Source: Natronococcus sp. A-GB1 (GTDB lineage Archaea; Halobacteriota; Halobacteria; Halobacteriales; Natrialbaceae). From it: a DNA stretch of 64,000 nt. The notes under the pieces are model-generated. The model saw only the letters and a list, made by a program, of their open reading frames with translations, did no database searches and was not told where the DNA came from. Of this stretch, positions 1-64,000 are shown in pieces. The translations under genes were made by a program, and so were the position numbers. Location of the stretch: assembly GCF_029688845.1 (NCBI RefSeq), contig NZ_JARUKW010000010.1, positions 1 to 64,000 of the forward strand, in the 5' to 3' direction. How positions within the stretch are numbered: position 1 is the stretch's first letter; every line of letters starts with the position of its first letter.

Positions 1-40
1 AACCGTGTATGATCAACCCCATCCCGACGCTGTCTTGCGT

Positions 41-403
41 TCAACAAGGCACTTCAGTTGCAAACGCGGCAGCGAGCACCCGCGCTGACTCGGACAGATC
101 CGTCTCCTGAAGTGGCATAACCGTGACTGATGAGGATGCTGACCTCCCACAAACGGTCCCGATTCGCCGGAGACGAGCCAGGACGAACACGGCTAGAGCA
201 ACGAACATCGCCATTGCGGCACCGCCGCTTTCACGCATATCTGTGATCTCACGGGTTGGATAATGAACGTTCTCCCCGAGTACAGACAGCTGAAATAGCA
301 ATTTACGATCAGGTCCGATTTGCGTCTCTCCGAATGCCTCCTCGAGAACGCCAGTGTCCCTGTCGATCGTAAAGATGCGCGAGTCGCTCTCGTCTACGCC
401 CAC
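41..403 (-). CDS. possible small membrane protein or gene remnant
   Basis: The reading frame gives 120 residues from a GTG start and has one hydrophobic stretch (about residues 63-78, AAMAMFVALAVFVLARL). The sequence before it looks protein-like, with an acidic beginning and a balanced composition. The frame stays open upstream of the GTG for another 30 codons, to about position 493, without a better start. The true 5' end may therefore be lost and this could be the tail of a decayed gene. I do not recognise the family. It lies downstream of, and on the same strand as, the E1-like gene. It could also be chance coding in GC-rich DNA. Confidence 0.3.
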   Translation of the reverse strand: MGVDESDSRIFTIDRDTGVLEEAFGETQIGPDRKLLFQLSVLGENVHYPTREITDMRESGGAAMAMFVALAVFVLARLRRIGTVCGRSASSSVTVMPLQETDLSESARVLAAAFATEVPC

Positions 404-590
404 GAGTACGAACGTCGAGTCCGTTTCCAGTCGGGATCGGAGTTTCCGGCCAGCGACCGTTGTCAGAGCTAAAATGCGTATCGGACGTCCGTGTCAGTTC
501 TCGTCACACCTGGCCTCGACACGGAGTGCGTGAACGAACGCTCTCGAACCGTCGAAATGAGACGCCGATAATTCGTCTGGTGGTTGTGGT

Positions 591-1409
591 TCACCGTGAC
601 TTTCCCTCGATTCGGCAGCAGCCGCTGTAATCGACGCCGTCGAGCGACTCGATTCCGTCGGGTCCACAGACGGGACACTCGGGGTCGCGCTCGAGCGGGG
701 TTCGGGTAACCGTCGCGTCTGTCGCGTCGTACCGTAGCAACTGATCGTCGAGTACCTCTCCGACGTCGAGGAGGTACTTGAGCACCTCCGTCGCCTGTAG
801 ACAGCCGATCGTGCCTGGAACCGTCGGGAAGATCCCCATTGGCTCGCCGGAGGGAGCTACGTCGGGGTCCGGCGCGGAAGGGAGTAAACACCGGTAACAG
901 GGGCCCCCGGGAAGGAACGCTATCATCTGCCCTTCGTATTTGTATACCGCTCCGTGGATAAACGGAACGTCGGCGAGTTGAGCGGCGTCGTTGACGAGGA
1001 ATCGAGCCGGGAAGTTATCCACTGCGTCGACGACGACGTCGTACCGCTCGAGAAGCGACTCGATGACATCCGTGTCTGCTCGAATCGGATGTTTCTCGAC
1101 CGTGACGTCGGGATTGAGCGCTTCGATAGCCTCGGCTGCGCTGTCGACTTTCGGGTCGCCGACGTCGTCGACGCCGTGGATGACCTGTCGCTGCAGGTTG
1201 GATCGTTTGACCGTTCCGTCGTCGATGATCCCGAGCGTGCCGATCCCCGAGGCCGCCAGGTACTGGAGCACCGGCGAACCCAGACCGCCGGCTCCGACGA
1301 CGAGAACGCGGGCCGTCAGTAGCGTCCGTTGTTCGGCTTCCCCGATCGAATCGATCAGAAGCTGTCTCGAATACCGGTCTCGTTGCGCCGAGTCGAGTGC
1401 ATCCGCCAT
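591..1409 (-). CDS. MoeB/ThiF/UbaA-family E1-like adenylyltransferase
   Basis: A protein of 272 residues with the E1-like Rossmann core. Members of this family adenylate the C-terminal Gly-Gly of ubiquitin-like sulfur carriers (MoaD, ThiS, SAMP) for molybdopterin, thiamine or tRNA thiolation and for sampylation. Visible features are the nucleotide-binding GAGGLG at residues 39-44, the conserved R/Q/N segment after it, the DAVDN stretch at 128-132, and two zinc knuckles, C171/C174 (CYRC) and C245/C248 (CPVC). The start was set at the ATG giving MADALDS because the long upstream extension of the frame is non-protein-like and runs into the divergent usp gene. The catalytic cysteine of the UBA4/UbaA type is expected about residue 188 but the local sequence there is APSGEPMG. 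It may therefore only adenylate, as MoeB does. Divergent from the tandem Usp gene. Confidence 0.85.
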   Translation of the reverse strand: MADALDSAQRDRYSRQLLIDSIGEAEQRTLLTARVLVVGAGGLGSPVLQYLAASGIGTLGIIDDGTVKRSNLQRQVIHGVDDVGDPKVDSAAEAIEALNPDVTVEKHPIRADTDVIESLLERYDVVVDAVDNFPARFLVNDAAQLADVPFIHGAVYKYEGQMIAFLPGGPCYRCLLPSAPDPDVAPSGEPMGIFPTVPGTIGCLQATEVLKYLLDVGEVLDDQLLRYDATDATVTRTPLERDPECPVCGPDGIESLDGVDYSGCCRIEGKSR

Positions 1410-1677
1410 ACAGTGATCTCGTGCCGAACCGCAAAGTATCGTGTTGTCCCGAGCGTTCGAAGCGGGGCTCTCGAGTTCGATGACGCAGTCGTCGTCGTCG
1501 TGGGAGTCCGGTCGGGACGGTTGGCAGCGAGCGTCTTCTTCGCCGGCGAACACGACGAGGGGCGACTCGCAGTAGTCGGCAAACGGCGTGAGCGACTTCC
1601 TTGGTAGGGTGAGTCGAAGCGCTTCACTCGAATCATATTTCCACAGAACCAAGACGATGGTTATCGTACGGGCAGCT

Positions 1678-2508
1678 ATGTACGACGATGTTCTGCTCGC
1701 AACCGACGGTAGCGAGGTCGCGAGCGACGCGGCAGCCGTCGGTATCTCGCTCGCACGAACTCTGAACGCGACGGTCCACGCCGTCTCGGTCGTCAAATCG
1801 AGCCGCGGCGACGGGACGAATCGTGAGCGACGCGAGGCCGACGCGGAGGCGGTCGCGAGCGAGGCCCGGAACGCTGGCTGTGCGGCCGAGACGGTCGTCC
1901 GGAACGGGCGACCGGCCACCGAGATCCGTCGATACGCCGAGGAGGCCGACGTCGATCTCATCGTCGTCGGTACACACGGCCGAACCGGGCTGAAGCAGGT
2001 CGTCCTCGGAAGCGTCGCGCTCGAGGTAATCCGGGACGCGCGACGGCCGGTGCTCTCGGTTAGCGCGACCGTCGCGCGCAACGGAGTGAAGGGTGGCATC
2101 GACGACGTGTGTCTCGCGACCGACGGCTGGTCGGGCACGGCGGCCGCGACGGAACACGCCCTCGACATCGCCGACGCCTGCGACGCGCAACTGCACGCGC
2201 TCTACGCCGTCGACGTTGCGTCGGGGGACGACGAAATCCGAGGCAGGTTCGAGGAACACGGTAAGGAGACGACGGCCGCCGTCGCCAACCGCGCCGGCGA
2301 CCGCGGGCTCGAGGCCACCCGATCCGTCGCCTCCGGAAGCGCACACGAGGTGATTCTCGAGTACACGGAGGCCGAGGACATCGACCTGTTGGTGATGGGA
2401 ACCGAGAGCAAGTCGAACCTCGAGCGACTCGTCGTCGGGAGCGTCTCCCAGCGCGTGGTACCCAACGCGAGCGTCCCCGTGCTGACGGTTCGAACGCTCG
2501 GGCCGTAA
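1678..2508 (+). CDS. tandem-domain universal stress protein
   Basis: This 276-residue protein is two Usp domains in a row (about 1-140 and 141-276). Usp proteins are soluble, often ATP-binding, stress-response factors. The first domain keeps the ATP motif G-x2-G-x9-G-S as GTHGRTGLKQVVLGS. The second has GTESKSNLERLVVGS, in which the second glycine is serine, so ATP binding by that half is doubtful. The start at the ATG giving MYDDVLLATDGS matches the usual Usp N-terminus. An earlier in-frame ATG at 1657 would add seven residues and is less typical. It is divergent from the E1-like gene and faces a decayed usp relative on the opposite strand. Confidence 0.9.
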   Translation: MYDDVLLATDGSEVASDAAAVGISLARTLNATVHAVSVVKSSRGDGTNRERREADAEAVASEARNAGCAAETVVRNGRPATEIRRYAEEADVDLIVVGTHGRTGLKQVVLGSVALEVIRDARRPVLSVSATVARNGVKGGIDDVCLATDGWSGTAAATEHALDIADACDAQLHALYAVDVASGDDEIRGRFEEHGKETTAAVANRAGDRGLEATRSVASGSAHEVILEYTEAEDIDLLVMGTESKSNLERLVVGSVSQRVVPNASVPVLTVRTLGP

Positions 2509-2514
2509 CGTCGG

Positions 2515-2942
2515 CGGTCCGGACTGCCGAACGATGAACACGTCGTAGGCGTCTTCGTCGGCGATGTGAACGCCGACGCCGGTCATCGGCGTCACGACGC
2601 GTCCGACGTTACCGCTCCCGAGGAAGACGACGCTCGGATCGTACGACCTGGTTAGTCGCTCAATCTGCTCTGCGATCTGTGCTTCCGGGGGAACTCCCGG
2701 ATCCATTCGTGCTCGAACGATGTGTCCGGTGTGAGCGTCTGCACCTGGTCGCGAAGGGACCGGACGATGGCTTTGAGGACGAACGAGTCGGCTTCGCCGA
2801 TCCTACCCTTTATTTGCGCGTAACGTTTTGGGGACGACGGTGACGGCCGTTACGTCCTCGTTGAGCGCGCGACCGTACTCGACTGCCCGACAAGCGCGGC
2901 ATCTGCCAGTCCGGATCCATCAAACGGAACGACGAACGTCAT
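2515..2942 (-). pseudogene. decayed universal stress protein gene
   Basis: Reading the minus strand from the ATG at 2942 gives MTFVVPFDGSGLADAALV, a typical haloarchaeal Usp beginning. The frame then shifts to AVEYGRALNEDVTAVTVVPK, then to GRIGEADSFVLKAIVRSL, and finally to a fragment around VVFLGSGNVGRVV and GVHIADEDAYDVFIVRQ, which matches the C-terminal half of the same family. At least two or three frameshifts are needed to join the pieces, and no stop is seen at the expected end. It is convergent with the intact tandem Usp gene. The order and content of the pieces make chance resemblance unlikely. Confidence 0.75.
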
Positions 2943-3334
2943 GGAATCACCTTTTTCATCTCGGAAAACAGTAGTATAGGGGCCTTCTCGAGGCGGACGA
3001 TTTCGACTTGTCGCGGTGAATACGCTCGCTACCCGTCTCGTCTTGGACTGTTAAGCGAACAATAAGCTTTTATAATGATACTCGTACCGCTTCGACGGAA
3101 AAATGAGGGACTCAAAACAGGTTCATTCTATACCGTTTCGTTCACCACTTGTTCGCTGAGTGAATAGTATGGATGAGACGGATCCCGGACCGATCGACCG
3201 GTCAACTAACGAGTACAGATACTTATTCGAGGTCGCTTCGAACGACCGTACATCGCTACCTCGAACTGAACCGAACGGGTAGCTCCGTTTACACGAACAC
3301 CCGGTGGCTATTTGCTCAAACGCGAGGTACGGGA
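2943..3334. other. intergenic stretch without a gene
   Basis: About 390 bases with no convincing coding sequence. It holds an AT-rich block near 3060-3080 (CTTTTATAATG) that could be a TATA box. Just before the decayed usp gene is a segment, GAACACCCGGTGGCTATTTG at about 3294-3313, that resembles the DNA in front of the intact paralogue near 60750-60770. The two upstream regions are therefore probably copies. Confidence 0.4.
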
Positions 3335-3809
3335 GACATAACGCGGACCGTCCTCGTTCCGACGGAAGGATCACCGCTCTCGATGAAGGCACTCGAGACG
3401 GCGCTGACCGACTACCCGGACGCCGACGTCGTCGTCTGTCACGTCCATGGACCCGATCGGCTCGGGTTTCGGTCTCATCGACGTCATGCGGCCGACGTTC
3501 GACGACGGCTCCCCTCCGGGATCAGTTCCGCCGGAGTACTGGCGCGAGTGGCACGAGAAAGCGGAATCGAAGGCTCAGGCGACATTCGACGACGCGCTCG
3601 AAACCGCCGACGCGCACAACCGGAGCGTCGAGACCGTTCTCGAGTTTGGCGAACCCGACGTCCTGGTTCTCGGCGTACTCGAGAACCAGGACGTCGACCG
3701 GATCGTAATGGGCAGTCACTGTCGAACCGGCGCGGAGCGGTTCCTGTTGGGGAGCGTCGCGGAGACTGTCGTCAAACGGGCACCGGTTCCAGTGATGGTC
3801 ATCCGGTGA
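3335..3809 (+). pseudogene. universal stress protein pseudogene (lost start, frameshift, microinversion)
   Basis: A close relative of the intact usp at 60792-61262. The start codon position reads ATA instead of ATG (GACATAACGCGGACC against CGTATGACTCGGACC). The N-terminal piece TRTVLVPTEGSPLSMKALET runs to CHV, where one extra C (CACGTCCATGG against CACGTCATGG, near 3449) shifts the frame. The rest continues as MDPIGSGFGLIDVM through MGSHCRTGAERFLLGS to the end. Inside the second part the residues GVL replace the expected EYA, because a short segment between inverted repeats is flipped. Otherwise it is well conserved, so decay is recent. Confidence 0.88.
3656..3696. repeat. 17-bp perfect inverted repeat with flipped 7-bp loop
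   Basis: Two perfect 17-base arms (3656-3672 and 3680-3696) flank a 7-base centre, GCGTACT. On the plus strand the decayed usp reads VLVLGVLENQD here. If the centre is inverted it reads VLVLEYAENQD, which matches VILEYAEGHD of the intact paralogue. The sequence therefore appears to have undergone a palindrome-mediated microinversion. Confidence 0.8.
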
Positions 3810-3829
3810 CACGACGGTTCAGTATCGCC

Positions 3830-4216
3830 GTCGCGGCTTCTCTTTCACGTCGAACTCGAGGACCTGTTCGTGGATCGACGGTCTATCTTCGTCGCCGGGG
3901 TGCCAAGCTGGTTCCCTCGCGGTCGAGGAATCGTTCTGGCGTTTACGTCCAACAACAGGGCCTACGACTACCTCGGATCGAAAGCCCCGAAGTAGCCTCA
4001 GAGCCACGGCACGTACGTCATCTTCTGGATCGTGGCCGTCCATGGCTACGACCGGGCGTACCTCCGTCCGTACGAGAAGATAGGGTTCCCCTCGGACGAT
4101 CCGTACCACCTGCTCTATCTCCGATGATCGTCGTGGTGGTCCTTCTCCACGTGGTCGCGTTCACCACAGTCGTCTCCGAGTATCGGAAAACCGGCGAGTA
4201 TCCGCCCGGGCTTTGA
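3830..4216 (+). pseudogene. decayed ferric-reductase-like membrane protein gene
   Basis: The tail of a multi-pass membrane protein homologous to the gene at 63221-63870. From about 3930 the pieces LAFTSNNRAYDYL, SHGTYVIFWIVAVHGYDRA and LHVVAFTTVVSEYRKTGEYP line up one after another, but in different frames. The first half of the family is missing or unrecognisable. Both copies have lesions in the shared segment near FPSDDP, at different places. It sits directly after the decayed usp, as in the other copy of this pair, and convergent with the P-type ATPase. Confidence 0.75.
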
Positions 4217-4304
4217 TCCCCTTCCACGGATTTCGTGCTCGAAGTGAGCGGCACGTCGCTCGAAAAAGGCGTTCGAGAAGCGACCGACCGGCAAAGACCA
4301 GCGG

Positions 4305-7037
4305 TCAGTACCGGTCGAAGTGCCGATCCTGAAGCGCGACGAAGCCGGCCATCAGGATCGAGAAGACCGCGACGACGAGGCCGATCTGGAGCCAGTGGCC
4401 AAGCGCCAGCGGCGTGACGCCGAAGAGGATACTCAGCGGCGTATAGAGCACGAGCAACTGGAGCGTCAAGGTTATCGCGATCGCGAGCACCAGCCACCGG
4501 TTGTTCGAGAACAACCCAAGGCCGTATCGTGTCCTGATCGCCCCGATACGGGCGATCGCCATGAACACGAAGGCGGTGAACACCATCGTCTGGGCCAACA
4601 CCAGATCGCCAACGACCTGGTTATAATAGTAAAACAGCGGCAGTAACGTGGCCGTGATCAGGATAGCGATCCCACCGATCGATGACATGATCCGTTCGGT
4701 GATAACGCCCTCACCTGGGGGCCGCGGCGGCCGCTCCATGACGTCGTCGGCTTCGGGATCGACGCCCAGCGTCAACGCGGGGATACCGTCCGTGACCACG
4801 TTGATCCACAGGAACATGATCGGCGTCATCACCAGCCCCGCACCGGACATGATCCCGGAGAACAACAGCAGGACGTGTGCGCCGTTGGCCGAGAGGAAGT
4901 AGTTGACGAACTTGCGGACGTTGTCGAAGATCCGCCGTCCTTGGCGAACGGCGTCACGGATCGTCGCGAAATTATCGTCGAGCAGGACGATGTCCGAGGC
5001 CTGCTCGGTGACGTCTGTCCCGCGAATTCCCATTGCGACGCCCACGTCGGCGTTCTTGATCGCCGGTGCGTCGTTGACACCGTCGCCGGTCATCGCTACT
5101 GTGTGGCCCTTCTCCTGGAGCATCTTGAGGATCCGTGTCTTGTGTTCCGGCGACGTTCGTGCGAAGACGTCGACCTCCTCGACGACGTCGGCGAGTTCCT
5201 CGTCGCTCATCTCCTCGAGCTCGAGGCCGGTCACCACCCGGGCCGACTCGAGGCCGATCTCGCGGCCGACCGCTCGTGCGGTGGTCGCGTTGTCACCCGT
5301 AATCATGACCACGTCGATTCCCGCGTTCAGACAGCCCTTGAGCGCGCCCGCCACCTCAGGCCGGGGTGGATCGAGCATCCCCTGGAGACCGAGAAAGACC
5401 AGACCCTGTTCGTCGTCTTCGCTCACCGTCTCGGGTGCGTCTGGCCGGAACGCAAAGCCCATCACGCGCAGGGCGTCCTCGGCGAACGACTCGTTGCGAC
5501 GCTCGAGTTCCGCCCGTCGCTCCTCGGTGAGTTCGACGAACTCGCCGTCGACGTACTCGCGGGTGCACCGCTCGAGGACGACCTCGGGCGCGCCTTTCGT
5601 GTAGGCGACGTGGTCGCCGTCGGGCGTCTCGTGGAGGGTGGTCATTCGCTTGCGATCCGAGGTGAACTCAACCTCGCCGACGCGGGGGTAGCGCTCGCGG
5701 ATCTCTTCGTGGTCGAAGCCAGCCTTCCGGGCGGCGACGAACAGTGAGATCTCGGTTGGATCACCGAGATACGCCAGTTCGCCGTCTCCGGACGCCGACT
5801 CGTCGTCGCGGTCTTCACGCCGGCCGAGTTCGACGTTGTTACACAGCATGCCACAGCGAAGCAGTTCGCCGACGCGCTCGGCGTCGACTGGTTCATCGTC
5901 GTGGCGAATCTCCCCGTCGGTGTCGTAGCCGGTGCCGGTGACCTCGTAGATCTCGCGGTTCGCTGCCAGTCGAGTAACCGTCATCTCCTCTTCGGTCAGC
6001 GTCCCAGTCTTGTCGGTACAGATGACGTCGACGGAACCGAGCGCCTCGACGATCGGGAGCCGACGGACGAGCGCGTTCTGGTCGGCCATCCGTCGGGCGC
6101 CGAGGGCGAGCGAGAGGGTGACGACGGCCGGAAGTCCTTCGGGAACGGCGGAGACGGCGACGGCGACCGCGGTCATGAACACCTGGACCGGCTCGGTGTC
6201 GCCGATCACCAGTTCCGTGATGCCGATCACCGTCACGATGCCGATGACGGCTGCGGCGATGATCTTGCCGAGTCGGTCGAGTTCGGCCTGAAACGGCGTA
6301 TCGCGTTCTTCGGCCTCTTCGATTGCGGTCGCGATCTGGCCGATCTCCGTCTCTGAGCCGGTTTCGACGACGACGGCGATTCCCGAGCCACGCTCGACGA
6401 CGGTGTCCTTGTGGAGGACGTTCTCGCGCTCGGCGATCGTGACGTCTTCGGAGATCGTCTCCGGCGTCTTTGCGACACTGACGCTCTCGCCCGTGAGCGC
6501 CGACTCGTCGACCCGGAGGTTCGACGACTCGATCACCCGTGCGTCGGCGGGGACGACATCGCCGGATTCGACGAAAACGATATCGCCCGGAACGACGCGA
6601 GTGGCGTCGATCTCGGTCTTTTCGCCGTCGCGTCTGGCCATCGCGTACGTCGTCGACATCTCCTCGAGCGCCTGAATGCTCTGTTCGGCGCGGTAGTCCT
6701 GGACGAACCCGAACAGGGTGATCAACACCACGATGCCGGCGATGACGCCCGCGTCGATCAGCTCGCCGATCCCCGCCATCACGGCCGCGGCGACGATCAA
6801 CACCCAGATCAATACCGAGGTATACTGCTCGAGGAAGATCCGAAGCGCCGATGCACCGGCTTCGGTTTCGACCTCGTTCGGGCCGTATCGGTCGAGACGG
6901 TCGGCAGCCTCTTCAGAATCGAGGCCCGCTTCGGAGGTCTCGAGTTCCTCGTAGGTCTCCTCGAGCGAATGCGCGTGCCACTCGACCGCGGGTTCGATCT
7001 CCGGGTGTGCGCGTTCGCTGTATTGGGTCTCTGCCAC
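4305..7037 (-). CDS. P-type cation-transporting ATPase (PacL-like, type II)
   Basis: This 910-residue membrane pump couples ATP hydrolysis to cation movement across the cytoplasmic membrane. The P2 layout is complete: N-terminal cation-ATPase domain (about 15-70), first membrane pairs, actuator motif TGES at 182-185, membrane motif PEGLP at 299-303, phosphorylation site DKTGTLT with Asp342, nucleotide-binding domain, hinge [12 protein letters not shown], and a C-terminal block of about six helices. The overall type (Ca2+/Na+-like rather than heavy-metal) is supported by the PEGL motif and the lack of CPC. The ion cannot be fixed from sequence alone. It is convergent with the decayed membrane gene and about 180 bases from the next gene, with no obvious partner. 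Confidence 0.95.
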
Positions 7038-7218
7038 GAATGGGGTGTCGTCGGCGTCGTAAATAATATTCAGTTTAGCGGCTCATTTGACGACCGGGTA
7101 CGTCGGTGCCCGCTCGTCGATCCGGCCTCGTCGAGAGTCGTCGATCCGACCACCGGTTTCCGACCGGCCGCCACCACAGTCGAATGGCTGTCACCGGTCA
7201 GTGCGGTCGCCCGATCGT

Positions 7219-7596
7219 TCAGGTTGACGGGGTGAACGTGACGAGCCAGTGACCGTCACCGTCGGATTCGGCATCAAGGAGTACGTCGTCGCCGCGTTCG
7301 ACCTCGTCGGCGCCGCGGAGCTGCCCCGTGAGTCGGACGCCCTCCTCGAACGTCGCGACGACGATCGTGTACGGCGTCTCGTCGGCGTACCGCGGTGTCG
7401 AACTGTAGATCGTCGTCGCCGCGGTTACGGTCGCCGTCTCCGAGAGGGAACGTTCCTCGAGTGCCCGACTCGAGCACTCCGGACAGACCGTCCGCGGCGG
7501 TAGAGCGGCCTGCCCACACTCCTCACAGGCGAGGTAGATCGGGTCGCCGTCGTCGATGCGCTCGGCGAAGTCGATGAACCACCGCTGCATACTCAC
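7219..7596 (-). CDS. DUF35-type zinc ribbon/OB-fold acyl-CoA-associated protein
   Basis: A 125-residue protein with a rubredoxin-like zinc ribbon, CEEC at 24-27 and CPEC at 38-41, followed by an OB-fold. This is the layout of DUF35 proteins (ChsH2-like), which pair with thiolases or hydratases and may channel acyl-CoA. It overlaps the upstream thiolase: the GTG start shares bases with the thiolase stop codon (GTGA), which suggests translational coupling. An in-frame ATG two codons later (7590) is an alternative start. The thiolase plus DUF35 arrangement is common in haloarchaea and supports a complex of the two. Confidence 0.9.
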   Translation of the reverse strand: MSMQRWFIDFAERIDDGDPIYLACEECGQAALPPRTVCPECSSRALEERSLSETATVTAATTIYSSTPRYADETPYTIVVATFEEGVRLTGQLRGADEVERGDDVLLDAESDGDGHWLVTFTPST

Positions 7597-8756
7597 TCAC
7601 CCCCCGCCCGCAGGACGTTGACGACACAACTCGCCCCGCTACCGCCGACCGTGTGCGTGAGTCCGATCGTCGAGTCGTCGACCTGGTTTGGGTGGCGCCC
7701 CTCGAGCTGTTTCGTGATCTCGACGAGCTGGGCGACGCCGGTCGCGCCAACCGGGTGGCCCTTCGCCAACAGTCCGCCGGAGGTGTTAACCGGAATCCGG
7801 CCGTTGACGGCCGTTTCACCCTCGACCGCGCCGCGGACACCCTCGCCGCGCTCGAAGAAGCCGAGCGACTCGACTGCGAGGACCTCCGCGATCGTGAAGC
7901 AGTCGTGGAGTTCGACGACGTCGACATCCTCGGGCGCGATCCCGGCGCTGTCGTAGGCCTGGTCGGCTGCTCGCTCAGCGGCCCGGGTCCGCGCGAGATC
8001 GGGACGGTCCTGGAGCGCCAGCGAGTCGGTCGACTGGCCGCTGCCTTCGAACGACACCTCGGTCTCGATGCCGTGTTCCTCGGTGAAGGAGTTGCTGACA
8101 AGGACGGCCGCGCTCGCGCCGTCAGTGATCGGACAGCAGTCGCCCAAGTTCAGCGGGGTCGCGACCGGCGGCGAGTCGAGCACGCGCTCGACGGAGGTTT
8201 CCTCCTGGCGCTGAGCCAAGGGGTTCGTGACGCCGTTCTCGTAGTTCTTGACCGCGACTTCCGCGAGATCCTCCTGGCTGACGTCGAATTCGTCCAGATA
8301 GACCTGAGCCATCAGCGCGTAGATGCCGGGGAACGTGAGGCCGGCCTTGTTCTCGTACTCGTTGTCCGCGGCGTTTGCCAATGCGTCCGTAACCTCCTGG
8401 ATACCGGCCGCGTACATCCTCTCGACGCCGCCGACGAGCGCGACGTCGGCGTCGCCGGCCATGATTGCCTGCGCGCCCGACCTGGCGGCCGAACTCGCGG
8501 AAGCACAGGCGCTCTCGGTCCGCATGGAGGCCGCCTGGCGCGCTCCGAGGTAGTCAGCTGCCATCGCCCCGACGTGGGCCTGGTCGTCGATGAGGTCGCC
8601 GATGAAGTTGCCGGCGTACAGTTCATCGACGTCGCCTGGCGTCAGCGAGGCGTCAGCGAGCGCCTCGAGCGCGGCGTCGGTGAACAGTTCACGGGTCGAC
8701 GAGTCGGGATGCTCGCCGAACTCGGTGCTGGCCACGCCAGCGATCTGGACAGTCAT
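7593..8756 (-). CDS. thiolase-family acetyl-CoA acyltransferase (SCP-x type)
   Basis: A 387-residue thiolase that would cleave or form beta-ketoacyl-CoA using CoA. The nucleophile is Cys84 in ESACASASSA. The later motifs are VELHDCFTIAE, GGLLAKGHPVGATG with the catalytic His, and GGSGASCVV. The HDCF form is typical of SCP2/SCP-x type thiolases that work with a DUF35 partner, which lies directly downstream here. A TATA-like box sits about 25-34 bases before the ATG. The substrate is unknown. A short copy of its N-terminus survives about 1.6 kb away at 10366-10449. Confidence 0.93.
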   Translation of the reverse strand: MTVQIAGVASTEFGEHPDSSTRELFTDAALEALADASLTPGDVDELYAGNFIGDLIDDQAHVGAMAADYLGARQAASMRTESACASASSAARSGAQAIMAGDADVALVGGVERMYAAGIQEVTDALANAADNEYENKAGLTFPGIYALMAQVYLDEFDVSQEDLAEVAVKNYENGVTNPLAQRQEETSVERVLDSPPVATPLNLGDCCPITDGASAAVLVSNSFTEEHGIETEVSFEGSGQSTDSLALQDRPDLARTRAAERAADQAYDSAGIAPEDVDVVELHDCFTIAEVLAVESLGFFERGEGVRGAVEGETAVNGRIPVNTSGGLLAKGHPVGATGVAQLVEITKQLEGRHPNQVDDSTIGLTHTVGGSGASCVVNVLRAGGE

Positions 8757-8780
8757 GCGCCGGCCGCTACCACGATCCGA

Positions 8781-8836
8781 CTCTTAATACCCCCAGAAAC
8801 CAGTTACCCGTCCGACAGACACGAACCCATTTATCC
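8781..8836. promoter_or_regulatory. divergent promoters between thiolase and SDR genes
   Basis: On the minus strand GTATTAAGAG (8790-8781) lies 25-34 bases before the thiolase ATG. On the plus strand CCATTTATCC (8827-8836) lies about 24-33 bases before the SDR ATG. Both positions fit archaeal TATA boxes for leaderless or short-leader transcripts. Confidence 0.55.
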
Positions 8837-8859
8837 GGCGTCGGTGTAGGGAGTGGGCG

Positions 8860-9588
8860 ATGCTCGACAATCAGATCGCGATCGTGACCGGCGGCGCCGT
8901 CGGTATCGGGAAAGCTATCGCCGCCCGATTCGTCGACGAGGGAGCGACCGTCGTTATCGCCGACGTCGACGAGGACAACGGCGAGTCGGCCGCCGAAGAG
9001 ATCGGTTGCCAGTTCAATCACTGCGACGTCACCGACTACGACCAGGTCGAGTCGCTGGTCGAGGAGACGGTCGAGGCCCACGGCGGCCTCGACGTCATGG
9101 TGAACAACGCCGGGGTCGCGAGCGTGACCTCCGTCGAGGAGATGGACCTCGAGGAGTGGAAGACTGTGGTTGAGACGAACCTCGACGGCGTGGTGCACGG
9201 CACGAAGGCCGCGCTGCCCCACCTCAAGGAGTCCGATGGCTGCATCATCAACCTCGGCTCGATCTACGGCTTGGTGGGTGGGAAAGGCGCAGCTTCCTAC
9301 TCGGCCGCGAAGGGGGGCGTCGTCAACTTCACCCAGCAGGTGGCGATCGACTACGCCAATCAGGGCGTCCGGGTCAACAGTATCTGTCCGGGCTTCGTCG
9401 AGACGCCGATGACCGAGGACTTGCTCGAGGACGAGCGCTTCTACAACTTTCTCGAACAGAAGACGCCGATGGACCGTCACGGCCAGCCCGAGGAGATCGC
9501 CCCGATGGCCGCGTTCCTGGCCTCCGATGAGGCATCCTACATCACGGGAGCCAACATCCCAGTCGACGGCGGGTGGACGGCTTTCTGA
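8860..9588 (+). CDS. short-chain dehydrogenase/reductase
   Basis: A 242-residue classical SDR, an NAD(P)-dependent oxidoreductase of alcohols or ketones. Visible features are the cofactor loop TGGAVGIG (10-17), an acidic residue after the second strand (ADVDEDN, suggesting NAD preference), NNAG (82-85), the catalytic triad Ser134, Tyr147 and Lys151 (YSAAK), and the PG turn in NSICPGFVETPM. It is divergent from the thiolase/DUF35 pair with adjoining promoters, so a shared role in acyl or hydroxyacyl metabolism (for example 3-hydroxyacyl-CoA oxidation) is plausible but not shown. Confidence 0.93.
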   Translation: MLDNQIAIVTGGAVGIGKAIAARFVDEGATVVIADVDEDNGESAAEEIGCQFNHCDVTDYDQVESLVEETVEAHGGLDVMVNNAGVASVTSVEEMDLEEWKTVVETNLDGVVHGTKAALPHLKESDGCIINLGSIYGLVGGKGAASYSAAKGGVVNFTQQVAIDYANQGVRVNSICPGFVETPMTEDLLEDERFYNFLEQKTPMDRHGQPEEIAPMAAFLASDEASYITGANIPVDGGWTAF

Positions 9589-9674
9589 CTGTCGGTGAAG
9601 CGCCCGAGGTCGTCACTGTGATAACCGACTCCGGCTACTCGACGCACAGAGAGGTATACAGAGCCCCATTAGTA

Positions 9675-10291
9675 ATGGAAATGGCCCTGTCTTTGTGGAG
9701 GTTCTGTTCGAGACCAATGTGTTCCGAGACGATCACGTCGTACGTCTGGGTTGGGGCTCCAAATCTGGCGGCGTTCGAGCGACTCGCTGAGCGTAATCCC
9801 TCGCTCGAAGACGTGGTACGGATCGATTCGTACAACGGCCAGGCGCTCTATCGGGTGGACTGGTTATACGCAGACGTTGAGCGGATCTACCACTACGTGG
9901 AGAGCAACGTTGTGGTGCTTGAAGCCTCCAGTGATCCCCCGAGCGGGAAGTTCGGATCCAATTTGAGGGGCGCGCACAATTATCAGAGTTCGAATCGTTC
10001 TGCTCCGAGAACGCCACTGCGTTCACGTTACGGCGCCTCTACCGTGAGACCAAACTGATGACAGGAGGACAGTACGGGCTGACTGACAAACAACAAGCCG
10101 CTCTCGTCGCCGCTTGGAAAGTCGGCTACTTTGAAACGCTGCGAGGGGCAACACTTGAGAAAGTTGCTGACGCTCTCGAAGTGACCCATCAATCGCTGTC
10201 ACAACGGTTTCGCGGTGTACACCGGAAACTGAACGCCAACACACTCGTCGTTACGCCGCCTTCGTCAAGCGAAGAAACTAGTTCGGTATAA
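9675..10291 (+). pseudogene. HTH_10 (bacterio-opsin activator-like) regulator, frameshifted
   Basis: An N-terminal BAT-type domain is read as SYVWVGAPNLAAFERLAERN and RIDSYNGQALYRVDW. The continuation needs a frame change near the C run at about 9936-9940, after which EREVRIQFEGRAQLSEFESF leads into MTGGQYGLTDKQQAALVAAW and an HTH_10 helix-turn-helix (LEKVADALEVTHQSLSQRF). One base lost from the C run explains the break. The first 20-30 residues are also unclear and may contain another shift. If translated as it stands, only the DNA-binding tail would be made from the internal ATG at 10058. It follows the SDR gene on the same strand. Confidence 0.78.
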
Positions 10292-10365
10292 CACGTTGCA
10301 TATGTGCCTTTCCGGTCGACCTGTCCCTCAAGGTTGCGTACAGACAAGGAGACTCTCTCGAGTAC

Positions 10366-10449
10366 GACATCAGTGAACAGTTCTTGGGTCGAGAAGTCAG
10401 GATGTTCGCTGAACGGCGTGCTGGCGTTGCCAGCAATCTGAACGCTCAT
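10366..10449 (-). pseudogene. N-terminal scrap of a thiolase gene
   Basis: The minus strand from the ATG at 10449 reads SVQIAGNASTPFSEHPDFST and then QELFTDVVLE. This is nearly the same as the first 28 residues of the thiolase at 7593-8756 (TVQIAGVASTEFGEHPDSST). The similarity then stops and the frame runs into unrelated sequence. It is a truncated duplicate, probably left by a rearrangement that also involved the neighbouring broken regulator. Confidence 0.75.
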
Positions 10450-10503
10450 GCACCAGCCCCTACACCCAGTCCTACTCTATATTAACAATGGTTTGAGTCA
10501 TGT

Positions 10504-10875
10504 CTATTCCAGACTGTGATCTCCATCTTCAAACTGATACAAACTGCCCACCGGTACTAAGAATAGCCGACGGTCAGAGTACTCGAAATCCAGAGGGGAC
10601 GCAGTCTCCGCAGGCTCGGATTCGGTCGCTCCCTGACCTACTCGGCAGCGACGGCGAAGCATCTGATCGTCCGTGTTTTTGGACGTTAAGCCAGATGTGA
10701 GGAGTGCCGACACACCTCTTTGTTCGGGGTGCTGGACCTCGATCGTTGGATCACGAGTTATCGGCTTCATCGACCGGATCAAGTGCTTCGAGAATCGGAG
10801 ATTCTCGTGACCACCGAAATCCTTGATTTCCGGACGGTTCCCTGGCATTCGTTTCGGCTGCCTGTAAACGACCAT
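10504..10875 (-). mobile_element. probable remnant of a TnpB-type (IS200/IS605) element
   Basis: This stretch holds an open frame of 123 residues on the minus strand. Its tail (RRRCRVGQGATESEPAETAS) resembles the degenerate C-terminal tails of haloarchaeal TnpB proteins as I recall them; there is no catalytic core. At 10789-10807 is a perfect hairpin, CGAGAATC-gga-GATTCTCG. The same palindrome, with one mismatch, occurs at 16595-16613 in another likely IS derivative. Together these suggest a deleted non-autonomous element. The family assignment is an inference from memory of such tails and from the hairpin. Confidence 0.4.
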
Positions 10876-11016
10876 GGGTCGGGTGATCCGTGGCTTTTCT
10901 TGTTCACTTAGAGGAAAGCGGCGACCGTTCCGAACGGCTTGAATTTGTGCTGAACTGTCCTGTGGAGCCGTGTAAGACCTATTTCTCCTGAGTTCGTATG
11001 GTTAAGGTGAGCAACT

Positions 11017-11259
11017 GTGCACCGCTACGACTGGATCCTGCTGGCCATCGCCATCGCTCTCGTCGGTGGAGGGCTCATCGGCGCGCTGACGCCGGTCCCA
11101 ATGGAGTACGGGCTAGCCGCCGCGTTTGTGCTCGCCACGCCGTTCGTCTACGACGCGATGTTTCGGAACCCGCCACTTCCGGCAAGCGACTTCCAGCGAG
11201 CCGCCGCCGCGATCATTTGGCACGCGCTTCTGGTTTGGGCGGTCCTAGCCGCGATCTGA
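11017..11259 (+). CDS. small two-helix membrane protein
   Basis: This 80-residue protein begins at a GTG. It has a hydrophobic helix at about 6-25, a second at about 30-48, and a third weaker segment at the C-terminus (AAAAIIWHALLVWAVLAAI). The family is unnamed to me, but a relative, truncated at its N-terminus, is at 60527-60754 with the same core (FVYxAMFRNPxLP and RAAAAIxWHA). That conservation supports it as a real gene. Its 3' end overlaps the end of the convergent nosD-like gene by 15 bases. Confidence 0.65.
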   Translation: MHRYDWILLAIAIALVGGGLIGALTPVPMEYGLAAAFVLATPFVYDAMFRNPPLPASDFQRAAAAIIWHALLVWAVLAAI

Positions 11260-13173
11260 TAGCGATGGTTCGCACAAATCATACTTCGAGGAATTTTGCT
11301 CGATCTGAGCGAGCAGTTCTGGATTCGTAGGTTCACAGCGTGGTGCCGTATCAACGATGCTTTCCGCACGCATACCGGAAACAGCCCCCTCAAACGTGGT
11401 AAGTGTGTCAAGGGCAGGCGACCGTGTGAGTGTCGGCGTCCCATCGACGCGATGAAGTCGCTCGTCGACGGGGTGGGTCGGCGAGTATGACCGCTCGAGA
11501 CTCGACCCATCGCTCGAGCCAACTGCTCCCTCCCAGTAGTTACCCTGTCCGTCGGCTGTCCAAACACGAAGTACTCCGAGTCGTGCAGTTGCATGCCGAT
11601 AGTTGCCGATGAAGTCGTTGTTGGTCACCTGATTGGTTGGCAGCAACTGGTTCGCCTGAACGCCCTCTACGTTCCCCGAGATGACGTTTCGTTCATATAT
11701 CGAGTTCCCTGCTGCAGTTGTCATGCCGACCTCTGTATCAGTGATGACGTTCTGGGCGATGTACGACTGCGATCCTCCCATCAAGAGTCCCTGCGACGTA
11801 TCCCGTATCTCGTTCCCGACGACGGCATTATGCTCTGGATCTGTCATCACATCGATTCCGGTCGATTCTGCACTCAAGATCTGGTTGTCGGCGATCAATG
11901 CATCCGAGGTATACATCAAATGGACACCGATTCGGTTCCCCTCTAATGTATTGTTCCGATAGATCAGTTCGTGCGATCGATGGGTGTAGATCCCGTCACG
12001 ACCGTCGCGAAAGTGCGAGTCTTCGATCACACCGCCTGGAGATCGCATTGTCATAACTCCCATGTAGCCGTCGTCCCAGTGATCGCTGCCGTCAACAGTA
12101 ACGTTCCGAACGACGGCTTCCGGACTATCCCGAAGCAGGACTCCGTTCGCTGGCGTTTCGATCGAGACATTTTCGACGACGGTTCTTTCAGAGCCGTTGA
12201 CCTCGATACCTGCATCTCCCTGGCCGTAGGCCATCTCGAGGACGTCTTCGCTATCATCCAGATTCCTGTCTTCAGTGTCAGCCTCCGCTACATCACCGAC
12301 ACCGGAAATTTGGAGATCCGTTACCGCAGCTCGATCGTCTTCGATTCGGATGACGGTTCCGTTGCCGTCCCCCTGAACCGTCGTCCCCTCTTCTCCAGCG
12401 ACAGTGACCGGCCGGTCGACGTCGATAGCGTCGGAGACGTTGTAGGTTCCAGATGGGACGAACACTGTCGCTCCCCTGGATGCGGTATCGATACCCTCCT
12501 GGATGGTTGCTACATCCTGACCAACGACGACTTCTGTTGGTCTATCGCGGGCTTGTGTTGCATCCGAAACCAGCTCGTCACCACGTGCGTGACGTTCGTC
12601 GACTCGATCCCGGACGACATCAGCGTCATCGATCTCGAACGAGTGATCGAGAAGCCGTTCCCAGCTCACTACGGTGCCACCGTGTTCGGTCGTAAACGCC
12701 TCTGCGTCTTCCTGTCTCGAGAAGGGCACGACGGTTTCCCCAGCTGGTGTTCTCGCCTCACTTCCGACAACGAACCACGCAGACTCCGCATCGGTCCAGC
12801 TCTCCGTTCCGTTCGCGGCTAGGTGGCCGTCGGTCGTGAGTTCGAACGCTTTCCCGCTATAGTCAGTCACATAGACTCCAGTCGGATAGCCAAAGCGGTC
12901 TTCATGCCCCATTTGCTGGCTAGCGTCGACAAATCGCTCGATCCCCTGATAGCCGACGACGTACTCGTACTGAGAATAGAACACCTGCGCTTTCGGAACG
13001 TCGATTCGGTCCTCATCAGGTTCGTTCTCGAGGATGACACCCGTAGCAACGGTGTCCTCGAACGGTACCGGATCAGGCGATGTCGATCCGATATCTGCTA
13101 TGAAAATCCCAGCGACCCCGAGAAGACAGATACCAGCGAGGACCGAGATCAAAAGTTTGTGGGAGAGAGCCAT
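11245..13173 (-). CDS. nosD: NosL-NosD fusion, copper-insertion-type beta-helix protein
   Basis: A 642-residue exported protein. An N-terminal membrane anchor or signal (about 8-27) precedes a NosL-like domain (about 60-190) with VPKAQVFYSQYEYVVGY, YVTDYSGKAFEL and the VSWERL end. A right-handed parallel beta-helix of NosD/CASH repeats follows (about 220-560), with typical turns such as NTLEGNRIGVHLMYTSDALI. NosD proteins act outside the membrane with NosF and NosY in maturing the CuZ centre of nitrous oxide reductase. A paralogue with the same fusion is at 18253-20187. It is divergent from a NosL lipoprotein gene (122-base gap). No intact NosZ is visible in the window. Confidence 0.9.
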   Translation of the reverse strand: MALSHKLLISVLAGICLLGVAGIFIADIGSTSPDPVPFEDTVATGVILENEPDEDRIDVPKAQVFYSQYEYVVGYQGIERFVDASQQMGHEDRFGYPTGVYVTDYSGKAFELTTDGHLAANGTESWTDAESAWFVVGSEARTPAGETVVPFSRQEDAEAFTTEHGGTVVSWERLLDHSFEIDDADVVRDRVDERHARGDELVSDATQARDRPTEVVVGQDVATIQEGIDTASRGATVFVPSGTYNVSDAIDVDRPVTVAGEEGTTVQGDGNGTVIRIEDDRAAVTDLQISGVGDVAEADTEDRNLDDSEDVLEMAYGQGDAGIEVNGSERTVVENVSIETPANGVLLRDSPEAVVRNVTVDGSDHWDDGYMGVMTMRSPGGVIEDSHFRDGRDGIYTHRSHELIYRNNTLEGNRIGVHLMYTSDALIADNQILSAESTGIDVMTDPEHNAVVGNEIRDTSQGLLMGGSQSYIAQNVITDTEVGMTTAAGNSIYERNVISGNVEGVQANQLLPTNQVTNNDFIGNYRHATARLGVLRVWTADGQGNYWEGAVGSSDGSSLERSYSPTHPVDERLHRVDGTPTLTRSPALDTLTTFEGAVSGMRAESIVDTAPRCEPTNPELLAQIEQNSSKYDLCEPSLSDRG

Positions 13174-13295
13174 CTCGTATCTCTATCTGGTCGGTGTAGT
13201 ACAATAGACGATCTGGTACGGCCATCGAAGCGACCGAGCGCATTTCGTTTCGTGTACCAGATCGACTTTGCAGCAGGCGACTGTGAAACTACGCC

Positions 13296-13892
13296 ATGAC
13301 AATCCGTGCTTTGGGTTCCTGGCATCGACGGCGAGTGCTTGCCACTATCGGTATCACCGGTATGTTGGCAGGCTGCTCCGATACAGATGACAACGCTAAT
13401 TCGGATGTTCCGGATCCTGATACCTCGGAGTCCGAGTTTCTCGTCGACCATCCGGTCGACGAGCCGAAAGCGTTCTCGAGTTCGCATCTGTGTGGTGTCT
13501 GTTCGATGGCCGTGACTGACTACTCCGACCGAAACGCTCAGCTCGCCCACGAAAACGGAGATGGGATGATGTTCTGTAGCCCAGGCTGTTTGTTCGCCTA
13601 CTACGGAGTTCCGGACCAGTTCGGTGCACCAGAGAGCGACATCGTCGGTGCATGGGTGACTGATTTTGAAACGAAATCTCTCGTTGACGGGTTCGACGCC
13701 GTCTACGTACTTGAACACGACGAACACCGTACTGACGACCCAATGGGTCTCGATCCACGTGTCTACGTAGATATGGATGACGCCCGCAAGTATATCGGGC
13801 AATACGACGACCTTGACGAAGATGATACAGTCGCACTCTCAGAGGTAGGAGAGGACATCGCGCGGATGTACAGAGAGGACCGATTACCGTAG
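13296..13892 (+). CDS. nosL: NosL-family copper-binding lipoprotein
   Basis: A 198-residue exported protein with a short N-terminal signal ending in a lipobox, GMLAGC (Cys about residue 27). The motif CGVCSMAV (near 66-73) supplies the Cys and Met residues used by NosL proteins to bind Cu(I). A second conserved patch, MMFCSPGCLFAYYG, follows. NosL delivers copper for NosZ assembly. It is divergent from the first NosL-NosD fusion and convergent with the SafE-like gene. The paralogue at 15550-16149 is only distantly similar. Confidence 0.88.
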   Translation: MTIRALGSWHRRRVLATIGITGMLAGCSDTDDNANSDVPDPDTSESEFLVDHPVDEPKAFSSSHLCGVCSMAVTDYSDRNAQLAHENGDGMMFCSPGCLFAYYGVPDQFGAPESDIVGAWVTDFETKSLVDGFDAVYVLEHDEHRTDDPMGLDPRVYVDMDDARKYIGQYDDLDEDDTVALSEVGEDIARMYREDRLP

Positions 13893-13919
13893 TTGGATCA
13901 ACCCCCGCTCGGACGATTC

Positions 13920-14756
13920 TCAAAGTGGCTGATAGTGTGGGAGCGGAATCGGCGGGAGGCCGATACCGAGCGTTGCGAGCCCATGTTGGATCGGAATGTA
14001 GCCAAGCAACACGAAGGCAGCCCCCAGAACACGGTGGAGTTTCGTTCGCGTCTCGATACTCAGTGATTGGAAAAGCGTCCCGTAGACGAACAGCGAGGGG
14101 ACCGTTCCGAGTCCAAGTACAGCCAGCGAGAGAAATCCCTCGACAGGCGATCCCCGGATAAACGCGTACAGAAAGGCTGGATAGAGCAACGGACATGGCA
14201 ACAACCCGTGAACCGCGCCGAGTCCGGCGATTCTGCTGTTACCGACCCACGAGTCGACGTTTGCGAGCAGCGTCTGGTGGAGACGTCCGAGCGTTGCTCC
14301 CACAAGCGGAACGCTGATCGACCCGCCGACGAAACCCCGACCGATTAGATAGTTGATCCCCATTGCGACGATGAGCGTCCCCACACCGATGCCGGCGACT
14401 GCATGAACGTCCGTCGCAACGGCTGTCACTGCCTGGGGGGAAACGAATACGACTGTCCCTGCAAGACCGAACACTCCACCTATAATCGCATAGCTGCTGG
14501 CTCTGCCGAGGTTAAACAGAGCATGCTGTCTGACCTCTCTGACTGTCAGTTCGTTACGTTCTCTATGATGGCCGTCTTTGGCCCGCATTCTGTCAGAGTA
14601 GGTCGTTACGAGTGGCCCACACATTCCGAGACAGTGTGCACCACCGAGTAATCCGATCAGACCGAATACGACGAGACTGACCGGTTCAACGGCAGTCGGA
14701 TCCAGCCCTGGATCGTAACAGGTCTCTAAGACGGGTCCCTGGTGGAGGGTTCGCAT
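13920..14756 (-). CDS. SafE/UreH-type membrane protein (cytochrome/copper maturation, COG2836-like)
   Basis: This 278-residue protein has about six membrane helices in two related halves. The first half holds GGAHCLGMCGPL (near 38-49), and the second HGLLPCPLLYPAFLYAF. The paired cysteines in membrane helices are characteristic of the sulfite-exporter-like/CcdA-like group that often sits with cytochrome oxidase or copper-chaperone genes. The exact substrate is not known: copper, reductant or sulfite are all possible. It starts three bases after the SCO gene ends, so the two are surely co-transcribed. Confidence 0.82.
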   Translation of the reverse strand: MRTLHQGPVLETCYDPGLDPTAVEPVSLVVFGLIGLLGGAHCLGMCGPLVTTYSDRMRAKDGHHRERNELTVREVRQHALFNLGRASSYAIIGGVFGLAGTVVFVSPQAVTAVATDVHAVAGIGVGTLIVAMGINYLIGRGFVGGSISVPLVGATLGRLHQTLLANVDSWVGNSRIAGLGAVHGLLPCPLLYPAFLYAFIRGSPVEGFLSLAVLGLGTVPSLFVYGTLFQSLSIETRTKLHRVLGAAFVLLGYIPIQHGLATLGIGLPPIPLPHYQPL

Positions 14757-14759
14757 CTG

Positions 14760-15434
14760 TTACTCTCGGTCGTCTATTACCGTTTCCAGATCGTCGGTGA
14801 TCTGTTCCGTCGAAGGGTTCTCACCGCGGTAGCTTCGTTCGACGTACCCATCCGGGTTGACGAGGAAGGTGACGGTTATGTGAGCGAAATCGTAGTCGTC
14901 ACCCAATTCCTCGCGTTCGAAGGGGATGCCGAGTTCGTCCTCGACGACTGTTTTCGCTTCGTCGTCGTCTTGGGGACGTAGATAGTGCCAGTTGCCCGCC
15001 TCGAGATCGACGTCTACCATCTCGGCGTGATCCGAAAGTTCGTCTGCAGTGTCTCGCTCGGGATCGAACGTGATCGCGAGAAATCGGACGTCGTCGCCGA
15101 GTCCGCTCTCGAGGCTGTTGGCCTGAACCGTCGAAATCGCGTGCATAAGTGGTACACATTCGGCGGGGCAGGTCGCAAAGAACGTCGTGCAGACGAGACA
15201 CTCCTCGTCAATACCATCGACGTCGACGGACGTTTCTAGCAGGGGGTCAGAGAGCTCGAACGTCGGGAAAGACTCACCGTAGGTTGGATACGAGGGCTCT
15301 CCCTGCGTGCTCTCTTCTGGCGGATCCAACACCACCTCACCGGATGGTTCGTCGTCTACGAGTCCGGTTAGACAACCCGCGACGGGCGCCAGCCCGACGA
15401 CCGCACTACTGGTGAGAAGATCGCGTCGATTCAT
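14760..15434 (-). CDS. SCO1/SenC-family copper chaperone lipoprotein
   Basis: A 224-residue thioredoxin-fold protein. It begins with a Tat-like MNRRDLL and a lipobox, LAPVAGC, so it is probably anchored outside the membrane. The SCO copper motif CxxxC is present as TCPAEC, and the third ligand His lies in DFAHITVTFLV before the conserved NPDG turn. SCO proteins deliver copper to the CuA site of cytochrome oxidase; NosZ also has a CuA site. It heads a two-gene operon with the SafE-like protein and is divergent from a second NosL gene. Confidence 0.92.
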   Translation of the reverse strand: MNRRDLLTSSAVVGLAPVAGCLTGLVDDEPSGEVVLDPPEESTQGEPSYPTYGESFPTFELSDPLLETSVDVDGIDEECLVCTTFFATCPAECVPLMHAISTVQANSLESGLGDDVRFLAITFDPERDTADELSDHAEMVDVDLEAGNWHYLRPQDDDEAKTVVEDELGIPFEREELGDDYDFAHITVTFLVNPDGYVERSYRGENPSTEQITDDLETVIDDRE

Positions 15435-15549
15435 CGTGCGATGCTAGTATTCGGGTTCTGAAGAGCGATCTGGTGCAATCATCTAATTCGCGGTGCTCAT
15501 TCGATAACTGAACCAAATTCGACTTACCAGGCTGGTCACAATAGCTAGT

Positions 15550-16149
15550 ATGGACGACCGACTAGCTCCGATATCTTCCCACGAGCGCTGTTTGACACGA
15601 CGAACGTTTCTCGCTGGGAGCGCCAGTCTCGGCGTCGCCGCGATAGCCGGCTGTTTCGATGACGATAGCGACGATCTTCCCGATCCCGTTACGATTGACG
15701 ACGACCAGGACTGCGATCACTGTACGATGGCGATCGGCCAGCATCCCGGACCGGTTGGACAGACCCACTACCCCGATCCCAACGACATCGTCGGCGAGGA
15801 TCGACCGGCACAGTTCTGCAGTTCACTGTGTACGTACACGTTCACGTTCGAGCAGGAGGATGCCGGCCACGATCCGGACGTAAGCTATCTCACCGATTAC
15901 TCGAGCGTCGACTACGCGGTCGAGGAGGGCGAGGACGCGTTGGAGATCAGTAACCATCTCGAGGACGAGGCATTCGCTGACGTCGAGGGCCTCATGTTGG
16001 TCGTCGACAGCGACGTCGAGGGAGCAATGGGGGCGTCAATGATCGGCTTCACCGACGCTTCCGAAGCCGACGACTTCCAGGCCGAGTACGGCGGTGATCT
16101 GTACGAACACGAGGATGTGACCGGCGAGCTCGTCATGTCTTTGATGTAA
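15550..16149 (+). CDS. nosL: NosL-family copper lipoprotein, Tat-exported
   Basis: A 199-residue protein with a twin-arginine signal (TRRTFLAGS) and lipobox AIAGC. NosL features are CDHCTMAIGQHPGPVGQ (near 55-71) with Cys and Met ligands, PAQFCSSLCTYTF, and the YLTDYSSVDYAVE segment. It differs clearly from the NosL at 13296, so the two probably serve different partners or are of different origin. It is divergent from the SCO operon. An IS-like derivative separates it from nosY. Confidence 0.9.
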   Translation: MDDRLAPISSHERCLTRRTFLAGSASLGVAAIAGCFDDDSDDLPDPVTIDDDQDCDHCTMAIGQHPGPVGQTHYPDPNDIVGEDRPAQFCSSLCTYTFTFEQEDAGHDPDVSYLTDYSSVDYAVEEGEDALEISNHLEDEAFADVEGLMLVVDSDVEGAMGASMIGFTDASEADDFQAEYGGDLYEHEDVTGELVMSLM

Positions 16150-16189
16150 GGACTACTGCAAACTCCCTGCTCGCTCTGTCCTGTGGTCG

Positions 16190-16640
16190 TTTCCTGTGTA
16201 GGTGTATCGTGTGGCACAACGGACGGCGAACGGTGTGAAGTACCTCGGGCACAAGCCCCGAGGCTTCACCGTTTTGGTCCACACTGCCACCGCAGGCGAA
16301 TTTAATTCCCCTCGACCTTCCCGAAAAGGGTCGGCTGGAATTAACACCCGAACGTTCGGTACGTCCGTGAGGGTCGGTCGCTCCACCACGACCCGACAAC
16401 ACCCGTCTCACTACGCCGAAGACGTGGGTTTTGAGAGGTGTCGCATTCCTCACAACTGCGCGCAGTTGCTTCGGATTACGGTCTGTAACCCACGTCGCAA
16501 CTGTATCACTCGATACGGCGGTATTAGTAATATAGTTTACACGATTCGCCCTCGGGGTCAAGTGGTTCGAGACGTCAAAGGCGTCTCGTCATTACGAAAA
16601 TCGGAGATTCTCGTACGACCCCGAGGCACTCTTGCTGTAT
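16190..16640 (-). mobile_element. non-autonomous IS200/IS605-like derivative with terminal palindromes
   Basis: The 500 bases between nosL and nosY hold no good gene but have two structured ends. One is a hairpin at 16235-16269 (GTGAAG...CTTCAC enclosing CCTCGGG...CCCGAGG). The other is a nested structure at 16550-16626: outer arms CCTCGGGGTC/GACCCCGAGG enclose hairpins at 16570-16588 and 16595-16613. The last hairpin is almost identical to the one at 10789-10807. The minus-strand frame between them looks like an eroded TnpB tail. This fits a deleted element that has kept its ends. Family assignment is inferred. Confidence 0.45.
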
Positions 16641-16654
16641 CTCTGTAGAAGGCG

Positions 16655-17506
16655 TTAACGACCGACACTCCAGATGGCGACGGCAAGGGACCCCACGGTC
16701 CAGGCGGCGAACCCGAAGAGACTCACAACGGGTGAGGCGACCTGCGGTCCGGTTCCCGACGCGACGGCGACCGTTGTCTCGAGAACGAGACCGCGGTAGG
16801 CACTCAATGGACTCATCGCAAGTGAGTAGAGGAGACTGTCGTCACCGATCAGTCCCTCGGTAAGTCCGTAGACGATTGCCAGATCGAATCCGAAGAGCAG
16901 GGCGACGAGCGCTACGATCGACATCCCAAGCGCGCTCCGAGTTCCGCTGACAAGCGAGGAGATCGCGAGCGCGATAGCGAGGACGACGAGACCGAACAGG
17001 ACGGTCAGCACGAAGAACCGAGCGAACAACAGCGGCGAGTCGGCGCCGGTGTGTGTCGCGTAAATCGCGAGTACGTCGGTATCGGTGACCGCGATAGCGA
17101 CCGCAGCAAGTACCATCGGAACGGCGATCGCCGCTACCAACCCAGCGGCGCGGCCCGCGTACACCCCGAGAACGAGTTCGCGTGGCGAGATCGGATACGT
17201 CTCGAGAACGTCGAGTTCTCCCCGCTGTTCGTCGGCGAGGATCGCCCGGTAGCCGAAGGCAACGGCGACGATCGGGACGAGCAACTCGAGGGGAGTCAAG
17301 AGATCGACGGCCGTCGGAAGGTATCCTGCCGCGTAGCCACCACCGATCCAGGTGATTCCCACGACGACGGCCGCAAGTGCGGCCGTGAGCAGATAGAAGG
17401 TTCGGGTTCGAACCACTGTCCGGAGCTCTCGACCGATGACAGTTCCCAGGAGGTGGCTCGTCGACGGTGACTGCTCGCTGGCTGGCTGTGCGGATTCGTG
17501 TTCCAT
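16655..17506 (-). CDS. nosY: NosY-type ABC-2 membrane permease
   Basis: This 283-residue protein has six hydrophobic helices of ABC-2 type and a cytoplasmic loop, ILADEQRGELDVLETYPISP, the EQR/G loop characteristic of NosY and related ABC-2 permeases. It would form the membrane part of the NosFY ABC complex that acts with NosD on nitrous oxide reductase maturation. It starts one base after the nosF stop, so the two are translated together. It is the last gene of a nosD-nosF-nosY operon. Confidence 0.92.
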   Translation of the reverse strand: MEHESAQPASEQSPSTSHLLGTVIGRELRTVVRTRTFYLLTAALAAVVVGITWIGGGYAAGYLPTAVDLLTPLELLVPIVAVAFGYRAILADEQRGELDVLETYPISPRELVLGVYAGRAAGLVAAIAVPMVLAAVAIAVTDTDVLAIYATHTGADSPLLFARFFVLTVLFGLVVLAIALAISSLVSGTRSALGMSIVALVALLFGFDLAIVYGLTEGLIGDDSLLYSLAMSPLSAYRGLVLETTVAVASGTGPQVASPVVSLFGFAAWTVGSLAVAIWSVGR

Positions 17507-17507
17507 A

Positions 17508-18245
17508 CTACGAACTCACCCCCTGTACCCGAACGGTACCTTCTTCCGCAGCAACCGAATTTTCGTATACCGCACGCAGCGACTCGACTCCGAGTTCCGC
17601 TCGAATCGACCCCGGCGGGCCGTGACGGACGACACGTCCGTCGTCGAGTATCAAAACTTCGTCCGCAGTTCGGTCGACCAACTCGAGGTCGTGAGAGCTC
17701 AACAGGACCGCCGTTCCTGCACTGGCGAGGTCAGTCGCGATCTCGAAGACGTGTTTGCTCATTCCGGGATCGAGCCCGCTCGCCGGTTCGTCGAGCACGA
17801 TAACCGGCGGATCCCCGATCGTTGCCTGGGCGATCCCGACTAACCGGGTCATTCCTCCGGAAAGCGCCTCGACGGGTCGCTCGGCTGCATCCTCGAGGCC
17901 GACTTGCTCGAGTCGTTTCCTCGCGTCGGCCTCTCCGGCTCCGACCAGCGACGAGTAAAACTGCAACGTCTCGAGGACGGTAAAACCTGGTCGGAAGGCC
18001 GGCTGTTGTGGAAGATAGCCGATTCGGCGGGTTGCATCGGTACCACGGTAGCGAACCGCTCCGTTGGTCGGCTCAAGCAGGCCAGCGAGGACGCGAAGGA
18101 GGGTGGTCTTTCCGGAGCCGTTCGGTCCGATCAGTGCAGTTATCGTTCCCTCACCGAAGGTAGTCGTGATATCATCTAACACTTCGACGGTGCCGTAGTT
18201 GTAGTCCGCTGACGTAATCTCCAATACTGGGGTTTGTCGTGTCAT
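17508..18245 (-). CDS. nosF: NosF-type ABC ATPase
   Basis: A 245-residue ABC ATPase with Walker A GPNGSGKTT, Q-loop YLPQQPAF, signature LSGGM, Walker B VIVLDEPASGLD and switch LLSSHD. The start was set at the ATG giving MTRQTPVLEITS. It lies seven bases after the NosD stop, whereas the upstream in-frame extension would run into nosD. It energises NosY. The order nosD-nosF-nosY with close spacing is the standard nos accessory operon. Confidence 0.93.
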   Translation of the reverse strand: MTRQTPVLEITSADYNYGTVEVLDDITTTFGEGTITALIGPNGSGKTTLLRVLAGLLEPTNGAVRYRGTDATRRIGYLPQQPAFRPGFTVLETLQFYSSLVGAGEADARKRLEQVGLEDAAERPVEALSGGMTRLVGIAQATIGDPPVIVLDEPASGLDPGMSKHVFEIATDLASAGTAVLLSSHDLELVDRTADEVLILDDGRVVRHGPPGSIRAELGVESLRAVYENSVAAEEGTVRVQGVSS

Positions 18246-18252
18246 GAGTTCG

Positions 18253-20187
18253 TTAGGCTGCGCTGTCGCAGGGCCACGCTCGGTCTTGCCACGCGGTTCG
18301 CTCGAGTAGCTCGGGGTTGTTCGGCTCACAGGTCGGCGCTAGATCGACGATGCTCCCGGTCCGCATTCCGGGAACAGTGCCTTCGAGGCCGGCGAGTGCC
18401 TCGAGGGCAGGTGCCTGTGCGAGTGTTGGTGTGCCGTCGACTCGGTGCAACCGCTGATCGACTGGATCGGTCGGCGAGTACGCTCGGTCGATCGTCTCGC
18501 CGTCGCCGAAACCGACTGCCCCCTGCCAGTAGTTACCGCTTCCATCGTCGGTCCAGACTCGAAGTGGACCGGAACTTGCCGTCGCGTGTCGCTCGTTCTC
18601 GACGAAATCGTTCTCGAGCACCTGGTTTGTCGGCAACAGTACCTGTACGTCGGCCCCGACCTCGTTGCCCGCAATGACGTTGCGTTCGTAGATCGAGTTC
18701 GTCGCGGAGATCTGTAACCCGACGTTATTTCCTTCGAGAACGTTTCCCGCGACGTACGAGTCGCTCCCGCCAGGTGAGAGCGCTTGCTCCGTATCCCGGA
18801 TGTCGTTGTTGACAATCGCGTTGCGTTCCGGCCCGGTCATGATGTAAACCCCCGTGTTGGATTGCTCTCTGAGCTGGTTGTTTCCGAGAAGCGCATCCGA
18901 CGTATGCATGAGATGGATCCCCAGCCGGTTCCCCTCGAGTTCGTTATCGCGAACGACGAGGCCGTGGGAGTGGTGGGAGTACACCGCGTCTCTGCCGTCA
19001 TACACTGTCGTGTGTTCGATCACGCCTGGCGTACGAAACGCGAGGATTCCCGCGTGTCCGTCCGACCAGTCCGCCGGGCTGTGAACGGTGACGTTTCGGA
19101 CGACAGACTCGCCGCTGCGGCGAAGGAGCACACCCGTCACTGACGAATCGACGGTGACGTCTTCGATCAGCGATTGGTTTGCGGTGTGAACGGCGATTCC
19201 GGCATCGCCGCTCGCGTAGTTTCGCTCGAACGTTTCGTCCCAGTCGCCGGTTTCGTTCTCGGTTCCGGGCAACTCCGCATCACCGCCTCGCTGTGCTCCT
19301 TGTGACCCCGAACCGGTAACGGCCAATCCGACGACTGCGGTCCGATCCGCAGTCGTTGTGATGACCGAGCCGGTGCCGTCACCACGGACAGTAACGTTTC
19401 CGTCACCACGAAGCGTCAGCGGTCGCTCAACCTCGAGTGTCTCTTCGTACTCGCCCTCGGGAATCACGATCGTGGTGTTTTCGGGAGCCTGCTCGATCGC
19501 TTCCTGAATCGTCTCCGTATCGTCGCCGACCACTGTCGAAACGGGCCGTTCGCGGAGTTCTGCCGCGGAGTCGACGCGCTCGTCGGCGTCCTGGTGTTGG
19601 CCCTCAACCCGATCCCGAACGACGCTCGCATCGTCTATTTCGAATCGCTCGTCGAGCAGGTCATTCCACGTGAGCACCGTTCCACCGTGGGCGTCGGCGA
19701 ACGCGGTTGCATCGTCGCGCTCCGAGAACGGGAGCGGCGTCTCTCCACTCGGCGTTCTGGCGTCGCTTCCGTGAACGAACCATGCGTCTTCCCCGTCGGT
19801 CCAGGCTGGATCACTATCGGCTGTCGGGTAGCCGTCAGTAGTCAACTCGAGGTCCACGCTCGAGTAGTCCGTAACGTAGACCGTCTGAGGATGACCGAAC
19901 CGTTGTGTGTGGCCGTCCTGTCGCTGTGTCTCGACGAACCGCTCCACGCCGTAGTAACCGACGACGTACTCGTATTGCGAGTAGAACACCTGTGCCTTCG
20001 GCAGTTCGACACCTTCCTCGAGTCCGTACTCGTCGTCCGCAGCAAGACCCATCGAAACTGTATCGTCGAAAGATGCCGGTTTGGGTGCTGCGGATTCTAC
20101 ATCGATTACGAAGACACCCACCGCAGCGAGGGCCCCCAGTCCGAGAACAACTCCCACAAACACGATTCGCCAACGAGGTCTGGGCAC
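18253..20187 (-). CDS. nosD: NosL-NosD fusion, beta-helix maturation protein
   Basis: A 644-residue paralogue of the fusion at 11245-13173 with the same plan: N-terminal anchor (about 9-29), NosL-like domain (about 60-190, with LPKAQVFYSQYEYVVGYYG and TDYSSVDLEL) and NosD beta-helix repeats (about 220-560, for example DNELEGNRLGIHLMHTSDAL). It leads the nosD-nosF-nosY operon and is the better candidate for the working NosD partner. The C-terminal region (SPTDPVDQRLHRVDGTPTL) is shared with the paralogue. Confidence 0.92.
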   Translation of the reverse strand: MPRPRWRIVFVGVVLGLGALAAVGVFVIDVESAAPKPASFDDTVSMGLAADDEYGLEEGVELPKAQVFYSQYEYVVGYYGVERFVETQRQDGHTQRFGHPQTVYVTDYSSVDLELTTDGYPTADSDPAWTDGEDAWFVHGSDARTPSGETPLPFSERDDATAFADAHGGTVLTWNDLLDERFEIDDASVVRDRVEGQHQDADERVDSAAELRERPVSTVVGDDTETIQEAIEQAPENTTIVIPEGEYEETLEVERPLTLRGDGNVTVRGDGTGSVITTTADRTAVVGLAVTGSGSQGAQRGGDAELPGTENETGDWDETFERNYASGDAGIAVHTANQSLIEDVTVDSSVTGVLLRRSGESVVRNVTVHSPADWSDGHAGILAFRTPGVIEHTTVYDGRDAVYSHHSHGLVVRDNELEGNRLGIHLMHTSDALLGNNQLREQSNTGVYIMTGPERNAIVNNDIRDTEQALSPGGSDSYVAGNVLEGNNVGLQISATNSIYERNVIAGNEVGADVQVLLPTNQVLENDFVENERHATASSGPLRVWTDDGSGNYWQGAVGFGDGETIDRAYSPTDPVDQRLHRVDGTPTLAQAPALEALAGLEGTVPGMRTGSIVDLAPTCEPNNPELLERTAWQDRAWPCDSAA

Positions 20188-20305
20188 AGTAGAATTTAGG
20201 CTGCTTCATACGTATACCGTCTGGTATACCCTTCGAATCGAATAGCTACGGCAACAAACGGCAACGTTCTACGAGTGCGATCCTGATGAGCCACAACCCG
20301 CGCTC

Positions 20306-20684
20306 ATGGATTTCAGAGTGACCCGTGACGAGATTGCCGTCACCACGATAAACATCGCCGACGGGGCGGAGCTGACCGCGGAAGTTACCTTCCTCGACGC
20401 TGACGGCGAGGAGTCCACGCAGACGTTCACGGCGACCGTTCAGGACAACCGCGACGTTCATCCTGCCGGGCGACCTCAACCCGACGAACCTCGTCGTCAA
20501 CTTCGGCGACCTCGTGCTTGACGACCAAGAGGTCGTCGCCGAGGACGCACCGTGCACGCCGGAGCCAAAAAGACCCACGCATCGAGGACCTCGAGGTGAC
20601 CTGTGACGCGATCACGACGACGAGACGCTGTTCGAGGGTAACATCCAGGCGATCGACGCGCCGTGTGCGGAGGTGCCACTATAG
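20306..20684 (+). pseudogene. frameshifted small protein of unknown family
   Basis: The ATG frame reads MDFRVTRDEIAVTTINIADG and continues through TFLDADGEESTQTFTATVQD. After a frame change near 20455 it continues as FILPGDLNPTNLVVNFGDLV and LDDQEVVAEDAPCTPEP. A further shift gives LFEGNIQAIDAPCAEVPL and a TAG at 20682-20684. The pieces are all acidic and protein-like, which suggests one eroded gene of about 125 residues with two shifts. Two similar APC segments recur. I do not recognise the family. Confidence 0.45.
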
Positions 20685-20748
20685 TAACAACTGAAACTGT
20701 TTGCACATCGATCGCATAGCCGTCGTGCGATCGGGTGCGCACTGACTT

Positions 20749-20964
20749 TCAGTGGCTACTATAGAACCCCCAAATAAAAAACCCGCCCACAAGCGCAAGA
20801 AGCGCGAGTACGAGAAGTGTAAGTAGTTGTCCCGAATCGGTCGAGTGATCTGCACAGAGCACGCACGCACGTGCAATTATACCGTCCCGAAACGGACGCC
20901 ACTCCAGTTCATCTCCGGTGCGACATGCGCGCTCTGTATTCAGCACAGCCACTAAACCTATCAC
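20749..20964 (-). CDS. possible small CxxC protein with C-terminal membrane helix
   Basis: A 71-residue frame with a CVLC motif (near 35-38) and a strongly hydrophobic C-terminal helix, LLTLLVLALLALVGGFFIWG. The arrangement of a zinc-knuckle-like head and a membrane tail is plausible for a haloarchaeal small protein. There is no family match in my memory and the region is otherwise poor in genes, so this is tentative. Confidence 0.35.
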   Translation of the reverse strand: MIGLVAVLNTERACRTGDELEWRPFRDGIIARACVLCADHSTDSGQLLTLLVLALLALVGGFFIWGFYSSH

Positions 20965-21058
20965 CGCGTGAGGATTGCAACAAGGCTGAGAGTTCTACAT
21001 TCCCCCACCATGAGAATCGTCCTCAAATGGCATTGCTCTACAACCCTTAGAGGGGTAT

Positions 21059-21313
21059 ATGGAACAACAGCAATCTAGCCATTGCTATCAGATTGGAGAG
21101 AAGGAGATTATCGTGGCATTCACAGATGCCGTGGCAAGTGTTCAGGAGAAGTCTGTTGACGAACTGCCACCCCTCTACGAGTGGGTCGACGGAGAGGCAT
21201 TAGCCTCACTTCTCAACCACCAGTCGGATGTCCGTATCTGTTTCGAGTATGCTGGCACCGAAGTAGAAGCGACCCAGAACATGATTTGTGTTCATCCACA
21301 AGAACCCTCGTAG
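21059..21313 (+). CDS. HalOD1 output-domain protein
   Basis: An 84-residue protein consisting of one HalOD1 domain, a small predicted output module found in haloarchaea, often alone or behind receiver domains. The typical pattern ELPPLYEWVDGEALASLL is followed by DVRICFEYAGTEVEA. The ATG sits at the beginning of a likely leaderless message, with no good ribosome binding site in front. It is a stand-alone version and its partner is unknown. It lies just before an IS6 remnant. Confidence 0.8.
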   Translation: MEQQQSSHCYQIGEKEIIVAFTDAVASVQEKSVDELPPLYEWVDGEALASLLNHQSDVRICFEYAGTEVEATQNMICVHPQEPS

Positions 21314-21437
21314 ACTTCTAACTCACTAGCAGTGAGAGCACACCCATACATCGGGCAATTCAACCACTGTCTCTGGCACGAGCCTTCTACCAGTTACTGG
21401 AGGGGTTGAACGAGACGTGCGATATATAGTGCGAATG

Positions 21438-22156
21438 GGCACCGTCTAGTTAGCGCGGTTTGAGAAAAGAGCAGGTCGTAGAGTTAATTTAGCTATGACA
21501 CTTGCAGACCTGTTCAGAGAGGGTTATGACAGAAGTTTAAAAGATCTTGGAAGAACGAGCGGACAGGGCGTTCGCCGTCCGCCTGCACCTGACTGGTTGT
21601 TCGGGTCGAGAGACAACAGCGGTTCTCGCGGAATTAGGCGTTGAGCGCTCTCATAGGGCGGCCTGGAACTGGGGTCATCGGCTGGCTGACAGCGAACGCG
21701 ACCCACCTGAGTCGAAGCAGGTCGCTGTTGACGAGATCGCTGTCAGGATTACTGGAGATAATCTTATTTATGTGCTGCAATAGACATTGAGTCAAAATTG
21801 ATCCTCGATGTCGCGTTATTTACTCGGCATGGTACTGATCCGGCGGCTTCATTTCTGCATGGCTTCGCGAGGAACACGATCTCTCAAAGGCTGAGTTTCT
21901 CGTCGATCGATTTGGCTAACGGACTGCTCTCTCGATTGGGATTGAGTAGTCAAGTGGACCATACCGACCGAAACCTCGTTGAAAAGTGGTTTCATAACCT
22001 CAAAATTCGAGTCGACAGTTTCCGTAACTCGTGGGTGGGCAGTCGGGCAAGCGTCAGAGGCTGGCTTGAACAGTTCTCACACAATTATAACACACAACGA
22101 CCGCATCAATCACTTAACGGACAAACGCCAGCGGAGATGCTAAACTAGACAGTGCC
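21438..22156 (+). mobile_element. IS6-family insertion sequence, inactive
   Basis: A 719-base element with imperfect terminal inverted repeats. The left end is GGCACCGTCTAGTTAGC (21438-21454). The right end, read inwards, is GGCACTGTCTAGTTTAGC (22156-22139). The transposase inside is broken. The eight flanking bases on each side (TGCGAATG and GTCTGAGG) do not match, so no target duplication remains. The element may be old or may have recombined. Confidence 0.8.
21495..22148 (+). pseudogene. IS6-family transposase, frameshifted
   Basis: It begins MTLADLLRE-like (ATG at 21495). It continues with FAVRLHLTGCSGRETTAVLA, an HTH-like head, and AWNWGHRLADSERDPP, then VAVDEIAVRITGDNLIYVLQ containing the first DDE aspartate. 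Frames change near 21780 and again near 21870-21960. The C-terminal half reads LILDVALFTRHGTDPAASFL, then EKWFHNLKIRVDSF and HNYNTQRPHQSLNGQTPAE, with the final catalytic Glu in EKWF. Several shifts make it non-functional. Confidence 0.82.
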
Positions 22157-22256
22157 GTCTGAGGATAGTAACAGAGAGGAGCGACTAAAGGGACTCTGGG
22201 TAGAGTAGAAAAAAGAAACAGCGAGAGAAAGCTGTGTAGATCAACGTGAAATCTAT

Positions 22257-23483
22257 TCACGAGTCTGTATCAAATACATCCACTAATCGCTCGTGCATAA
22301 ACTCCCGGCGATACTTCCGGCGCTCGGCTTCCGAGAGATAGTTTTCCAGGACAACGCTCGCGTCGGAGCTCCCCTGGTCGCCCGCGATCACGTCAAGGTT
22401 CTCGAGTAGCTGTTTCTGGGCATCCATGTACGTCGTATACCAGAACCGTCGACCCATTTTCGAGGTCGGCGTCTCGCCACGGACAGTGACGCCGGCACGA
22501 TTTGCAAGCCGCTGAAACCGCAATTGGACTGTCTCACCGACGATATGGCCACTCGAGGACGCCGTCGAAGGGAACAGATACCCGTTCCACCCCTCATCTC
22601 GAGCGCCGAGCATGTCGATTCTATCCGCCAGTTGCTCGCGACCGTAGACTAACGCGACCGTCCCCGGGCCGTTCTTTCGTTCCTCAAAGTAGATATGTGG
22701 ATCTTCGCCCTTGAGGACCACCTGAGAAACGTGCAACGATGCGACCTCGTTCCGTCGAAGGCCCCACGCACACAGCGCGAGCACGAGCAGTTCCTCCTCA
22801 GAACTCTCGACAGCTCCGTATAGTCGCCGGACGTCCTCGCTCGAGAGTGGCTGGTTATCTCTCTCCTCGCGAGTCCAGTTGTACTCCTCGCTGATTCTCG
22901 AGGCCGGATTGAACGCCGCGATCGCTCGACGCTCGAGATGGCTGTAGAACTGGTTGACGTCACTTAGGTACCGCTGCTTCGACGCGTCAGTCCCAAGATC
23001 GGTGTCGAGTTCGTCGAACACCGTGAGGACGCGTCGAATCTCGGCAGCTCGTTCGGTAGTATCGACGACGCGATCCACGAGGTTGGCCTGGTTGTGGAGT
23101 TCGTCGTAGAGTTGTGCATAGGTCGCGAGTCGTGAGCGTTTCGTCGCGACTGTAGTGTCAGCAAGGCCTTGTCGGCGCTCGAGCGTCCGGATAAACGACT
23201 CGAGTTCCTCAGTAGTGGTTTCGTCGTCGATACCCCACGGATACCCCTCTTCAGACTCCTCAACATAGCCTACAGACTCGAGAAACTCCGAGAGAGTCAT
23301 CTCGTGGTGCTCTCGAAGCGTGTAAGTGAGTCCGCCGTAGCCGACGTCGAGTAGGTCCCGGTAGGTGGGTCTGTCCTCGAGATCGTGGCCTGCCCGTTGC
23401 AGCTCGAGTTCAATTTCGGTGTTCCAGAACTCGCGGAGTTCCTCGAGCGATTTGTGCGACCACCGGATTTGCTCGCTACTCAC
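22257..23483 (-). CDS. tyrosine recombinase/integrase
   Basis: A 408-residue site-specific recombinase of the phage-integrase type found in haloarchaea. A SAM-like N-terminal core-binding region (about 85-200) precedes the catalytic domain (about 212-395). Visible catalytic positions are the first Arg in WGLRRNEVASLH (243-244), Arg345/346 in SKMGRRFWY, and the nucleophile Tyr382 in VVLENYLSEAE. The usual HxxR is not obvious: the His preceding that Arg is replaced. Activity may be altered, or my alignment may be off. It would integrate or resolve a mobile DNA. It is followed by a gene-poor stretch and a broken TnpB, and no att site at a tRNA is seen. Confidence 0.8.
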   Translation of the reverse strand: MSSEQIRWSHKSLEELREFWNTEIELELQRAGHDLEDRPTYRDLLDVGYGGLTYTLREHHEMTLSEFLESVGYVEESEEGYPWGIDDETTTEELESFIRTLERRQGLADTTVATKRSRLATYAQLYDELHNQANLVDRVVDTTERAAEIRRVLTVFDELDTDLGTDASKQRYLSDVNQFYSHLERRAIAAFNPASRISEEYNWTREERDNQPLSSEDVRRLYGAVESSEEELLVLALCAWGLRRNEVASLHVSQVVLKGEDPHIYFEERKNGPGTVALVYGREQLADRIDMLGARDEGWNGYLFPSTASSSGHIVGETVQLRFQRLANRAGVTVRGETPTSKMGRRFWYTTYMDAQKQLLENLDVIAGDQGSSDASVVLENYLSEAERRKYRREFMHERLVDVFDTDS

Positions 23484-24035
23484 GTGAAATCGCCTCGAGT
23501 AGCCCGTTTCCTCCGGGTCGTGGTGATTCTAAGAGTATCATTTTCGTACGGTTCGCTACTCGTGACACTCACTAAAAGCTATCGTGTATTTGGTTGTCTC
23601 AGCCTGGACAACTAAGATATACAATATAGACGATGTTGGTTCGGTGTGGATATAAACTTCATAGTGCCATATCATTTCGAAGGCATGCTCCCGGAGAGCC
23701 GAGTTTGCTGGAACGAACGGCTGGTACGTTCTAGCTGCCGAATATAGGAATAACAGACGGCACGGGTGAGCCTCGTGACCAGACGCAAGCCTATACACCG
23801 TGGCCAAGTATACAAATCTACGTCGGTCGCCCAAGCGGGGAGCTCTGCCACCGTAACTGTACTCGATCAATGACTCGAGAACAATTCGTTACTGGGCGAA
23901 AAGCACGCTAAGACCGTTGGCTCGGTTCAGTGTTCATCTTTGCCCCAAGAGCATTCGTATAGGAAACGTGTTTGAGCACAGTGTGAGCCGTGACGGCTGC
24001 GTGTACAAAAGGTGGGAAACCTCGCCGTTCACCGC
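23484..24035. other. gene-poor accessory stretch
   Basis: About 550 bases upstream of the recombinase with lower GC than the surroundings and no convincing gene. A 104-residue frame exists on the minus strand (23556-23870), but its composition (many Arg, His, Tyr and Ser, few acidic residues) is not haloarchaeal-like. No tRNA or clear repeat was found. Confidence 0.4.
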
Positions 24036-24084
24036 TTGACATCCTCCTCCGCCTTCAGGCAGAGGAATCCCAAGCGTTGGGATA
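24036..24084 (-). ncRNA. probable TnpB right end/omega-RNA scaffold end
   Basis: On the minus strand, directly after the tnpB reading frame, comes a stem of the form GATTCCTCTGCC...GGCGGAGG ending GAGGATGTCAAG. Haloarchaeal TnpB-only elements typically end in GGAGGATGTCAA, and in TnpB systems the 3' end of the coding region plus this right end forms the guide RNA scaffold. The guide would begin in flanking DNA at about 24035. Function is unlikely here because tnpB is broken. Confidence 0.45.
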
Positions 24085-25154
24085 TTACGGTTTGCAGTCT
24101 CCCCGTTCTCTCAGTGTGAACCGTCCGCTCTCGCGGTCGAACAGGAAGGCTCCGGGCTGTGCCAACCAGCCGTTACTCATCCCCTGTCGGGGGACTCTGA
24201 GTTATCTTTCGCCGGATGTTCACCGCACCATTCACGTCTGCGTTCATTATCGTTTCACACGATGAACAGGCGCACAGACCGCGCTCCACGCGGTTGCTAT
24301 CCCGAATTTGCCCGCAACACGAACACGTTTTGCTTGTGTTCTCCTCGTCTACACGGTCAACGAGGATACCGTGTTCCTCGGCTTTGTATTCGAGCAGACG
24401 AGCGAATCGGTCGAACTCCCATCCGTGCAACTTCTTGTTCCCCGAAGCAACCCAGTTCCGCGAGTCGCCGTTCTCGTCTTCACAGATAGGTCGCCAACTG
24501 CTATCTTCCCCACGCTTTCTTCGACACACCGTTGCACGATGTGTTTCGAGAGCGTGTGGAGGAAGTGGTCTTTGCGACGGGAGAGGTTCCGACGAGCCTT
24601 GCGCGCACGCTTCGACGGCCCACTCTCGCCTTCGCTCTGGTACTCCTCGCGGGTGAAGTAGTGCTTGTCCTCTTTCAACATGTTCCCCGGATACAGCTCC
24701 GAGGGACCGTCCTCGTAGTCAATGGCAAGTAGTTGCTGATGCCAAGGTCGATACCAGCCATCTTTTCGCCGGGTGCGTCCTCAACGGGAATTTCCTTCTT
24801 GCAGACGAGGTGCAGTTCCCAGCGGTCGCCGTTCCAGACGGCACGCACCTGCTGGATATTCTCGAGTTCTATGTCGGGGCGGGTTTCGTACTCCGCGTGG
24901 ATGAAGTCAGACCGGCTCTCTTTCAGGTTGAACCCTTTCGAGAGGCGAACACGGTTGTGCTTGTCATCGTGTTTGATGCCCTTTTGCTTCCACGTCACGG
25001 TGGAGTGGGGGTGTCGATTGCCATGGTTCCTGTAGCCCGGTGGGTTGTTGCCGCCATCGGAGTTGTACCAGCCGTTGAACGCTTCAGCAAGCTCTTCGAG
25101 AACTTGCGGACTTGACTGAGAATGAAGATCACTGTAGCGTTCGTAGTCAATCAC
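24085..25154 (-). pseudogene. tnpB: TnpB (IS1341/IS605-type) gene, multiply frameshifted
   Basis: The pieces in order on the minus strand are DYERYSDLHSQSSPQVLEEL and WKQKGIKHDDKHNRVRLSKG leading to EKMAGIDLGISNYLPL (RuvC-I Asp). After a shift come KHYFTREEYQSEGESGPSKR and FLHTLSKHIVQRCVEESVGK. After another come LHGWEFDRFARLLEYKAEEH and the zinc finger TCSCCGQIRD...CACSSCETIMNADVNGA. After a third shift comes the tail GWLAQPGAFLFDRESG, stopping at the TAA at 24085-24087. The first hundred or so residues are missing upstream. With three or more frameshifts it cannot act as a nuclease. Confidence 0.88.
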
Positions 25155-25413
25155 TCCGCGTAGCCACGCACCCCAAAATCTCCCGGTTCACGGGCGCGCA
25201 GTGGTGTGAATTCTTGCACTTCAGATCGGAGAGGATATGGAGGGAGTGTAGTTTTCGTACAGGTACTTGACCGAGAAGCTGACACGGACACGCCGGGAGG
25301 GTACTGTCGGAACAAACGACGGGTTCGGTCCCTCACGACGGACTACAACACAAGATCAATCTTCGGCATCGTGATACTCGCTCGGCAAGGGACGAGATCC
25401 GGCGGTTGAAGTT

Positions 25414-25662
25414 CTAGTCCTCCTCCCAGTAGTACAGGTCTTCTTTCGGGCTTTCGCACTCGGGACACGCGTCGGGAAGACTCTCGCTGAATCGTCCCAT
25501 CTCGCCACACTCCCGACACCGCCACATGTTGTGGCCTCGGTTCTCGGGCTCTCGGGGTTCGCCGATCGGAATCTCCGTCTCCTCTTTGTTCCGAAGTTCG
25601 CTGTCGGCGATCGGGGAATCTTGGTCGGGGCTCATTCCAAGCGTCGGTACGTCTCGAGTCAT
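25414..25662 (-). CDS. small rubredoxin-like zinc-ribbon protein
   Basis: An 82-residue protein with a zinc ribbon in its C-terminal half, WRCRECGEMG and CPECESPKEDLYYWEED, a pattern frequent in haloarchaeal stand-alone zinc ribbons. The N-terminal half is acidic and probably flexible. The start was placed at the ATG giving MTRDVPTLG; a GTG 15 bases upstream is possible. It lies 43 bases after the deacetylase gene on the same strand. Its role is unknown: it may bind nucleic acid or protein partners. Confidence 0.75.
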   Translation of the reverse strand: MTRDVPTLGMSPDQDSPIADSELRNKEETEIPIGEPREPENRGHNMWRCRECGEMGRFSESLPDACPECESPKEDLYYWEED

Positions 25663-25705
25663 GTTAAAGCGTACCACTAGTGAAATCCACCCGAAGGGTC
25701 TTCGA

Positions 25706-27043
25706 TCAGTGACCGTTGCGTCGCATCGTCCAGAGGTCGTCGAAGTCGATAACCTCGAGCGCGTCGCCTTTGCTATCGATGTGCTCGAGCAGCGTCTCGT
25801 ACTCGTCGACGTCGATCGTGTTGTCCAGATCGAACGCGTGGAAGTTCAAGATCGCACACTGACGGTGCCGTGCAGCGAGGTCGACACACCGCGTTGCGAC
25901 GCCGAGATCGTGACCGATCGTTCGCGGCAGGACGAGCGGATCGAAGCCGTGGACGCCGGTGAGGTTAGCGTCACCGGCCTGGTTGAACCCGCCGGCGTAG
26001 TAGTACTCCGAGACGACGTCCAGAACCGTCTGATCGAAGCTGTTGTGCGGGTAGACGAGATAGTGGCCGCCTTGAAACTCGTTCTGGACCGCCCAGTTCT
26101 TGTCTCGTCGAAGGCTGTCCCGAAGCGACTCCTCGTCCATCTGCGCGAGGTGGGTGTGAGTCCCGTGAGCGACGATCTGGTCGCCGGCTTCCTGGCGCTC
26201 GCGGAGCTGTTCGGCGGTCATGATCCCGTCGCGCTGTCCTCTCGTCCACTGGCGAACCGCGGCCTGCACCGCGTTGACGCCGTATTCGTCGTGGAGCGGA
26301 CTCGCCACGTCGTAGTAGTCGTCGAAGCCGTCGTCCCAGCAGAGCACGACGTACCCCTTCTCGGGCTTGTCGTGGATGCGAAGATCATCGACCCACACCT
26401 CCGCCTCGTCGGTGTTGTAGACGATAATCTGGACCTCGTCGACGACGTCGCGCTCGAGTGGAGTCGTACTCTCCTCGAAGACGCCGGGGTTCGTTCGGAA
26501 CCAGCCGATATCCGGCGTTCGGTAGGTGACGCTCCGAAGCTGGTGGTGGGCGTACCCTCCGTAAATGTCGACGAGACGAATGTCGACCGCGACGTTTCGG
26601 GGAGTAGACGTCCGGATAGCGAGCGAAAACTCCCGGTCGGTCAGGTCAGTCGTCTCGATGCTCCGTTCGACGATGACGTTCTCGCCGTCCTCGGCGGTGA
26701 GTTTGAGACTCTGGGAGCCCTCGAACGCGACGTCCTCGTCGGCCTCCGCGGAACCCTGAACCGTCTCCCAGACGTCGAGCTCTTCGAAGTCGTCGAACGC
26801 CTCCCCGGGCTGGCCGAACTCCTCGCGACTGTTGTACTCCGTCTCGACCGTCAGCGCCGGCGGTTCGTAGCTGTTCGTCTCTCCCTGACCGGTCGTATCG
26901 GACGTCGATTCGTTCGACGACCCGCTGCCGTTTTCCTCGGACGCTTCCGAACTGAATCGATTCGTGCACCCGGCGATTCCCGCGAGCGTCGCCGATCCCG
27001 ACAGTGCGAGAAACCGTCGACGCGTGTTGTTGTCTTCCGTCAT
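25706..27043 (-). CDS. exported polysaccharide deacetylase (NodB family) lipoprotein
   Basis: This 445-residue protein starts with a Tat signal (TRRRFLALSGS) and a lipobox, LAGIAGC, followed by a Ser/Thr/Glu-rich linker. Residues about 70-225 form a beta-sandwich carbohydrate-binding-like region. The NodB domain follows: CWDDGFDDYYD carries the catalytic Asp and metal-binding Asp, and AHGTHTHLA the two metal His. NodB enzymes remove N- or O-acetyl groups from polysaccharides such as chitin, peptidoglycan or exopolysaccharide; here the target is likely extracellular glycan. AT-rich sequence just upstream (27060-27100) may hold the promoter. Confidence 0.9.
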   Translation of the reverse strand: MTEDNNTRRRFLALSGSATLAGIAGCTNRFSSEASEENGSGSSNESTSDTTGQGETNSYEPPALTVETEYNSREEFGQPGEAFDDFEELDVWETVQGSAEADEDVAFEGSQSLKLTAEDGENVIVERSIETTDLTDREFSLAIRTSTPRNVAVDIRLVDIYGGYAHHQLRSVTYRTPDIGWFRTNPGVFEESTTPLERDVVDEVQIIVYNTDEAEVWVDDLRIHDKPEKGYVVLCWDDGFDDYYDVASPLHDEYGVNAVQAAVRQWTRGQRDGIMTAEQLRERQEAGDQIVAHGTHTHLAQMDEESLRDSLRRDKNWAVQNEFQGGHYLVYPHNSFDQTVLDVVSEYYYAGGFNQAGDANLTGVHGFDPLVLPRTIGHDLGVATRCVDLAARHRQCAILNFHAFDLDNTIDVDEYETLLEHIDSKGDALEVIDFDDLWTMRRNGH

Positions 27044-27216
27044 CGGTAGTCTATAGGAAGTACAGTAATAAAAATATTACAGTCATAAAATAAAACTTGT
27101 TAGCGAGACGGGCATCAGACGGAGGCTAGCAAACCACGCACCGACAGAGGGACAGAATTGAAACTATCGGTGACCAATCGAACGACTGATACCACGGGCA
27201 TTCCTCCGTCTGGACG

Positions 27217-28089
27217 ATGGACGCCGGACTCGGGTTTGCGATCGTCGCCGCTTTCGTCTGGGGATTTTACATTTACGTGTTGAAGCGTTCGTTCTCGGGA
27301 TATCCGCCCGCCGCGCTGACGGTCCTCATCAACACCTTCGCTATCGCGTGGTATCTTCCGGTCTCGCTCACGCGAACCGATCGCTCCGCAGTGGCGTTCG
27401 GTGGGTTCGGCCTTCTCGAGGTCGGCGTGGTCGTCCTGACGATCGTGTCGACTGCCGCCGCGTTCGTCCTCTTTCTGCGAGCGATCGCACAGGGGGACGT
27501 CTCGTACGTGACACCGATCAACAAGATCGTCCCGATGTTCGTCCTTCCGCTCGAGATCCTGTTTCTCGGGCAGCTGCTGACACCGTTGCAGGTCACGGGA
27601 GTCGTGGTTGCGACGCTCGCAGTGTACGTGGCGAACTACGATCCCGGCGGATTCTTCCGGCCGTTCGTCAAGGCTGCGCGATCGCGGCCCGCACAGCTCG
27701 CGCTGGTGAGCGCGATGTGTTACGCGGTCAGTGATCTCGGGAAGCGCGTTTCGTTGCAGGAACTCGCTATCCCGGAGACGCTCTGGGTTCCGCTGTTGCT
27801 ATCCGGAGTTGCTGTCGTTCTCCTTCCGAGTGCGATCCGAAACCCACCGAGCGAGATCCGGGCAGATCTCCCCAAGTTAGCTATCGGAGGAGCAATGGTC
27901 GCGCTCGGAGAGCACCTCACGACGCTGGCGTTCGCCCTATTGCCGGCGAGCATCGCTTCGCCCGTGATCAACACGCAGGCAATTATCGCCGTCGTTCTCG
28001 GCGGGATCCTCCTCGGAGAGCGCTACTTCCGAATTCGACTCGTCGCGGCCGTACTGGCAGTTGTCGGCGTCACGCTCATCGCGGTTTGA
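27217..28089 (+). CDS. EamA/DMT-family transporter
   Basis: A 290-residue membrane protein with ten predicted helices in two EamA repeats (about 3-130 and 150-288). The first half includes FVWGFYIYVLKRSFSGYPP and the second ALLPASIASPVINTQAIIAV and GEYFR-like GERYFRIRL. Members move drugs or metabolites; the substrate cannot be told. The gene stands alone, divergent from the deacetylase. A short hairpin follows about 85 bases downstream. Confidence 0.9.
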   Translation: MDAGLGFAIVAAFVWGFYIYVLKRSFSGYPPAALTVLINTFAIAWYLPVSLTRTDRSAVAFGGFGLLEVGVVVLTIVSTAAAFVLFLRAIAQGDVSYVTPINKIVPMFVLPLEILFLGQLLTPLQVTGVVVATLAVYVANYDPGGFFRPFVKAARSRPAQLALVSAMCYAVSDLGKRVSLQELAIPETLWVPLLLSGVAVVLLPSAIRNPPSEIRADLPKLAIGGAMVALGEHLTTLAFALLPASIASPVINTQAIIAVVLGGILLGERYFRIRLVAAVLAVVGVTLIAV

Positions 28090-28174
28090 GTCCCCAGCTA
28101 CCCCGATGTTCCGGGAGTTCCCGTCGTCGTCGATCGCTCTGCAAGGAGATCGTTCGGCAGGGCAGGCCAAAATC

Positions 28175-28190
28175 TCCCGCGTGCGCGGGA
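28175..28190. terminator. GC-rich hairpin after the EamA gene
   Basis: TCCCGCG-TG-CGCGGGA forms a perfect 7-base stem with a two-base loop between the convergent EamA and TFB genes. There is no T run behind it, so its role in termination is uncertain. Confidence 0.3.
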
Positions 28191-28354
28191 AAGGTGAAGT
28201 ATCGAAGCGGTCTCCAAAAGGCTCGAGGAACATTGGGGACTCAAGGGGCTCGAGGGACTCGACGAATAACGAGATCCTGGGCTCTTGGGTTTGCTCAAAT
28301 ATTGACAGAGAGCTGAGGTCGCCGAGTCCATCGACGACGTGATGATCGTCGTCC

Positions 28355-29320
28355 CTAGTCGTGAATACCCATCGCGCTGATCTGTTCTTGGTACCGGTTC
28401 CGGATCGTGACCTCGGTCACCTGGGCGACGTCGGCGACCTCCCGTTGGGTCTTCTTCTCGTTACAGAGGAGCGCGCTCGCGTAAATCGCGGCTGCGGCGT
28501 ACCCGGTTGGCGATTTACCCGACAGCATCCCCTGTTCGGCCGTCGTGTTGATGATCTCGTTGGCCTTGAGCTGGACCTCCTCGGGAAGGTCCAGCTCCGA
28601 GCAGAACCGCGGGACGTACTTCTTCGGATCGACGGGCTCCATCTCGAGGCCGAGCTCCTGGGAGATGTAGCGGTACGTTCGGCCGATCTCCATGCGATCG
28701 ACCCGTGAGACGGCTGCGACCTCGTCTAGCGAGCGCGGAATGCCTTCCATTCGACAGGCGGCGTACAGGGTACTCGTGGCGACGCCCTCGATCGATCGAC
28801 CCCGGATGAGGTCCTCGTCGAGCGCGCGCCGGTAGAGGACGCTGGCTACCTCCCGAACCGAGCGAGGAACCCCCAGCGCGGATGCCATCCGGTCGGTTTC
28901 GGAAAGGGCGAACTGCAGGTTCCGTTCGCCGGCGTCTTTCGTTCGGATGCGTTCCTGCCACTTCCGGAGCCGGCTCATCTGATTACGCTTCTCCGAGGAG
29001 AGCGATCGGCCGTAGGCGTCCTTGTTCTTCCAGTCGATCGTCGTGGTCAACCCCTTGTCATGCATCGTCTGGGTCGTCGGCGCCCCGACTCGGGACTTGC
29101 TGTCCCGTTCCGACTGGTTGAACGCCCGCCACTCGGGTCCGTGGTCGATGCCGCCCTCCTCGAGAATGAGCCCGCAGTCCTCACAGCTGACCTCGCTTCC
29201 GTCCGAACTCCGGACGAGTGCCGTCGAATCGCACTCCGGACACGCCCGAACGCCCTCCTGTTCAGTCGTGTTGTTCTTCGTCTGCTCGTCACGTTGTTTC
29301 TGACGGGTCGGGCGTTTCAT
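28355..29320 (-). CDS. tfb: transcription initiation factor TFB
   Basis: This 321-residue archaeal TFIIB homologue bridges TBP-bound promoters and RNA polymerase. It has an N-terminal zinc ribbon, CPEC (33-36) and CEDC, then the B-reader/linker, and two cyclin repeats (about 125-215 and 220-310). The second ends with an HTH, QREVADVAQVTEVTIRNRYQ, that contacts the BRE. Haloarchaea carry several TFBs, often on plasmids, with specialised promoter choice. The neighbours (EamA transporter and FGGY kinase) give no hint of its regulon. The start is at the ATG giving MKRPTRQK. Confidence 0.96.
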   Translation of the reverse strand: MKRPTRQKQRDEQTKNNTTEQEGVRACPECDSTALVRSSDGSEVSCEDCGLILEEGGIDHGPEWRAFNQSERDSKSRVGAPTTQTMHDKGLTTTIDWKNKDAYGRSLSSEKRNQMSRLRKWQERIRTKDAGERNLQFALSETDRMASALGVPRSVREVASVLYRRALDEDLIRGRSIEGVATSTLYAACRMEGIPRSLDEVAAVSRVDRMEIGRTYRYISQELGLEMEPVDPKKYVPRFCSELDLPEEVQLKANEIINTTAEQGMLSGKSPTGYAAAAIYASALLCNEKKTQREVADVAQVTEVTIRNRYQEQISAMGIHD

Positions 29321-29458
29321 CAGTCGAGTAGAGAGAGTGACCCGAGAAGGTTAAACGCTGGGAGTGATCGTAGCGAAACGATCTGAAAAGAAGTCCGAAA
29401 AATTAACCGGTTTTGCTCATCGTACGCCTTGATAAGACACGCGCCCGTCGCCGTTCGC

Positions 29459-30943
29459 ATGAAAGCACTCGTCGGGATAGACGCCGGGACGACCGCTATC
29501 ACGGCTGTTGCGTACGATACAAGCGGATTAGCTCTCGCGACCGCGATGGAAACGCAGTCCGTCGACCGTCCGGACACCCGTCAGGCCGAACTGGGTATGG
29601 GGACAGTCTGGGACCGCACCAGGGAAGCAATCGCGCGAGTGGTCGCGAGGCTGGACGAACACGTCGAGATCGCTGGCGTCGGTATTACGGGCCAGGGTGA
29701 CGGCTGCTGGCTGATCGATACGAGCGGAAAGCCTGTTCGGAACGCCGTCCTGTGGTCGGACAGTCGGGCGGCACCGATCCTCGAGAACTGGACAGCGGAC
29801 GGAACGATGGACGCACTGGTCGAGACGTGTGGCTCACCCGTGTATCCGGGAATGTGCCTCCCGATTTTGACGTGGCTCGCCGAGCACGAGCCGAAAGCGC
29901 TTGAGCGAGCGACGACCGCGTTCTCGTGCAAGGACTGGCTCAGCTACAACCTGACCGGAACTCGAGCGACCGATTATACCGAGGCGACGGTGCCGTTTCT
30001 CGATCGCAAAACGGGTGAGTTCGAGCCGGCGGTGTTCAAGCGCGCTGGGATTCCGGAGCAAAGTGACCTCATTCCGGACGTTCGTACCGGGACTGACGTA
30101 GTCGGGACGGTAACGAGCGACGCCGCCTCGGGGACGGGACTCCCCGAAGGAACGCCGGTGGTGGCCGGAGCGATCGACGTCGTCGCTTCGGCGGTCGGCG
30201 CCGGTGCAGTCGCGCCGGGCGACGGGGCGGTTTCGCTCGGGACGTCACTGTTTGCCCAGACGATTACCGAGGGTCCGGGAGCCGACGACCGCGGGATCGG
30301 GATGGCGTTCGGAATCGACGATCGCTGGACGACGGCGATCGGCTCGAACGCAGGGACGCCGAGCCTCGAGTGGGTGTGCGAGGAGCTGCTCGAGAAAGAG
30401 AGGATCGAGGCCCTTGAACCGATCGCCACGTCTGCGGCGGCAGGGTCGGGAGGAGTACTGTTTCTCCCGTATCTCAGCACGACCGGCGAGCGGGGGCCGT
30501 TCACCGATCCGAACGCTCGAGCCGGATTCGTCGGACTGACGTCGGAGCACACGCGGGCACACGTCGTCCGCAGCGTCTACGAGGGGCTCAGTCTGGCAGT
30601 CCGGGATTGTATCGAACATCTTCCCACGACGCCGACTCGAGTGTATCTCACCGGCGGAGGGAGTCGGTCGGCGTTCTGGTGTGACCTCCTCGCGGACTGT
30701 CTCGGAATCGAGTTGCTCGTTCCCGAGACGGAGTACCCCGCTGCGAAGGGGGCGGCGACGCTGCTCGCGGTCGGACTCGGAATCGAACCGTCTCTCGAGC
30801 AGGCCGGTTCCCAACTTGGAGAAACGGAACGGCGTTACGAGCCTGACGGTGACATCGCGGAAACGTACGACGAACTGTACGAACACTACCGTCGAACCCG
30901 CCACGACATGCAGCCGATCTGGGAACGACAGGCCAAGCTGTGA
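29459..30943 (+). CDS. FGGY-family carbohydrate kinase
   Basis: This 494-residue kinase phosphorylates a sugar or polyol with ATP. The N-terminal phosphate loop GIDAGTTAITAVAYD, the GITGQGDGCWLID strand, the FGGY signature-like region before AVSLGTSLFAQT, and the C-terminal adenosine site YLTGGGSRSAFWCDLLAD are all present. The start at the ATG giving MKALVGIDAG is the usual family start. The upstream ATA/ATG-less extension was dropped. The sugar (xylulose, erythritol, gluconate and others) cannot be decided. It is divergent from tfb, and no sugar transporter or dehydrogenase is next to it. Confidence 0.9.
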   Translation: MKALVGIDAGTTAITAVAYDTSGLALATAMETQSVDRPDTRQAELGMGTVWDRTREAIARVVARLDEHVEIAGVGITGQGDGCWLIDTSGKPVRNAVLWSDSRAAPILENWTADGTMDALVETCGSPVYPGMCLPILTWLAEHEPKALERATTAFSCKDWLSYNLTGTRATDYTEATVPFLDRKTGEFEPAVFKRAGIPEQSDLIPDVRTGTDVVGTVTSDAASGTGLPEGTPVVAGAIDVVASAVGAGAVAPGDGAVSLGTSLFAQTITEGPGADDRGIGMAFGIDDRWTTAIGSNAGTPSLEWVCEELLEKERIEALEPIATSAAAGSGGVLFLPYLSTTGERGPFTDPNARAGFVGLTSEHTRAHVVRSVYEGLSLAVRDCIEHLPTTPTRVYLTGGGSRSAFWCDLLADCLGIELLVPETEYPAAKGAATLLAVGLGIEPSLEQAGSQLGETERRYEPDGDIAETYDELYEHYRRTRHDMQPIWERQAKL

Positions 30944-31062
30944 CGCGTCTACGATAGCGAATAATAAGAACGAGGTCAGCGGCAAAAGATCCGAACACGG
31001 CCGAATTCGCTGCTTCGAGTCCGACTTCGGTCGAGATTCGAAAACGGACGAGCGGCACGCTT

Positions 31063-31416
31063 TTGAGAGACGGCAGCGACGATGGCGGTGTGGGACGATA
31101 TCAGCCGGGACGACACGATTCGTTCATCAAGTGCGACGCACCTCGATGCGGAGCGAGCAACGCCCCGGAAGGATCCGCGGAGTACGACGCGGAATGTTGG
31201 CGATGCGGGGAACCTCTCGGCGGAAAACCCGAACCTGGCGACGAGGTGACCGTCGACATCGTCGACGAGAAAGCCGACGGGACTCTCGTCTGTAAGACCG
31301 AGGACGGGTTCGTGCTCTTTCTCGAGGCGGATATCGCGGCGATCGAGGCGACAGTCCGGGTCACGAGCGTTGACGAGACCTACGGCGAGGCGGAACTCGT
31401 CGAAGCGAACCCGTGA
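31063..31416 (+). CDS. small zinc-binding protein with TRAM/OB-like domain, possible frameshift
   Basis: Residues from about 24 hold two cysteine pairs, CDAPRCGASN and CWRCGEPL. A beta-rich domain follows with DEVTVDIVDEKADGTLVCKT and VRVTSVDETYGEAELV, which resembles TRAM/OB-like RNA-binding modules. The 5' end is unclear. The frame offers only TTG (31063) or GTG (31090), whereas the ATG at 31082 starts a natural-looking MAVWDDISRDDT in another frame. A small insertion near 31115-31125 may have broken the original start. The C-terminal part is well formed. It lies before the replication origin. Confidence 0.6.
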   Translation: MRDGSDDGGVGRYQPGRHDSFIKCDAPRCGASNAPEGSAEYDAECWRCGEPLGGKPEPGDEVTVDIVDEKADGTLVCKTEDGFVLFLEADIAAIEATVRVTSVDETYGEAELVEANP

Positions 31417-31603
31417 CTGAACTGATCGGTTTACCGCCGCTCGGGTTCGGTTTGTCATAACTTGCGGTAAACTTGCAGCATCGAAAGGCGCGATGTCGGA
31501 AAGACTCCAGCTCTGGTAGGGACGGTCTCAGCAGGAGCCGTCCTGACAGGGACGGCCTTTGTGAGGGCGAGTTGAGCATTATAGCGAGTACGAAGACGGT
31601 TTT

Positions 31604-31655
31604 CAACAAAGAGGTGCCGAGAGAGTATTTCCAACGAAGGGGTGCTGAGAGAGTG
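31604..31655. repeat. imperfect direct repeat beside the origin
   Basis: Two 24-base copies (31604-31627 and 31632-31655) share most bases: CAACAAAGAGGTGCCGAGAG and CAACGAAGGGGTGCTGAGAG. They lie in a 330-base gene-free stretch before the first origin box. Their role is unknown. Confidence 0.5.
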
Positions 31656-31749
31656 GGAGACTACTAGGAGAAACAGTCGGAGAGGTGTTACAAACCACGG
31701 ATCGGATAGAGAGGCCCAAAAGGAGACAGCCGAAGGCCGAGAAGTCGAT

Positions 31750-32126
31750 CGCACACACACACCACGTTTCCGGTGAAATCGGCTCGAGAGGAAGGGGGGT
31801 ACGGACAGATTTGACGACAGCTGTCAGACTTTTCTAGTTCGATATCCTCCACCTCTGGACTGTTCACCTAGTAGTTTTATTATCTGTTAGTACGTAAAGT
31901 TCACTAAGTAGATCACGTTCTAATAAAGGTGACTAGAGTCACCGAGTGAATTGCCCTCTCCAGCCGAATCTGTTGTCTCTCGCGTCCAAATCGGCAGCTG
32001 GAAACTAACCGCGTCTCGAGTTATCTGCCGGGTGAGTTGGGTATAGGCTCCTGGAAAACCCCCGTTTCCCCTCCACCCCACCCTCCTTCGGAGCCGATTT
32101 CACCGGAAACGTGGTGTGTGTGTGCG
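31750..32126. other. replication origin: inverted ORBs flanking an AT-rich unwinding region
   Basis: Two perfect 36-base copies of an origin recognition box lie in inverted orientation at 31750-31785 (minus) and 32091-32126 (plus). The core is TTCACCGGAAACGTGGTGTG, the ORB form seen in haloarchaeal origins. Just inside each is a G-rich string (GGAAGGGGGG near 31790, and its counterpart CCCCCGTTTCCCC near 32060). Between them, about 31826-31950, is the most AT-rich stretch of the neighbourhood, a good duplex-unwinding element. A further ORB and the orc1 start follow directly. This is the standard haloarchaeal oriC layout. Confidence 0.88.
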
Positions 32127-32160
32127 GCCGGCCGATCCCGCTCGCCGAAACCCTCAAGTC

Positions 32161-32184
32161 GATTCACCGGAAACACGGTGTCTG
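32161..32184 (+). promoter_or_regulatory. ORB immediately before orc1
   Basis: GATTCACCGGAAACACGGTG matches the origin box core and ends six bases before the orc1 ATG. At this position binding by Orc1 would cover its own start region, so autoregulation is likely. Confidence 0.7.
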
Positions 32185-32189
32185 AATCA

Positions 32190-33404
32190 ATGCCCGAGTC
32201 CGATGACCTGTTCGTCCGGGAGGATCCGATCTTCGTCAACAAGGAACTCCTCGAGATCAGTCATCTTCCGGACGAGGGTCGTATCGTCGGTCGAGACGAG
32301 GAGATCAGCCATCTCGCTAACGCGGTCAACCCGGCGATCTTCGGTCAGAGTCCGAGCAACGTCCTCATCTACGGAAAGACCGGGACCGGAAAGTCCCTCT
32401 GTGCGAAGTACATCTCCAGGCGACTCGTCGAAACCGCGAAAGAAGAAGATATCAACGCAGTCTTCGCGTACGTCGATTGCGCGCAAGATACCACCGAGAC
32501 CCAGGCCGTCCAGACGATCGCGAGTTCGGTCAACACCGAGGAGACCGATATCTACATTCCTGACAAGGGGATCAGCACCGCAACCTACTACAAACGACTC
32601 TGGCGTCTGCTCAACGAGGAGTACGACGTTGCGCTCATCATCCTCGACGAGATCGACAAACTCGAGGATGACGCGATCCTGATGCAGCTCTCTCGGGCCG
32701 GCGAGGCGGGAAAGGTCAGGGACTGCAAGATCGGTGTCATGGGGATCAGTAACAAGATCAAGTACAAAGATCGGATGGACGAGCGGGTCAAATCGAGTCT
32801 CTGCGAGCGGGAGTTCGTCTTTCCCCCGTACAACGCGAGTCAGCTCAACAAGATCATGACCGCCAGGAGCGATGCGTTCCGAAAGGGGGTGCTAGAAGAC
32901 GCGGTAATTCCACGGGCCGCCGCGCTGGCGGCCCGCGAGCACGGCGACGCCCGCAAGGCGATCGACATTCTCCGGTACGCCGGCGAAATCGCCCAAACTC
33001 GAGGCACGGAGACCGTTCGAGAGGAGTTCGTCGTTCAGGCTCGGGAACGCGCGGAGGTCGATCGATTCCGCGAACTCATCCGCGGTTCGACTCCTCACTC
33101 CCGGTACGTCCTGCAGGCGCTGACGGTGCTCTCGCTCGACCAGCAACGCGAGGACGAAGGTGTCGAAAACAGCGGATTCAGAACCACCCGCATCTACGAC
33201 GTCTACGAACAGATCTGTCGGCAGGAGGGAACCGATGCGCTCTCGCTTCGCCGCGTCCGCGACCTCCTGAAGGAACACGCCTTCCTCGATATCCTCGAGC
33301 AGACCCGCCACAGCGGGGGGAGCGCGGAGGGGAGCTATACCGAACACACACTCCTCGAGGATCCCAAAGTGGTCAAAAATGTCCTCGAGGACACCGTTGA
33401 GTAG
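32190..33404 (+). CDS. orc1: Orc1/Cdc6 replication initiator
   Basis: A 404-residue AAA+ initiator. It binds ORBs, opens the origin and loads MCM helicase. Walker A is GKTGTGKS (62-69), Walker B is IILDEIDKLED (about 148-158), sensor 1 lies around GVMGISNKIK, and a C-terminal winged helix (about 310-400) reads origin DNA. The start at the ATG giving MPESDDLFVRED fits the family, and the upstream extension would read through two ORBs. It is flanked by ORBs on both sides (31750-32184 and 33468-33775), as in haloarchaeal origins where the initiator gene is linked to its own origin. ParA and its partner lie about 1.3 kb downstream. Confidence 0.96.
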   Translation: MPESDDLFVREDPIFVNKELLEISHLPDEGRIVGRDEEISHLANAVNPAIFGQSPSNVLIYGKTGTGKSLCAKYISRRLVETAKEEDINAVFAYVDCAQDTTETQAVQTIASSVNTEETDIYIPDKGISTATYYKRLWRLLNEEYDVALIILDEIDKLEDDAILMQLSRAGEAGKVRDCKIGVMGISNKIKYKDRMDERVKSSLCEREFVFPPYNASQLNKIMTARSDAFRKGVLEDAVIPRAAALAAREHGDARKAIDILRYAGEIAQTRGTETVREEFVVQARERAEVDRFRELIRGSTPHSRYVLQALTVLSLDQQREDEGVENSGFRTTRIYDVYEQICRQEGTDALSLRRVRDLLKEHAFLDILEQTRHSGGSAEGSYTEHTLLEDPKVVKNVLEDTVE

Positions 33405-33467
33405 TACCCGAACGACCGTTCCGATCGATCCTGATGGAACCACCCGTTTGCGGAAAGAAAACGGCCT

Positions 33468-33775
33468 GATTCACCGGAAACATGGTGTGTTCTTCCACCG
33501 GAAATTCGGTGTGCCTTCGCCCGTCGTACAAGTCCGATTCGACCGACCGCACTTCTGTTGATTCTTGGTTCTGAAATCCCCGGCTACAGCGCACTTGTTT
33601 CCAATTTAACCACCCTATCCAACTTTTCACCGGAAGGATGGTGTCTCCGTCGACGACAGCATCCGCCCGCCGGCACACCGGGGTTCCGGTGAAAGTCCGC
33701 CCAACCGTTGGTTTCTGGTACCCTCGATAACTGGCCTTCGCGTAGGTCTATTTCACCGGAAACGAGGTGTGTCTG
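33468..33775. repeat. downstream ORB cluster (five copies)
   Basis: Five boxes with the core TTCACCGGAAACnnGGTG or near variants lie at 33468-33490 (+), 33493-33515 (+), 33624-33647 (+), 33674-33694 (minus) and 33749-33775 (+). They vary more than the two upstream copies. With the three upstream boxes this makes eight ORB-like sites around one orc1 gene. They may be auxiliary binding sites or part of a second origin half. Confidence 0.78.
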
Positions 33776-33953
33776 ACTAATGTTCTGGGATTGACTGCTG
33801 CTCAGCAATAAAACCCCTTTCGGTGACGGTCCGTAGCGAGAGCGCGACGATTTCCCGAACAAGTTCAGACAAGTTCACTAGCTTCCGCTTATTTCATTAG
33901 TCTATAATGGTTCTCAACTCGAATGATGTTCTGCTACTCTCTTGATCGGTTAG

Positions 33954-34157
33954 TACGGAGCAAAGGCTCCACAACGATTATTTTATCAGTCGATAATTTG
34001 GGCATTCGACGCAGCATACATTCTTGTTGGAATCGGTACATTCTACAATTTAGCAACCGGTTCCAACGAACTATTTTTAGGAATGACTGCCCTTATTCAT
34101 CTTCTAATGGGTCCGTTAGCATACCTTATTTATAACAAACGAGTGGTAAACAAGTAA
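33954..34157 (+). pseudogene. fragment of a small membrane protein, AT-rich
   Basis: An open frame without a start codon encodes about 67 residues with two hydrophobic stretches, WAFDAAYILVGIGTFYNLAT and GMTALIHLLMGPLAYLIYN, and a basic end before TAA. A stop sits directly in front, so the N-terminus is lost. Codon use is much more AT-rich than the neighbours, which suggests a foreign origin. The family is unknown. Confidence 0.4.
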
Positions 34158-34685
34158 TCGGTCAATTCGGAACCGTAGTGATCATCCGTGTCCGTACCAC
34201 GCCGATGAACCACGAGCACCGGTTCTTCAACTTCCTGTACGCTATACAATGTGTGGCGACTCAGCGATCTACTGGTGAAGTTGGAGCTACGGGCTGAGTC
34301 CGCGTTCCGATATGACCACTCGTGACGGCGGATCTGTTCCTGACAATTGCGAAGGATTACATCGGATGAGATCCCCCTGACTGACGTTTTCGGTTCCAGG
34401 TTTTCCTCTTCATTAGTGGCGACATCACTGTGTAGTCGCCGTTTTCCCGGTTTTCTTTTCTGAACTACCGACTGGTAGTGGTGATATTCGCATCGACCAT
34501 AATTCCAGCCAGTTTTGGTGTTAGAATACTGCTGTCTTCGACGTTTTACTCTCTGTCTTGTGAAATAGCCCAACGTCAGAAGTTCAATGTGTGTATCGCG
34601 ATATACGATATATTGGTTCTCGGCTCGGATCACTGCTCCGACTGCTACTCCATCGAACTCCGATCCGGTCTCGGTCCGAGAGCGG
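34158..34685. other. gene-free stretch between origin region and partition genes
   Basis: About 530 bases of lower GC. A minus-strand frame of 167 residues (34130-34633) is open but rich in Arg, His, Tyr and Ser and poor in acidic residues, unlike real haloarchaeal proteins, and overlaps the membrane fragment. No repeat array or RNA was recognised. Confidence 0.4.
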
Positions 34686-35132
34686 TTACTCGAAGTCGTA
34701 GCCCCAGCCGCGTAGTACGTCGGCGACCTCGTCGACGCGAGTCATTCCGACGAGAAGGGCGGCCTCTCGGAGGTCGGCCTTCTTGACGGACTCGCCGAGT
34801 TCCCCCTCGAGAGTTCGGCGGGTCTCGCGCTGGCGGTCGAGCGTCGACTCCTGAAGGTGTAGCTGGACCGTCTTCGGTCGGTCGTCGGAGATGCTATCGC
34901 GTCTGTAAATCCACGGCAATCCACCGACCGACGAGCCACCAGCCGACTCACCGACGCTTGAGTCGCCTTCTGTTGATTCTCGGTTCTGAAGACCGGTGTC
35001 CGACCCACCCGCCGACTGGGCGGATGATCGTTCGGCGTCGGATTTCGTACTGGCTGACTCGCCCTCTTCGTCGCTCTCGTCCTCGCCGCCGAACGGATCG
35101 TCGCTGCTCGCGCCGCTTTTGAATCCGCTCAT
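34686..35132 (-). CDS. small acidic partner of ParA (probable DNA-binding adaptor)
   Basis: This 148-residue protein has a long acidic, Ser/Gly-rich N-terminal half (low complexity, about 1-75). Its basic/amphipathic C-terminal half includes TVQLHLQESTLDRQRETRR and KKADLREAALLVGMTRVDEV. It overlaps parA by four bases (ATGA), so the pair is translationally coupled. In partition operons the second gene usually encodes the centromere-binding protein, and the C-terminal part could be a small DNA-binding fold. This role is inferred from position. Confidence 0.72.
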   Translation of the reverse strand: MSGFKSGASSDDPFGGEDESDEEGESASTKSDAERSSAQSAGGSDTGLQNRESTEGDSSVGESAGGSSVGGLPWIYRRDSISDDRPKTVQLHLQESTLDRQRETRRTLEGELGESVKKADLREAALLVGMTRVDEVADVLRGWGYDFE

Positions 35133-36004
35133 GCCGTCGGCACCTCCTCGAGCGCGCCCGGCTCCGGCGGGTTCGGCGCGTCGATTCCGGCCTGGTCCTC
35201 GAGATAGCGAGCGAGACGATCGAACTGTGCCAGCGTCTCGAGTTCGTAGTCACGACGACGGTCGCGGTGTTCGCGAACGAACTCGAACGCGGAGCACTGC
35301 TCCTTCCAACAGCCCTCCATCAGGGAGGTTCGGTCGGGGAGCACCTCCGGAGTGGGGAACTCGATCTCCTCGATCAGCGCTGTCTGGTCGTTCGTCCGCT
35401 TGAATCCGTTCGGAACAGCCGCCAGGACGCCGACCTCAATTCCCATCTGGTCGGCGAAATTGCTCGCGAGTTCCTCGAGGCCATCGACGGAGGCTCGTCC
35501 CTTCGCACTCGGCTCGACCGGGAGCACGAGGTTTCGGGTCGCGTAGATCGCGTTGTAGAGGTGGTCGGACTCGGTTGCGGGCGGATCACAGATCAGTACG
35601 TCGTACTTCTCGGCGACCCCACCCTCTTGGAGTACCCGCTGGAGCTGTGCGTAGATGTTGTACGCGTCGCCGAGCTCCTCGGCTTTCCGTTTCTCGCGCG
35701 CGAGGTGGTTCGACAGATCCGAGAGCATGTTGTGCTCCGGGACGATGTCGACGCCCTCTGCCGATCGGATCAGTCCGTCGAACGACCCCTTTCCGCTGTC
35801 GACGAGGTGACGAACGAGGTTGTCGACGTCTCGATCCGCGCGTTCCTCGTCGACGCCGAGCAGCCGACTGAGGTCGCCGTCCTGTGGGTCGAGGGGAACG
35901 ACGAGTACGTCGAGTCCCGCTCGAGCGTGCGCGACGGCGAGATTCGCCGCCAGCGACGATTTCCCGACACCCCCCGCCTCGGAGTAAACGGTATACGAGA
36001 GCAT
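35129..36004 (-). CDS. parA: ParA/MinD-family partition ATPase
   Basis: A 291-residue P-loop ATPase with a deviant Walker A, SEAGGVGKSSLAANLA (8-23), in which the signature lysine is replaced by a non-canonical position. Walker A' has DPQDGDLSRLL and Walker B has YDVLICDPPATESDHLY. Such ATPases distribute plasmids and chromosomes using nucleoid-bound gradients. It is followed, with a four-base overlap, by its acidic partner gene and preceded by a repeat-rich non-coding region that could be the centromere. Together with orc1 this marks an independently maintained replicon. Confidence 0.92.
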   Translation of the reverse strand: MLSYTVYSEAGGVGKSSLAANLAVAHARAGLDVLVVPLDPQDGDLSRLLGVDEERADRDVDNLVRHLVDSGKGSFDGLIRSAEGVDIVPEHNMLSDLSNHLAREKRKAEELGDAYNIYAQLQRVLQEGGVAEKYDVLICDPPATESDHLYNAIYATRNLVLPVEPSAKGRASVDGLEELASNFADQMGIEVGVLAAVPNGFKRTNDQTALIEEIEFPTPEVLPDRTSLMEGCWKEQCSAFEFVREHRDRRRDYELETLAQFDRLARYLEDQAGIDAPNPPEPGALEEVPTA

Positions 36005-36050
36005 ACTTCCTGGAACTCACCGCTCAGATATGAAAGTACGTCAGACAACT

Positions 36051-36360
36051 AATCTATGAATGACAGGTGAGTCACGTACCTTTCGAACCAACTTGCGAAT
36101 CTAATCTAAGATTCTACTCTAAGGCACTTAGATACTTAGCTCTGGGAATGAGGAAATGGGTTAGCTCCTGCTGTACGTCCTCGGGCGGGGGCGATCTTCG
36201 CGGATCGACGTAACCGAACGCCGCTTCGATTTCGGTCCTGCCTCCGTAGCTCACCCGAGTAGCTCCACTACGAACCTGACCACACTCGAACCTAAGGCAG
36301 TAGTCTAAGACAAACATCTAAGACACTTGTCTATGAATGTGTTCTATAAATCTAAGACAC
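36051..36360. repeat. TCTAAGACA-type repeats upstream of parA (putative centromere/operator)
   Basis: Short repeats cluster here. TCTAAGACA occurs at 36304-36312, 36317-36325 and 36351-36359. CTAAGGCA occurs at 36119-36126 and near 36292. TCTATGAATG occurs at 36053-36062 and 36330-36339. Related TCTAATCTAAGATTCT lies near 36100-36115. They flank a 150-base centre with no gene. The position just before parA fits a parS site and autoregulatory operator. Confidence 0.55.
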
Positions 36361-36456
36361 CTGGCTCCGATAGCGGACTACGGAACACATGTCGTCGTGC
36401 GTAGTTTCCCGGCGGTGTCTCCTGTGGCGATACCGGCGGCTTGAGGCGACGGTTCG

Positions 36457-37080
36457 CTACGACGTCTCGCCCGCTTCGGCGAGATTCGGATACGATTGGG
36501 TCCCGCCGCTCGAGTTTCGCGCGATCAGGGTCACGACCGCAGCGGTTCCGTCGGTGACGGTTCGCACGCGCTCCTCGTAGTGAAGTATCGTCAGGTCGAG
36601 ACACGCGCGGAGGAGATCGTTCGAACGGTACCGGTGGCGTTTGCTCGAGGGGCCGATCTCGACGTCGTCTGCCGAACGCAGGTGGTGTTCGTACACCAGT
36701 ACACCGTCCGGCGTGAGCGCCTCCTTCAGCTCGGGGAGATACTCGAGGGCGGCGAAGAAGCTCACGCTGATCACGTCGTAGGTGCGGGGTTCGGGATCGA
36801 ACTCCTCGAGATCTGCACGGATCCAGTCGACGTCGACGCCCCGCTCCGCGGCTCGCTTCCGTGCCAGCTCGAGGGCTTCGTCGGAGACGTCGACCGCGTC
36901 GACCTCGTACCCTCGCTCGGCCAGGTAGAGCGCGTTTCGCCCGGTTCCGGTCGCGACGTCGAGGGCACGACCGTTCGGCAGCGTTTCGATCCAGCGCTCG
37001 AGTTCGGGGATCGGATCCTCGGGCAGTTCGAACTCGGGATCGCCGTACTTCTCGTTCCAGCGGCTGCGGTCGTCGGTCAT
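36457..37080 (-). CDS. class I SAM-dependent methyltransferase
   Basis: A 207-residue methyltransferase. Motif I is ALDVATGTGRNALYLAERGY (about 39-58), then AVDVSDEALELARKRA (acidic loop binding the SAM ribose), WIRADLEEFD, and a motif IV-like YDVISVSFFAALEYL. The layout is TehB-like. The start was placed at the ATG giving MTDDRSRWNEKYG; the upstream extension of the frame runs through a 36-base tandem repeat and is not protein-like. It is separated from the four-gene operon upstream by 124 bases. The substrate is unknown. Confidence 0.9.
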   Translation of the reverse strand: MTDDRSRWNEKYGDPEFELPEDPIPELERWIETLPNGRALDVATGTGRNALYLAERGYEVDAVDVSDEALELARKRAAERGVDVDWIRADLEEFDPEPRTYDVISVSFFAALEYLPELKEALTPDGVLVYEHHLRSADDVEIGPSSKRHRYRSNDLLRACLDLTILHYEERVRTVTDGTAAVVTLIARNSSGGTQSYPNLAEAGETS

Positions 37081-37104
37081 ACGGACCCGGTCGAAACCGA
37101 CCCT

Positions 37105-37176
37105 CTTGGAGGTCCCGGTCGCGGTCGGTGTCCGCGTTACCTTGGAGGTCCGAGTCGCGGTCGGTGTTCGCGTCAC
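37105..37176. repeat. 36-bp tandem repeat, two copies plus a part
   Basis: Two near-identical 36-base units (37105-37140 and 37141-37176, starting CTTGGAGGTCC) stand in the leader of the methyltransferase gene. A partial third copy (CTTGGTGATCC) follows. The unit is a multiple of three and would encode TRTPTAT-like repeats, but no start or family supports translation. Confidence 0.75.
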
Positions 37177-37204
37177 CTTGGTGATCCCGTCCCGAAGCTA
37201 GTAC

Positions 37205-37633
37205 TCACGTCACGTCGTCGTGTGTGAGCAGCTCCCGACTGCGTCCGTCCGCCGGGGATTCGTACGTAACTACCTCGAGCAGGTTCCCGTCCGGATCCAG
37301 GAAGTAGAACCCTTCGAACTCGCCCCAGTCGTAGGGACCCTGATTGGGAAACTGACCGTCCAGATCGTCGACGAACTCGTCGTAGCTCGCCCGATCGGTT
37401 TCGAACGCGAGGTGGGCCTTGTCCAGCGGGTGCTCGAGATCCGAACGGTTCCAGCCGTCGGCTCGTCCCGTCTCGGCGAGCGTGACGACGGTGTCGCCGA
37501 CCGCGAACATGGCGTGTTCGCCCTCGAAGTCTTCCGGCGGACGTCGAACCGACAGCCCGAGTACGTCCCGGTAGAACGGGTACGTCGCCTCGAGGTCGTC
37601 GACGTCGACGTTGATGTGATCGACGGCTCGCAT
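37205..37633 (-). CDS. VOC-family (glyoxalase/extradiol dioxygenase fold) protein
   Basis: This 142-residue metalloprotein has two beta-alpha-beta repeats of the vicinal-oxygen-chelate fold. Metal ligands are suggested at His5 (VDHINVDV), His in KAHLAFE, and Glu in the DPDGNLLEVVTY end. The residue pattern FYRDVLGLSV is common to glyoxalase I-like proteins. The ATG giving MRAVDHINVD was chosen. It starts two bases after the previous binding-protein-like gene, so it is the fourth member of a tight operon. The reaction is unknown: isomerase, dioxygenase and resistance proteins all share this fold. Confidence 0.88.
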   Translation of the reverse strand: MRAVDHINVDVDDLEATYPFYRDVLGLSVRRPPEDFEGEHAMFAVGDTVVTLAETGRADGWNRSDLEHPLDKAHLAFETDRASYDEFVDDLDGQFPNQGPYDWGEFEGFYFLDPDGNLLEVVTYESPADGRSRELLTHDDVT

Positions 37634-37635
37634 CG

Positions 37636-38601
37636 TCACCGCCCCACCCGTTGGGCGTACTCCCGGACGATCGGAGCTTCGTCGTCGAGGTAGTCGTTCG
37701 TCCACGCGACGTCGGGATCGATCTCGCCCTCGAGGAGATCGGTCTCGGCGAGCGCGCTCGCGAGGCGTCGCCAGCGCTCCCCGTCGTGGTTCCCCCACCC
37801 AGCCTCCTCGACGTGCGGACTGAACTGGAGGTCCCGCGCGGCCGTCTCGAACTTCTCGCGTTCGATCCGCCGGCGTCGCTCGAGGGTCGCGTTCCGGGCG
37901 ACCAGGGCGTCGATCGCGGCCTCCGGGTCGGCCGTCGCCTCGGCCCAGCCGCGGGTGGTCGCCCGGAGGAACGCGCTCACGGTTTCGGATTCCTCGGCGG
38001 CGAAGGCGGGGTTCGTGACCAGCATCATCCCGTAGACGGGCAGGTGGTTCCCGATCGGCAGCTCGTCGGCGACCCGGTCGTGTTCGTCCTCGAGTTCGTA
38101 CCCGTTAGTGACGACACCGACGGCCGCGTCGACGCTGCCGTCGAGCACCTGGTGCTGGACGCGGTGGTGGGTGTGGGGATCGACCTCGAGCAGGTCGACC
38201 TCCTCGCGGATGCCAACGTCCTCGAGGAGCTGGGCGGTCAGAATCCTGGTCTTCGTCGCGGACGGAGCGACGGTGCGACCGACCAGCTGTTCGGGCTCCT
38301 CGAGCGGTTCGCTGAAGACGTCCCGGAGCGTATAGATCGCCGCTGGCGTTTTCGCGGTCACCGCCGCGACGGCGAGCGGATCGTGCCCCTGGCTCTGTAC
38401 CGAGAGGACGGCGCTGGCGCCGGCGAGGGCGATATCTGCCTCTCCCTTGGCGGCCTGCTCGGCGGCGAACGGCGAGCCGTGTCCCTCGAGGAAGGCGATG
38501 TCGACGCCCTCCTCCTCGTAGAACCCGCGCTCGCGGGCGAGGAAGTACGGTGCCTGGAACCCGTTCGGTTCCCAGTTGAGCTGGAAGGTGAGCGACTCCA
38601 T
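37636..38601 (-). CDS. THI5/NMT1-like periplasmic-binding-fold protein without signal peptide
   Basis: This 321-residue protein has the two-lobed type II binding fold of the SsuA/THI5 family. It starts LTFQLNWEPNGFQAPYFLAR and continues GFYEEEGVDIAFLEGHGSP and EADIALAGASAVLS. No signal peptide or lipobox is present, unlike true transport-binding proteins, so it probably acts in the cytoplasm. No ABC permease or ATPase gene is nearby. It is third in a tight operon of three such paralogues plus a VOC protein (gaps of 2-5 bases). Cytoplasmic relatives include THI5 (pyrimidine precursor synthase) and decarboxylases. The THI5 cysteine motif is not seen. Confidence 0.82.
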   Translation of the reverse strand: MESLTFQLNWEPNGFQAPYFLARERGFYEEEGVDIAFLEGHGSPFAAEQAAKGEADIALAGASAVLSVQSQGHDPLAVAAVTAKTPAAIYTLRDVFSEPLEEPEQLVGRTVAPSATKTRILTAQLLEDVGIREEVDLLEVDPHTHHRVQHQVLDGSVDAAVGVVTNGYELEDEHDRVADELPIGNHLPVYGMMLVTNPAFAAEESETVSAFLRATTRGWAEATADPEAAIDALVARNATLERRRRIEREKFETAARDLQFSPHVEEAGWGNHDGERWRRLASALAETDLLEGEIDPDVAWTNDYLDDEAPIVREYAQRVGR

Positions 38602-38604
38602 CCG

Positions 38605-39606
38605 TCACACCTCCAGACGGAACATCTCGTCGGGCACGTGATCGACGCCGAGCGCGTCGGCGCCCGCGACCTCGAGTAAGTGGTCGAACAGCCGATCCAT
38701 CCCGTCGATCGTCTCCTCGTCCCAGTCGGCGACGACCATGTCCCGCCAGCCGTCCCGGACGGCCCGGACGATCTCGGAGTCGTCCTCGTACATCAGGCGC
38801 TCGCCGATGTCCGCCCAGAGCTCGTCGTCGCTCGTCAGTCGGCCGACGGCGTCCCGGTAGGCGCGCTTGAACCCCTGCACCGCGTCGGGGTTCTCCGAGA
38901 GGTACTGTTCGCTGGTCAGGAACGTCGAGATCGGCAGCTTCCGGTCGGTCTCGGAGAGATCCTGGACGAGCTCGGACATTGGGAGCACCTCACGATAGGG
39001 TCCCGTCTCGGTGATCTCGGGGACGATCGGCCAGAACTGGAGGATACCCTCGACCTCGCCGTCCTGGAGCATTCGGGTGAGCTCGACCTTCGAGCCCGCC
39101 TCGACGGGGGTCGCTTCCTCGTCGGGATCGAACCCGTGACGTTCCCGACAGGCGGCCCGCACGAGGATCCAGTTCTTGTCGAGGCGGCGAACGACGCCGA
39201 TCCGACGGCCTCGGAGGTCGGTCAGGTCCTCGATCGGTGAGTCCTCGGGGGTGACGAGCCCGCCGACGGTCCGTCCGTACGGGTGGATCGCCACGATCGG
39301 CGCCCCACCGGCACGCTCGCGGGCCGTCGAGATGTAGTCGATGTCGATGAGGTCGGCGTCGCCCTCTTGCAGTTTGGCCTCGACGGTCTCGACGCCACCC
39401 TCGAGCGAGTCCGAAACGAGTTGTACGTCGAGGTGGAAACCGTGCTCGTGATCGAGCCCGAGCCGTTTGATCGTGTACAGCATGTATCGCGGGCTCCCGT
39501 TGTGCTCGAAGCGAGCCCGCAAGACTGGTCGGTCGCCCGGCTCGTCGTGGTAAGCGTCGAGTTCGGCCTGCTGGCTCTCGATGTCGACGGCAGTTGATTC
39601 CGACAT
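38605..39606 (-). CDS. periplasmic-binding-fold paralogue without signal peptide
   Basis: This 333-residue protein is second in the tight operon. It is distantly related to its neighbours. The core includes GDADLIDIDYISTARERAGG, LRGRRIGVVRRLDKNWILVR, and ILQFWPIVPEITETGPYREV. The start was set at the ATG giving MSESTAVDIES because the long upstream frame is low-complexity Arg-rich shadow. It begins with an acidic cytoplasmic head, with no signal or lipobox. The gap to the next gene is three bases and to the previous one five. Its ligand and activity are unknown; the lack of transporter genes argues against uptake. Confidence 0.8.
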   Translation of the reverse strand: MSESTAVDIESQQAELDAYHDEPGDRPVLRARFEHNGSPRYMLYTIKRLGLDHEHGFHLDVQLVSDSLEGGVETVEAKLQEGDADLIDIDYISTARERAGGAPIVAIHPYGRTVGGLVTPEDSPIEDLTDLRGRRIGVVRRLDKNWILVRAACRERHGFDPDEEATPVEAGSKVELTRMLQDGEVEGILQFWPIVPEITETGPYREVLPMSELVQDLSETDRKLPISTFLTSEQYLSENPDAVQGFKRAYRDAVGRLTSDDELWADIGERLMYEDDSEIVRAVRDGWRDMVVADWDEETIDGMDRLFDHLLEVAGADALGVDHVPDEMFRLEV

Positions 39607-39611
39607 CTCGA

Positions 39612-40508
39612 TCACCCCAGCGAGGCGACGATGGCGTCGATTTCGGCCTCGTCGTCGATCAGTTCGCGCTCTTTCATCCACTCGAGCTGGGCGCCGAGAT
39701 CCTCCCGATCGGCGAGCTCCGGGACCTCGTAACGTGGGACCGTTACCCGCTCTCGAAGGGCGTCCATGTCGACGTCCTCGAAAAGATCGGGCGCGACGCG
39801 GGCGTCCTTCTCGAGCATCTCGAGGTACTCCTCGCGGAACGCCTCCGGCTCTTCGTTGATATCGCGGACGGCGCGGCCGTAGGCCGCGACGTACGCCTCG
39901 AGCAGGTCGGAGTCGACGCCGTCGCCGCCGACGATCCCCATGTGGTTCTCGAACTCGAGGACGGGCTCGAACCCCAGCTGCTCGGCCAACGTGGACTGGG
40001 GATCCAGCAGCGTGACGGCGTCGACCTCGCCGTCCCGTAGCGCCCGCAGTCGATCCGTCGGCATCCCGTAATGGACGAGCGAGACGTCCTCGGGGGCGAC
40101 GTGCTCCTCGAGGGCCCGCATCGCGGTGTACTCCTGGCCGGTTCTGCGGTTGACGGCGACCTCGACGCCGGCCAGATCGGCCGGCGACTCGATCGGCGTC
40201 TCCGGTCGGGTGAACACGGTGTAGGGCTGGTCGGCGAAGGTACCGTTCGCGACGACCTCGCCGTCGCCCATCCCCCACGTTCGCTTCAGGCTCTCCCACT
40301 TGCAGACTGGGTAGAGGTCGATCTCGTAGTCGCCTGTCAGCGTTTCCTCCGCGGGGATGTACTTGATCTCGACGGACCCGCGGTCGCGCTCGATCAGGTC
40401 GACATCGAGCCCCTCGTCCTCGAAGTACCCCCGTTCGACCGCCACCCGCTGTGGTAACACGAACGAGAACGGGAGGTGGAACAGTTTGAGCGTGTTATTG
40501 TCTGCCAT
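39612..40508 (-). CDS. periplasmic-binding-fold paralogue, first gene of operon
   Basis: This 298-residue protein of the NMT1/THI5-like or 4,5-dihydroxyphthalate-decarboxylase-like group has KLFHLPFSFVLPQRVAVERG, GYFEDEGLDVDLIERD, and SPADLAGVEVAVNRRTGQEY. It begins without a signal peptide. It leads an operon of three such proteins plus a VOC protein. A TATA-like GGTTTATCAG lies about 25-34 bases upstream on its strand. A cupin gene is divergent from the same 90-base region. The three paralogues may form a heteromeric enzyme or a set of small-molecule binders; their function is unknown. Confidence 0.82.
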   Translation of the reverse strand: MADNNTLKLFHLPFSFVLPQRVAVERGYFEDEGLDVDLIERDRGSVEIKYIPAEETLTGDYEIDLYPVCKWESLKRTWGMGDGEVVANGTFADQPYTVFTRPETPIESPADLAGVEVAVNRRTGQEYTAMRALEEHVAPEDVSLVHYGMPTDRLRALRDGEVDAVTLLDPQSTLAEQLGFEPVLEFENHMGIVGGDGVDSDLLEAYVAAYGRAVRDINEEPEAFREEYLEMLEKDARVAPDLFEDVDMDALRERVTVPRYEVPELADREDLGAQLEWMKERELIDDEAEIDAIVASLG

Positions 40509-40532
40509 GCAGTCACAGTATTCACGAATTCA

Positions 40533-40563
40533 CTGATAAACCTTTCTGGTCAACCTTTATAAT
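40533..40563. promoter_or_regulatory. divergent promoter pair between binding-fold operon and cupin
   Basis: GGTTTATCAG on the minus strand (40542-40533) and TTTATAAT on the plus strand (40556-40563) are TATA-like boxes at 25-34 and 36-43 bases from the respective starts (40508 and 40599). The closeness suggests common control of both units. Confidence 0.6.
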
Positions 40564-40598
40564 GAGGAGTGTGGATATGTGTCGTGGGGCGTGATATC

Positions 40599-40940
40599 AT
40601 GGAAAAGGTGAACACTGGCGACGCGGGTTTCGAGGAAGTCGATGACGGGGTCTACCTCGCGGACCTCGCGACGGGACGAGAGGCGAGCGTGAAGTACTGG
40701 CGCATCGATCCGGGAGCGACCCTCCCGGTCCACGAACACGACAACGAACAGATCGGCTACATGCTCGAGGGGACCCTGGTCGCGATAGCCGACGGCGAGG
40801 AGGTACGGCTCGAGCCCGGGGACTGCTATCACTTTCGGAGCCGGGAACGTCACGGTGCCGAGAACCGATCGTGCGACCCCGCTATCGGAATCGGTGTTCT
40901 CGCTCCGCCGCGCGGACGGCCCGACTGGGGTAATCGGTAA
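40599..40940 (+). CDS. small cupin-domain protein
   Basis: This 113-residue single-domain cupin has metal-binding motifs LPVHEHDNEQIGYMLEG (His, His, Glu) and GDCYHFRSRERHGAEN (final His). It fits cupin_2. The start is at the ATG giving MEKVNTGDAG, the second possible start, close behind a TATA-like box. It is divergent from the binding-fold operon and so likely works on the same compound, as oxygenase, isomerase or binder. Its substrate is unknown. Confidence 0.88.
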   Translation: MEKVNTGDAGFEEVDDGVYLADLATGREASVKYWRIDPGATLPVHEHDNEQIGYMLEGTLVAIADGEEVRLEPGDCYHFRSRERHGAENRSCDPAIGIGVLAPPRGRPDWGNR

Positions 40941-41199
40941 CCCTCGTGCGACGACTACCGGACCGTCGCTGTCGCCCTCGAAGCCCGGTTCCATGCCGGA
41001 ATTCGCGGCGAACTCTCGGTAGCTCACCACTCACACCGCCCGGTTTCGGGCGAGCCACACCAACGGCACTCGCCCGTCTCGGTCGAGACGGGCGCCCTCC
41101 CGCGTCGCTCGTCACTGCACTCACTCGAGAGCGCTTCAGTCACGTTGCTCGAGGCAATCCCGTCGGAACCGCCCACCTCGGCTGGTCCGAACCTACTGC

Positions 41200-41418
41200 T
41201 CAGTCGTCGGCGGTGGCCTCCGTCGAGTCGACGACCTCGAACGACGTTTCGCCGCACTTACACCCCGTTCGCTGTCCGATCGGCCGGATAGTTCCGTCGG
41301 CTCGCTGCTCGGAGGCGTAGGCTTTCCCACAGGTGGTACAGATCGCTGCGACTTTCCGCGTCGTCTCCGCGTCGGCGTCCGAATCGGCCGCCGAATCGCG
41401 GCCGGAACGATCGTTCAT
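41200..41418 (-). CDS. small zinc-ribbon protein
   Basis: This 72-residue acidic protein has one zinc ribbon, CTTCGKAY (near 27-34), followed by GQRTGCKCGETSFEVVD. Such stand-alone ribbons are common in haloarchaea, with mostly unknown roles. It has no close operon partner: 75 bases separate it from the BAT-domain gene upstream on the same strand. Confidence 0.7.
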   Translation of the reverse strand: MNDRSGRDSAADSDADAETTRKVAAICTTCGKAYASEQRADGTIRPIGQRTGCKCGETSFEVVDSTEATADD

Positions 41419-41493
41419 TTATCAGGCTCAAGACAGCCCTGGTCGAAACCTACTCTGCATTGAGCTCGAGAGTGTTTATATGGGCTCGACGAC

Positions 41494-41997
41494 TCACTCC
41501 GCGTCGGATAGCCCGCTCGGGGTCGGGACGGTGAGGGTGTTCCTGACGAGGTTGTCCGTCGCCCGACGCAGTCGCTGGAGTTCGAACGTGCGATTCTGCC
41601 GGCGAAAGTATGCCTGAAACTCCTCGAGAACGCTCTCGCTGACGAACTTCAACTTGAGGTACCAGCGTCCGTCCTTCGCTTCCGCCTCCTGTACGATCCC
41701 GTGCTGGTCGACGACCTCGTCGATCAGTCGCTGGACCTCCTCGCTCCAGCGGACGTTGAAGTAGCCGACGTCGTCGGCGACGTTGAGCGTTCGGACCTCC
41801 TCGACGTCGGGGTCGGTCTCGAGGGCGCGCTCTACGGCCTCGAGGTCGTCGCTCGTCACCCACAGGAACGGCATCACCCACTCGCGGCTGTGGGTCGCGA
41901 GCCGTTCGATCTCGACCGTCGCGTCGGGCACGGTCTCGAACGTGCGTTCCAGCGCGAAGCCGTCGGCGGGGATCGTGAACTCGGCGACGACGCTCAT
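41494..41997 (-). CDS. BAT-type sensor-domain protein lacking the HTH_10 domain
   Basis: A 167-residue protein with the N-terminal domain of bacterio-opsin-activator-like regulators: EFTIPADGFALERTFETVP, a central VMPFLWVTSDDLEAVERAL, and FQAYFRRQNRTFELQRLRRA. In the usual family an HTH_10 DNA-binding domain of about 60 residues follows. Here the chain ends with VRNTLTVPTPSGLSDAE and no helix-turn-helix. None is found in other frames downstream. It may act through a partner or be a truncated regulator. The start was set at the ATG giving MSVVAEFTIP. Confidence 0.78.
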   Translation of the reverse strand: MSVVAEFTIPADGFALERTFETVPDATVEIERLATHSREWVMPFLWVTSDDLEAVERALETDPDVEEVRTLNVADDVGYFNVRWSEEVQRLIDEVVDQHGIVQEAEAKDGRWYLKLKFVSESVLEEFQAYFRRQNRTFELQRLRRATDNLVRNTLTVPTPSGLSDAE

Positions 41998-42186
41998 GCA
42001 CCGCTCTTTCGGTTCGAGACACTGATAACCGGCACCTGCCACTGCAACAGTGTGATCCGAGCTTCCGACCCCGATTGCGGGTGACTATTCCATCGTTCAA
42101 TTCACAAATGGAGTTGTAGACATACTGTCGATCAGTACCGGATGTACGGCCGTTGGCGACGGTTTATTACCGCTGGCACGTCCGTC

Positions 42187-42669
42187 TCAGCTCCTCCGCC
42201 TTCGCTCCCGGAACTCCTGCATCTTCCGCAGCGCGGATTCGGCTTCGGATCGATTCTGCTCGAGTCGACTCACCACCGCTTCGGGGTGATCGAGGCTCTC
42301 GGCCAGCAGAACCAGCCGATCGAGCAGCGTGATCTCGATCCGCTCGTTGATCGTGCCGACCCCGATCGCGTCGAGATCGCGCAGCTCGTCGCTCTCGACC
42401 TCGTTGACGAACTCGTCTTTCTCCGCGAGCAACCCCTCCATGATCGGACTGCCGCGCTCCTCGAGGGGAAGCTCGGTCAGCTCGAAGATCTCCTCGATCC
42501 GGGTGATCTGTGCGACCGTATCCTCCCTGTGGCCGGCGAACAGCTTCTTGATCTCCTCGCTGGCGGCCGCCTCCGCGAGGTCGCCGTTCAGATCGAGAAT
42601 TTCCAGCTCCGCGTGGTACAGCTTCTGTAGCTCCCGCTCGAACATGTCCGCTTCAGTTCTGATGCTCAT
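42187..42669 (-). CDS. DUF892/YciE-type ferritin-like protein
   Basis: This 160-residue helical protein has an N-terminal LYHAELEILDLNGDLAEAAA and further Glu/His residues spaced as in the four-helix ferritin-like DUF892 group (FAGHREDTVAQITRIEEIF). YciE-like proteins are often stress-linked. The C-terminus is basic. It lies 63 bases from the next gene upstream on the same strand, so the two may form an operon. Confidence 0.8.
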   Translation of the reverse strand: MSIRTEADMFERELQKLYHAELEILDLNGDLAEAAASEEIKKLFAGHREDTVAQITRIEEIFELTELPLEERGSPIMEGLLAEKDEFVNEVESDELRDLDAIGVGTINERIEITLLDRLVLLAESLDHPEAVVSRLEQNRSEAESALRKMQEFRERRRRS

Positions 42670-42732
42670 GGTCGTTTCCCGCGTAGCGTGTACGGATATC
42701 GGTCGGATAGCTCTGCCCGCCGTCCCAGTCGC

Positions 42733-43299
42733 TCACTCCGCATCGAGAACCAGCTCCCTGATACAGTTTCGGGCGTCCTCGGTGTCGACCGCCTCGCTCT
42801 CCAGCAGGAGACACAGCTCCGCGGTCGACACCTCGTTTCCCGCCCGCAACTCCTCTATAATCGACGCGATCGGTGCACGGGTCGCGTCGATCGTGAGGTC
42901 GACGTTCTCGACGAGGATCTCGTCTCGCCTCCCGGCCGCGTACACGGCCTCCCGGAGGAGCTGTTCCGCCGTCGACTCGGTTCCGGCCGCGCGCTCTTCG
43001 AGCATCGCCTCCGTGATCCCTGCGTTGTACAGGATGAAGGCCAGCCCGTCTCGGAGCCCCGCCGTGAACTCGTCGTCCTCGTCGCCGTCCGCGAGGCGCT
43101 CGAAGAGCTTCTCCCGTTCGGCCTCCTCGAGGTGTTCGAACAGGATCGTGAAATCGAGAATCGTGTTGTGGACCCGCTTGCGGATGTCGCGTCGGCGCTG
43201 GTAGCGTTGCTGTTTGGCGTGCTCACCCTCGTAGGACTTCTCCCCGGTGAGCCACCGACGATCCTCGGTCGTCAACATCGCGTTCTTTCGGTCCGTCAT
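42733..43299 (-). CDS. conserved haloarchaeal protein of unknown function
   Basis: This 188-residue acidic, helical protein starts MTDRKNAMLTTEDRRWLTGE, followed by GEHAKQQRYQRRRDIRKRV, a pattern I have seen in many haloarchaeal proteins without a named function. The helical middle (ILDFTILFEHLEEAEREKLF) could mediate oligomerisation. There is no catalytic motif and no signal. It lies upstream of, and on the same strand as, the DUF892 gene and is divergent from the chromate transporter across an AT-rich 200-base gap. Confidence 0.72.
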   Translation of the reverse strand: MTDRKNAMLTTEDRRWLTGEKSYEGEHAKQQRYQRRRDIRKRVHNTILDFTILFEHLEEAEREKLFERLADGDEDDEFTAGLRDGLAFILYNAGITEAMLEERAAGTESTAEQLLREAVYAAGRRDEILVENVDLTIDATRAPIASIIEELRAGNEVSTAELCLLLESEAVDTEDARNCIRELVLDAE

Positions 43300-43495
43300 G
43301 GTTGCGTCGTGTTCGTTCGGCTCCGATCCGCCAGCACTGGTACTACATTCTGTATACCCTATAAATAGGAATATATTTACCCGAACATCGTGACGTTATC
43401 TCATGCGTCGAGATGACACCCCGATCGGCATGAAGATTGTGCCATCCACGAGCGCAAGACGGCCGACCGCCGGCGATCGATGACCGCCGAGAGCG

Positions 43496-44896
43496 ATGGC
43501 TGACGCGACGGCCGACGCGGCGCAGACGGAGTACCGCGGCCGCGCTACCCCCGCCAAACTCCTCGAGGTCGCCAGATACTACCTCTTTATCGGGATCGTC
43601 GGCTTCGGCGGTCCGATGGTCCACATCGCGATGATGGAGGACGACCTCGTCGGCGAGGACAGCAAGGAGTGGACCGATCAGTCGGTGTTCATGGAGGGGC
43701 TCGCGATCTGTAACATGCTTCCGGGACCGGCCTCGACCCAGCTCGGAATCTTCATGGGCTGGATCTACGCCGGGACGAAGGGCTCGCTCGTCGCCGGCTT
43801 CTTCTTCATGCTGCCGACGTTCGTCCTCGTCGTCTTCTTCTCGTGGCTCTACTTCGCCTACCAGCAGGTTCCCGCGGTCGAGGCGGTGTTCTACGGGATC
43901 AACCCCGTCGTCATCGGCCTCATCGTCGGCGCCTGCTACTCGATGACCCGAAGCGCCCTCGAGGAGGGGCGAACGGATACCGAGTTCGAGGTCCGGGGTG
44001 AATCGTGGACCGTCGACTACCTGCTCGTCGTCCTGCTCGTCGCGACCACGGTCGTTCAGGCCGTCCTCGGTCCGAACCCGGTGTTGCTGTTCATCGCGTC
44101 CGGACTCGTCGGGGTCGTGGTCTACCGCTCCGACTGGGTCCGGACGAACGCGCGCCGACTGGCGCCGTGGGCGATCCTCGGCGCCGTCGCAGGGCTCCTG
44201 TTCGTCCTCCGCGATCGGGTCCTCGAGGCTCTCGGTCCCGCCGTTCGCGGCGCGCTCGAGACCAGCCCGATCTGGGGGGCGTTGATCGCGCTCTGGGCCA
44301 ACCCCTGGGTCCAGCTGTTCGCGTTCATGATCTACACCGGCTCGTTCATCTACGGCGGCGGGCTCGTGTTGATCCCCTTCATCGAGACCTACGTGGTCAG
44401 CGAGTTCGGCTGGATGGCCGGACGCGAGTTCGTCGATGGGATTGCGATTGGACAGCTCTCGCCCGGTCCGGTCGTGATGACGACGGCGTTCGTCGGCTAC
44501 AAGCTCATGCTCGACGTCTCCGGTGGAGTCGTCGCCGTCGCCGTGATCGGCGCGCTCGTGGCGACGATCGGCGCGTTCGGCCCCTCCTTCGCGTTCATCA
44601 TCGGCTTCTTTCCCTACTTCGCGAGGGTCCGCGAGAACGAACTCGTCCAGACCGCCCTGACCGCCGTCAATGCTGCCGTCATCGGGGCGATCCTCGGCGC
44701 GACGGTCATCCTCGCCGAGGAGTCGTTTTTTGTCGAGCAGCCGACCGTTCCGATCCCGGCCGCCGGAGCAGTTCTCGACCTGTTCGCCGTGTTGCTGGCG
44801 ATCGTCACCTACTGGCTGTTCGTCCGGGGCGTCCACGCCGCGTACCTCATCGCCGCCGGCGGCGCGATCGGCGTCGGCGCTTTCTTCCTCGTTTAG
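43496..44896 (+). CDS. chrA: ChrA-family chromate transporter, two-domain
   Basis: This 466-residue membrane protein contains two homologous chromate-transport domains (about 25-190 and 270-440). Signatures are IVGFGGPMVHIAMMEDDLV and NMLPGPASTQLGIFMGW in the first half, and YGGGLVLIPFIETYVVSEFG with GQLSPGPVVMTTAFVGYKL in the second. ChrA exports chromate or related oxyanions. Long-chain versions such as this are usual for archaea. It is convergent with nothing and followed 110 bases later by an MFS gene on the same strand. A TATA-like box near 43359 (CTATAAATAG) is far upstream. Confidence 0.93.
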   Translation: MADATADAAQTEYRGRATPAKLLEVARYYLFIGIVGFGGPMVHIAMMEDDLVGEDSKEWTDQSVFMEGLAICNMLPGPASTQLGIFMGWIYAGTKGSLVAGFFFMLPTFVLVVFFSWLYFAYQQVPAVEAVFYGINPVVIGLIVGACYSMTRSALEEGRTDTEFEVRGESWTVDYLLVVLLVATTVVQAVLGPNPVLLFIASGLVGVVVYRSDWVRTNARRLAPWAILGAVAGLLFVLRDRVLEALGPAVRGALETSPIWGALIALWANPWVQLFAFMIYTGSFIYGGGLVLIPFIETYVVSEFGWMAGREFVDGIAIGQLSPGPVVMTTAFVGYKLMLDVSGGVVAVAVIGALVATIGAFGPSFAFIIGFFPYFARVRENELVQTALTAVNAAVIGAILGATVILAEESFFVEQPTVPIPAAGAVLDLFAVLLAIVTYWLFVRGVHAAYLIAAGGAIGVGAFFLV

Positions 44897-44974
44897 CTCC
44901 GTCGCCGCCGGACAGCTTCCTCTCGATTCGGAATCGTCGACGCTCTCGACACCGACCGAGTAGTATAGTAAAAT

Positions 44975-44981
44975 GTATTTA
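44975..44981 (+). promoter_or_regulatory. TATA box of the MFS gene
   Basis: GTATTTA lies 26-32 bases before the ATG at 45007, in an AT-rich block. This spacing suits a leaderless transcript. Confidence 0.55.
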
Positions 44982-45006
44982 CCACGCTATTCAATACGAT
45001 CTGTAG

Positions 45007-46338
45007 ATGAGCACGGAACGCGAAACCGCCGACCTCTTCGGACCGTTTCGCCAGTTCTTCTCGCTGCAGCGGGACGTGCTGGTGCTCTCGCTGGCGATGT
45101 TCGCGTTCAGTCTCGGGTTCCAGATGACAAACCGGTTCCTGCCGGATTATCTGGTCTACCTCGGTGCGGGCGGGTTCGTCGTCGGCCTGTTCGCCACGTT
45201 GGGCAACGTAATCGGCGCCGTCTACCCCTACTACGGCGGAATCATCTCCGATCGAGTGGGATCACGGTACGCGCTGACCGTCTTCGGCTTCCTCTCGACG
45301 TTCGGCTTCGCGATCTGGCTCGGCTCCGCGTACGTGCCCGCGATCGACCTCGGCGCCGTCGTCCTCGAGCCATGGGTGTGGGTGTTCGTCGGACTCCTGC
45401 TCGCGCAGTGCTGGAAGTCCTTCGGGATCGGCGGTCACTACGCCATCGTCAAGCAGGCGACCGAACCGAGCCGACTGGCGCAGGGCTTCGCCAGCACGGA
45501 GACGTTCCGTCGGACCGCGTTCCTGATCGCGCCGCTGATCGTCGCCGTCCTCGTCGCCGACGAGCTCATGCCCGGCTTCCTCTGGGTGCTCGCCATCGGA
45601 ATCGTCTTCGCCGCTTTCGGGACGATCGCCCAGCACCTGCTGTACGAGGCCGACGAGGACTCGGTGGGCAAGGAGTTCGAGGGCGTCGGTCAGATCGCCG
45701 ACGACCTGCGGGCGCTCCCCGGCCCGCTGCGACCGTTGCTGGTCGCCGACACGTTCGTCCGGTTCGCCAACGGGATGGTGTACGCCTTCTTCATCCTCGT
45801 GATCACCCAGCTGCTCGAGATCGGACTGACGCTCTCGCTTCCCGTCGTCGGTACGATCGACCTCTCGCCCGCGGCCTTCTTCGGCCTCCTCCTGAGTATC
45901 GAGATGCTGGTTGCACTGCTGACGATGGCGCCGGCGGCGAAGATCGCCGAGTACGTCGGCCTCAAACCGGTCGTCGGGCTGGGCTTTTTGGTCTACGCGA
46001 TCTTTCCAGTTCTACTGATCTTCGGTCCCCAGTACGTCGGCGGAATCGACGAAACGTGGATCCTGATCGCGCTGTTTGCCTTCTCGGGACTGCGCTTTGC
46101 CGGCCTGCCCGCTCACAAGGCGCTCGTGGTCGGCCCGGCCGAACAGGGAGCCGGCGGCCGCGTAACGGGATCGTACTACCTGATCCGCGGCGCGATCGTG
46201 ATCCCCAGCGGTGCGCTGGGCGGATTCCTCTGGCAGTTCGTCGACCCCGAACTCTCCTTTACGATCGCAACGGTCATCGGCATGATCGGCGTCGTCTACT
46301 TCGCGATCTTCGGCCAGGAGTTCGAGGCCTATCGGTAG
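45007..46338 (+). CDS. major facilitator superfamily transporter
   Basis: A 443-residue protein with twelve predicted helices. The loop 2-3 motif GGIISDRVGSRYALT and the segment QCWKSFGIGGHYAIVKQATE are visible, with a second-half signature GLPAHKALVVGPAEQGAGGR. The substrate is unknown. It follows chrA by 110 bases with its own promoter. Downstream, on the opposite strand, is the nosZ relic. Confidence 0.92.
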   Translation: MSTERETADLFGPFRQFFSLQRDVLVLSLAMFAFSLGFQMTNRFLPDYLVYLGAGGFVVGLFATLGNVIGAVYPYYGGIISDRVGSRYALTVFGFLSTFGFAIWLGSAYVPAIDLGAVVLEPWVWVFVGLLLAQCWKSFGIGGHYAIVKQATEPSRLAQGFASTETFRRTAFLIAPLIVAVLVADELMPGFLWVLAIGIVFAAFGTIAQHLLYEADEDSVGKEFEGVGQIADDLRALPGPLRPLLVADTFVRFANGMVYAFFILVITQLLEIGLTLSLPVVGTIDLSPAAFFGLLLSIEMLVALLTMAPAAKIAEYVGLKPVVGLGFLVYAIFPVLLIFGPQYVGGIDETWILIALFAFSGLRFAGLPAHKALVVGPAEQGAGGRVTGSYYLIRGAIVIPSGALGGFLWQFVDPELSFTIATVIGMIGVVYFAIFGQEFEAYR

Positions 46339-46414
46339 CCCGTGGATCGCGTTCGTCCCGTTCCGAGGACCTCGAGCCCGCGCCCTCGACGGGTCCCGCT
46401 CGAGGCATAGGATC

Positions 46415-47050
46415 TCACTCGGCGGTTCCCAGCTCCTCCCACGCGCTGACCTCGCCGCCGTGCTCGTCGGCGAACGCCGACGCCCCGGCGTGGGTCGAAA
46501 TATACTGGGTCTCCTCACGCTCCTCGAGGTGGTAGTCGACGCTCGAGTAGTGATCCGGGCCATCCGGCCGTTGGCCTTGTCGTTGACGAACAGCCACTCA
46601 CCATCGTACTCGTTGTCGGTCTGGCTGACGCGGGGATGGTGGATGTCGCCCCACGTGTAGCCGCCGGACTCCTGGAGCATCTCGTGGGTTTCGTCGTCGA
46701 ACCCGTACCCTCGCGTGCTCTCGACGTTGAACACGGGGATGCGCATGAGCTGGCGCATCGAGGGACCCCGTAGACGCGGATGTCGCCGGAGTGACCGCCC
46801 GAGAGGAACGCGTAGTAGTCGTCGTGCTCGCCCGGCGGGACCTCCGTGTCGACGTCGGCCGCCGAGATCTGCTCGTCGTCGCTGAGCAGTCGGTACAGCC
46901 CGCGAGCGACTCCATCATCCCGGTGGCGGCGCCTACGATCATGAAGCCACGCCGCGGAATTCGCGCGAAGAGCGGATATCTGTCGTCTACCGCGGTCGTG
47001 CTGGTCGGTTCCTCGGGGGCTGTCGGTTCGGACGCGTATGATTTTGTCAT
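46415..47050 (-). pseudogene. nosZ: nosZ relic fused to a nosL-like fragment
   Basis: Reading the minus strand in order with frame changes gives a Tat-like start MTKSYASEPTAPEEPTSTTA with RRGFMIVGAATGMMESLAG, then VPPGEHDDYYAFLSGGHSGD and IRVYGVP, then MRQLMRIPVFNVESTRGYGF, and HHPRVSQTDNEYDGEWLFVN with DKANGRMARI. This is the N-terminal quarter of nitrous oxide reductase. It breaks off and joins YSSVDYHLEEREETQYIST and ADEHGGEVSAWEEL, the end of a NosL-like protein. At least two frameshifts and a large internal deletion are needed. It cannot encode an active reductase. Confidence 0.85.
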
Positions 47051-47874
47051 CGTCTTGGGGTTGTCGCGATGGAAGTTCCTGCACCTGTACAGGTCACACT
47101 CCGTCGGACACGACGTTACGACTGTTTCAGACTCCAGTCACTTGGGAATATATGTAGGAACTGGTTTGGCCGAAAGAACACGTACACTGGCGGTGTAGTT
47201 CCCCTACCCCTCACTCCTATTCTCCGGGGAAGTAGATAGGAAATATTATGATAATGGGATAACACCACTCACAGTCGTCAGCAGTAGCGGACGCCCGCTC
47301 GAGCGAGCGCCGTGCGATCGGCGTCCGAACCGTTCGAACCCGCTCGTTTTGCGTTCATCTCCGACCGTTCCGGCGGATCGCGGCATCGATCGATCGAGTC
47401 TCGGGAGATCGGCTCCCCGTCGACACTCGTCCGGGTCCGCTCGCCGGTCGGCTTCTCAAAGACCCACTCGGTGCGATCGGTTCCGATGATCCCGTCCCGA
47501 GAAGAACGGCGGCGTTTCACCGCCGAGTGGGTGGTTGCCGGGAGCACACGGGTGCTCGGAGCGCTCGACGCCTCGTCCTCGAGGCGTTCCGCCGGTGATG
47601 TGTTGTGGATCGGTTCCCGCCAGCGCATCGTGTCCCCCGTCGGGACTGAGCGTCCGACCCGTGTAGTAGTCGCCGCCGAGCAAGACTGCCGTCGACGGTG
47701 CCACTCGCGTGATACGCCCCACAGCAGGAGCTTCCTCCGCTCGCGAGCAGGTGCCGAGGGACCATCCGTCGGACTCAGCGGTTTTCGGGGTACGCTTCCG
47801 CGCGAACCTGTGACTGGCACGCGCTCGGACCGGCCAGGGACAAACACTAAGCCACAGCTACCGAATGGTGGCGG
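47051..47874. other. 820 bases without a clear gene
   Basis: Only shadow-type frames rich in Arg and Ser are present. In 47280-47870 some pieces on the minus strand (for example LLGGDYYTGRTLSPDGG near 47650) resemble strands of beta-propeller peptidases, so a heavily eroded gene is possible, but the resemblance is too slight to call. A low-GC part at 47200-47270 follows the nosZ relic. Confidence 0.3.
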
Positions 47875-48066
47875 ATGGTAACCGTGCTCGAAACGCTGGG
47901 TTCCACTCAGGTTGTCACGGGTGTCCTGCTCGCTGCTGCCGCCGCAGCTTCGCTCGTACTGCTCGATATCCTCCCGACCACCGTTCTCTGGGTCTCGCTG
48001 CTCGCCGCGCTGTTCATGATCATCGTGGAGTTCTCCATGCTGGTTCGTACGAAACTCGCGGCTTGA
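47875..48066 (+). CDS. small two-helix membrane protein
   Basis: A 63-residue protein made almost entirely of two membrane helices, VVTGVLLAAAAAASLVLLDI and VLWVSLLAALFMIIVEFSML, with a short basic end. No family is recognised. The composition is clean and the ATG is well placed, but nothing else supports expression. Confidence 0.45.
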   Translation: MVTVLETLGSTQVVTGVLLAAAAAASLVLLDILPTTVLWVSLLAALFMIIVEFSMLVRTKLAA

Positions 48067-48622
48067 ACGCCCCGTCGCGAAACACGATTTGGCAGCTCTG
48101 GAGAACAACTTCAGACATGGTATTTCACGAGCGACACCTGATACGCGACGCGAACCCGGTGTCCCCTTCCCTCTGGTGGGGCGAGTACGAGGCGCGAACG
48201 CAGGTTCGACGATGAATCTCACGGAACGCAGTCCTTCCGACCGACTGTCCGTCCGGAGCAGGAACTCCACCGCATTTCGTAACGGCTACCGAGCACGTCG
48301 AGGTCGTTTCCTGACGGAGACGAGTGTGGTCTTTGCCGCAGTTCGCTCCTCTCGAAGCAGTGCCGCCACAGGCGGTCGTCACCGCTCCCTCACTCGAGAT
48401 GGGGGCTTCGCACAGTAACCCAATCGATCGAATAGCGATCTTCCCCGTCTCGAGGGTAACAGAAACGGTTCGTTTCTCACGAGCAAAGCGGCTATTACTC
48501 GAGACGAGTATCGAACCCGCACCTCTCGACTCCAGTTGTGAACAACGGACATTCACCGAGAAACTAGTAGCCACTCAAGGGGAAATTATACGGTAATTGT
48601 CCTCCCAGTTCGAACCGGGATT
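48067..48622. other. gene-free stretch
   Basis: About 550 bases with no acceptable reading frame; the open frames on both strands are rich in Ser, Arg and Cys. A short palindrome, CCCAGTTCGAACCGGG-like at 48604-48619, lies just before the TackOD1 gene and could be an operator. No tRNA fits it. Confidence 0.35.
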
Positions 48623-49609
48623 ATGGTTTCACCAGGGGAGCTTCGACTGATCGATACGCTGCTCGAGGACGACGCCTTCGAGCCCGACATTTCCGACGAC
48701 GGGTCGGTGAACTACTCGGCCGCCGCCGACCTGCTCGACGAGATCGACGACGATCCGACCGTCGTCCTCGAGCGGTTCGCCACTCGAGGGGTACTGGCCG
48801 ACGAGTTCGTCTCGAAGGTGTACGTCTGCCCCGAGTGTACGACCGAGGGGTTACAGTACACGACCGTCTGTCCGGGCTGCGGGGATCCACAGGCTATCGA
48901 GACGACCGTGCTCGAGCACGTCTGTGGCTACGCGGGTCCCGAATCGGAGTTCGAGTCCGAGACCGGCTACCGCTGTCCTGACTGCGAGCAGGACCTCGAG
49001 TCCGTCGACATCGAGAAGAAACTCCGCTACAGCTGCCAGGAGTGTACCGAGTCGTTCGACGTGCCGGACGACCGACTTCGGTGCCGGGAGTGCTCGTCGA
49101 TGTTTCCCCCGCTGGAGACGATCGAACGGGTCCTGTACCGGTACACACTCACTCCCGAGGGCGAGACGTGGCTCGCCCGTCAGAAGGCAGCCCGTCGGAC
49201 GGCCGCGGAGGCGTTGGAGGAGCGTCGCTTCGAGACCGAGGTCGACACCACCGTCGACGACAGCGGGTCCCGACGCGTTCACGTCCTCGCCGAGGACGGG
49301 CTGATGGGCGAACGACGGATCGTCACCGTCCACGAGACGCCCGACGCCGAGAGCGTCGACGAGTTCTGTGCGTTCGCGGAATCGGTCGGCGCACACCCGG
49401 TCGTCGTGACGACCTCGGGAACCGTCGAGACCGACGTCGCGAAGCGAGCGGAGGGCTCGGAGCTGACGGTGCTGACGTTCGACGAGGACGGGGAGAGCAC
49501 GCTCGAGTCCGAGTACGATACGACCGAGAGCGTCGGTGCCTATCGACCCGGACTGTTCGAACGCCTCACCGCTGCGCTCGAGGTTCCCGGCCGAAACGGT
49601 CGTCACTGA
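48623..49609 (+). CDS. TackOD1-type multi-zinc-ribbon protein
   Basis: This 328-residue protein has a cysteine-rich centre (about 68-170): YVCPECTTEGLQYTTVCPGC, a LEHVCGYAGPESEF turn, GYRCPDCEQDLESVD, and RYSCQECTESFDVPDDRLRC with CREC. This series matches the TackOD1 output domain, a metal-binding module found in archaeal signalling proteins. The N-terminal part is acidic and helical. The C-terminal part (about 215-300, HVLAEDGLMGERRIVTVHET onward) looks like a beta-alpha domain of unknown type. The start is at the ATG giving MVSPGELRLI. There is no operon partner; its signalling role is inferred from the domain. Confidence 0.75.
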   Translation: MVSPGELRLIDTLLEDDAFEPDISDDGSVNYSAAADLLDEIDDDPTVVLERFATRGVLADEFVSKVYVCPECTTEGLQYTTVCPGCGDPQAIETTVLEHVCGYAGPESEFESETGYRCPDCEQDLESVDIEKKLRYSCQECTESFDVPDDRLRCRECSSMFPPLETIERVLYRYTLTPEGETWLARQKAARRTAAEALEERRFETEVDTTVDDSGSRRVHVLAEDGLMGERRIVTVHETPDAESVDEFCAFAESVGAHPVVVTTSGTVETDVAKRAEGSELTVLTFDEDGESTLESEYDTTESVGAYRPGLFERLTAALEVPGRNGRH

Positions 49610-50099
49610 GGGCGGCCAACACGAGCGTTTTCGGAGCGTCGAAAGGAACGTCGAGCGGTTCCTTCGAGGGGTCGTTTCGGTCCCGGTCGTTCGTCTCTGC
49701 GGCGGCAGCGCCGGTTCCGACGGTCACGCCACGTCTCACGTCTCGTTGGTCTCGTCACCGTCTCGAGGGCGCAGACTCGATTCGGTTCGTTACCTTCGTC
49801 TTCGCCGCCGGGATTGGCGGGCAGGACGAACCGAACAACGACTGACTCTGGCCGCCCGAAACCGTCCACGGAACCGCCGATTTCCCCACCCTCAATCTTC
49901 CTACCAGGTACGTTACAGTATGACTGTCAGAACTACCACACGGGGGTTGCTTTTCTGATAGTCCGTAGTCTGAAAGGAACGGCACAGGTTTATAACGGTG
50001 GCTCACTAGGATGTGGGTAGTTACTCGAGGTGTGTCGGGAACGATTTCCGGCCCGCTGCGCCAACAGCGGACCTCGTGTCCTCCGGGATCTCAGAGAAC
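49610..50099. other. gene-free stretch
   Basis: About 490 bases between two plus-strand genes. Only shadow frames of poor composition are present. The last part (49970-50010) is AT-rich with TTTATAACGG, a possible TATA box about 100 bases from the next start. Confidence 0.35.
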
Positions 50100-50501
50100 A
50101 TGAATACGAAAACGAGAGACGGTAATAAACGTGCCGCCGGTAGCGCCCCCGCCCGAGACGTCGCGCTGATCGACGAGCAGACGATCCGCCGGCTCGAGGA
50201 CGCCGATACCGAGCGATCGGGGTGTCGGTTCGCCGCCGTCGCCCGCTCGCTCGAGGAGGTTTCGATTCCGAACGTACGATTCGACCTCCCGGTGACTCGT
50301 GTCGCCTACGTCGACGAGAACGGCCGATACGGGATCGAGCGGGAGCTCTTCGGCCACCGTGAGGACTGGCAGGGGGTTCCGCGAACGATCGTCGTTTCGG
50401 AGGACAGCTACGACGTCGTCCGGGAGCTCCCCGACAGTCACCGCGACCGGTACCGTCCGATTCTGGACGTGTACGAGCGCATCCTCGAGGACGAACGGTA
50501 G
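50100..50501 (+). CDS. haloarchaeal protein of unknown function
   Basis: This 133-residue acidic protein shows ALIDEQTIRRLEDADTERSG, a strand-rich centre FDLPVTRVAYVDENGRYGIE, and a C-terminal helix PDSHRDRYRPILDVYERILE. No motif for catalysis or metal binding is visible. The ATG giving MNTKTRDGNK was chosen; the upstream frame extension is poor. It is convergent with the RimK-like gene, with a 57-base gap. Confidence 0.6.
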   Translation: MNTKTRDGNKRAAGSAPARDVALIDEQTIRRLEDADTERSGCRFAAVARSLEEVSIPNVRFDLPVTRVAYVDENGRYGIERELFGHREDWQGVPRTIVVSEDSYDVVRELPDSHRDRYRPILDVYERILEDER

Positions 50502-50558
50502 CGACGGCAGAGCGCGGTCCGACGGCACCGCTTCGAGAAGTGCCCGAAGCGGAACCTC

Positions 50559-51887
50559 TCACTCCTCGAACGACTCGTCGATTCGACCGCCGTACCTGCT
50601 GGCGACGTCGATTCGGAACTCGGCGAGCACGTCGCGACCGAGCAGGATCGGATACTGTTCTCCGGCTCGGTCCTCGACGATCGCGTCGACGGTTCGTTCG
50701 GTTCCGGCGACGCCGACGACGACGTCGACGACGGGTCGCCGACGACGGCCGTTCTCGACGGAGTCGGTGGTTCCGACCTGGATCGGACCAGCGCCGATCG
50801 CGGCCGCGAGCTGCAGGTCGATCCGAGTTCGCGCGTTGACCGGTTCGGCCCGGCCAGCCACTGACTTCGTGTCGGTCGTGCCGCTGACGACGACGCGCTC
50901 GGTGAGCCCGACGACCGGTGCGTCGTTCCCGATCGGCTCGCCCTCGCTCGGGACACACGACGGAACCGAATCGTCGAGCGTCGCCCGCAACCGCTCGACT
51001 AGCTCGTCGTCGACCGCCCCTCCAACGCGCTCGACCGCGACTTTCGCGATGACGGGCGCCGGACTCCGTCCCGTCGCGCGGAACAGTCCCCTGAACCCGG
51101 CGGTCGGGTTGACCTCGAGAACGTACCAGCCGTCCTCGTTCTCGATGAGGTCCACGCCGGCGCAGTCCAGTCCGACCGCGGACGCCGCGGTCGTCGCGGT
51201 GTCTTCGACGGTGGCGGATAGCGCGTCGGTCGCGTCCTCGACGGATCCGCCGCGTGCGACGTTCGTCCGCCACTCTTCCTCGTCAGCGTAGCGGTACATC
51301 GCGCCGACGACGGTTCCGTCGACGACGTAGACGCGGAGATCCCGCGTTCGTTCGCGGTCCGCGCGAACGAGTTCCTGCAGGAACGCGCGCCGCGTCCCGA
51401 CGGTTCCGGTGAGCAGGTCGTTCTGGCGGACCTTCCACGCGCCGCCGCCGTGGGTTCCGACGATCGTCTTGTAGACGAACTCCTCGCCGAACGTCGGGCC
51501 GATCCGTCCGACCGTCGTCGTCCCCATCGCCAGCGCCGTCTTCGGAATCGGCACACCCGCTGCGACCATCGCCGCGGCAGCGGCGATCTTGTGGGAGGCG
51601 AGCGCCGCGGCGTCGGGATCGTTCACCATCGGCCGGAAGCGAGCGATCGCGTTCGCGATCCCGACGGCCTCGACGGGCTGGGTCGCCGTCGACAGCAGCA
51701 GGCGGTTGATCACTACGTCCACGTCCGGCTCGAGGACGAACGAATCGTCAGTAAACCGTAGGAGGATGTTGTTCTCGCGGAGCCAGACGGGTTCGTGGCC
51801 GAGCTCCTCGACGGCGTTACAGATCGCCTTCGACTCCTTGCTGTCGTGGAAACTCAGAACGCCGACTCGAACCGAATTGTCGTCCAT
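50559..51887 (-). CDS. RimK-type ATP-grasp ligase fused to a retropepsin-like domain
   Basis: This 442-residue protein has a RimK-like ATP-grasp ligase in its first 290 residues: FVYKTIVGTHGGGAWKVRQN (nucleotide loop), RDLRVYVVDGTVVGAMYRYA, and VDLIENEDGWYVLEVNPTAG (metal site). It is fused to a RimK-associated retropepsin-like domain (about 315-440) ending VVGVAGTERTVDAIVEDRAG and PILLGRDVLAEFRIDV. Such ligases add amino acids such as glutamate to proteins or small molecules. In the second domain the catalytic Asp-Thr-Gly is replaced by EPV before NARTRIDLQLAAAIGAGP. The start was set at the ATG giving MDDNSVRVGV. Confidence 0.85.
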   Translation of the reverse strand: MDDNSVRVGVLSFHDSKESKAICNAVEELGHEPVWLRENNILLRFTDDSFVLEPDVDVVINRLLLSTATQPVEAVGIANAIARFRPMVNDPDAAALASHKIAAAAAMVAAGVPIPKTALAMGTTTVGRIGPTFGEEFVYKTIVGTHGGGAWKVRQNDLLTGTVGTRRAFLQELVRADRERTRDLRVYVVDGTVVGAMYRYADEEEWRTNVARGGSVEDATDALSATVEDTATTAASAVGLDCAGVDLIENEDGWYVLEVNPTAGFRGLFRATGRSPAPVIAKVAVERVGGAVDDELVERLRATLDDSVPSCVPSEGEPIGNDAPVVGLTERVVVSGTTDTKSVAGRAEPVNARTRIDLQLAAAIGAGPIQVGTTDSVENGRRRRPVVDVVVGVAGTERTVDAIVEDRAGEQYPILLGRDVLAEFRIDVASRYGGRIDESFEE

Positions 51888-52060
51888 GTGCCGCCCTACG
51901 GCGTGCGAATCGGTAAAGCCGTAGCCCGAAAGCCGACTCGAGCGAGCGGGCTCCAGCAAGTGTCCGTCCTCGAGCCGAGGTGGCCGTTTCGTTCACCCCC
52001 GAGTGAACGTCCCGTTTTCGTACAGCAGGGTATTTTTCCCTCCCCATCCTCCGTATCGAT

Positions 52061-52510
52061 ATGCAAGGACTGCGCTGGCTTCAGCTGAGCGCCGACGAGA
52101 TGAGCGAGTTCCTCGGTCGAGGCGGGGTCGGGGTCATCTCCTTCGCGACGGGGACGGACGAACCTCCAGTCTCGATCCCCGTCTCCTACGGGTACAACCC
52201 GGACGAGGCAGCGCTTTACTACCGACTCTCGATGCCGAAGGACGGCCGGAAGGCTGAGCTCGTCGACCGATCCGTCTCGTTCGTCACGCATCGGAACACC
52301 GACGACGGCTGGCGGAGCGTCGTCGCCAGCGGCGAACTCGAGGAAATCTCCGACGATCCGTTCGATCCGGGCGCGCTCCACGGGATGTGGGCCGTCGAGA
52401 TCCCGCTCGTCGACGTCTTCGAACGACCGCCGAAGGAGGTTCGGTTTCGCTTTTTCCGCCTCGAGCCCGAGACGATGACGGGACGGAAGGAGGTTCAAAC
52501 CGACTCCTGA
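52061..52510 (+). CDS. PNPOx-like flavin-binding split-barrel protein
   Basis: This 149-residue protein of the pyridoxamine-5'-phosphate-oxidase-like fold starts with LSADEMSEFLGRGGVGVISF. It continues with VSIPVSYGYNPDEAALYYRL and SVSFVTHRNTDDGWRSVVAS, the strands that hold FMN or a haem/F420-like cofactor. The usual final SxxxG pattern is weak, so cofactor use is not certain. It is one of three paralogues in the window (also 55384 and 57483). A TATA-like GGTATTTTTCC lies about 30 bases before the ATG. Confidence 0.82.
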   Translation: MQGLRWLQLSADEMSEFLGRGGVGVISFATGTDEPPVSIPVSYGYNPDEAALYYRLSMPKDGRKAELVDRSVSFVTHRNTDDGWRSVVASGELEEISDDPFDPGALHGMWAVEIPLVDVFERPPKEVRFRFFRLEPETMTGRKEVQTDS

Positions 52511-52596
52511 TACCGGCGGATCGAGCGCGTCTCGGTCGCCGAGTCGGGCCGGTGTCCCGCCAGGCGGGACGAGTTCCGTCAGCGACCCGGACGCCG

Positions 52597-53340
52597 TCAC
52601 TCGAGCCGAGCGTCGGTGATCCGTAGTCGGCCCCACTCCCCGTCCCACTCCCGTTCGAACTCGAGCGCGATGGGTCGTGTCATATGCGGGCCGTCGGTGA
52701 CGACCGTCTCGAACTCTCCGTTCTCACCCAGGACGTGGGTCCCCTGCTTGCGACGGAGGGCCTCCAGATCGGCCAGAGCGTCCCGATCCAGCCGTCGACC
52801 GAGCCAATCCGCGTCGAACCCCGGTGCGGAGACCTCGACGATCACGATCTCGAGGCCGCCGTCGATCATCTCAATCGCGAGCTCCCGCGGCTCCGCTCGC
52901 CACAGCGGCGCGAGAACGTCACAGCCGAGTCCGTCACAGAGCGATCGCAGGCGGTCGGCCTGGAACTCGCTTTCGACGACGCCGGCGACGACGCCCTCGA
53001 GGCCGCCGTCGAACGCGTCGTCGAGCCGTTCCAGCACCGCTTCCAGCGGCTCGAGCTCCCCGATGCTGTCCGTTGCGGGCGATTGCCCAATCTCTCGGAG
53101 ATCTGGCGGTTCGAGATCGGTCGAAGGGAGCCCCGCATCGACTGTTGGAATACCGACACTCTGAACAGCCAGCCGTGTGACCGCCGTCGCCGGGGCGTGG
53201 TAGGCGTGACTCCCTTCCGGAGGGAGAACGACGACGAGCCGGCGAACGTCGCGACCTGCCTCCAGCGCCTGGTACAGCGCCCACGAGGAATCCTTTCCGC
53301 CGGAAAACAGCGCGACCCAGCCGCCGTTCGATGCGACCAT
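52597..53340 (-). CDS. Dph6-type diphthine-ammonia ligase/ATP pyrophosphatase
   Basis: This 247-residue PP-loop enzyme has SGGKDSSWALYQALEAG near its start. It continues with VVVLPPEGSHAYHAPATAVT, GVVAGVVESEFQADRLRSLC and the characteristic WRAEPRELAIEMIDGGLEIV. The late LGENGEFETVVTDGPHMTRP is the end signature of the Dph6/MJ0570 group. Dph6 amidates diphthine to diphthamide on aEF2; the archaeal family is usually encoded once per genome. The ATG giving MVASNGGWVA was chosen. It is divergent from YjbQ, with about 100 bases between. Confidence 0.9.
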   Translation of the reverse strand: MVASNGGWVALFSGGKDSSWALYQALEAGRDVRRLVVVLPPEGSHAYHAPATAVTRLAVQSVGIPTVDAGLPSTDLEPPDLREIGQSPATDSIGELEPLEAVLERLDDAFDGGLEGVVAGVVESEFQADRLRSLCDGLGCDVLAPLWRAEPRELAIEMIDGGLEIVIVEVSAPGFDADWLGRRLDRDALADLEALRRKQGTHVLGENGEFETVVTDGPHMTRPIALEFEREWDGEWGRLRITDARLE

Positions 53341-53443
53341 GCGGGTCTTTCGTTCCCGCTCGGTAAACATCCGGGGGAGACGGGGCTCGAGCGCGGCCGT
53401 TCGCGGCGCCAGGCCTATCACGGAGTCGGTCGTCGAGTCGCCC

Positions 53444-53836
53444 ATGCAGATCGACGTTCGAACGAACGAGCGGGTCGACATCGTCGACGTCACCGCCGAC
53501 GTCAAAGACACACTCCCAGCGGACCTCGAGGACGGACTCTGCACCGCGTACGTTCCGCACACAACGGCCGGCGTGATCGTCAACGAGTGCGAGGACCGAC
53601 TCCTCTCGGACCTCGAGGACGCACTCGAGCGCCTCGTCCCGCGCGGCGAGGGGTACGCCCACGACGCGATCGACGACAACGCGGATGCCCACCTTCGGGC
53701 GACGCTGCTCGGCGAGAGCGTCACGGTTCCGGTCGTCGACGGCGAGCTCGCGCTCGGGACCTGGCAGGCGATCCTGTTCGTCGACTGCGACGGCCCGAGG
53801 CAGCGTCGGCTTCGAGTGACGACCGTGTTGGACTGA
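53444..53836 (+). CDS. YjbQ/UPF0047 family protein
   Basis: This 130-residue beta-sandwich protein has the family signature CTAYVPHTTAGVIVNECEDR, DAIDDNADAHLRATLLGESV, and GELALGTWQAILFVDCDGPR. Conserved His and Asp residues are in place. YjbQ has thiamine-phosphate-synthase-like activity in bacteria, and its physiological role is not settled. The ATG giving MQIDVRTNERV was chosen. It is divergent from the Dph6-type gene. The family's usual length is matched. Confidence 0.92.
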   Translation: MQIDVRTNERVDIVDVTADVKDTLPADLEDGLCTAYVPHTTAGVIVNECEDRLLSDLEDALERLVPRGEGYAHDAIDDNADAHLRATLLGESVTVPVVDGELALGTWQAILFVDCDGPRQRRLRVTTVLD

Positions 53837-53904
53837 CGGGGCCGGAAGGGCGGCGTCGCTCTCGGATCTCAGCTGACGGCAGCGCGGGGTCCCCTTCCTC
53901 TGCG

Positions 53905-54400
53905 AGCGTCATCAGAACGCTTCGCGTTCTGAGTGGCAGTCAGAAATCTTCGATTTCTGACGACGCCCGGAGGCGCGAGCAGGGAGGGGAGGAAGCACGT
54001 GTGAGAATCAGTGAACACAGCGGTAAGCACACGCGCGGCGTACGCTGCGATACTGTCGTCCTCGCATACATCGGGGTCGGCAGGAGCCACCAGTAAACTG
54101 GCTCCCGTGGTGCGACGGCGGTGCCGTCGCACTCTGTACTCGGGAACGACGACCGCGAACGGGTTGAACTCCCGTTTCTCATCTGGGGATGGAGCGCGAG
54201 GACACCGGGAAGTAAATCGGCGGGACACTCTTCGTCGTCGACCGGAACGGGACGCGCAAACAACGCGCCTGCGTCGACGGCAGGACCGTAATAGGAAGCC
54301 AGGCCACGTCCATACATGGGGTCACGGGGCACAATGCCGTTGCGAGAAGGCCCCGCCCTCAAGGAGTGACCGACCGCCGCAAGGCGGTCGCTGCACTCGA
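53905..54400. mobile_element. palindrome-ended IS/MITE-like remnant
   Basis: The stretch begins with two perfect hairpins: 53914-53934 (TCAGAACGC-ttc-GCGTTCTGA) and 53941-53963 (GTCAGAAATC-ttc-GATTTCTGAC). At its far end is a third (54371-54390, CGACCGCC-gcaa-GGCGGTCG). The inside has only eroded frames of basic, Ser-rich sequence. Such subterminal hairpins are typical of IS200/IS605-type ends. No intact gene or target duplication is seen, so this is an inference from structure. Confidence 0.4.
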
Positions 54401-54409
54401 ACGACGTCC

Positions 54410-54582
54410 GTAAGCTTCTGGTACTCGTCGGCGAGCGGTTCGCTCGGGTCGTCGACGGCGATAATGGCGACGCTCCCGACGTCCCGATCGCGCATCGTCG
54501 CCGTGAGTTCATGGATCGAATCCTCGGTCGTGGCGGTGACGACGTCGCTTCGTGCGGGGTTTTCGACTCGTCCCGGCCTCTC
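54410..54582 (-). pseudogene. fragment of a CBS-domain gene
   Basis: The minus strand reads VENPARSDVVTATTEDSIHE, then LTATMRDRDVGSVAIIAVDD. This is the first half of a CBS domain as found in haloarchaeal CBS-pair proteins. There is no start in front and no second CBS half behind; the sequence runs into the IS-like remnant. It has been cut by element insertions on both sides. Confidence 0.65.
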
Positions 54583-54615
54583 TGGCCTCCACTCCCAGCA
54601 CGACTATCTTTTAGA

Positions 54616-54648
54616 GAATCCCGCCGTTCACCGCAGGGAGGATGTCAC
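54616..54648 (+). mobile_element. isolated right end of a TnpB-type element
   Basis: GAATCCCGCCGTTCACCGCA followed by GGGAGGATGTCAC forms an imperfect stem and ends in the GGAGGATGTCA signature, the form also seen at the end of the decayed tnpB (24036-24084, other strand). No tnpB is attached, so this looks like a solo end left after deletion. Confidence 0.45.
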
Positions 54649-54979
54649 ATGGGTGTTCCCGGTTCCATCTACCCCGCTCGAACGTCGCTGCTCGAGGGCG
54701 ATATCGCGAACGGGACCGACCGTGGTGACGGTCGGAGCAGGTTCGTTGGCTCGACGACGAACGTGTCCGGACGAGGCCTGGACCGGTGCGCAGATGTGGC
54801 TCGCGTCTCTCGTACGAAACGGTGAATTACGCAGGTACATATGTAACCGAATACCGATAACTATATTTTGGATGAAAGTTGCTGCGACCGCCATGGACTG
54901 CGATATACGATGTTTCCACCTCCTGGGAACTGGTGAGTGGTACTTTATCTACTGCGCCCCATAATGCTGCTAACAGATT
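54649..54979. other. gene-free stretch with promoter of the winged-helix gene
   Basis: About 330 bases without a gene. The first half is GC-rich debris and the second half AT-rich. CTTTATCT at 54943-54950 lies 30-37 bases before the next ATG and is a good TATA box. Confidence 0.4.
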
Positions 54980-55312
54980 ATGGCTGAGTGTCCAATTCGC
55001 GACGAAGACGGGGTCGTGCGTCGTCGGTGTGAGGTGGACGAGATCCTTCGAGTGCTGGCCGACGAACGCCGTCGCGACATCGTTGCGGCGCTCGACGGAG
55101 CTGCCGAGAGCTGGATTACGACCGACGAGCTGTCCCGCTCCATCGGGGACGCCGGGTGGGAGGGCGAACTCTTCCACGTCCACTTGCCGATGCTCCGGGA
55201 CGCAGGGCTTCTCGACTACGACGAACGCGAGGGCTTGATTCGGTACTACCGCTGTGACCTCGTCTCGGCGGTTCTCGATACGGTCGAACACGAAACCGCG
55301 TCCGTCCGATAG
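54980..55312 (+). CDS. winged-helix regulator-like protein (DUF7344-type)
   Basis: A 110-residue protein with an ArsR-like winged helix. The recognition helix region is VDEILRVLADERRRDIVAAL, the wing-side ITTDELSRSIG, and LPMLRDAGLLDYDEREGLIR. This short wHTH type is very common in haloarchaea. A TATA box lies 30-37 bases upstream. It is followed 71 bases later by a PNPOx-like gene on the same strand, which it could control. Effector unknown. Confidence 0.82.
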   Translation: MAECPIRDEDGVVRRRCEVDEILRVLADERRRDIVAALDGAAESWITTDELSRSIGDAGWEGELFHVHLPMLRDAGLLDYDEREGLIRYYRCDLVSAVLDTVEHETASVR

Positions 55313-55383
55313 CCGTTCGACAGATCCCCACCGGCTGGAAATGAAGGGAGGGGTTTTTGTCGCTATCCGACGACCGATTCGGT

Positions 55384-55860
55384 ATGTCAATCGACGAACT
55401 GCGGGAGTACGGTCTGGTCGAGATGGACGATGCCGAGATCCGAAACTTCCTCTCGTCTCGGAAGGCGGGCGTCCTTGGACTCCCGGACGACGAGGCGCCG
55501 TACCTTCTACCGCTGTCGTTCGGTTACGACGGCGATTCCCGGCTTTACTTCACTTACCTGCTCGGCTCGAGCAGCCGGAAGGAGTCGCTGACCGAGACCG
55601 CCAAGGCCGCGAGCTTCCTCGCCTTTTCCGTGGATACGATGTACAACTGGGAGAGCGTCCTCCTGACGGGACGGCTCTCCGCCGTTCCGGAGTCGTCGTG
55701 GGACGACCTCGAGGGGGTGCTAGACGACGCGTGGCGACCGGGTCTCTTCGAGTCGGCAGCACTCTCGGGATCGGTCGCTGTCTACGAGTTCCGGGTCGAC
55801 GAGCAGAGGGGGATCAAACACCAGGGACTCCCACCTGCCTTCGAGCCGGCGGACGAGTAG
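55384..55860 (+). CDS. PNPOx-like flavin-binding split-barrel protein
   Basis: This 158-residue protein starts VEMDDAEIRNFLSSRKAGVL, then PYLLPLSFGYDGDSRLYFTY, then SFLAFSVDTMYNWESVLLTG and RLSAVPESSW, the usual strand order of the fold. A C-terminal AVYEFRVDEQRGIKHQ follows. It is related to the proteins at 52061 and 57483 but not close. The start was set at the ATG giving MSIDELREYG. It follows the winged-helix gene. Confidence 0.82.
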   Translation: MSIDELREYGLVEMDDAEIRNFLSSRKAGVLGLPDDEAPYLLPLSFGYDGDSRLYFTYLLGSSSRKESLTETAKAASFLAFSVDTMYNWESVLLTGRLSAVPESSWDDLEGVLDDAWRPGLFESAALSGSVAVYEFRVDEQRGIKHQGLPPAFEPADE

Positions 55861-56059
55861 CGATCGATGCCGCCTCTGTCGTCGATCCGCGGTGTCGGCC
55901 GTTCGACGGAGGCGACCGTCCCGCGGCCCGGCGATCGACCGTTCGGGGGTCGTCGATGGTGCAGTACGGAGCGACTGTGTGCTCGCCAGGGCGACCGGAA
56001 CGAAGAGTGCTGGCACGTCTCGGCCGAGGCAGTGACCGAACGCGCTCGGCGCCGACGCG

Positions 56060-57400
56060 TCACCGATCGGAGGGCCCGGTAGAAACGACCACTCGCTCCT
56101 CCGGTTCCTCGCCGTGCTGTTCGGCGACGACGTACTGGACTTCGACGACGAGCGGATCGTCCGCGTGTGGCTCGATGCGCTCGTGGATCCGCTCGCTGAA
56201 CTCCGGTGCCGGTGTCGGCTCGGCTCCGCTGATCGTAACGACGACGCGATCGATCGACCGAATCGGATAGTTGTCGTCGAGGAGTACCTCGACATCCGTG
56301 CGCTCGAGGTCGTCGTACTGCGGTTCTTCGAGCACCAACTCGACTTCGTTCTCCGCGGTCGATTTCAGCTGGGTCGTCTGGAACTCCAGCAGCGTGATGC
56401 CGGCGAGTGGAGCCGCGAGCACCAACAACGCGACCCCGAAGACCGTCGCGTATCTGATCGTCGGCTTCCGTGTCGGGGAAACCTCGAACAGCCCCTGTGG
56501 TCGGTAGCCAGCGATCCATAGCGTGGCCAGCGCGGCGGCGTTGATCGAGAGAACGTTGACGACGACGAGGACGAACGCACCCGCGGCCGCGCCGTACATC
56601 CCCCAGCCGGCAGTGATACCGACGGCGGCTGCGGGTGGGATGAGCGCCGCGGCGATCATCACGCCGACGATCGCCTCCGAGAACCCCCGCGTGAGACTCA
56701 GGATGCCGGCGACGCCAGCCCCGAGCGCGACCGCGAGCGAGAGCAGGTTCGGCGACACTCGCTCTTCGAGTTCGGCGACGACCACGATGTCGATACCCGC
56801 CGGCTCGAGTCCGCCGAGCCGAGCGAGAGACGCGAGCCCGATCGACGCGGCGATGACGACGGCGACGCCGACGACCTGGTAGCGAAAGCCGGTCGTTCGA
56901 AGGTCGTCGTCACCGGTGACGATGCCGACGTTGGCAGCGAGTGCGGGACCGAGCAAGGGGGCGATGACCATCGAACCGACGACGACCGCGGGCGAGTCCG
57001 CGAGCAACCCCGCCGTCGCGACGACGGCGCTGATCAACAACATCACGACGTAGATCGAAAACGCGGGCGTGAGCTCGTCGGCCTTCGTTCGAAGCACCTG
57101 TCTCGAGGTCCGTTCACCCCGTTGTCCGCCCCGACTGTACTGATCCAGCAACTCCTCAAACTCCTTGGAGACGACCGTCTCGGCGTTGATGACGACGACC
57201 CGTGCGTCGTCGAGTCCCGCCTCGTTCAGTCGGTCGAGGACCGACTCGACTGCGCGGGTCGGCACCGGGAACCTGACGACCGTATCGGCGCCGCGGGCGC
57301 TCGTTTCGTCGGTCACGACGTACTCGATCCCCTCAGCGTCGAGAACGTCGAGGACGGTCTCTCGTCGCTTCTCGGGTACTACGATCTCGAGGTACCGCAT
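56060..57400 (-). CDS. DUF389/TIGR00341 membrane protein
   Basis: This 446-residue protein has an N-terminal soluble ferredoxin-like region (about 1-90, MRYLEIVVPEKRRETVLDVL) and a DUF389 membrane core (about 105-320). Signature segments are AVVVGSMVIAPLLGPALAAN and GVMIAAALIPPAAAVGITAG. A C-terminal soluble domain of about 110 residues ends the chain. The family is widespread in archaea and actinobacteria; no function is established, though transport has been suggested. It is convergent with the PNPOx-like gene at 55384 and separated by about 80 bases from the next upstream gene. Confidence 0.92.
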   Translation of the reverse strand: MRYLEIVVPEKRRETVLDVLDAEGIEYVVTDETSARGADTVVRFPVPTRAVESVLDRLNEAGLDDARVVVINAETVVSKEFEELLDQYSRGGQRGERTSRQVLRTKADELTPAFSIYVVMLLISAVVATAGLLADSPAVVVGSMVIAPLLGPALAANVGIVTGDDDLRTTGFRYQVVGVAVVIAASIGLASLARLGGLEPAGIDIVVVAELEERVSPNLLSLAVALGAGVAGILSLTRGFSEAIVGVMIAAALIPPAAAVGITAGWGMYGAAAGAFVLVVVNVLSINAAALATLWIAGYRPQGLFEVSPTRKPTIRYATVFGVALLVLAAPLAGITLLEFQTTQLKSTAENEVELVLEEPQYDDLERTDVEVLLDDNYPIRSIDRVVVTISGAEPTPAPEFSERIHERIEPHADDPLVVEVQYVVAEQHGEEPEERVVVSTGPSDR

Positions 57401-57482
57401 CGGAACGACTTGACGACGAACGACGGAATAATTCTAGGCTATCCGACCACGTTCGTACGGAAGCGACGGTCTCCGAACGTCC

Positions 57483-57917
57483 TCACTCGTGCAGAGCCAC
57501 GCCCGACAGGTCTGCCGCCTGGAGTTCGTACCACTCGAGATCGACGTCGCCGGCCGAGACGTCGATATCTTTCGCCACGCGATAGTACCATGCCTCGAGG
57601 TCGTCGTCGACGTCGCTCTCGGAGAGCGGTTCGAACGATCCACTCAGAACCACGCTCGTCCAGTCGTGCGGTCCGTCCCACTCGTAGACGGTGAGACAGA
57701 CCTCGTCGGTCGTCTCGAGGAACTCGCGTTTCTTGCTGTCGTCGGCGAACCCGAGGTCCATGATCGCTCGCTCTTCGTCCGCGTCGTACGCGAACGACAT
57801 CGGGATGCCGTACGCCCGGCGGTCCTTCGAGAGACAGAGCACGCCCGTCGCTTGCTCGTTCAGGAACTCTGCGATCTCGTCCGCTGCCATCGTATGGCCG
57901 TACCACGTATCAGTCAT
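57483..57917 (-). CDS. PNPOx-like flavin-binding split-barrel protein
   Basis: A 144-residue protein with AADEIAEFLNEQATGVLCLS, YGIPMSFAYDADEERAIMDL, FLETTDEVCLTVYEWDGPHD, and TSVVLSGSFEPLSES. The fold assignment is clear; the cofactor is not. The start was placed at the ATG giving MTDTWYGHTM; a GTG nine bases earlier is possible. It precedes the DUF389 gene on the same strand. Third of three PNPOx-like paralogues in the window. Confidence 0.82.
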   Translation of the reverse strand: MTDTWYGHTMAADEIAEFLNEQATGVLCLSKDRRAYGIPMSFAYDADEERAIMDLGFADDSKKREFLETTDEVCLTVYEWDGPHDWTSVVLSGSFEPLSESDVDDDLEAWYYRVAKDIDVSAGDVDLEWYELQAADLSGVALHE

Positions 57918-58105
57918 TTCGGACACCAGCCGTCTATATCATGGACTCGCTTATAGAGGCTACAGGAACGTGTCTGCCAGTGTGAACGAACGATCGGACA
58001 AGTTCATCCGTTGAGGAACGGTATTCCCGTCCTCATTCGGTAGGGACGGCGTACGACACCGCCCTGCCGCGCCGCTTTTTCTACTGTTGTCTCGTACAGC
58101 AACCG

Positions 58106-59500
58106 ATGGGACTGGAGACTGCGGGACCCCTCGAGCGAACTGTGACGTTCGCGCCAGTGGGATCGGAGCCTGTGGCCATGGCCGTCGCGACGATCGGGTT
58201 GGCGACTCCCGTTCCCGAGCTACCGCTGTGGCTCGTCACCGCCGCTGGCGTGCTTACGATCGCGATGCTGATGGCGGTCTCGGGGTTCTTTTCGTCCTCA
58301 GAAATCGCAATGTTCGCGCTGCCGAAGCATCGGCTCGACGTCCTCGTCGAGAGCGGCACGCCGAACGCACCCGTGGTCAAGGAACTCCGCGAAAACCCAC
58401 ACCGGCTGCTCGTCACGATCCTGGTTGGAAACAACGTCGCGAACGTCGCCATGTCAAGCGTCGCGACGGCGTTGCTCGGGCTCTACGTCACCGAGGGACA
58501 GGCCGTCCTGATCGCGACGTTCGGGATCACGTCGCTCGTGTTGCTCTTCAGTGAGAGCGCGCCGAAATCGTACGCGGTCGAAAACACCGAGTCGTGGGCA
58601 CTTCGCGTCGCTCGGCCGATACGCTACGCGGAGTACCTGCTGTACCCGTTCGTCGTTCTGTTCGACAAGCTGACCCGCGTCGTCAACGGGTTCGTCGGCG
58701 CCGAAACGTCGATCGAGTCGGCCTACCTCACTCGCAGCGACCTCCAGGAGCTGATCGAGGCGGGAGAGCGCGCCGGAGCCATCGAGCCCGACGAACGCGA
58801 CCGGTTGCGCCGCACGTTCAGGTTCGACGAGACGCCGGTGAGCGCGATCATGGTTCCCCGTCCGGACGTCGTGGCGGTGTCGACTGCAGACTCGCTCGAA
58901 ACTGCGCTCCAGACCTGTGCGCACAGCGGGTTCACCCACCTCCCGGTGTACGACGAGAGTCTCGACACCGTCGTCGGGACGGTCCACGTGTGTGACCTGC
59001 TCCGGGAGCGGGACTACGGCGCGCGCGAACCGGACGAGCTCGGGCTCGCGGACGTGATGCAGCCGACGGTACACGTCCCCGAGACCATGCCGGCCGACGA
59101 GGTGCTCGCGGAGATGCAGCGTGCGCAGGTCCATCTGGCCGTCGTCATCGACGAGTTCGGAACGACAGAGGGGATCGTCACCACGGAGGATCCAACCGAG
59201 GTGATCACCGGTGAGATCCTCGGCCCCCGCGAACCGGCCCCGATCCGCCTCGTCGACGAGCGGACGGTCATCGTTCGCGGCGACGTCCCCGTCGCGTTGG
59301 TCAACGAAACGCTCGATCTCTCCCTCCCCGAGGCGGCGACGTTCGACACCGTAGCCGGACTCGTCCTCGACCGAGCCGGACACCTCCCCGAGGACGGCGA
59401 TCGGATCGCCTGCGACGACGTCACGATCACCGTCGAGGACGTCGCCGACAGACGGATCGTCAGCGTTCGGCTCACTCGGCCGGCTGCCAGCGGGCGGTAG
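58106..59500 (+). CDS. CNNM/CorC-type membrane protein (DUF21, CBS pair, CorC/HlyC)
   Basis: A 464-residue protein with the full order: membrane DUF21 domain (about 40-200, SGFFSSSEIAMFALPKHRLD and SESAPKSYAVENTESWAL), a CBS pair (about 245-375, VSAIMVPRPDVVAVSTADSL and VHLAVVIDEFGTTEGIVTTE), and a CorC_HlyC C-terminal domain (about 380-460). These proteins are linked to Mg2+ or other divalent-ion efflux. It stands alone, followed by a usp on the same strand 80 bases on. The ATG giving MGLETAGPLE was used; a later start would shorten the head. Confidence 0.93.
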   Translation: MGLETAGPLERTVTFAPVGSEPVAMAVATIGLATPVPELPLWLVTAAGVLTIAMLMAVSGFFSSSEIAMFALPKHRLDVLVESGTPNAPVVKELRENPHRLLVTILVGNNVANVAMSSVATALLGLYVTEGQAVLIATFGITSLVLLFSESAPKSYAVENTESWALRVARPIRYAEYLLYPFVVLFDKLTRVVNGFVGAETSIESAYLTRSDLQELIEAGERAGAIEPDERDRLRRTFRFDETPVSAIMVPRPDVVAVSTADSLETALQTCAHSGFTHLPVYDESLDTVVGTVHVCDLLRERDYGAREPDELGLADVMQPTVHVPETMPADEVLAEMQRAQVHLAVVIDEFGTTEGIVTTEDPTEVITGEILGPREPAPIRLVDERTVIVRGDVPVALVNETLDLSLPEAATFDTVAGLVLDRAGHLPEDGDRIACDDVTITVEDVADRRIVSVRLTRPAASGR

Positions 59501-59580
59501 CCGGGATGGAGCCGTACCGACTCGAGCCGTCGGTACTACGGCAACTTATTTGGTCGAATCGGTGGTGGGACCCCTACAGT

Positions 59581-59985
59581 ATGTACGAGACAGTTCTCGT
59601 CGCGACCGACGGCAGCGACCCGGCGAACCGTGCAGTCGACGCAGCGGTCGATATCGCGTCGACGTTCGACGCCGCGCTGTATGCCGTTTCGGTCGTCGAC
59701 ACCAGCCGATACGGCGACTCGATGTTGTCCGGAACGGAACGCCTTGTCGATGACCTGCGAGAGCGGGCCGACGACGTCCTCGAGGACGTCACGACGCGGG
59801 CCGGCGTCGACGTGACGACCGAACTCCGGCAGGGCCGTCCGCACGAGGAGATCGGTGCGTACGCCGACTCCATCGACGCGGATCTGGTCGTGTTCGGTAA
59901 CCGCGGCCGCGGTGCCAGTGACGAAATCGGCAGCACTGCGGAACGCGTCGTCAGGTACGTCGACCGACCGACGCTCACGGTCTGA
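59581..59985 (+). CDS. universal stress protein
   Basis: A 134-residue single Usp domain, starting METVLVATDGS-like (MYETVLVATDGSDPANRAVD). The ATP motif is GNRGRGASDEIGSTAERVV, which matches G-x2-G but has fewer residues before the last G-S, so ATP binding is uncertain. TTATTT about 30 bases upstream is a possible TATA box. First of a run of four usp-type genes in one orientation. Its nearest relative is the next gene. Confidence 0.9.
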   Translation: MYETVLVATDGSDPANRAVDAAVDIASTFDAALYAVSVVDTSRYGDSMLSGTERLVDDLRERADDVLEDVTTRAGVDVTTELRQGRPHEEIGAYADSIDADLVVFGNRGRGASDEIGSTAERVVRYVDRPTLTV

Positions 59986-60058
59986 CCGCTCCGTCGTCGA
60001 CCTGTAAGCTCGCCCGGTATTAGCTATTTGGCAGCCTTCGACGTGAAGTTCCACGCCA

Positions 60059-60478
60059 ATGTACGATACGATCCTCGTTCCGACCGACGGAAGCGATCCG
60101 GCGAACAGAGCGGTCGAACACGCACTGATCCTTGCGGACAGATACGGCGCCGATCTGCACGCGATGTACTGCGTCGAGACGCACCGGTATGGCGAACCCG
60201 CACTGAGCAGCACGGAACTCATCGTCGACAACCTCGAGGACCAGGGCGCCGCCATGCTCGAGGAGATCAGCGACCGAGCTGACAGCTCCGGAATCGACTG
60301 TCGCTGGAACGTCTGTCACGGCCGTCCGTGGGAAGAGGTTCGCAAGAAGGGGGCGAAGATCGACGCCGACCTGATCGTGATCGGTTACCAGGGACAGAGC
60401 CACACGCGAACGGATCGGATCGGCAGCGTCGCCGAGCGGATCGTTCGAACCGCGGATCGTCCGGTGTTGACCGCCTGA
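60059..60478 (+). CDS. universal stress protein
   Basis: A 139-residue single Usp domain, MYDTILVPTDGSDPANRAVE, ending with GYQGQSHTRTDRIGSVAERI. The ATP loop again lacks the standard spacing, like its neighbour. The two are clearly paralogues (SDPANRAV in both). It contains several Cys residues (MYCVETHRY, DCRWNVCHGRP), rare for this family. TAGCTATTTGG about 40 bases upstream may be its promoter. It is 73 bases behind the first usp. Confidence 0.9.
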   Translation: MYDTILVPTDGSDPANRAVEHALILADRYGADLHAMYCVETHRYGEPALSSTELIVDNLEDQGAAMLEEISDRADSSGIDCRWNVCHGRPWEEVRKKGAKIDADLIVIGYQGQSHTRTDRIGSVAERIVRTADRPVLTA

Positions 60479-60526
60479 CCGTTCCGATCGGGTGCCGACT
60501 CCTCGCCCGCGGTGGGAGTCGAGACG

Positions 60527-60754
60527 TTACCCGAAGGAACCCGTCAGCGCAAGTACGAACAGGAACGCGTGCCAGACGATCGCCGCTGCCGCCCGCTTTG
60601 GCTGCGCAGTCGGCAGGGACGGATTCCGAAACATTGCGTTGTAGACGAATACGGTCGCGACGAGCGCGCCGTAAAACACCCCGACAGATGAAGAGCCCTC
60701 GGCCGTTCTGGGAACCGAGAACGCAACCGACGGGTCTCCCACTCGTCCGAACAC
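60527..60754 (-). pseudogene. truncated small membrane protein gene
   Basis: The minus strand encodes FYGALVATVFVYNAMFRNPS and RAAAAIVWHAFLFVLALTGS, a clear relative of the intact 80-residue protein at 11017-11259. Here the first helix is missing and replaced by an unrelated start (MFGRVGDPSVAFSVPRT), so it is probably truncated. It lies between two usp genes on the opposite strand. A working shorter version cannot be excluded. Confidence 0.6.
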
Positions 60755-60791
60755 CCAGTGGCTACTTGTTCGAACGCGGGGTATGGGACGT

Positions 60792-61262
60792 ATGACTCGG
60801 ACCGTCCTCGTCCCGACGGAAGGGTCGCCGCTCTCGATGAAAGCCCTCGAGACGGCGTTGACCGACTATCCGGACGCCGATATCGTTGTCTGCCACGTCA
60901 TGGACCCGATCGGATCGGGTCTCAGCCTCCTTGACGTGATGCGGCCGACGTTCGACGACGGCTCTCCGCCAGGATCGGTGTCGCCGGAGTACTGGCGCGA
61001 GTGGCACAAGAGAGCGGAATCGAAGGCCCAGGCGGTCTTCGACGACGCGCGAGAGATCGCGGCCGAACACGACCGAAGCGTCGAGACCGTCCTCGAGTTC
61101 GGCGAACCCGACGATGTCATCCTCGAGTACGCCGAGGGTCACGATATCGACCGGATCGTCATGGGGAGTCACTGTCGAACCGGCGCGGAACGGTTCCTGT
61201 TAGGTAGCGTCGCGGAGACCGTCGTCAAACGAGCACCGGTCCCTGTCCTGATCGTCCGGTGA
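60792..61262 (+). CDS. universal stress protein
   Basis: A 156-residue Usp domain with an insertion after the second strand (PIGSGLSLLDVMRPTFDDGS). The ATP motif is GSHCRTGAERFLLGS, matching G-x2-x with Cys in place of the second Gly. The start was placed at the ATG giving MTRTVLVPTEGS because that aligns with other family starts; an ATG nine bases upstream is also in frame. It is the intact counterpart of the pseudogene at 3335-3809, and its 5' flank is also similar. The pair with the membrane gene at 63221 repeats at the other end of the window. Confidence 0.92.
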   Translation: MTRTVLVPTEGSPLSMKALETALTDYPDADIVVCHVMDPIGSGLSLLDVMRPTFDDGSPPGSVSPEYWREWHKRAESKAQAVFDDAREIAAEHDRSVETVLEFGEPDDVILEYAEGHDIDRIVMGSHCRTGAERFLLGSVAETVVKRAPVPVLIVR

Positions 61263-61295
61263 CGGCCGCGGCCGACCGAAACGAGTGGACCGCAG

Positions 61296-61502
61296 TTAGC
61301 GCCGATGCGATTCGATTTCGTCGTGGAACGATAGTTCACGCTCGGTGGGTTGCCGGCCGTTTCCGTTCCGGTCCAGGAGTTTGACGGACTCACAGCGATC
61401 ACACCGAAGCGGATAGACCGGTCCGCTATCCTGTGTGAGGACGACCTCGTGGTTCCACGGGTGGCTCCACCAATGACCGTACAGACGGCATTGCCATTTC
61501 AT
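61296..61502 (-). CDS. small CxxC protein (DUF1660-like)
   Basis: This 68-residue protein starts KWQCRLYGHWWSHPWNHE and has a CDRCESVKLLD knuckle. The pattern C-x-L/F-G-H...CxxC recalls DUF1660, small zinc proteins common in phages and haloarchaea. Its role is unknown. It is convergent with the preceding usp and divergent from the fusion gene. Confidence 0.6.
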   Translation of the reverse strand: MKWQCRLYGHWWSHPWNHEVVLTQDSGPVYPLRCDRCESVKLLDRNGNGRQPTERELSFHDEIESHRR

Positions 61503-61754
61503 ACCATGACATGGGCCGTCGCGGTACTTAACCTCCTCCCACGCTCGATAGCGTACGATTCTTGGATGGGGATCGGAGGATTGCGCGTTTCTTCAGCGTT
61601 CGCGGGACGCGTTGCGTCTTGGTGTCAATCAGACTCCTCGACACGAACCTCAGCTTTGGACGCGGTGCAGGCGCTCCAGTTACACCGACACGTGGCAGTA
61701 ACCGTGGGGACACCCCTAGAGGTTCTTTGGGACGAGCATGGTAGGGGCCGTGCG

Positions 61755-62984
61755 ATGTACGACACGATTCTCGTACCGACCGACGGAAGTCCGGTGGCAG
61801 AAGACGCTGGAACGTACGCGATCCGACTCGCGGAGCGCTTCGACGCGGCGCTCCACGCCGTCTCGGTACTGGAGCGAGGACTCGTCGGCGGCGACGACGA
61901 AGACGAGGGCGAACAGGCCGTCGACCAACTGGTCGACCGAGCACAGGACCGAGGTCTCGAGGTGACACGCGAACTCCGCGAGGGGGACGGCGACGTTCAC
62001 GAAGAGATCCTCTCGTCGGCCGACGAGCGCGATGCGGACCTGATTGCGATGGGGACGACCGGTCGCGGCGGACTCGGCCGATTCCTGCTGGGCAGCGTCG
62101 CCGAGCAGACGCTTCGGGAGTCGCCCGTCCCGGTCGCGACCGTCCACGAAGAGACATCCCTCGAAGACGAGTTCGAACGCGTCCTGGTACCGACCGACGG
62201 GAGCCACAGCGCGGCGACCGCCCTCGAGCACGCCGTCGACCTCGCAGTCGAAACGGGGGCCCGACTCCACGTCGTTCACGTCAGTGACGAGGGAGACGTC
62301 GACGGAACCGAGACGATCGACCTCTCGAGCGACGACGAACTCGGCCTCGAACCGGTCGACGACGCGCTCGAGCGACTGCGCGAGTCGCCGCTGGAGACCG
62401 TCGACGTCTCGGTTCCCGACGGTCGAGTCGACCAGGAGATTCTGTCGGTCGCGGCCACGCACGACGCAGACTGCGTCGTGATGGGGACCCACGGCGAGAC
62501 CGGCTTGCGGCGATACCTCCTCGGGAGTTCGACCGAGCGGGTCGTCCGCTTTGCCGGCGTGCCGGTGATCGGAGTCAGTGCTCCTCGGACCGAGGCCGCA
62601 ACCGTCGAGTACCTCGACTATCGGGTCGTCGACGAACGAGGGTGGGCGCTCGAGGACGACAACCTCCTCGAGCGCGCTGCGGACGCCGGTCTCGACGAGA
62701 CGGCACACGGCACCTTCGAGGTGTCGCGCGACGAGTACGTCCTCGACGCGGCCGAGGTGGCCGGTCACGACTGGCCGTTTCACTGCCGGGCCGGCGGCTG
62801 CGTGAACTGTACCGCCGTGCTGCTCGAGGGGGGACTCGAGATGGACGTCCAGCGAAGTCTCTCCGAGGAAGAAGTGGAGAACCACGACATGCGACTGACC
62901 TGCGTCGCGACGCCGACGAGTGACTCGATCGCGCTCGTCTACAACGCCAAGTACCTCGACCGGCTTCAGGACCGCGTCGTCTGA
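61755..62984 (+). CDS. fusion: two Usp domains plus halophilic [2Fe-2S] ferredoxin
   Basis: One uninterrupted 409-residue reading frame. Residues 1-130 are a Usp domain (MYDTILVPTDGSPVAEDAGT) with the full ATP motif at 100-114 (GTTGRGGLGRFLLGS). Residues 140-276 are a second (ERVLVPTDGSHSAATALEHA) with another full motif at 244-258 (GTHGETGLRRYLLGS). Residues 283-409 are a plant-type ferredoxin of the halophile kind (VEYLDYRVVDERGWALEDDN) with cluster ligands Cys344, Cys349, Cys352 and Cys383 (HCRAGGCVNC and LTCVATP). The start is the usual Usp ATG; the upstream frame is unrelated. I know of Usp tandems and of free ferredoxins, but not of this combination. The next gene is a haem-membrane protein. 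Confidence 0.93.
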   Translation: MYDTILVPTDGSPVAEDAGTYAIRLAERFDAALHAVSVLERGLVGGDDEDEGEQAVDQLVDRAQDRGLEVTRELREGDGDVHEEILSSADERDADLIAMGTTGRGGLGRFLLGSVAEQTLRESPVPVATVHEETSLEDEFERVLVPTDGSHSAATALEHAVDLAVETGARLHVVHVSDEGDVDGTETIDLSSDDELGLEPVDDALERLRESPLETVDVSVPDGRVDQEILSVAATHDADCVVMGTHGETGLRRYLLGSSTERVVRFAGVPVIGVSAPRTEAATVEYLDYRVVDERGWALEDDNLLERAADAGLDETAHGTFEVSRDEYVLDAAEVAGHDWPFHCRAGGCVNCTAVLLEGGLEMDVQRSLSEEEVENHDMRLTCVATPTSDSIALVYNAKYLDRLQDRVV

Positions 62985-63220
62985 CTGACTCGGCATAACC
63001 ATACCACCGTGGATCTCACGTCGCGCTGTCACCTACTTCGGGCTGGTAGTGGGGACTGCTCCCGCGATTAACGTCGTGGGCGTCCCTCGCTGAAGGTGAG
63101 GCCCACGTCTGCCGAGAGAGGATTCGGAATGCCACTCTGCACGCGACCGTGAGGGACGGGAACAGTTTTATCTGAGTGATCGGTGTCCGTTCGGCAACGG
63201 ACACGTGATATTGAGGTGTC

Positions 63221-63870
63221 ATGACATCTGATACTAACAACGAGCTCACCCATCATCTGGGCGTAGCGATCGGCAGCATCGTCGTGGCGGTTCTGCTGTG
63301 GGGCATCGGATACCGCGGCCAGCGAGTCGTCGCTGCCGTTCCCTTTTTCATCCTGTTTGTCGTACTGGTTATCGGCCCGCTGGTCCGTATCAGGCCGTCG
63401 ATCAGGCGTCGGTTTTCCGGGAACTTCCCCGTGAACTGGCGATCGGAACTGGGGATCTGGTTTGCGATCTGGTCGGTCGTCCACGTACTGTTCGTCTTCT
63501 GGGCACGCGACTGGGACGTCATCGGCTATCTCGTCGACATGAGTCCATGGGCGTTCGGTGCCAGCGTGGCCGTCCTCATCGCGATCGTGCTGGCGTTTAC
63601 GTCCAACAACAGAGCCTACGACTACCTCGAACCGAAAGCCCCGAAGTGGCACCAGAGCCACGGCACGTACGTCATCTTCTGGCTCGTGGCCGTCCACGGC
63701 TACGATCGAGCGAACCTCCGACCGTACGAAGAGATGGGGTTCCCTCGGACGATCCGCTCCACCTGATTTACCTCGCGATGATCGTCATCGTCGTCGCCCT
63801 CCACGTGGTCGCGTTCATAGCGGTCGTCTCCGAGTACCGGAAGACCGGCGAGTATCCACCGGACCTGTAG
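63221..63870 (+). pseudogene. ferric-reductase-like (YedZ/MsrQ-type) membrane protein, one frameshift
   Basis: A membrane protein of about 216 residues with six helices. The main frame runs from MTSDTNNELTHHLGVAIGS through VVHVLFVFWARDWDVIGYLV and LAFTSNNRAYDYLEPKAPKW to HQSHGTYVIFWLVAVHGYD, with His residues that could bind haem. It stops at 63766 after GFPRTIRST. The decayed copy at 4080-4105 has CCCC where this has CCC, and with that base restored the frame continues as PLHLIYLAMIVIVVALHVVA to SEYRKTGEYPPDL at 63868. One deleted C therefore truncates it, unless this is a sequencing slip or the last helix is dispensable. A TATA-like TTTTATCT lies about 50 bases upstream. Confidence 0.75.
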
Positions 63871-63877
63871 CCCTCGC

Positions 63878-64000
63878 TCAGAACAACCGCCTCGAGTCGA
63901 CCTCGATGCCGCGCTCGAGGAGCCCGATCGTGTAGATGCTCCCCTCGCTCGCGCGCCGGGACAGTGCCGTGCTGATGAGACAGGCGATCACGAGCGGCGG
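63878..64000 (-). CDS. C-terminal end of a ClC-type chloride channel (partial)
   Basis: The last 40 residues of a gene that runs off the window edge: PPLVIACLISTALSRRASEG, SIYTIGLLERGIEVDSRRLF, stop. The helix end followed by RRxSxxSIYTxxLLxRGI is characteristic of ClC channels after the last membrane helix. There is no CBS or TrkA domain here, so it is a short form. It is convergent with the haem-membrane gene, only seven bases apart. Confidence 0.7.
   Translation of the reverse strand, partial: PPLVIACLISTALSRRASEGSIYTIGLLERGIEVDSRRLF

Follow-up and report, generated by a model that had tools for sequence, protein, structure and literature searches.

Does a halophilic archaeon really encode two Usp domains and a [2Fe-2S] ferredoxin in one chain, and if so, what does such a protein work with? 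The question is raised by a gene at 61755..62984 (forward strand) of the window, by which we mean the whole 64,000-nucleotide stretch analyzed here, positions 1 to 64,000 of contig NZ_JARUKW010000010.1 of Natronococcus sp. A-GB1. An earlier note, made from the sequence alone, placed this gene after three single-domain usp genes and before a haem-type membrane protein, and offered an energy- or redox-sensing unit as a possibility. Its interpretation is, overall, partly supported.

Is the Fusion Real?

It is. The gene is a single open frame of 409 aa, and its product consists of a first Usp domain (residues 1-131; 61755..62147), a second (residues 140-274; 62172..62576), and a complete haloarchaeal [2Fe-2S] ferredoxin domain (residues 283-409; 62601..62981), all on the forward strand. 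Pfam finds two Usp domains (PF00582; 202 bits, 5.8e-60 over the whole protein) and a plant-type Fer2 domain at residues 320-388 (6.3e-12). Against the NCBIfam model NF041393, “ferredoxin Fer,” for which the equivalog cut-off is 150 bits, the C-terminal 127 aa reach 192.5 bits and span model positions 2-128 of 128; 1doi and 1e0z are sequence matches of this part.

Both Usp domains carry the nucleotide motif G-2x-G-9x-G-S, as GTTGRGGLGRFLLGS at 62052-62096 (residues 100-114) and as GTHGETGLRRYLLGS at 62484-62528 (residues 244-258), and the ferredoxin domain has its cluster cysteines in the pattern CX4CX2C...C (C344, C349, C352, and C383, with codons at 62784, 62799, 62808, and 62901). Across an alignment of 28 fusions reaching down to ~50% identity, the glycines of both Usp motifs and all four cysteines are invariant, and S258 nearly so. 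These motifs predict ATP binding by both Usp domains. The ferredoxin domain probably binds a [2Fe-2S] cluster and, since the fusion has no signal peptide, would hold it on the cytosolic side.

Residues 277-283, at the join between the second Usp domain and the ferredoxin, are free of stops and frameshifts, and the frame is intact in all relatives read. In comparison with the N. occultus protein, dN/dS is ~0.28 over the whole chain (0.029/0.103), so that purifying selection covers the fusion from end to end. Structure prediction, proposed at the outset as a check, bears the domain assignment out: an AlphaFold2 model built with 20 sequences (pLDDT 84, pTM 0.76), with its neighbors ranked by Foldseek, matches the ATP-bound tandem Usp protein TTHA0350 (3ab8) and Rv2623 in its N-terminal part and the Haloarcula ferredoxin 1doi in its C-terminal part (rmsd 1.3 angstroms, TM 0.94 on the target).

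Where Is It Found, and Did It Arise Once?

The ferredoxin part was searched against 125 Natrialbaceae genomes and the whole protein against 391 genomes of the class. Full-length fusions are present in 27 of the 125 and in one genome of another family (G200), and further ones occur among named records from Salinarchaeum, Haloarculaceae, and Halobacteriales MAGs. With an alignment as the query, a contig scan of close relatives brought up 19 fusions at full length, together with one match to the ferredoxin alone, and with a single fusion protein it brought up nothing; a phylum-wide search of 393 genomes at E 1e-60 gave no full-length fusions beyond the family.

There are two subfamilies, type A (the type in the window, ~410 aa) and type B (390 aa), and the genome from which the window comes has both, with type B on contig 7 at 90350-91519. 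When set against 20 stand-alone ferredoxins, the 28 fusion ferredoxin domains form one clade (support 100/100), and a single fusion event is therefore likely. Matches to the NF041393 family occur in 124 of the 125 family genomes and are mostly ordinary stand-alone Fer; the window's genome also encodes a canonical Fer, to which the fusion ferredoxin, belonging to its separate clade, is not orthologous. This 4.5-Mb genome has 113 Usp-domain matches, many tandem Usp frames among them.

Among the named hosts, Nab. magadii is a soda-lake or alkaliphilic species (PMC3403918). Natronoglomus and Natrarchaeobius can be placed in the same group from the titles of the papers on them. The remaining named hosts that can be placed are, we presume, also soda-lake or alkaliphilic organisms.

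Which Gene Goes with the Fusion?

Downstream of the fusion in the window, at 63221..63870 on the forward strand, lies the gene for a 216-aa membrane protein with a YedZ/STEAP-type ferric-reductase domain (a putative haem b protein), which we call FRT. Of 31 loci, 26 have it next to the fusion, and the arrangement takes two forms: in type A it follows directly on the same strand, usually after ~74 bp, and in type B the two genes stand head-to-head. FRT is the sole neighbor within 3 kb that is widely common to both contexts.

The two genes also occur together across genomes. Among the 125, the fusion is present in 27, FRT of type A or B in 26, and both in 25 (p 7e-23); put differently, A/B-type FRT is found in 25 of 27 fusion genomes, leaving two without it, versus one of the 98 others, and that one genome is 66% complete. 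The association holds within the 11 genera of mixed state (21 genomes with both, 2 with the fusion only, 1 with FRT only, 33 with neither; CMH p 8e-9). Fusion and FRT are thus linked both physically and phyletically, and the link to a haem-type neighbor that the earlier note proposed extends far beyond the window, although the gene in the window itself is frameshifted. Fusion and FRT distances correlate overall (r 0.90) because of the A/B split; within type A there is no correlation (r 0.12), and we therefore make no claim of residue-level coevolution.

Other neighbors were considered as fixed parts of the unit and set aside. The three single-domain usp genes upstream of the fusion (59581..59985, 60059..60478, and 60783..61262, all on the forward strand), which the earlier note had counted in, are context only, and type B does not retain them: further Usp genes stand no more than 3 kb away in 12 of 23 type-A loci versus one of eight type-B loci. 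For a cation P-type ATPase gene, the same distance limit is satisfied in 15 type-A loci and in no type-B locus. Type-A islands hold further redox genes as well, such as those for pyridoxamine-oxidase-like proteins.

Each of the two genes seems to have a promoter-like box of its own, and the pair is for this reason not a strict operon. Just upstream of the fusion start codon, at 61736..61746 (forward strand), stands the element GCATGGTAGGG, which has no other exact match in the window; a GTGGTAGGG-like core precedes the start codon in nine other type-A loci despite differing flanks. The element is a possible promoter or operator. A TATA-like box, GTTTTATCTGAG, lies upstream of FRT at 63165..63176 (forward strand) and is conserved in type-A loci. 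The sequence GNRTGGTAGGG, considered as a motif shared by the usp genes of the window, occurs there no more often than expected by chance.

What Happened to the Locus in the Window?

The FRT gene of the window lacks one T at ~63740 (TTCCC, versus TTTCCC in N. occultus), as a result of which its frame ends at 63766 and the remainder lies in another frame. The assembly is a draft of 57 contigs, and the frameshift may mark a pseudogene or may be an error of sequencing. The same genome has an intact type-B FRT, so that a second, undamaged fusion-FRT module is present there.

The window also holds a relic of a second copy of the locus, with the fusion missing, at 3294..4203 on the forward strand. 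It consists of a degenerate usp gene (3294-3810; 84% to 60748-61263) directly followed by an FRT tail (3930-4203; 87% to 63584-63857). After it come genes for a P-type ATPase, an OB-fold protein, a thiolase, and a short-chain dehydrogenase (SDR), the whole spanning 3294-9588, and these flanking genes match, in order and orientation, those that several relatives have around an intact pair of fusion and FRT.

Elsewhere in the window, two proteins each have a NosL domain and a NosD beta-helix domain on a single chain (11245-13173 and 18253-20163, minus strand), and the second of them adjoins an ABC transporter ATPase gene.

What Kind of Membrane Protein Is FRT?

FRT has six predicted helices, and its H88, H147, and H159 align with H91, H151, and H164 of Escherichia coli MsrQ. 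The two residues of the haem pair, H88 in TM3 and H159 in TM5, are invariant in the aligned FRTs of types A, B, and C (type C is introduced below). H147, the counterpart of MsrQ H151, is kept in types A and C; most type-B proteins have Val at this position and retain the nearby H144. In place of the first canonical haem His stands an invariant Arg74, 14 residues ahead of H88, and an Arg 14 residues before the TM3 His is the signature of YedZ/STEAP proteins (PMC3591440). On this pattern of ligands, we predict that FRT binds haem b.

FRT reaches 21.2 bits against Pfam PF01794, below the gathering score of 28, and 25.9 bits against the NCBIfam MsrQ model, below the cut-off of 130; a sequence search of the PDB with an FRT profile gave no match at E up to 10. 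The structure model is weak (pLDDT 54), has six helices, and finds STEAP and NOX2 as its top PDB neighbors at a non-significant E of 0.2. We provisionally regard FRT as a YedZ/STEAP-type ferric-reductase-domain protein and not as MsrQ. A role as a true MsrQ working with MsrP was rejected, given the score below the MsrQ cut-off and the lack of an msrP neighbor; contigs 1, 54, and 56 hold the PF00174 genes, whereas the FRT genes are on contigs 2, 7, and 23.

What Replaces FRT, and What Else Does FRT Accompany?

FRT is absent from five fusion loci, and in four of them its place is taken, immediately downstream of the fusion, by a gene for a 70-aa two-helix protein (L099:9426-9635; L098:11895-12104; L074:9317-9526; L075:8766-8975), which is found there only where FRT is missing. 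The protein has one invariant His in its second helix, in the membrane region, and weak matches to DUF4079, DUF4405, and cytochrome b561. For DUF4405 proteins and for FezC, which is a homodimer, b cytochrome identity is proven (PMC11334425). The 70-aa protein is possibly a mini-cytochrome that would act as a dimer.

Conversely, there is an FRT without a fusion, type C, at ~60% identity. It lies directly downstream of a gene for a small [2Fe-2S] (Fer2) ferredoxin in four Natronococcus-type genomes, including that of the window (contig 23, 46800-47896; L137:9795-10897). This ferredoxin bears an RR...GC lipobox signal and is thus presumably secreted. It is present in 18 of the 125 genomes, of which 17 have the fusion or FRT (p 9e-11). 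In one genome (G007), four genes follow one another on a single strand and encode, in this order, the secreted ferredoxin, a tandem Usp protein, the fusion, and the 70-aa membrane protein.

What Might the Pair Do?

The fusion and its haem neighbor suggest a stress-tuned passing of ferredoxin electrons to the membrane, an arrangement that is not known to have been described. We tentatively read the fusion as a nucleotide-tuned ferredoxin that works with FRT, its electrons going to the membrane haem and then to an acceptor located either at the membrane or outside it, and we put the probability of this reading at roughly 45%. The ferredoxin domain would be reduced by 2-oxoacid:ferredoxin oxidoreductases or by ordinary Fer, and would pass single electrons to the haem of FRT. 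The nucleotide level, acting on the Usp pair, would set docking, oligomeric state, or activity, so that the electron outlet would open under energy or redox stress. In related systems, its outer end may be the secreted lipobox ferredoxin.

We infer the flow from ferredoxin to FRT, its outward direction, and its control by nucleotides; the direction is uncertain, as the fusion is cytosolic and the type-C ferredoxin secreted, which puts the two on opposite faces of the membrane. Alkaline brine holds little soluble ferric iron, and for this reason iron reduction is one candidate, with oxygen or another acceptor equally open. Because the potential of haloarchaeal ferredoxin is close to that of NAD/NADH (PMC8305020), outward flow would hinge on the acceptor. 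A broader version of the same idea is doubtful: it would make the system an electron outlet of haloalkaliphilic archaea that runs from the fusion via FRT or the 70-aa mini-cytochrome to the secreted ferredoxin and is switched by adenine nucleotides through the Usp pair.

Alternatively, the fusion may be a redox or energy sensor, in which the cluster would inform the Usp domains of the redox or oxygen state and these would act on a partner. FRT would then be the target of regulation or a sensor working in parallel, and electrons would not flow steadily through the fusion. We hold this to be unlikely, though several points speak for it: Usp proteins are mostly regulatory, Rv2623 is among the closest folds, the type-A locus lies in Usp-rich surroundings, and the retention of one ancient fusion beside ordinary Fer fits a specialized role. 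However, the ferredoxin domain, which clears the cut-off of the curated Fer model, is a complete carrier and not a degenerate sensing cluster; what constantly accompanies the fusion is a membrane protein of haem type; and one form of FRT pairs with a ferredoxin that is free of Usp. A sensing role is possible, but delivery of electrons to the membrane suits the gene context better.

The tight phyletic coupling of fusion and FRT, and the fact that FRT alone is common to types A and B while no soluble redox enzyme is a constant neighbor, also make it improbable that the fusion is a specialized ferredoxin for soluble enzymes, with the Usp domains serving stress-dependent targeting and FRT merely co-regulated. 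That reading could draw on the service of haloarchaeal Fer to 2-oxoacid oxidoreductases and nitrate assimilation (PMC8305020) and on the other redox genes of the type-A islands.

More improbable still is a Usp pair that acts as a dimerization or solubility scaffold placing the ferredoxin, its nucleotide sites being structural. Tandem Usp proteins do make stable assemblies, and the 3ab8 crystal has bound ATP, but the retention of both full motifs in 28 proteins down to ~50% identity goes beyond what a scaffold needs. Chance joining or an assembly artefact, conceivable for a 57-contig draft with a frameshift next door, can be dismissed as next to impossible, being refuted by the relatives, which show the same architecture in ~30 genomes that include complete replicons, and by purifying selection.

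How Does This Compare with Known Systems?

Each half of the fusion has close counterparts. The tandem ATP-binding Usp proteins TTHA0350, Rv2623 of Mycobacterium tuberculosis, and 3loq of A. fulgidus likewise have two Usp domains per chain with nucleotide motifs and are the best folds for the N-terminal two thirds, but they carry no iron-sulfur domain. With haloarchaeal Fer/Fdx (1doi, 1e0z, NF041393, HVO_2995), the fusion shares the whole 127-aa module, cluster loop included, whereas canonical Fer stands alone at ~129 aa.

FRT shares with YedZ/MsrQ and STEAP the single membrane domain of six predicted helices, the His pair, and the Arg signature; unlike theirs, its constant partners are ferredoxins, in place of a molybdoenzyme or a flavin reductase. 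Bacterial proteins in which a ferric-reductase domain is fused to Fer2 (model M8 of PMC3591440) also link a ferredoxin to the haem domain, but have both in one chain; here, the ferredoxin shares its chain with Usp, and FRT has a gene of its own. Haloarchaeal Usp fusions are known with an amino-acid permease and an Na+/H+ antiporter (PMC3102087, PMC12159084, PMC5992828). As here, Usp is attached to a functional module that it is thought to regulate, although those modules are transporters.

The architecture was put forward earlier as novel, and this stands in part. The main texts of the three papers just cited mention no ferredoxin-Usp fusion, nor do the surveys of Usp domain structure and of haloarchaeal fusion genes that were consulted, which list fusions to permeases and antiporters, and literature searches covering main texts found none; for Nab. 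magadii, the genome paper gives a count of 47 genes with Usp domains and leaves ferredoxin unmentioned (PMC3403918). On the other hand, the proteins are found in ~30 genomes and are already in the databases. RefSeq lists the fusions of N. occultus (NC_019976.1 105367-106596) and Nab. magadii (NC_013923.1 200071-201318) as “ferredoxin Fer,” and a 409-aa Usp fusion under so simple a name has its Usp domains hidden. The new result is the conserved haem partner.

What Would It Mean for Haloarchaea?

Haloarchaeal ferredoxin is reduced by pyruvate and 2-oxoglutarate oxidoreductases, and the way in which it is reoxidized has been listed as unresolved; the bc1 complex is absent from about a third of haloarchaea, especially Natrialbales (PMC8305020). 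The gene pair described here unites this matter with that of the molecular role of Usp domains, and supplies a named membrane partner. If the broader version of our reading is true, this would be, to our knowledge, the first demonstration that a Usp gates the flow of electrons, and a nucleotide-switched outlet would be one answer to how haloarchaea reoxidize their ferredoxin.
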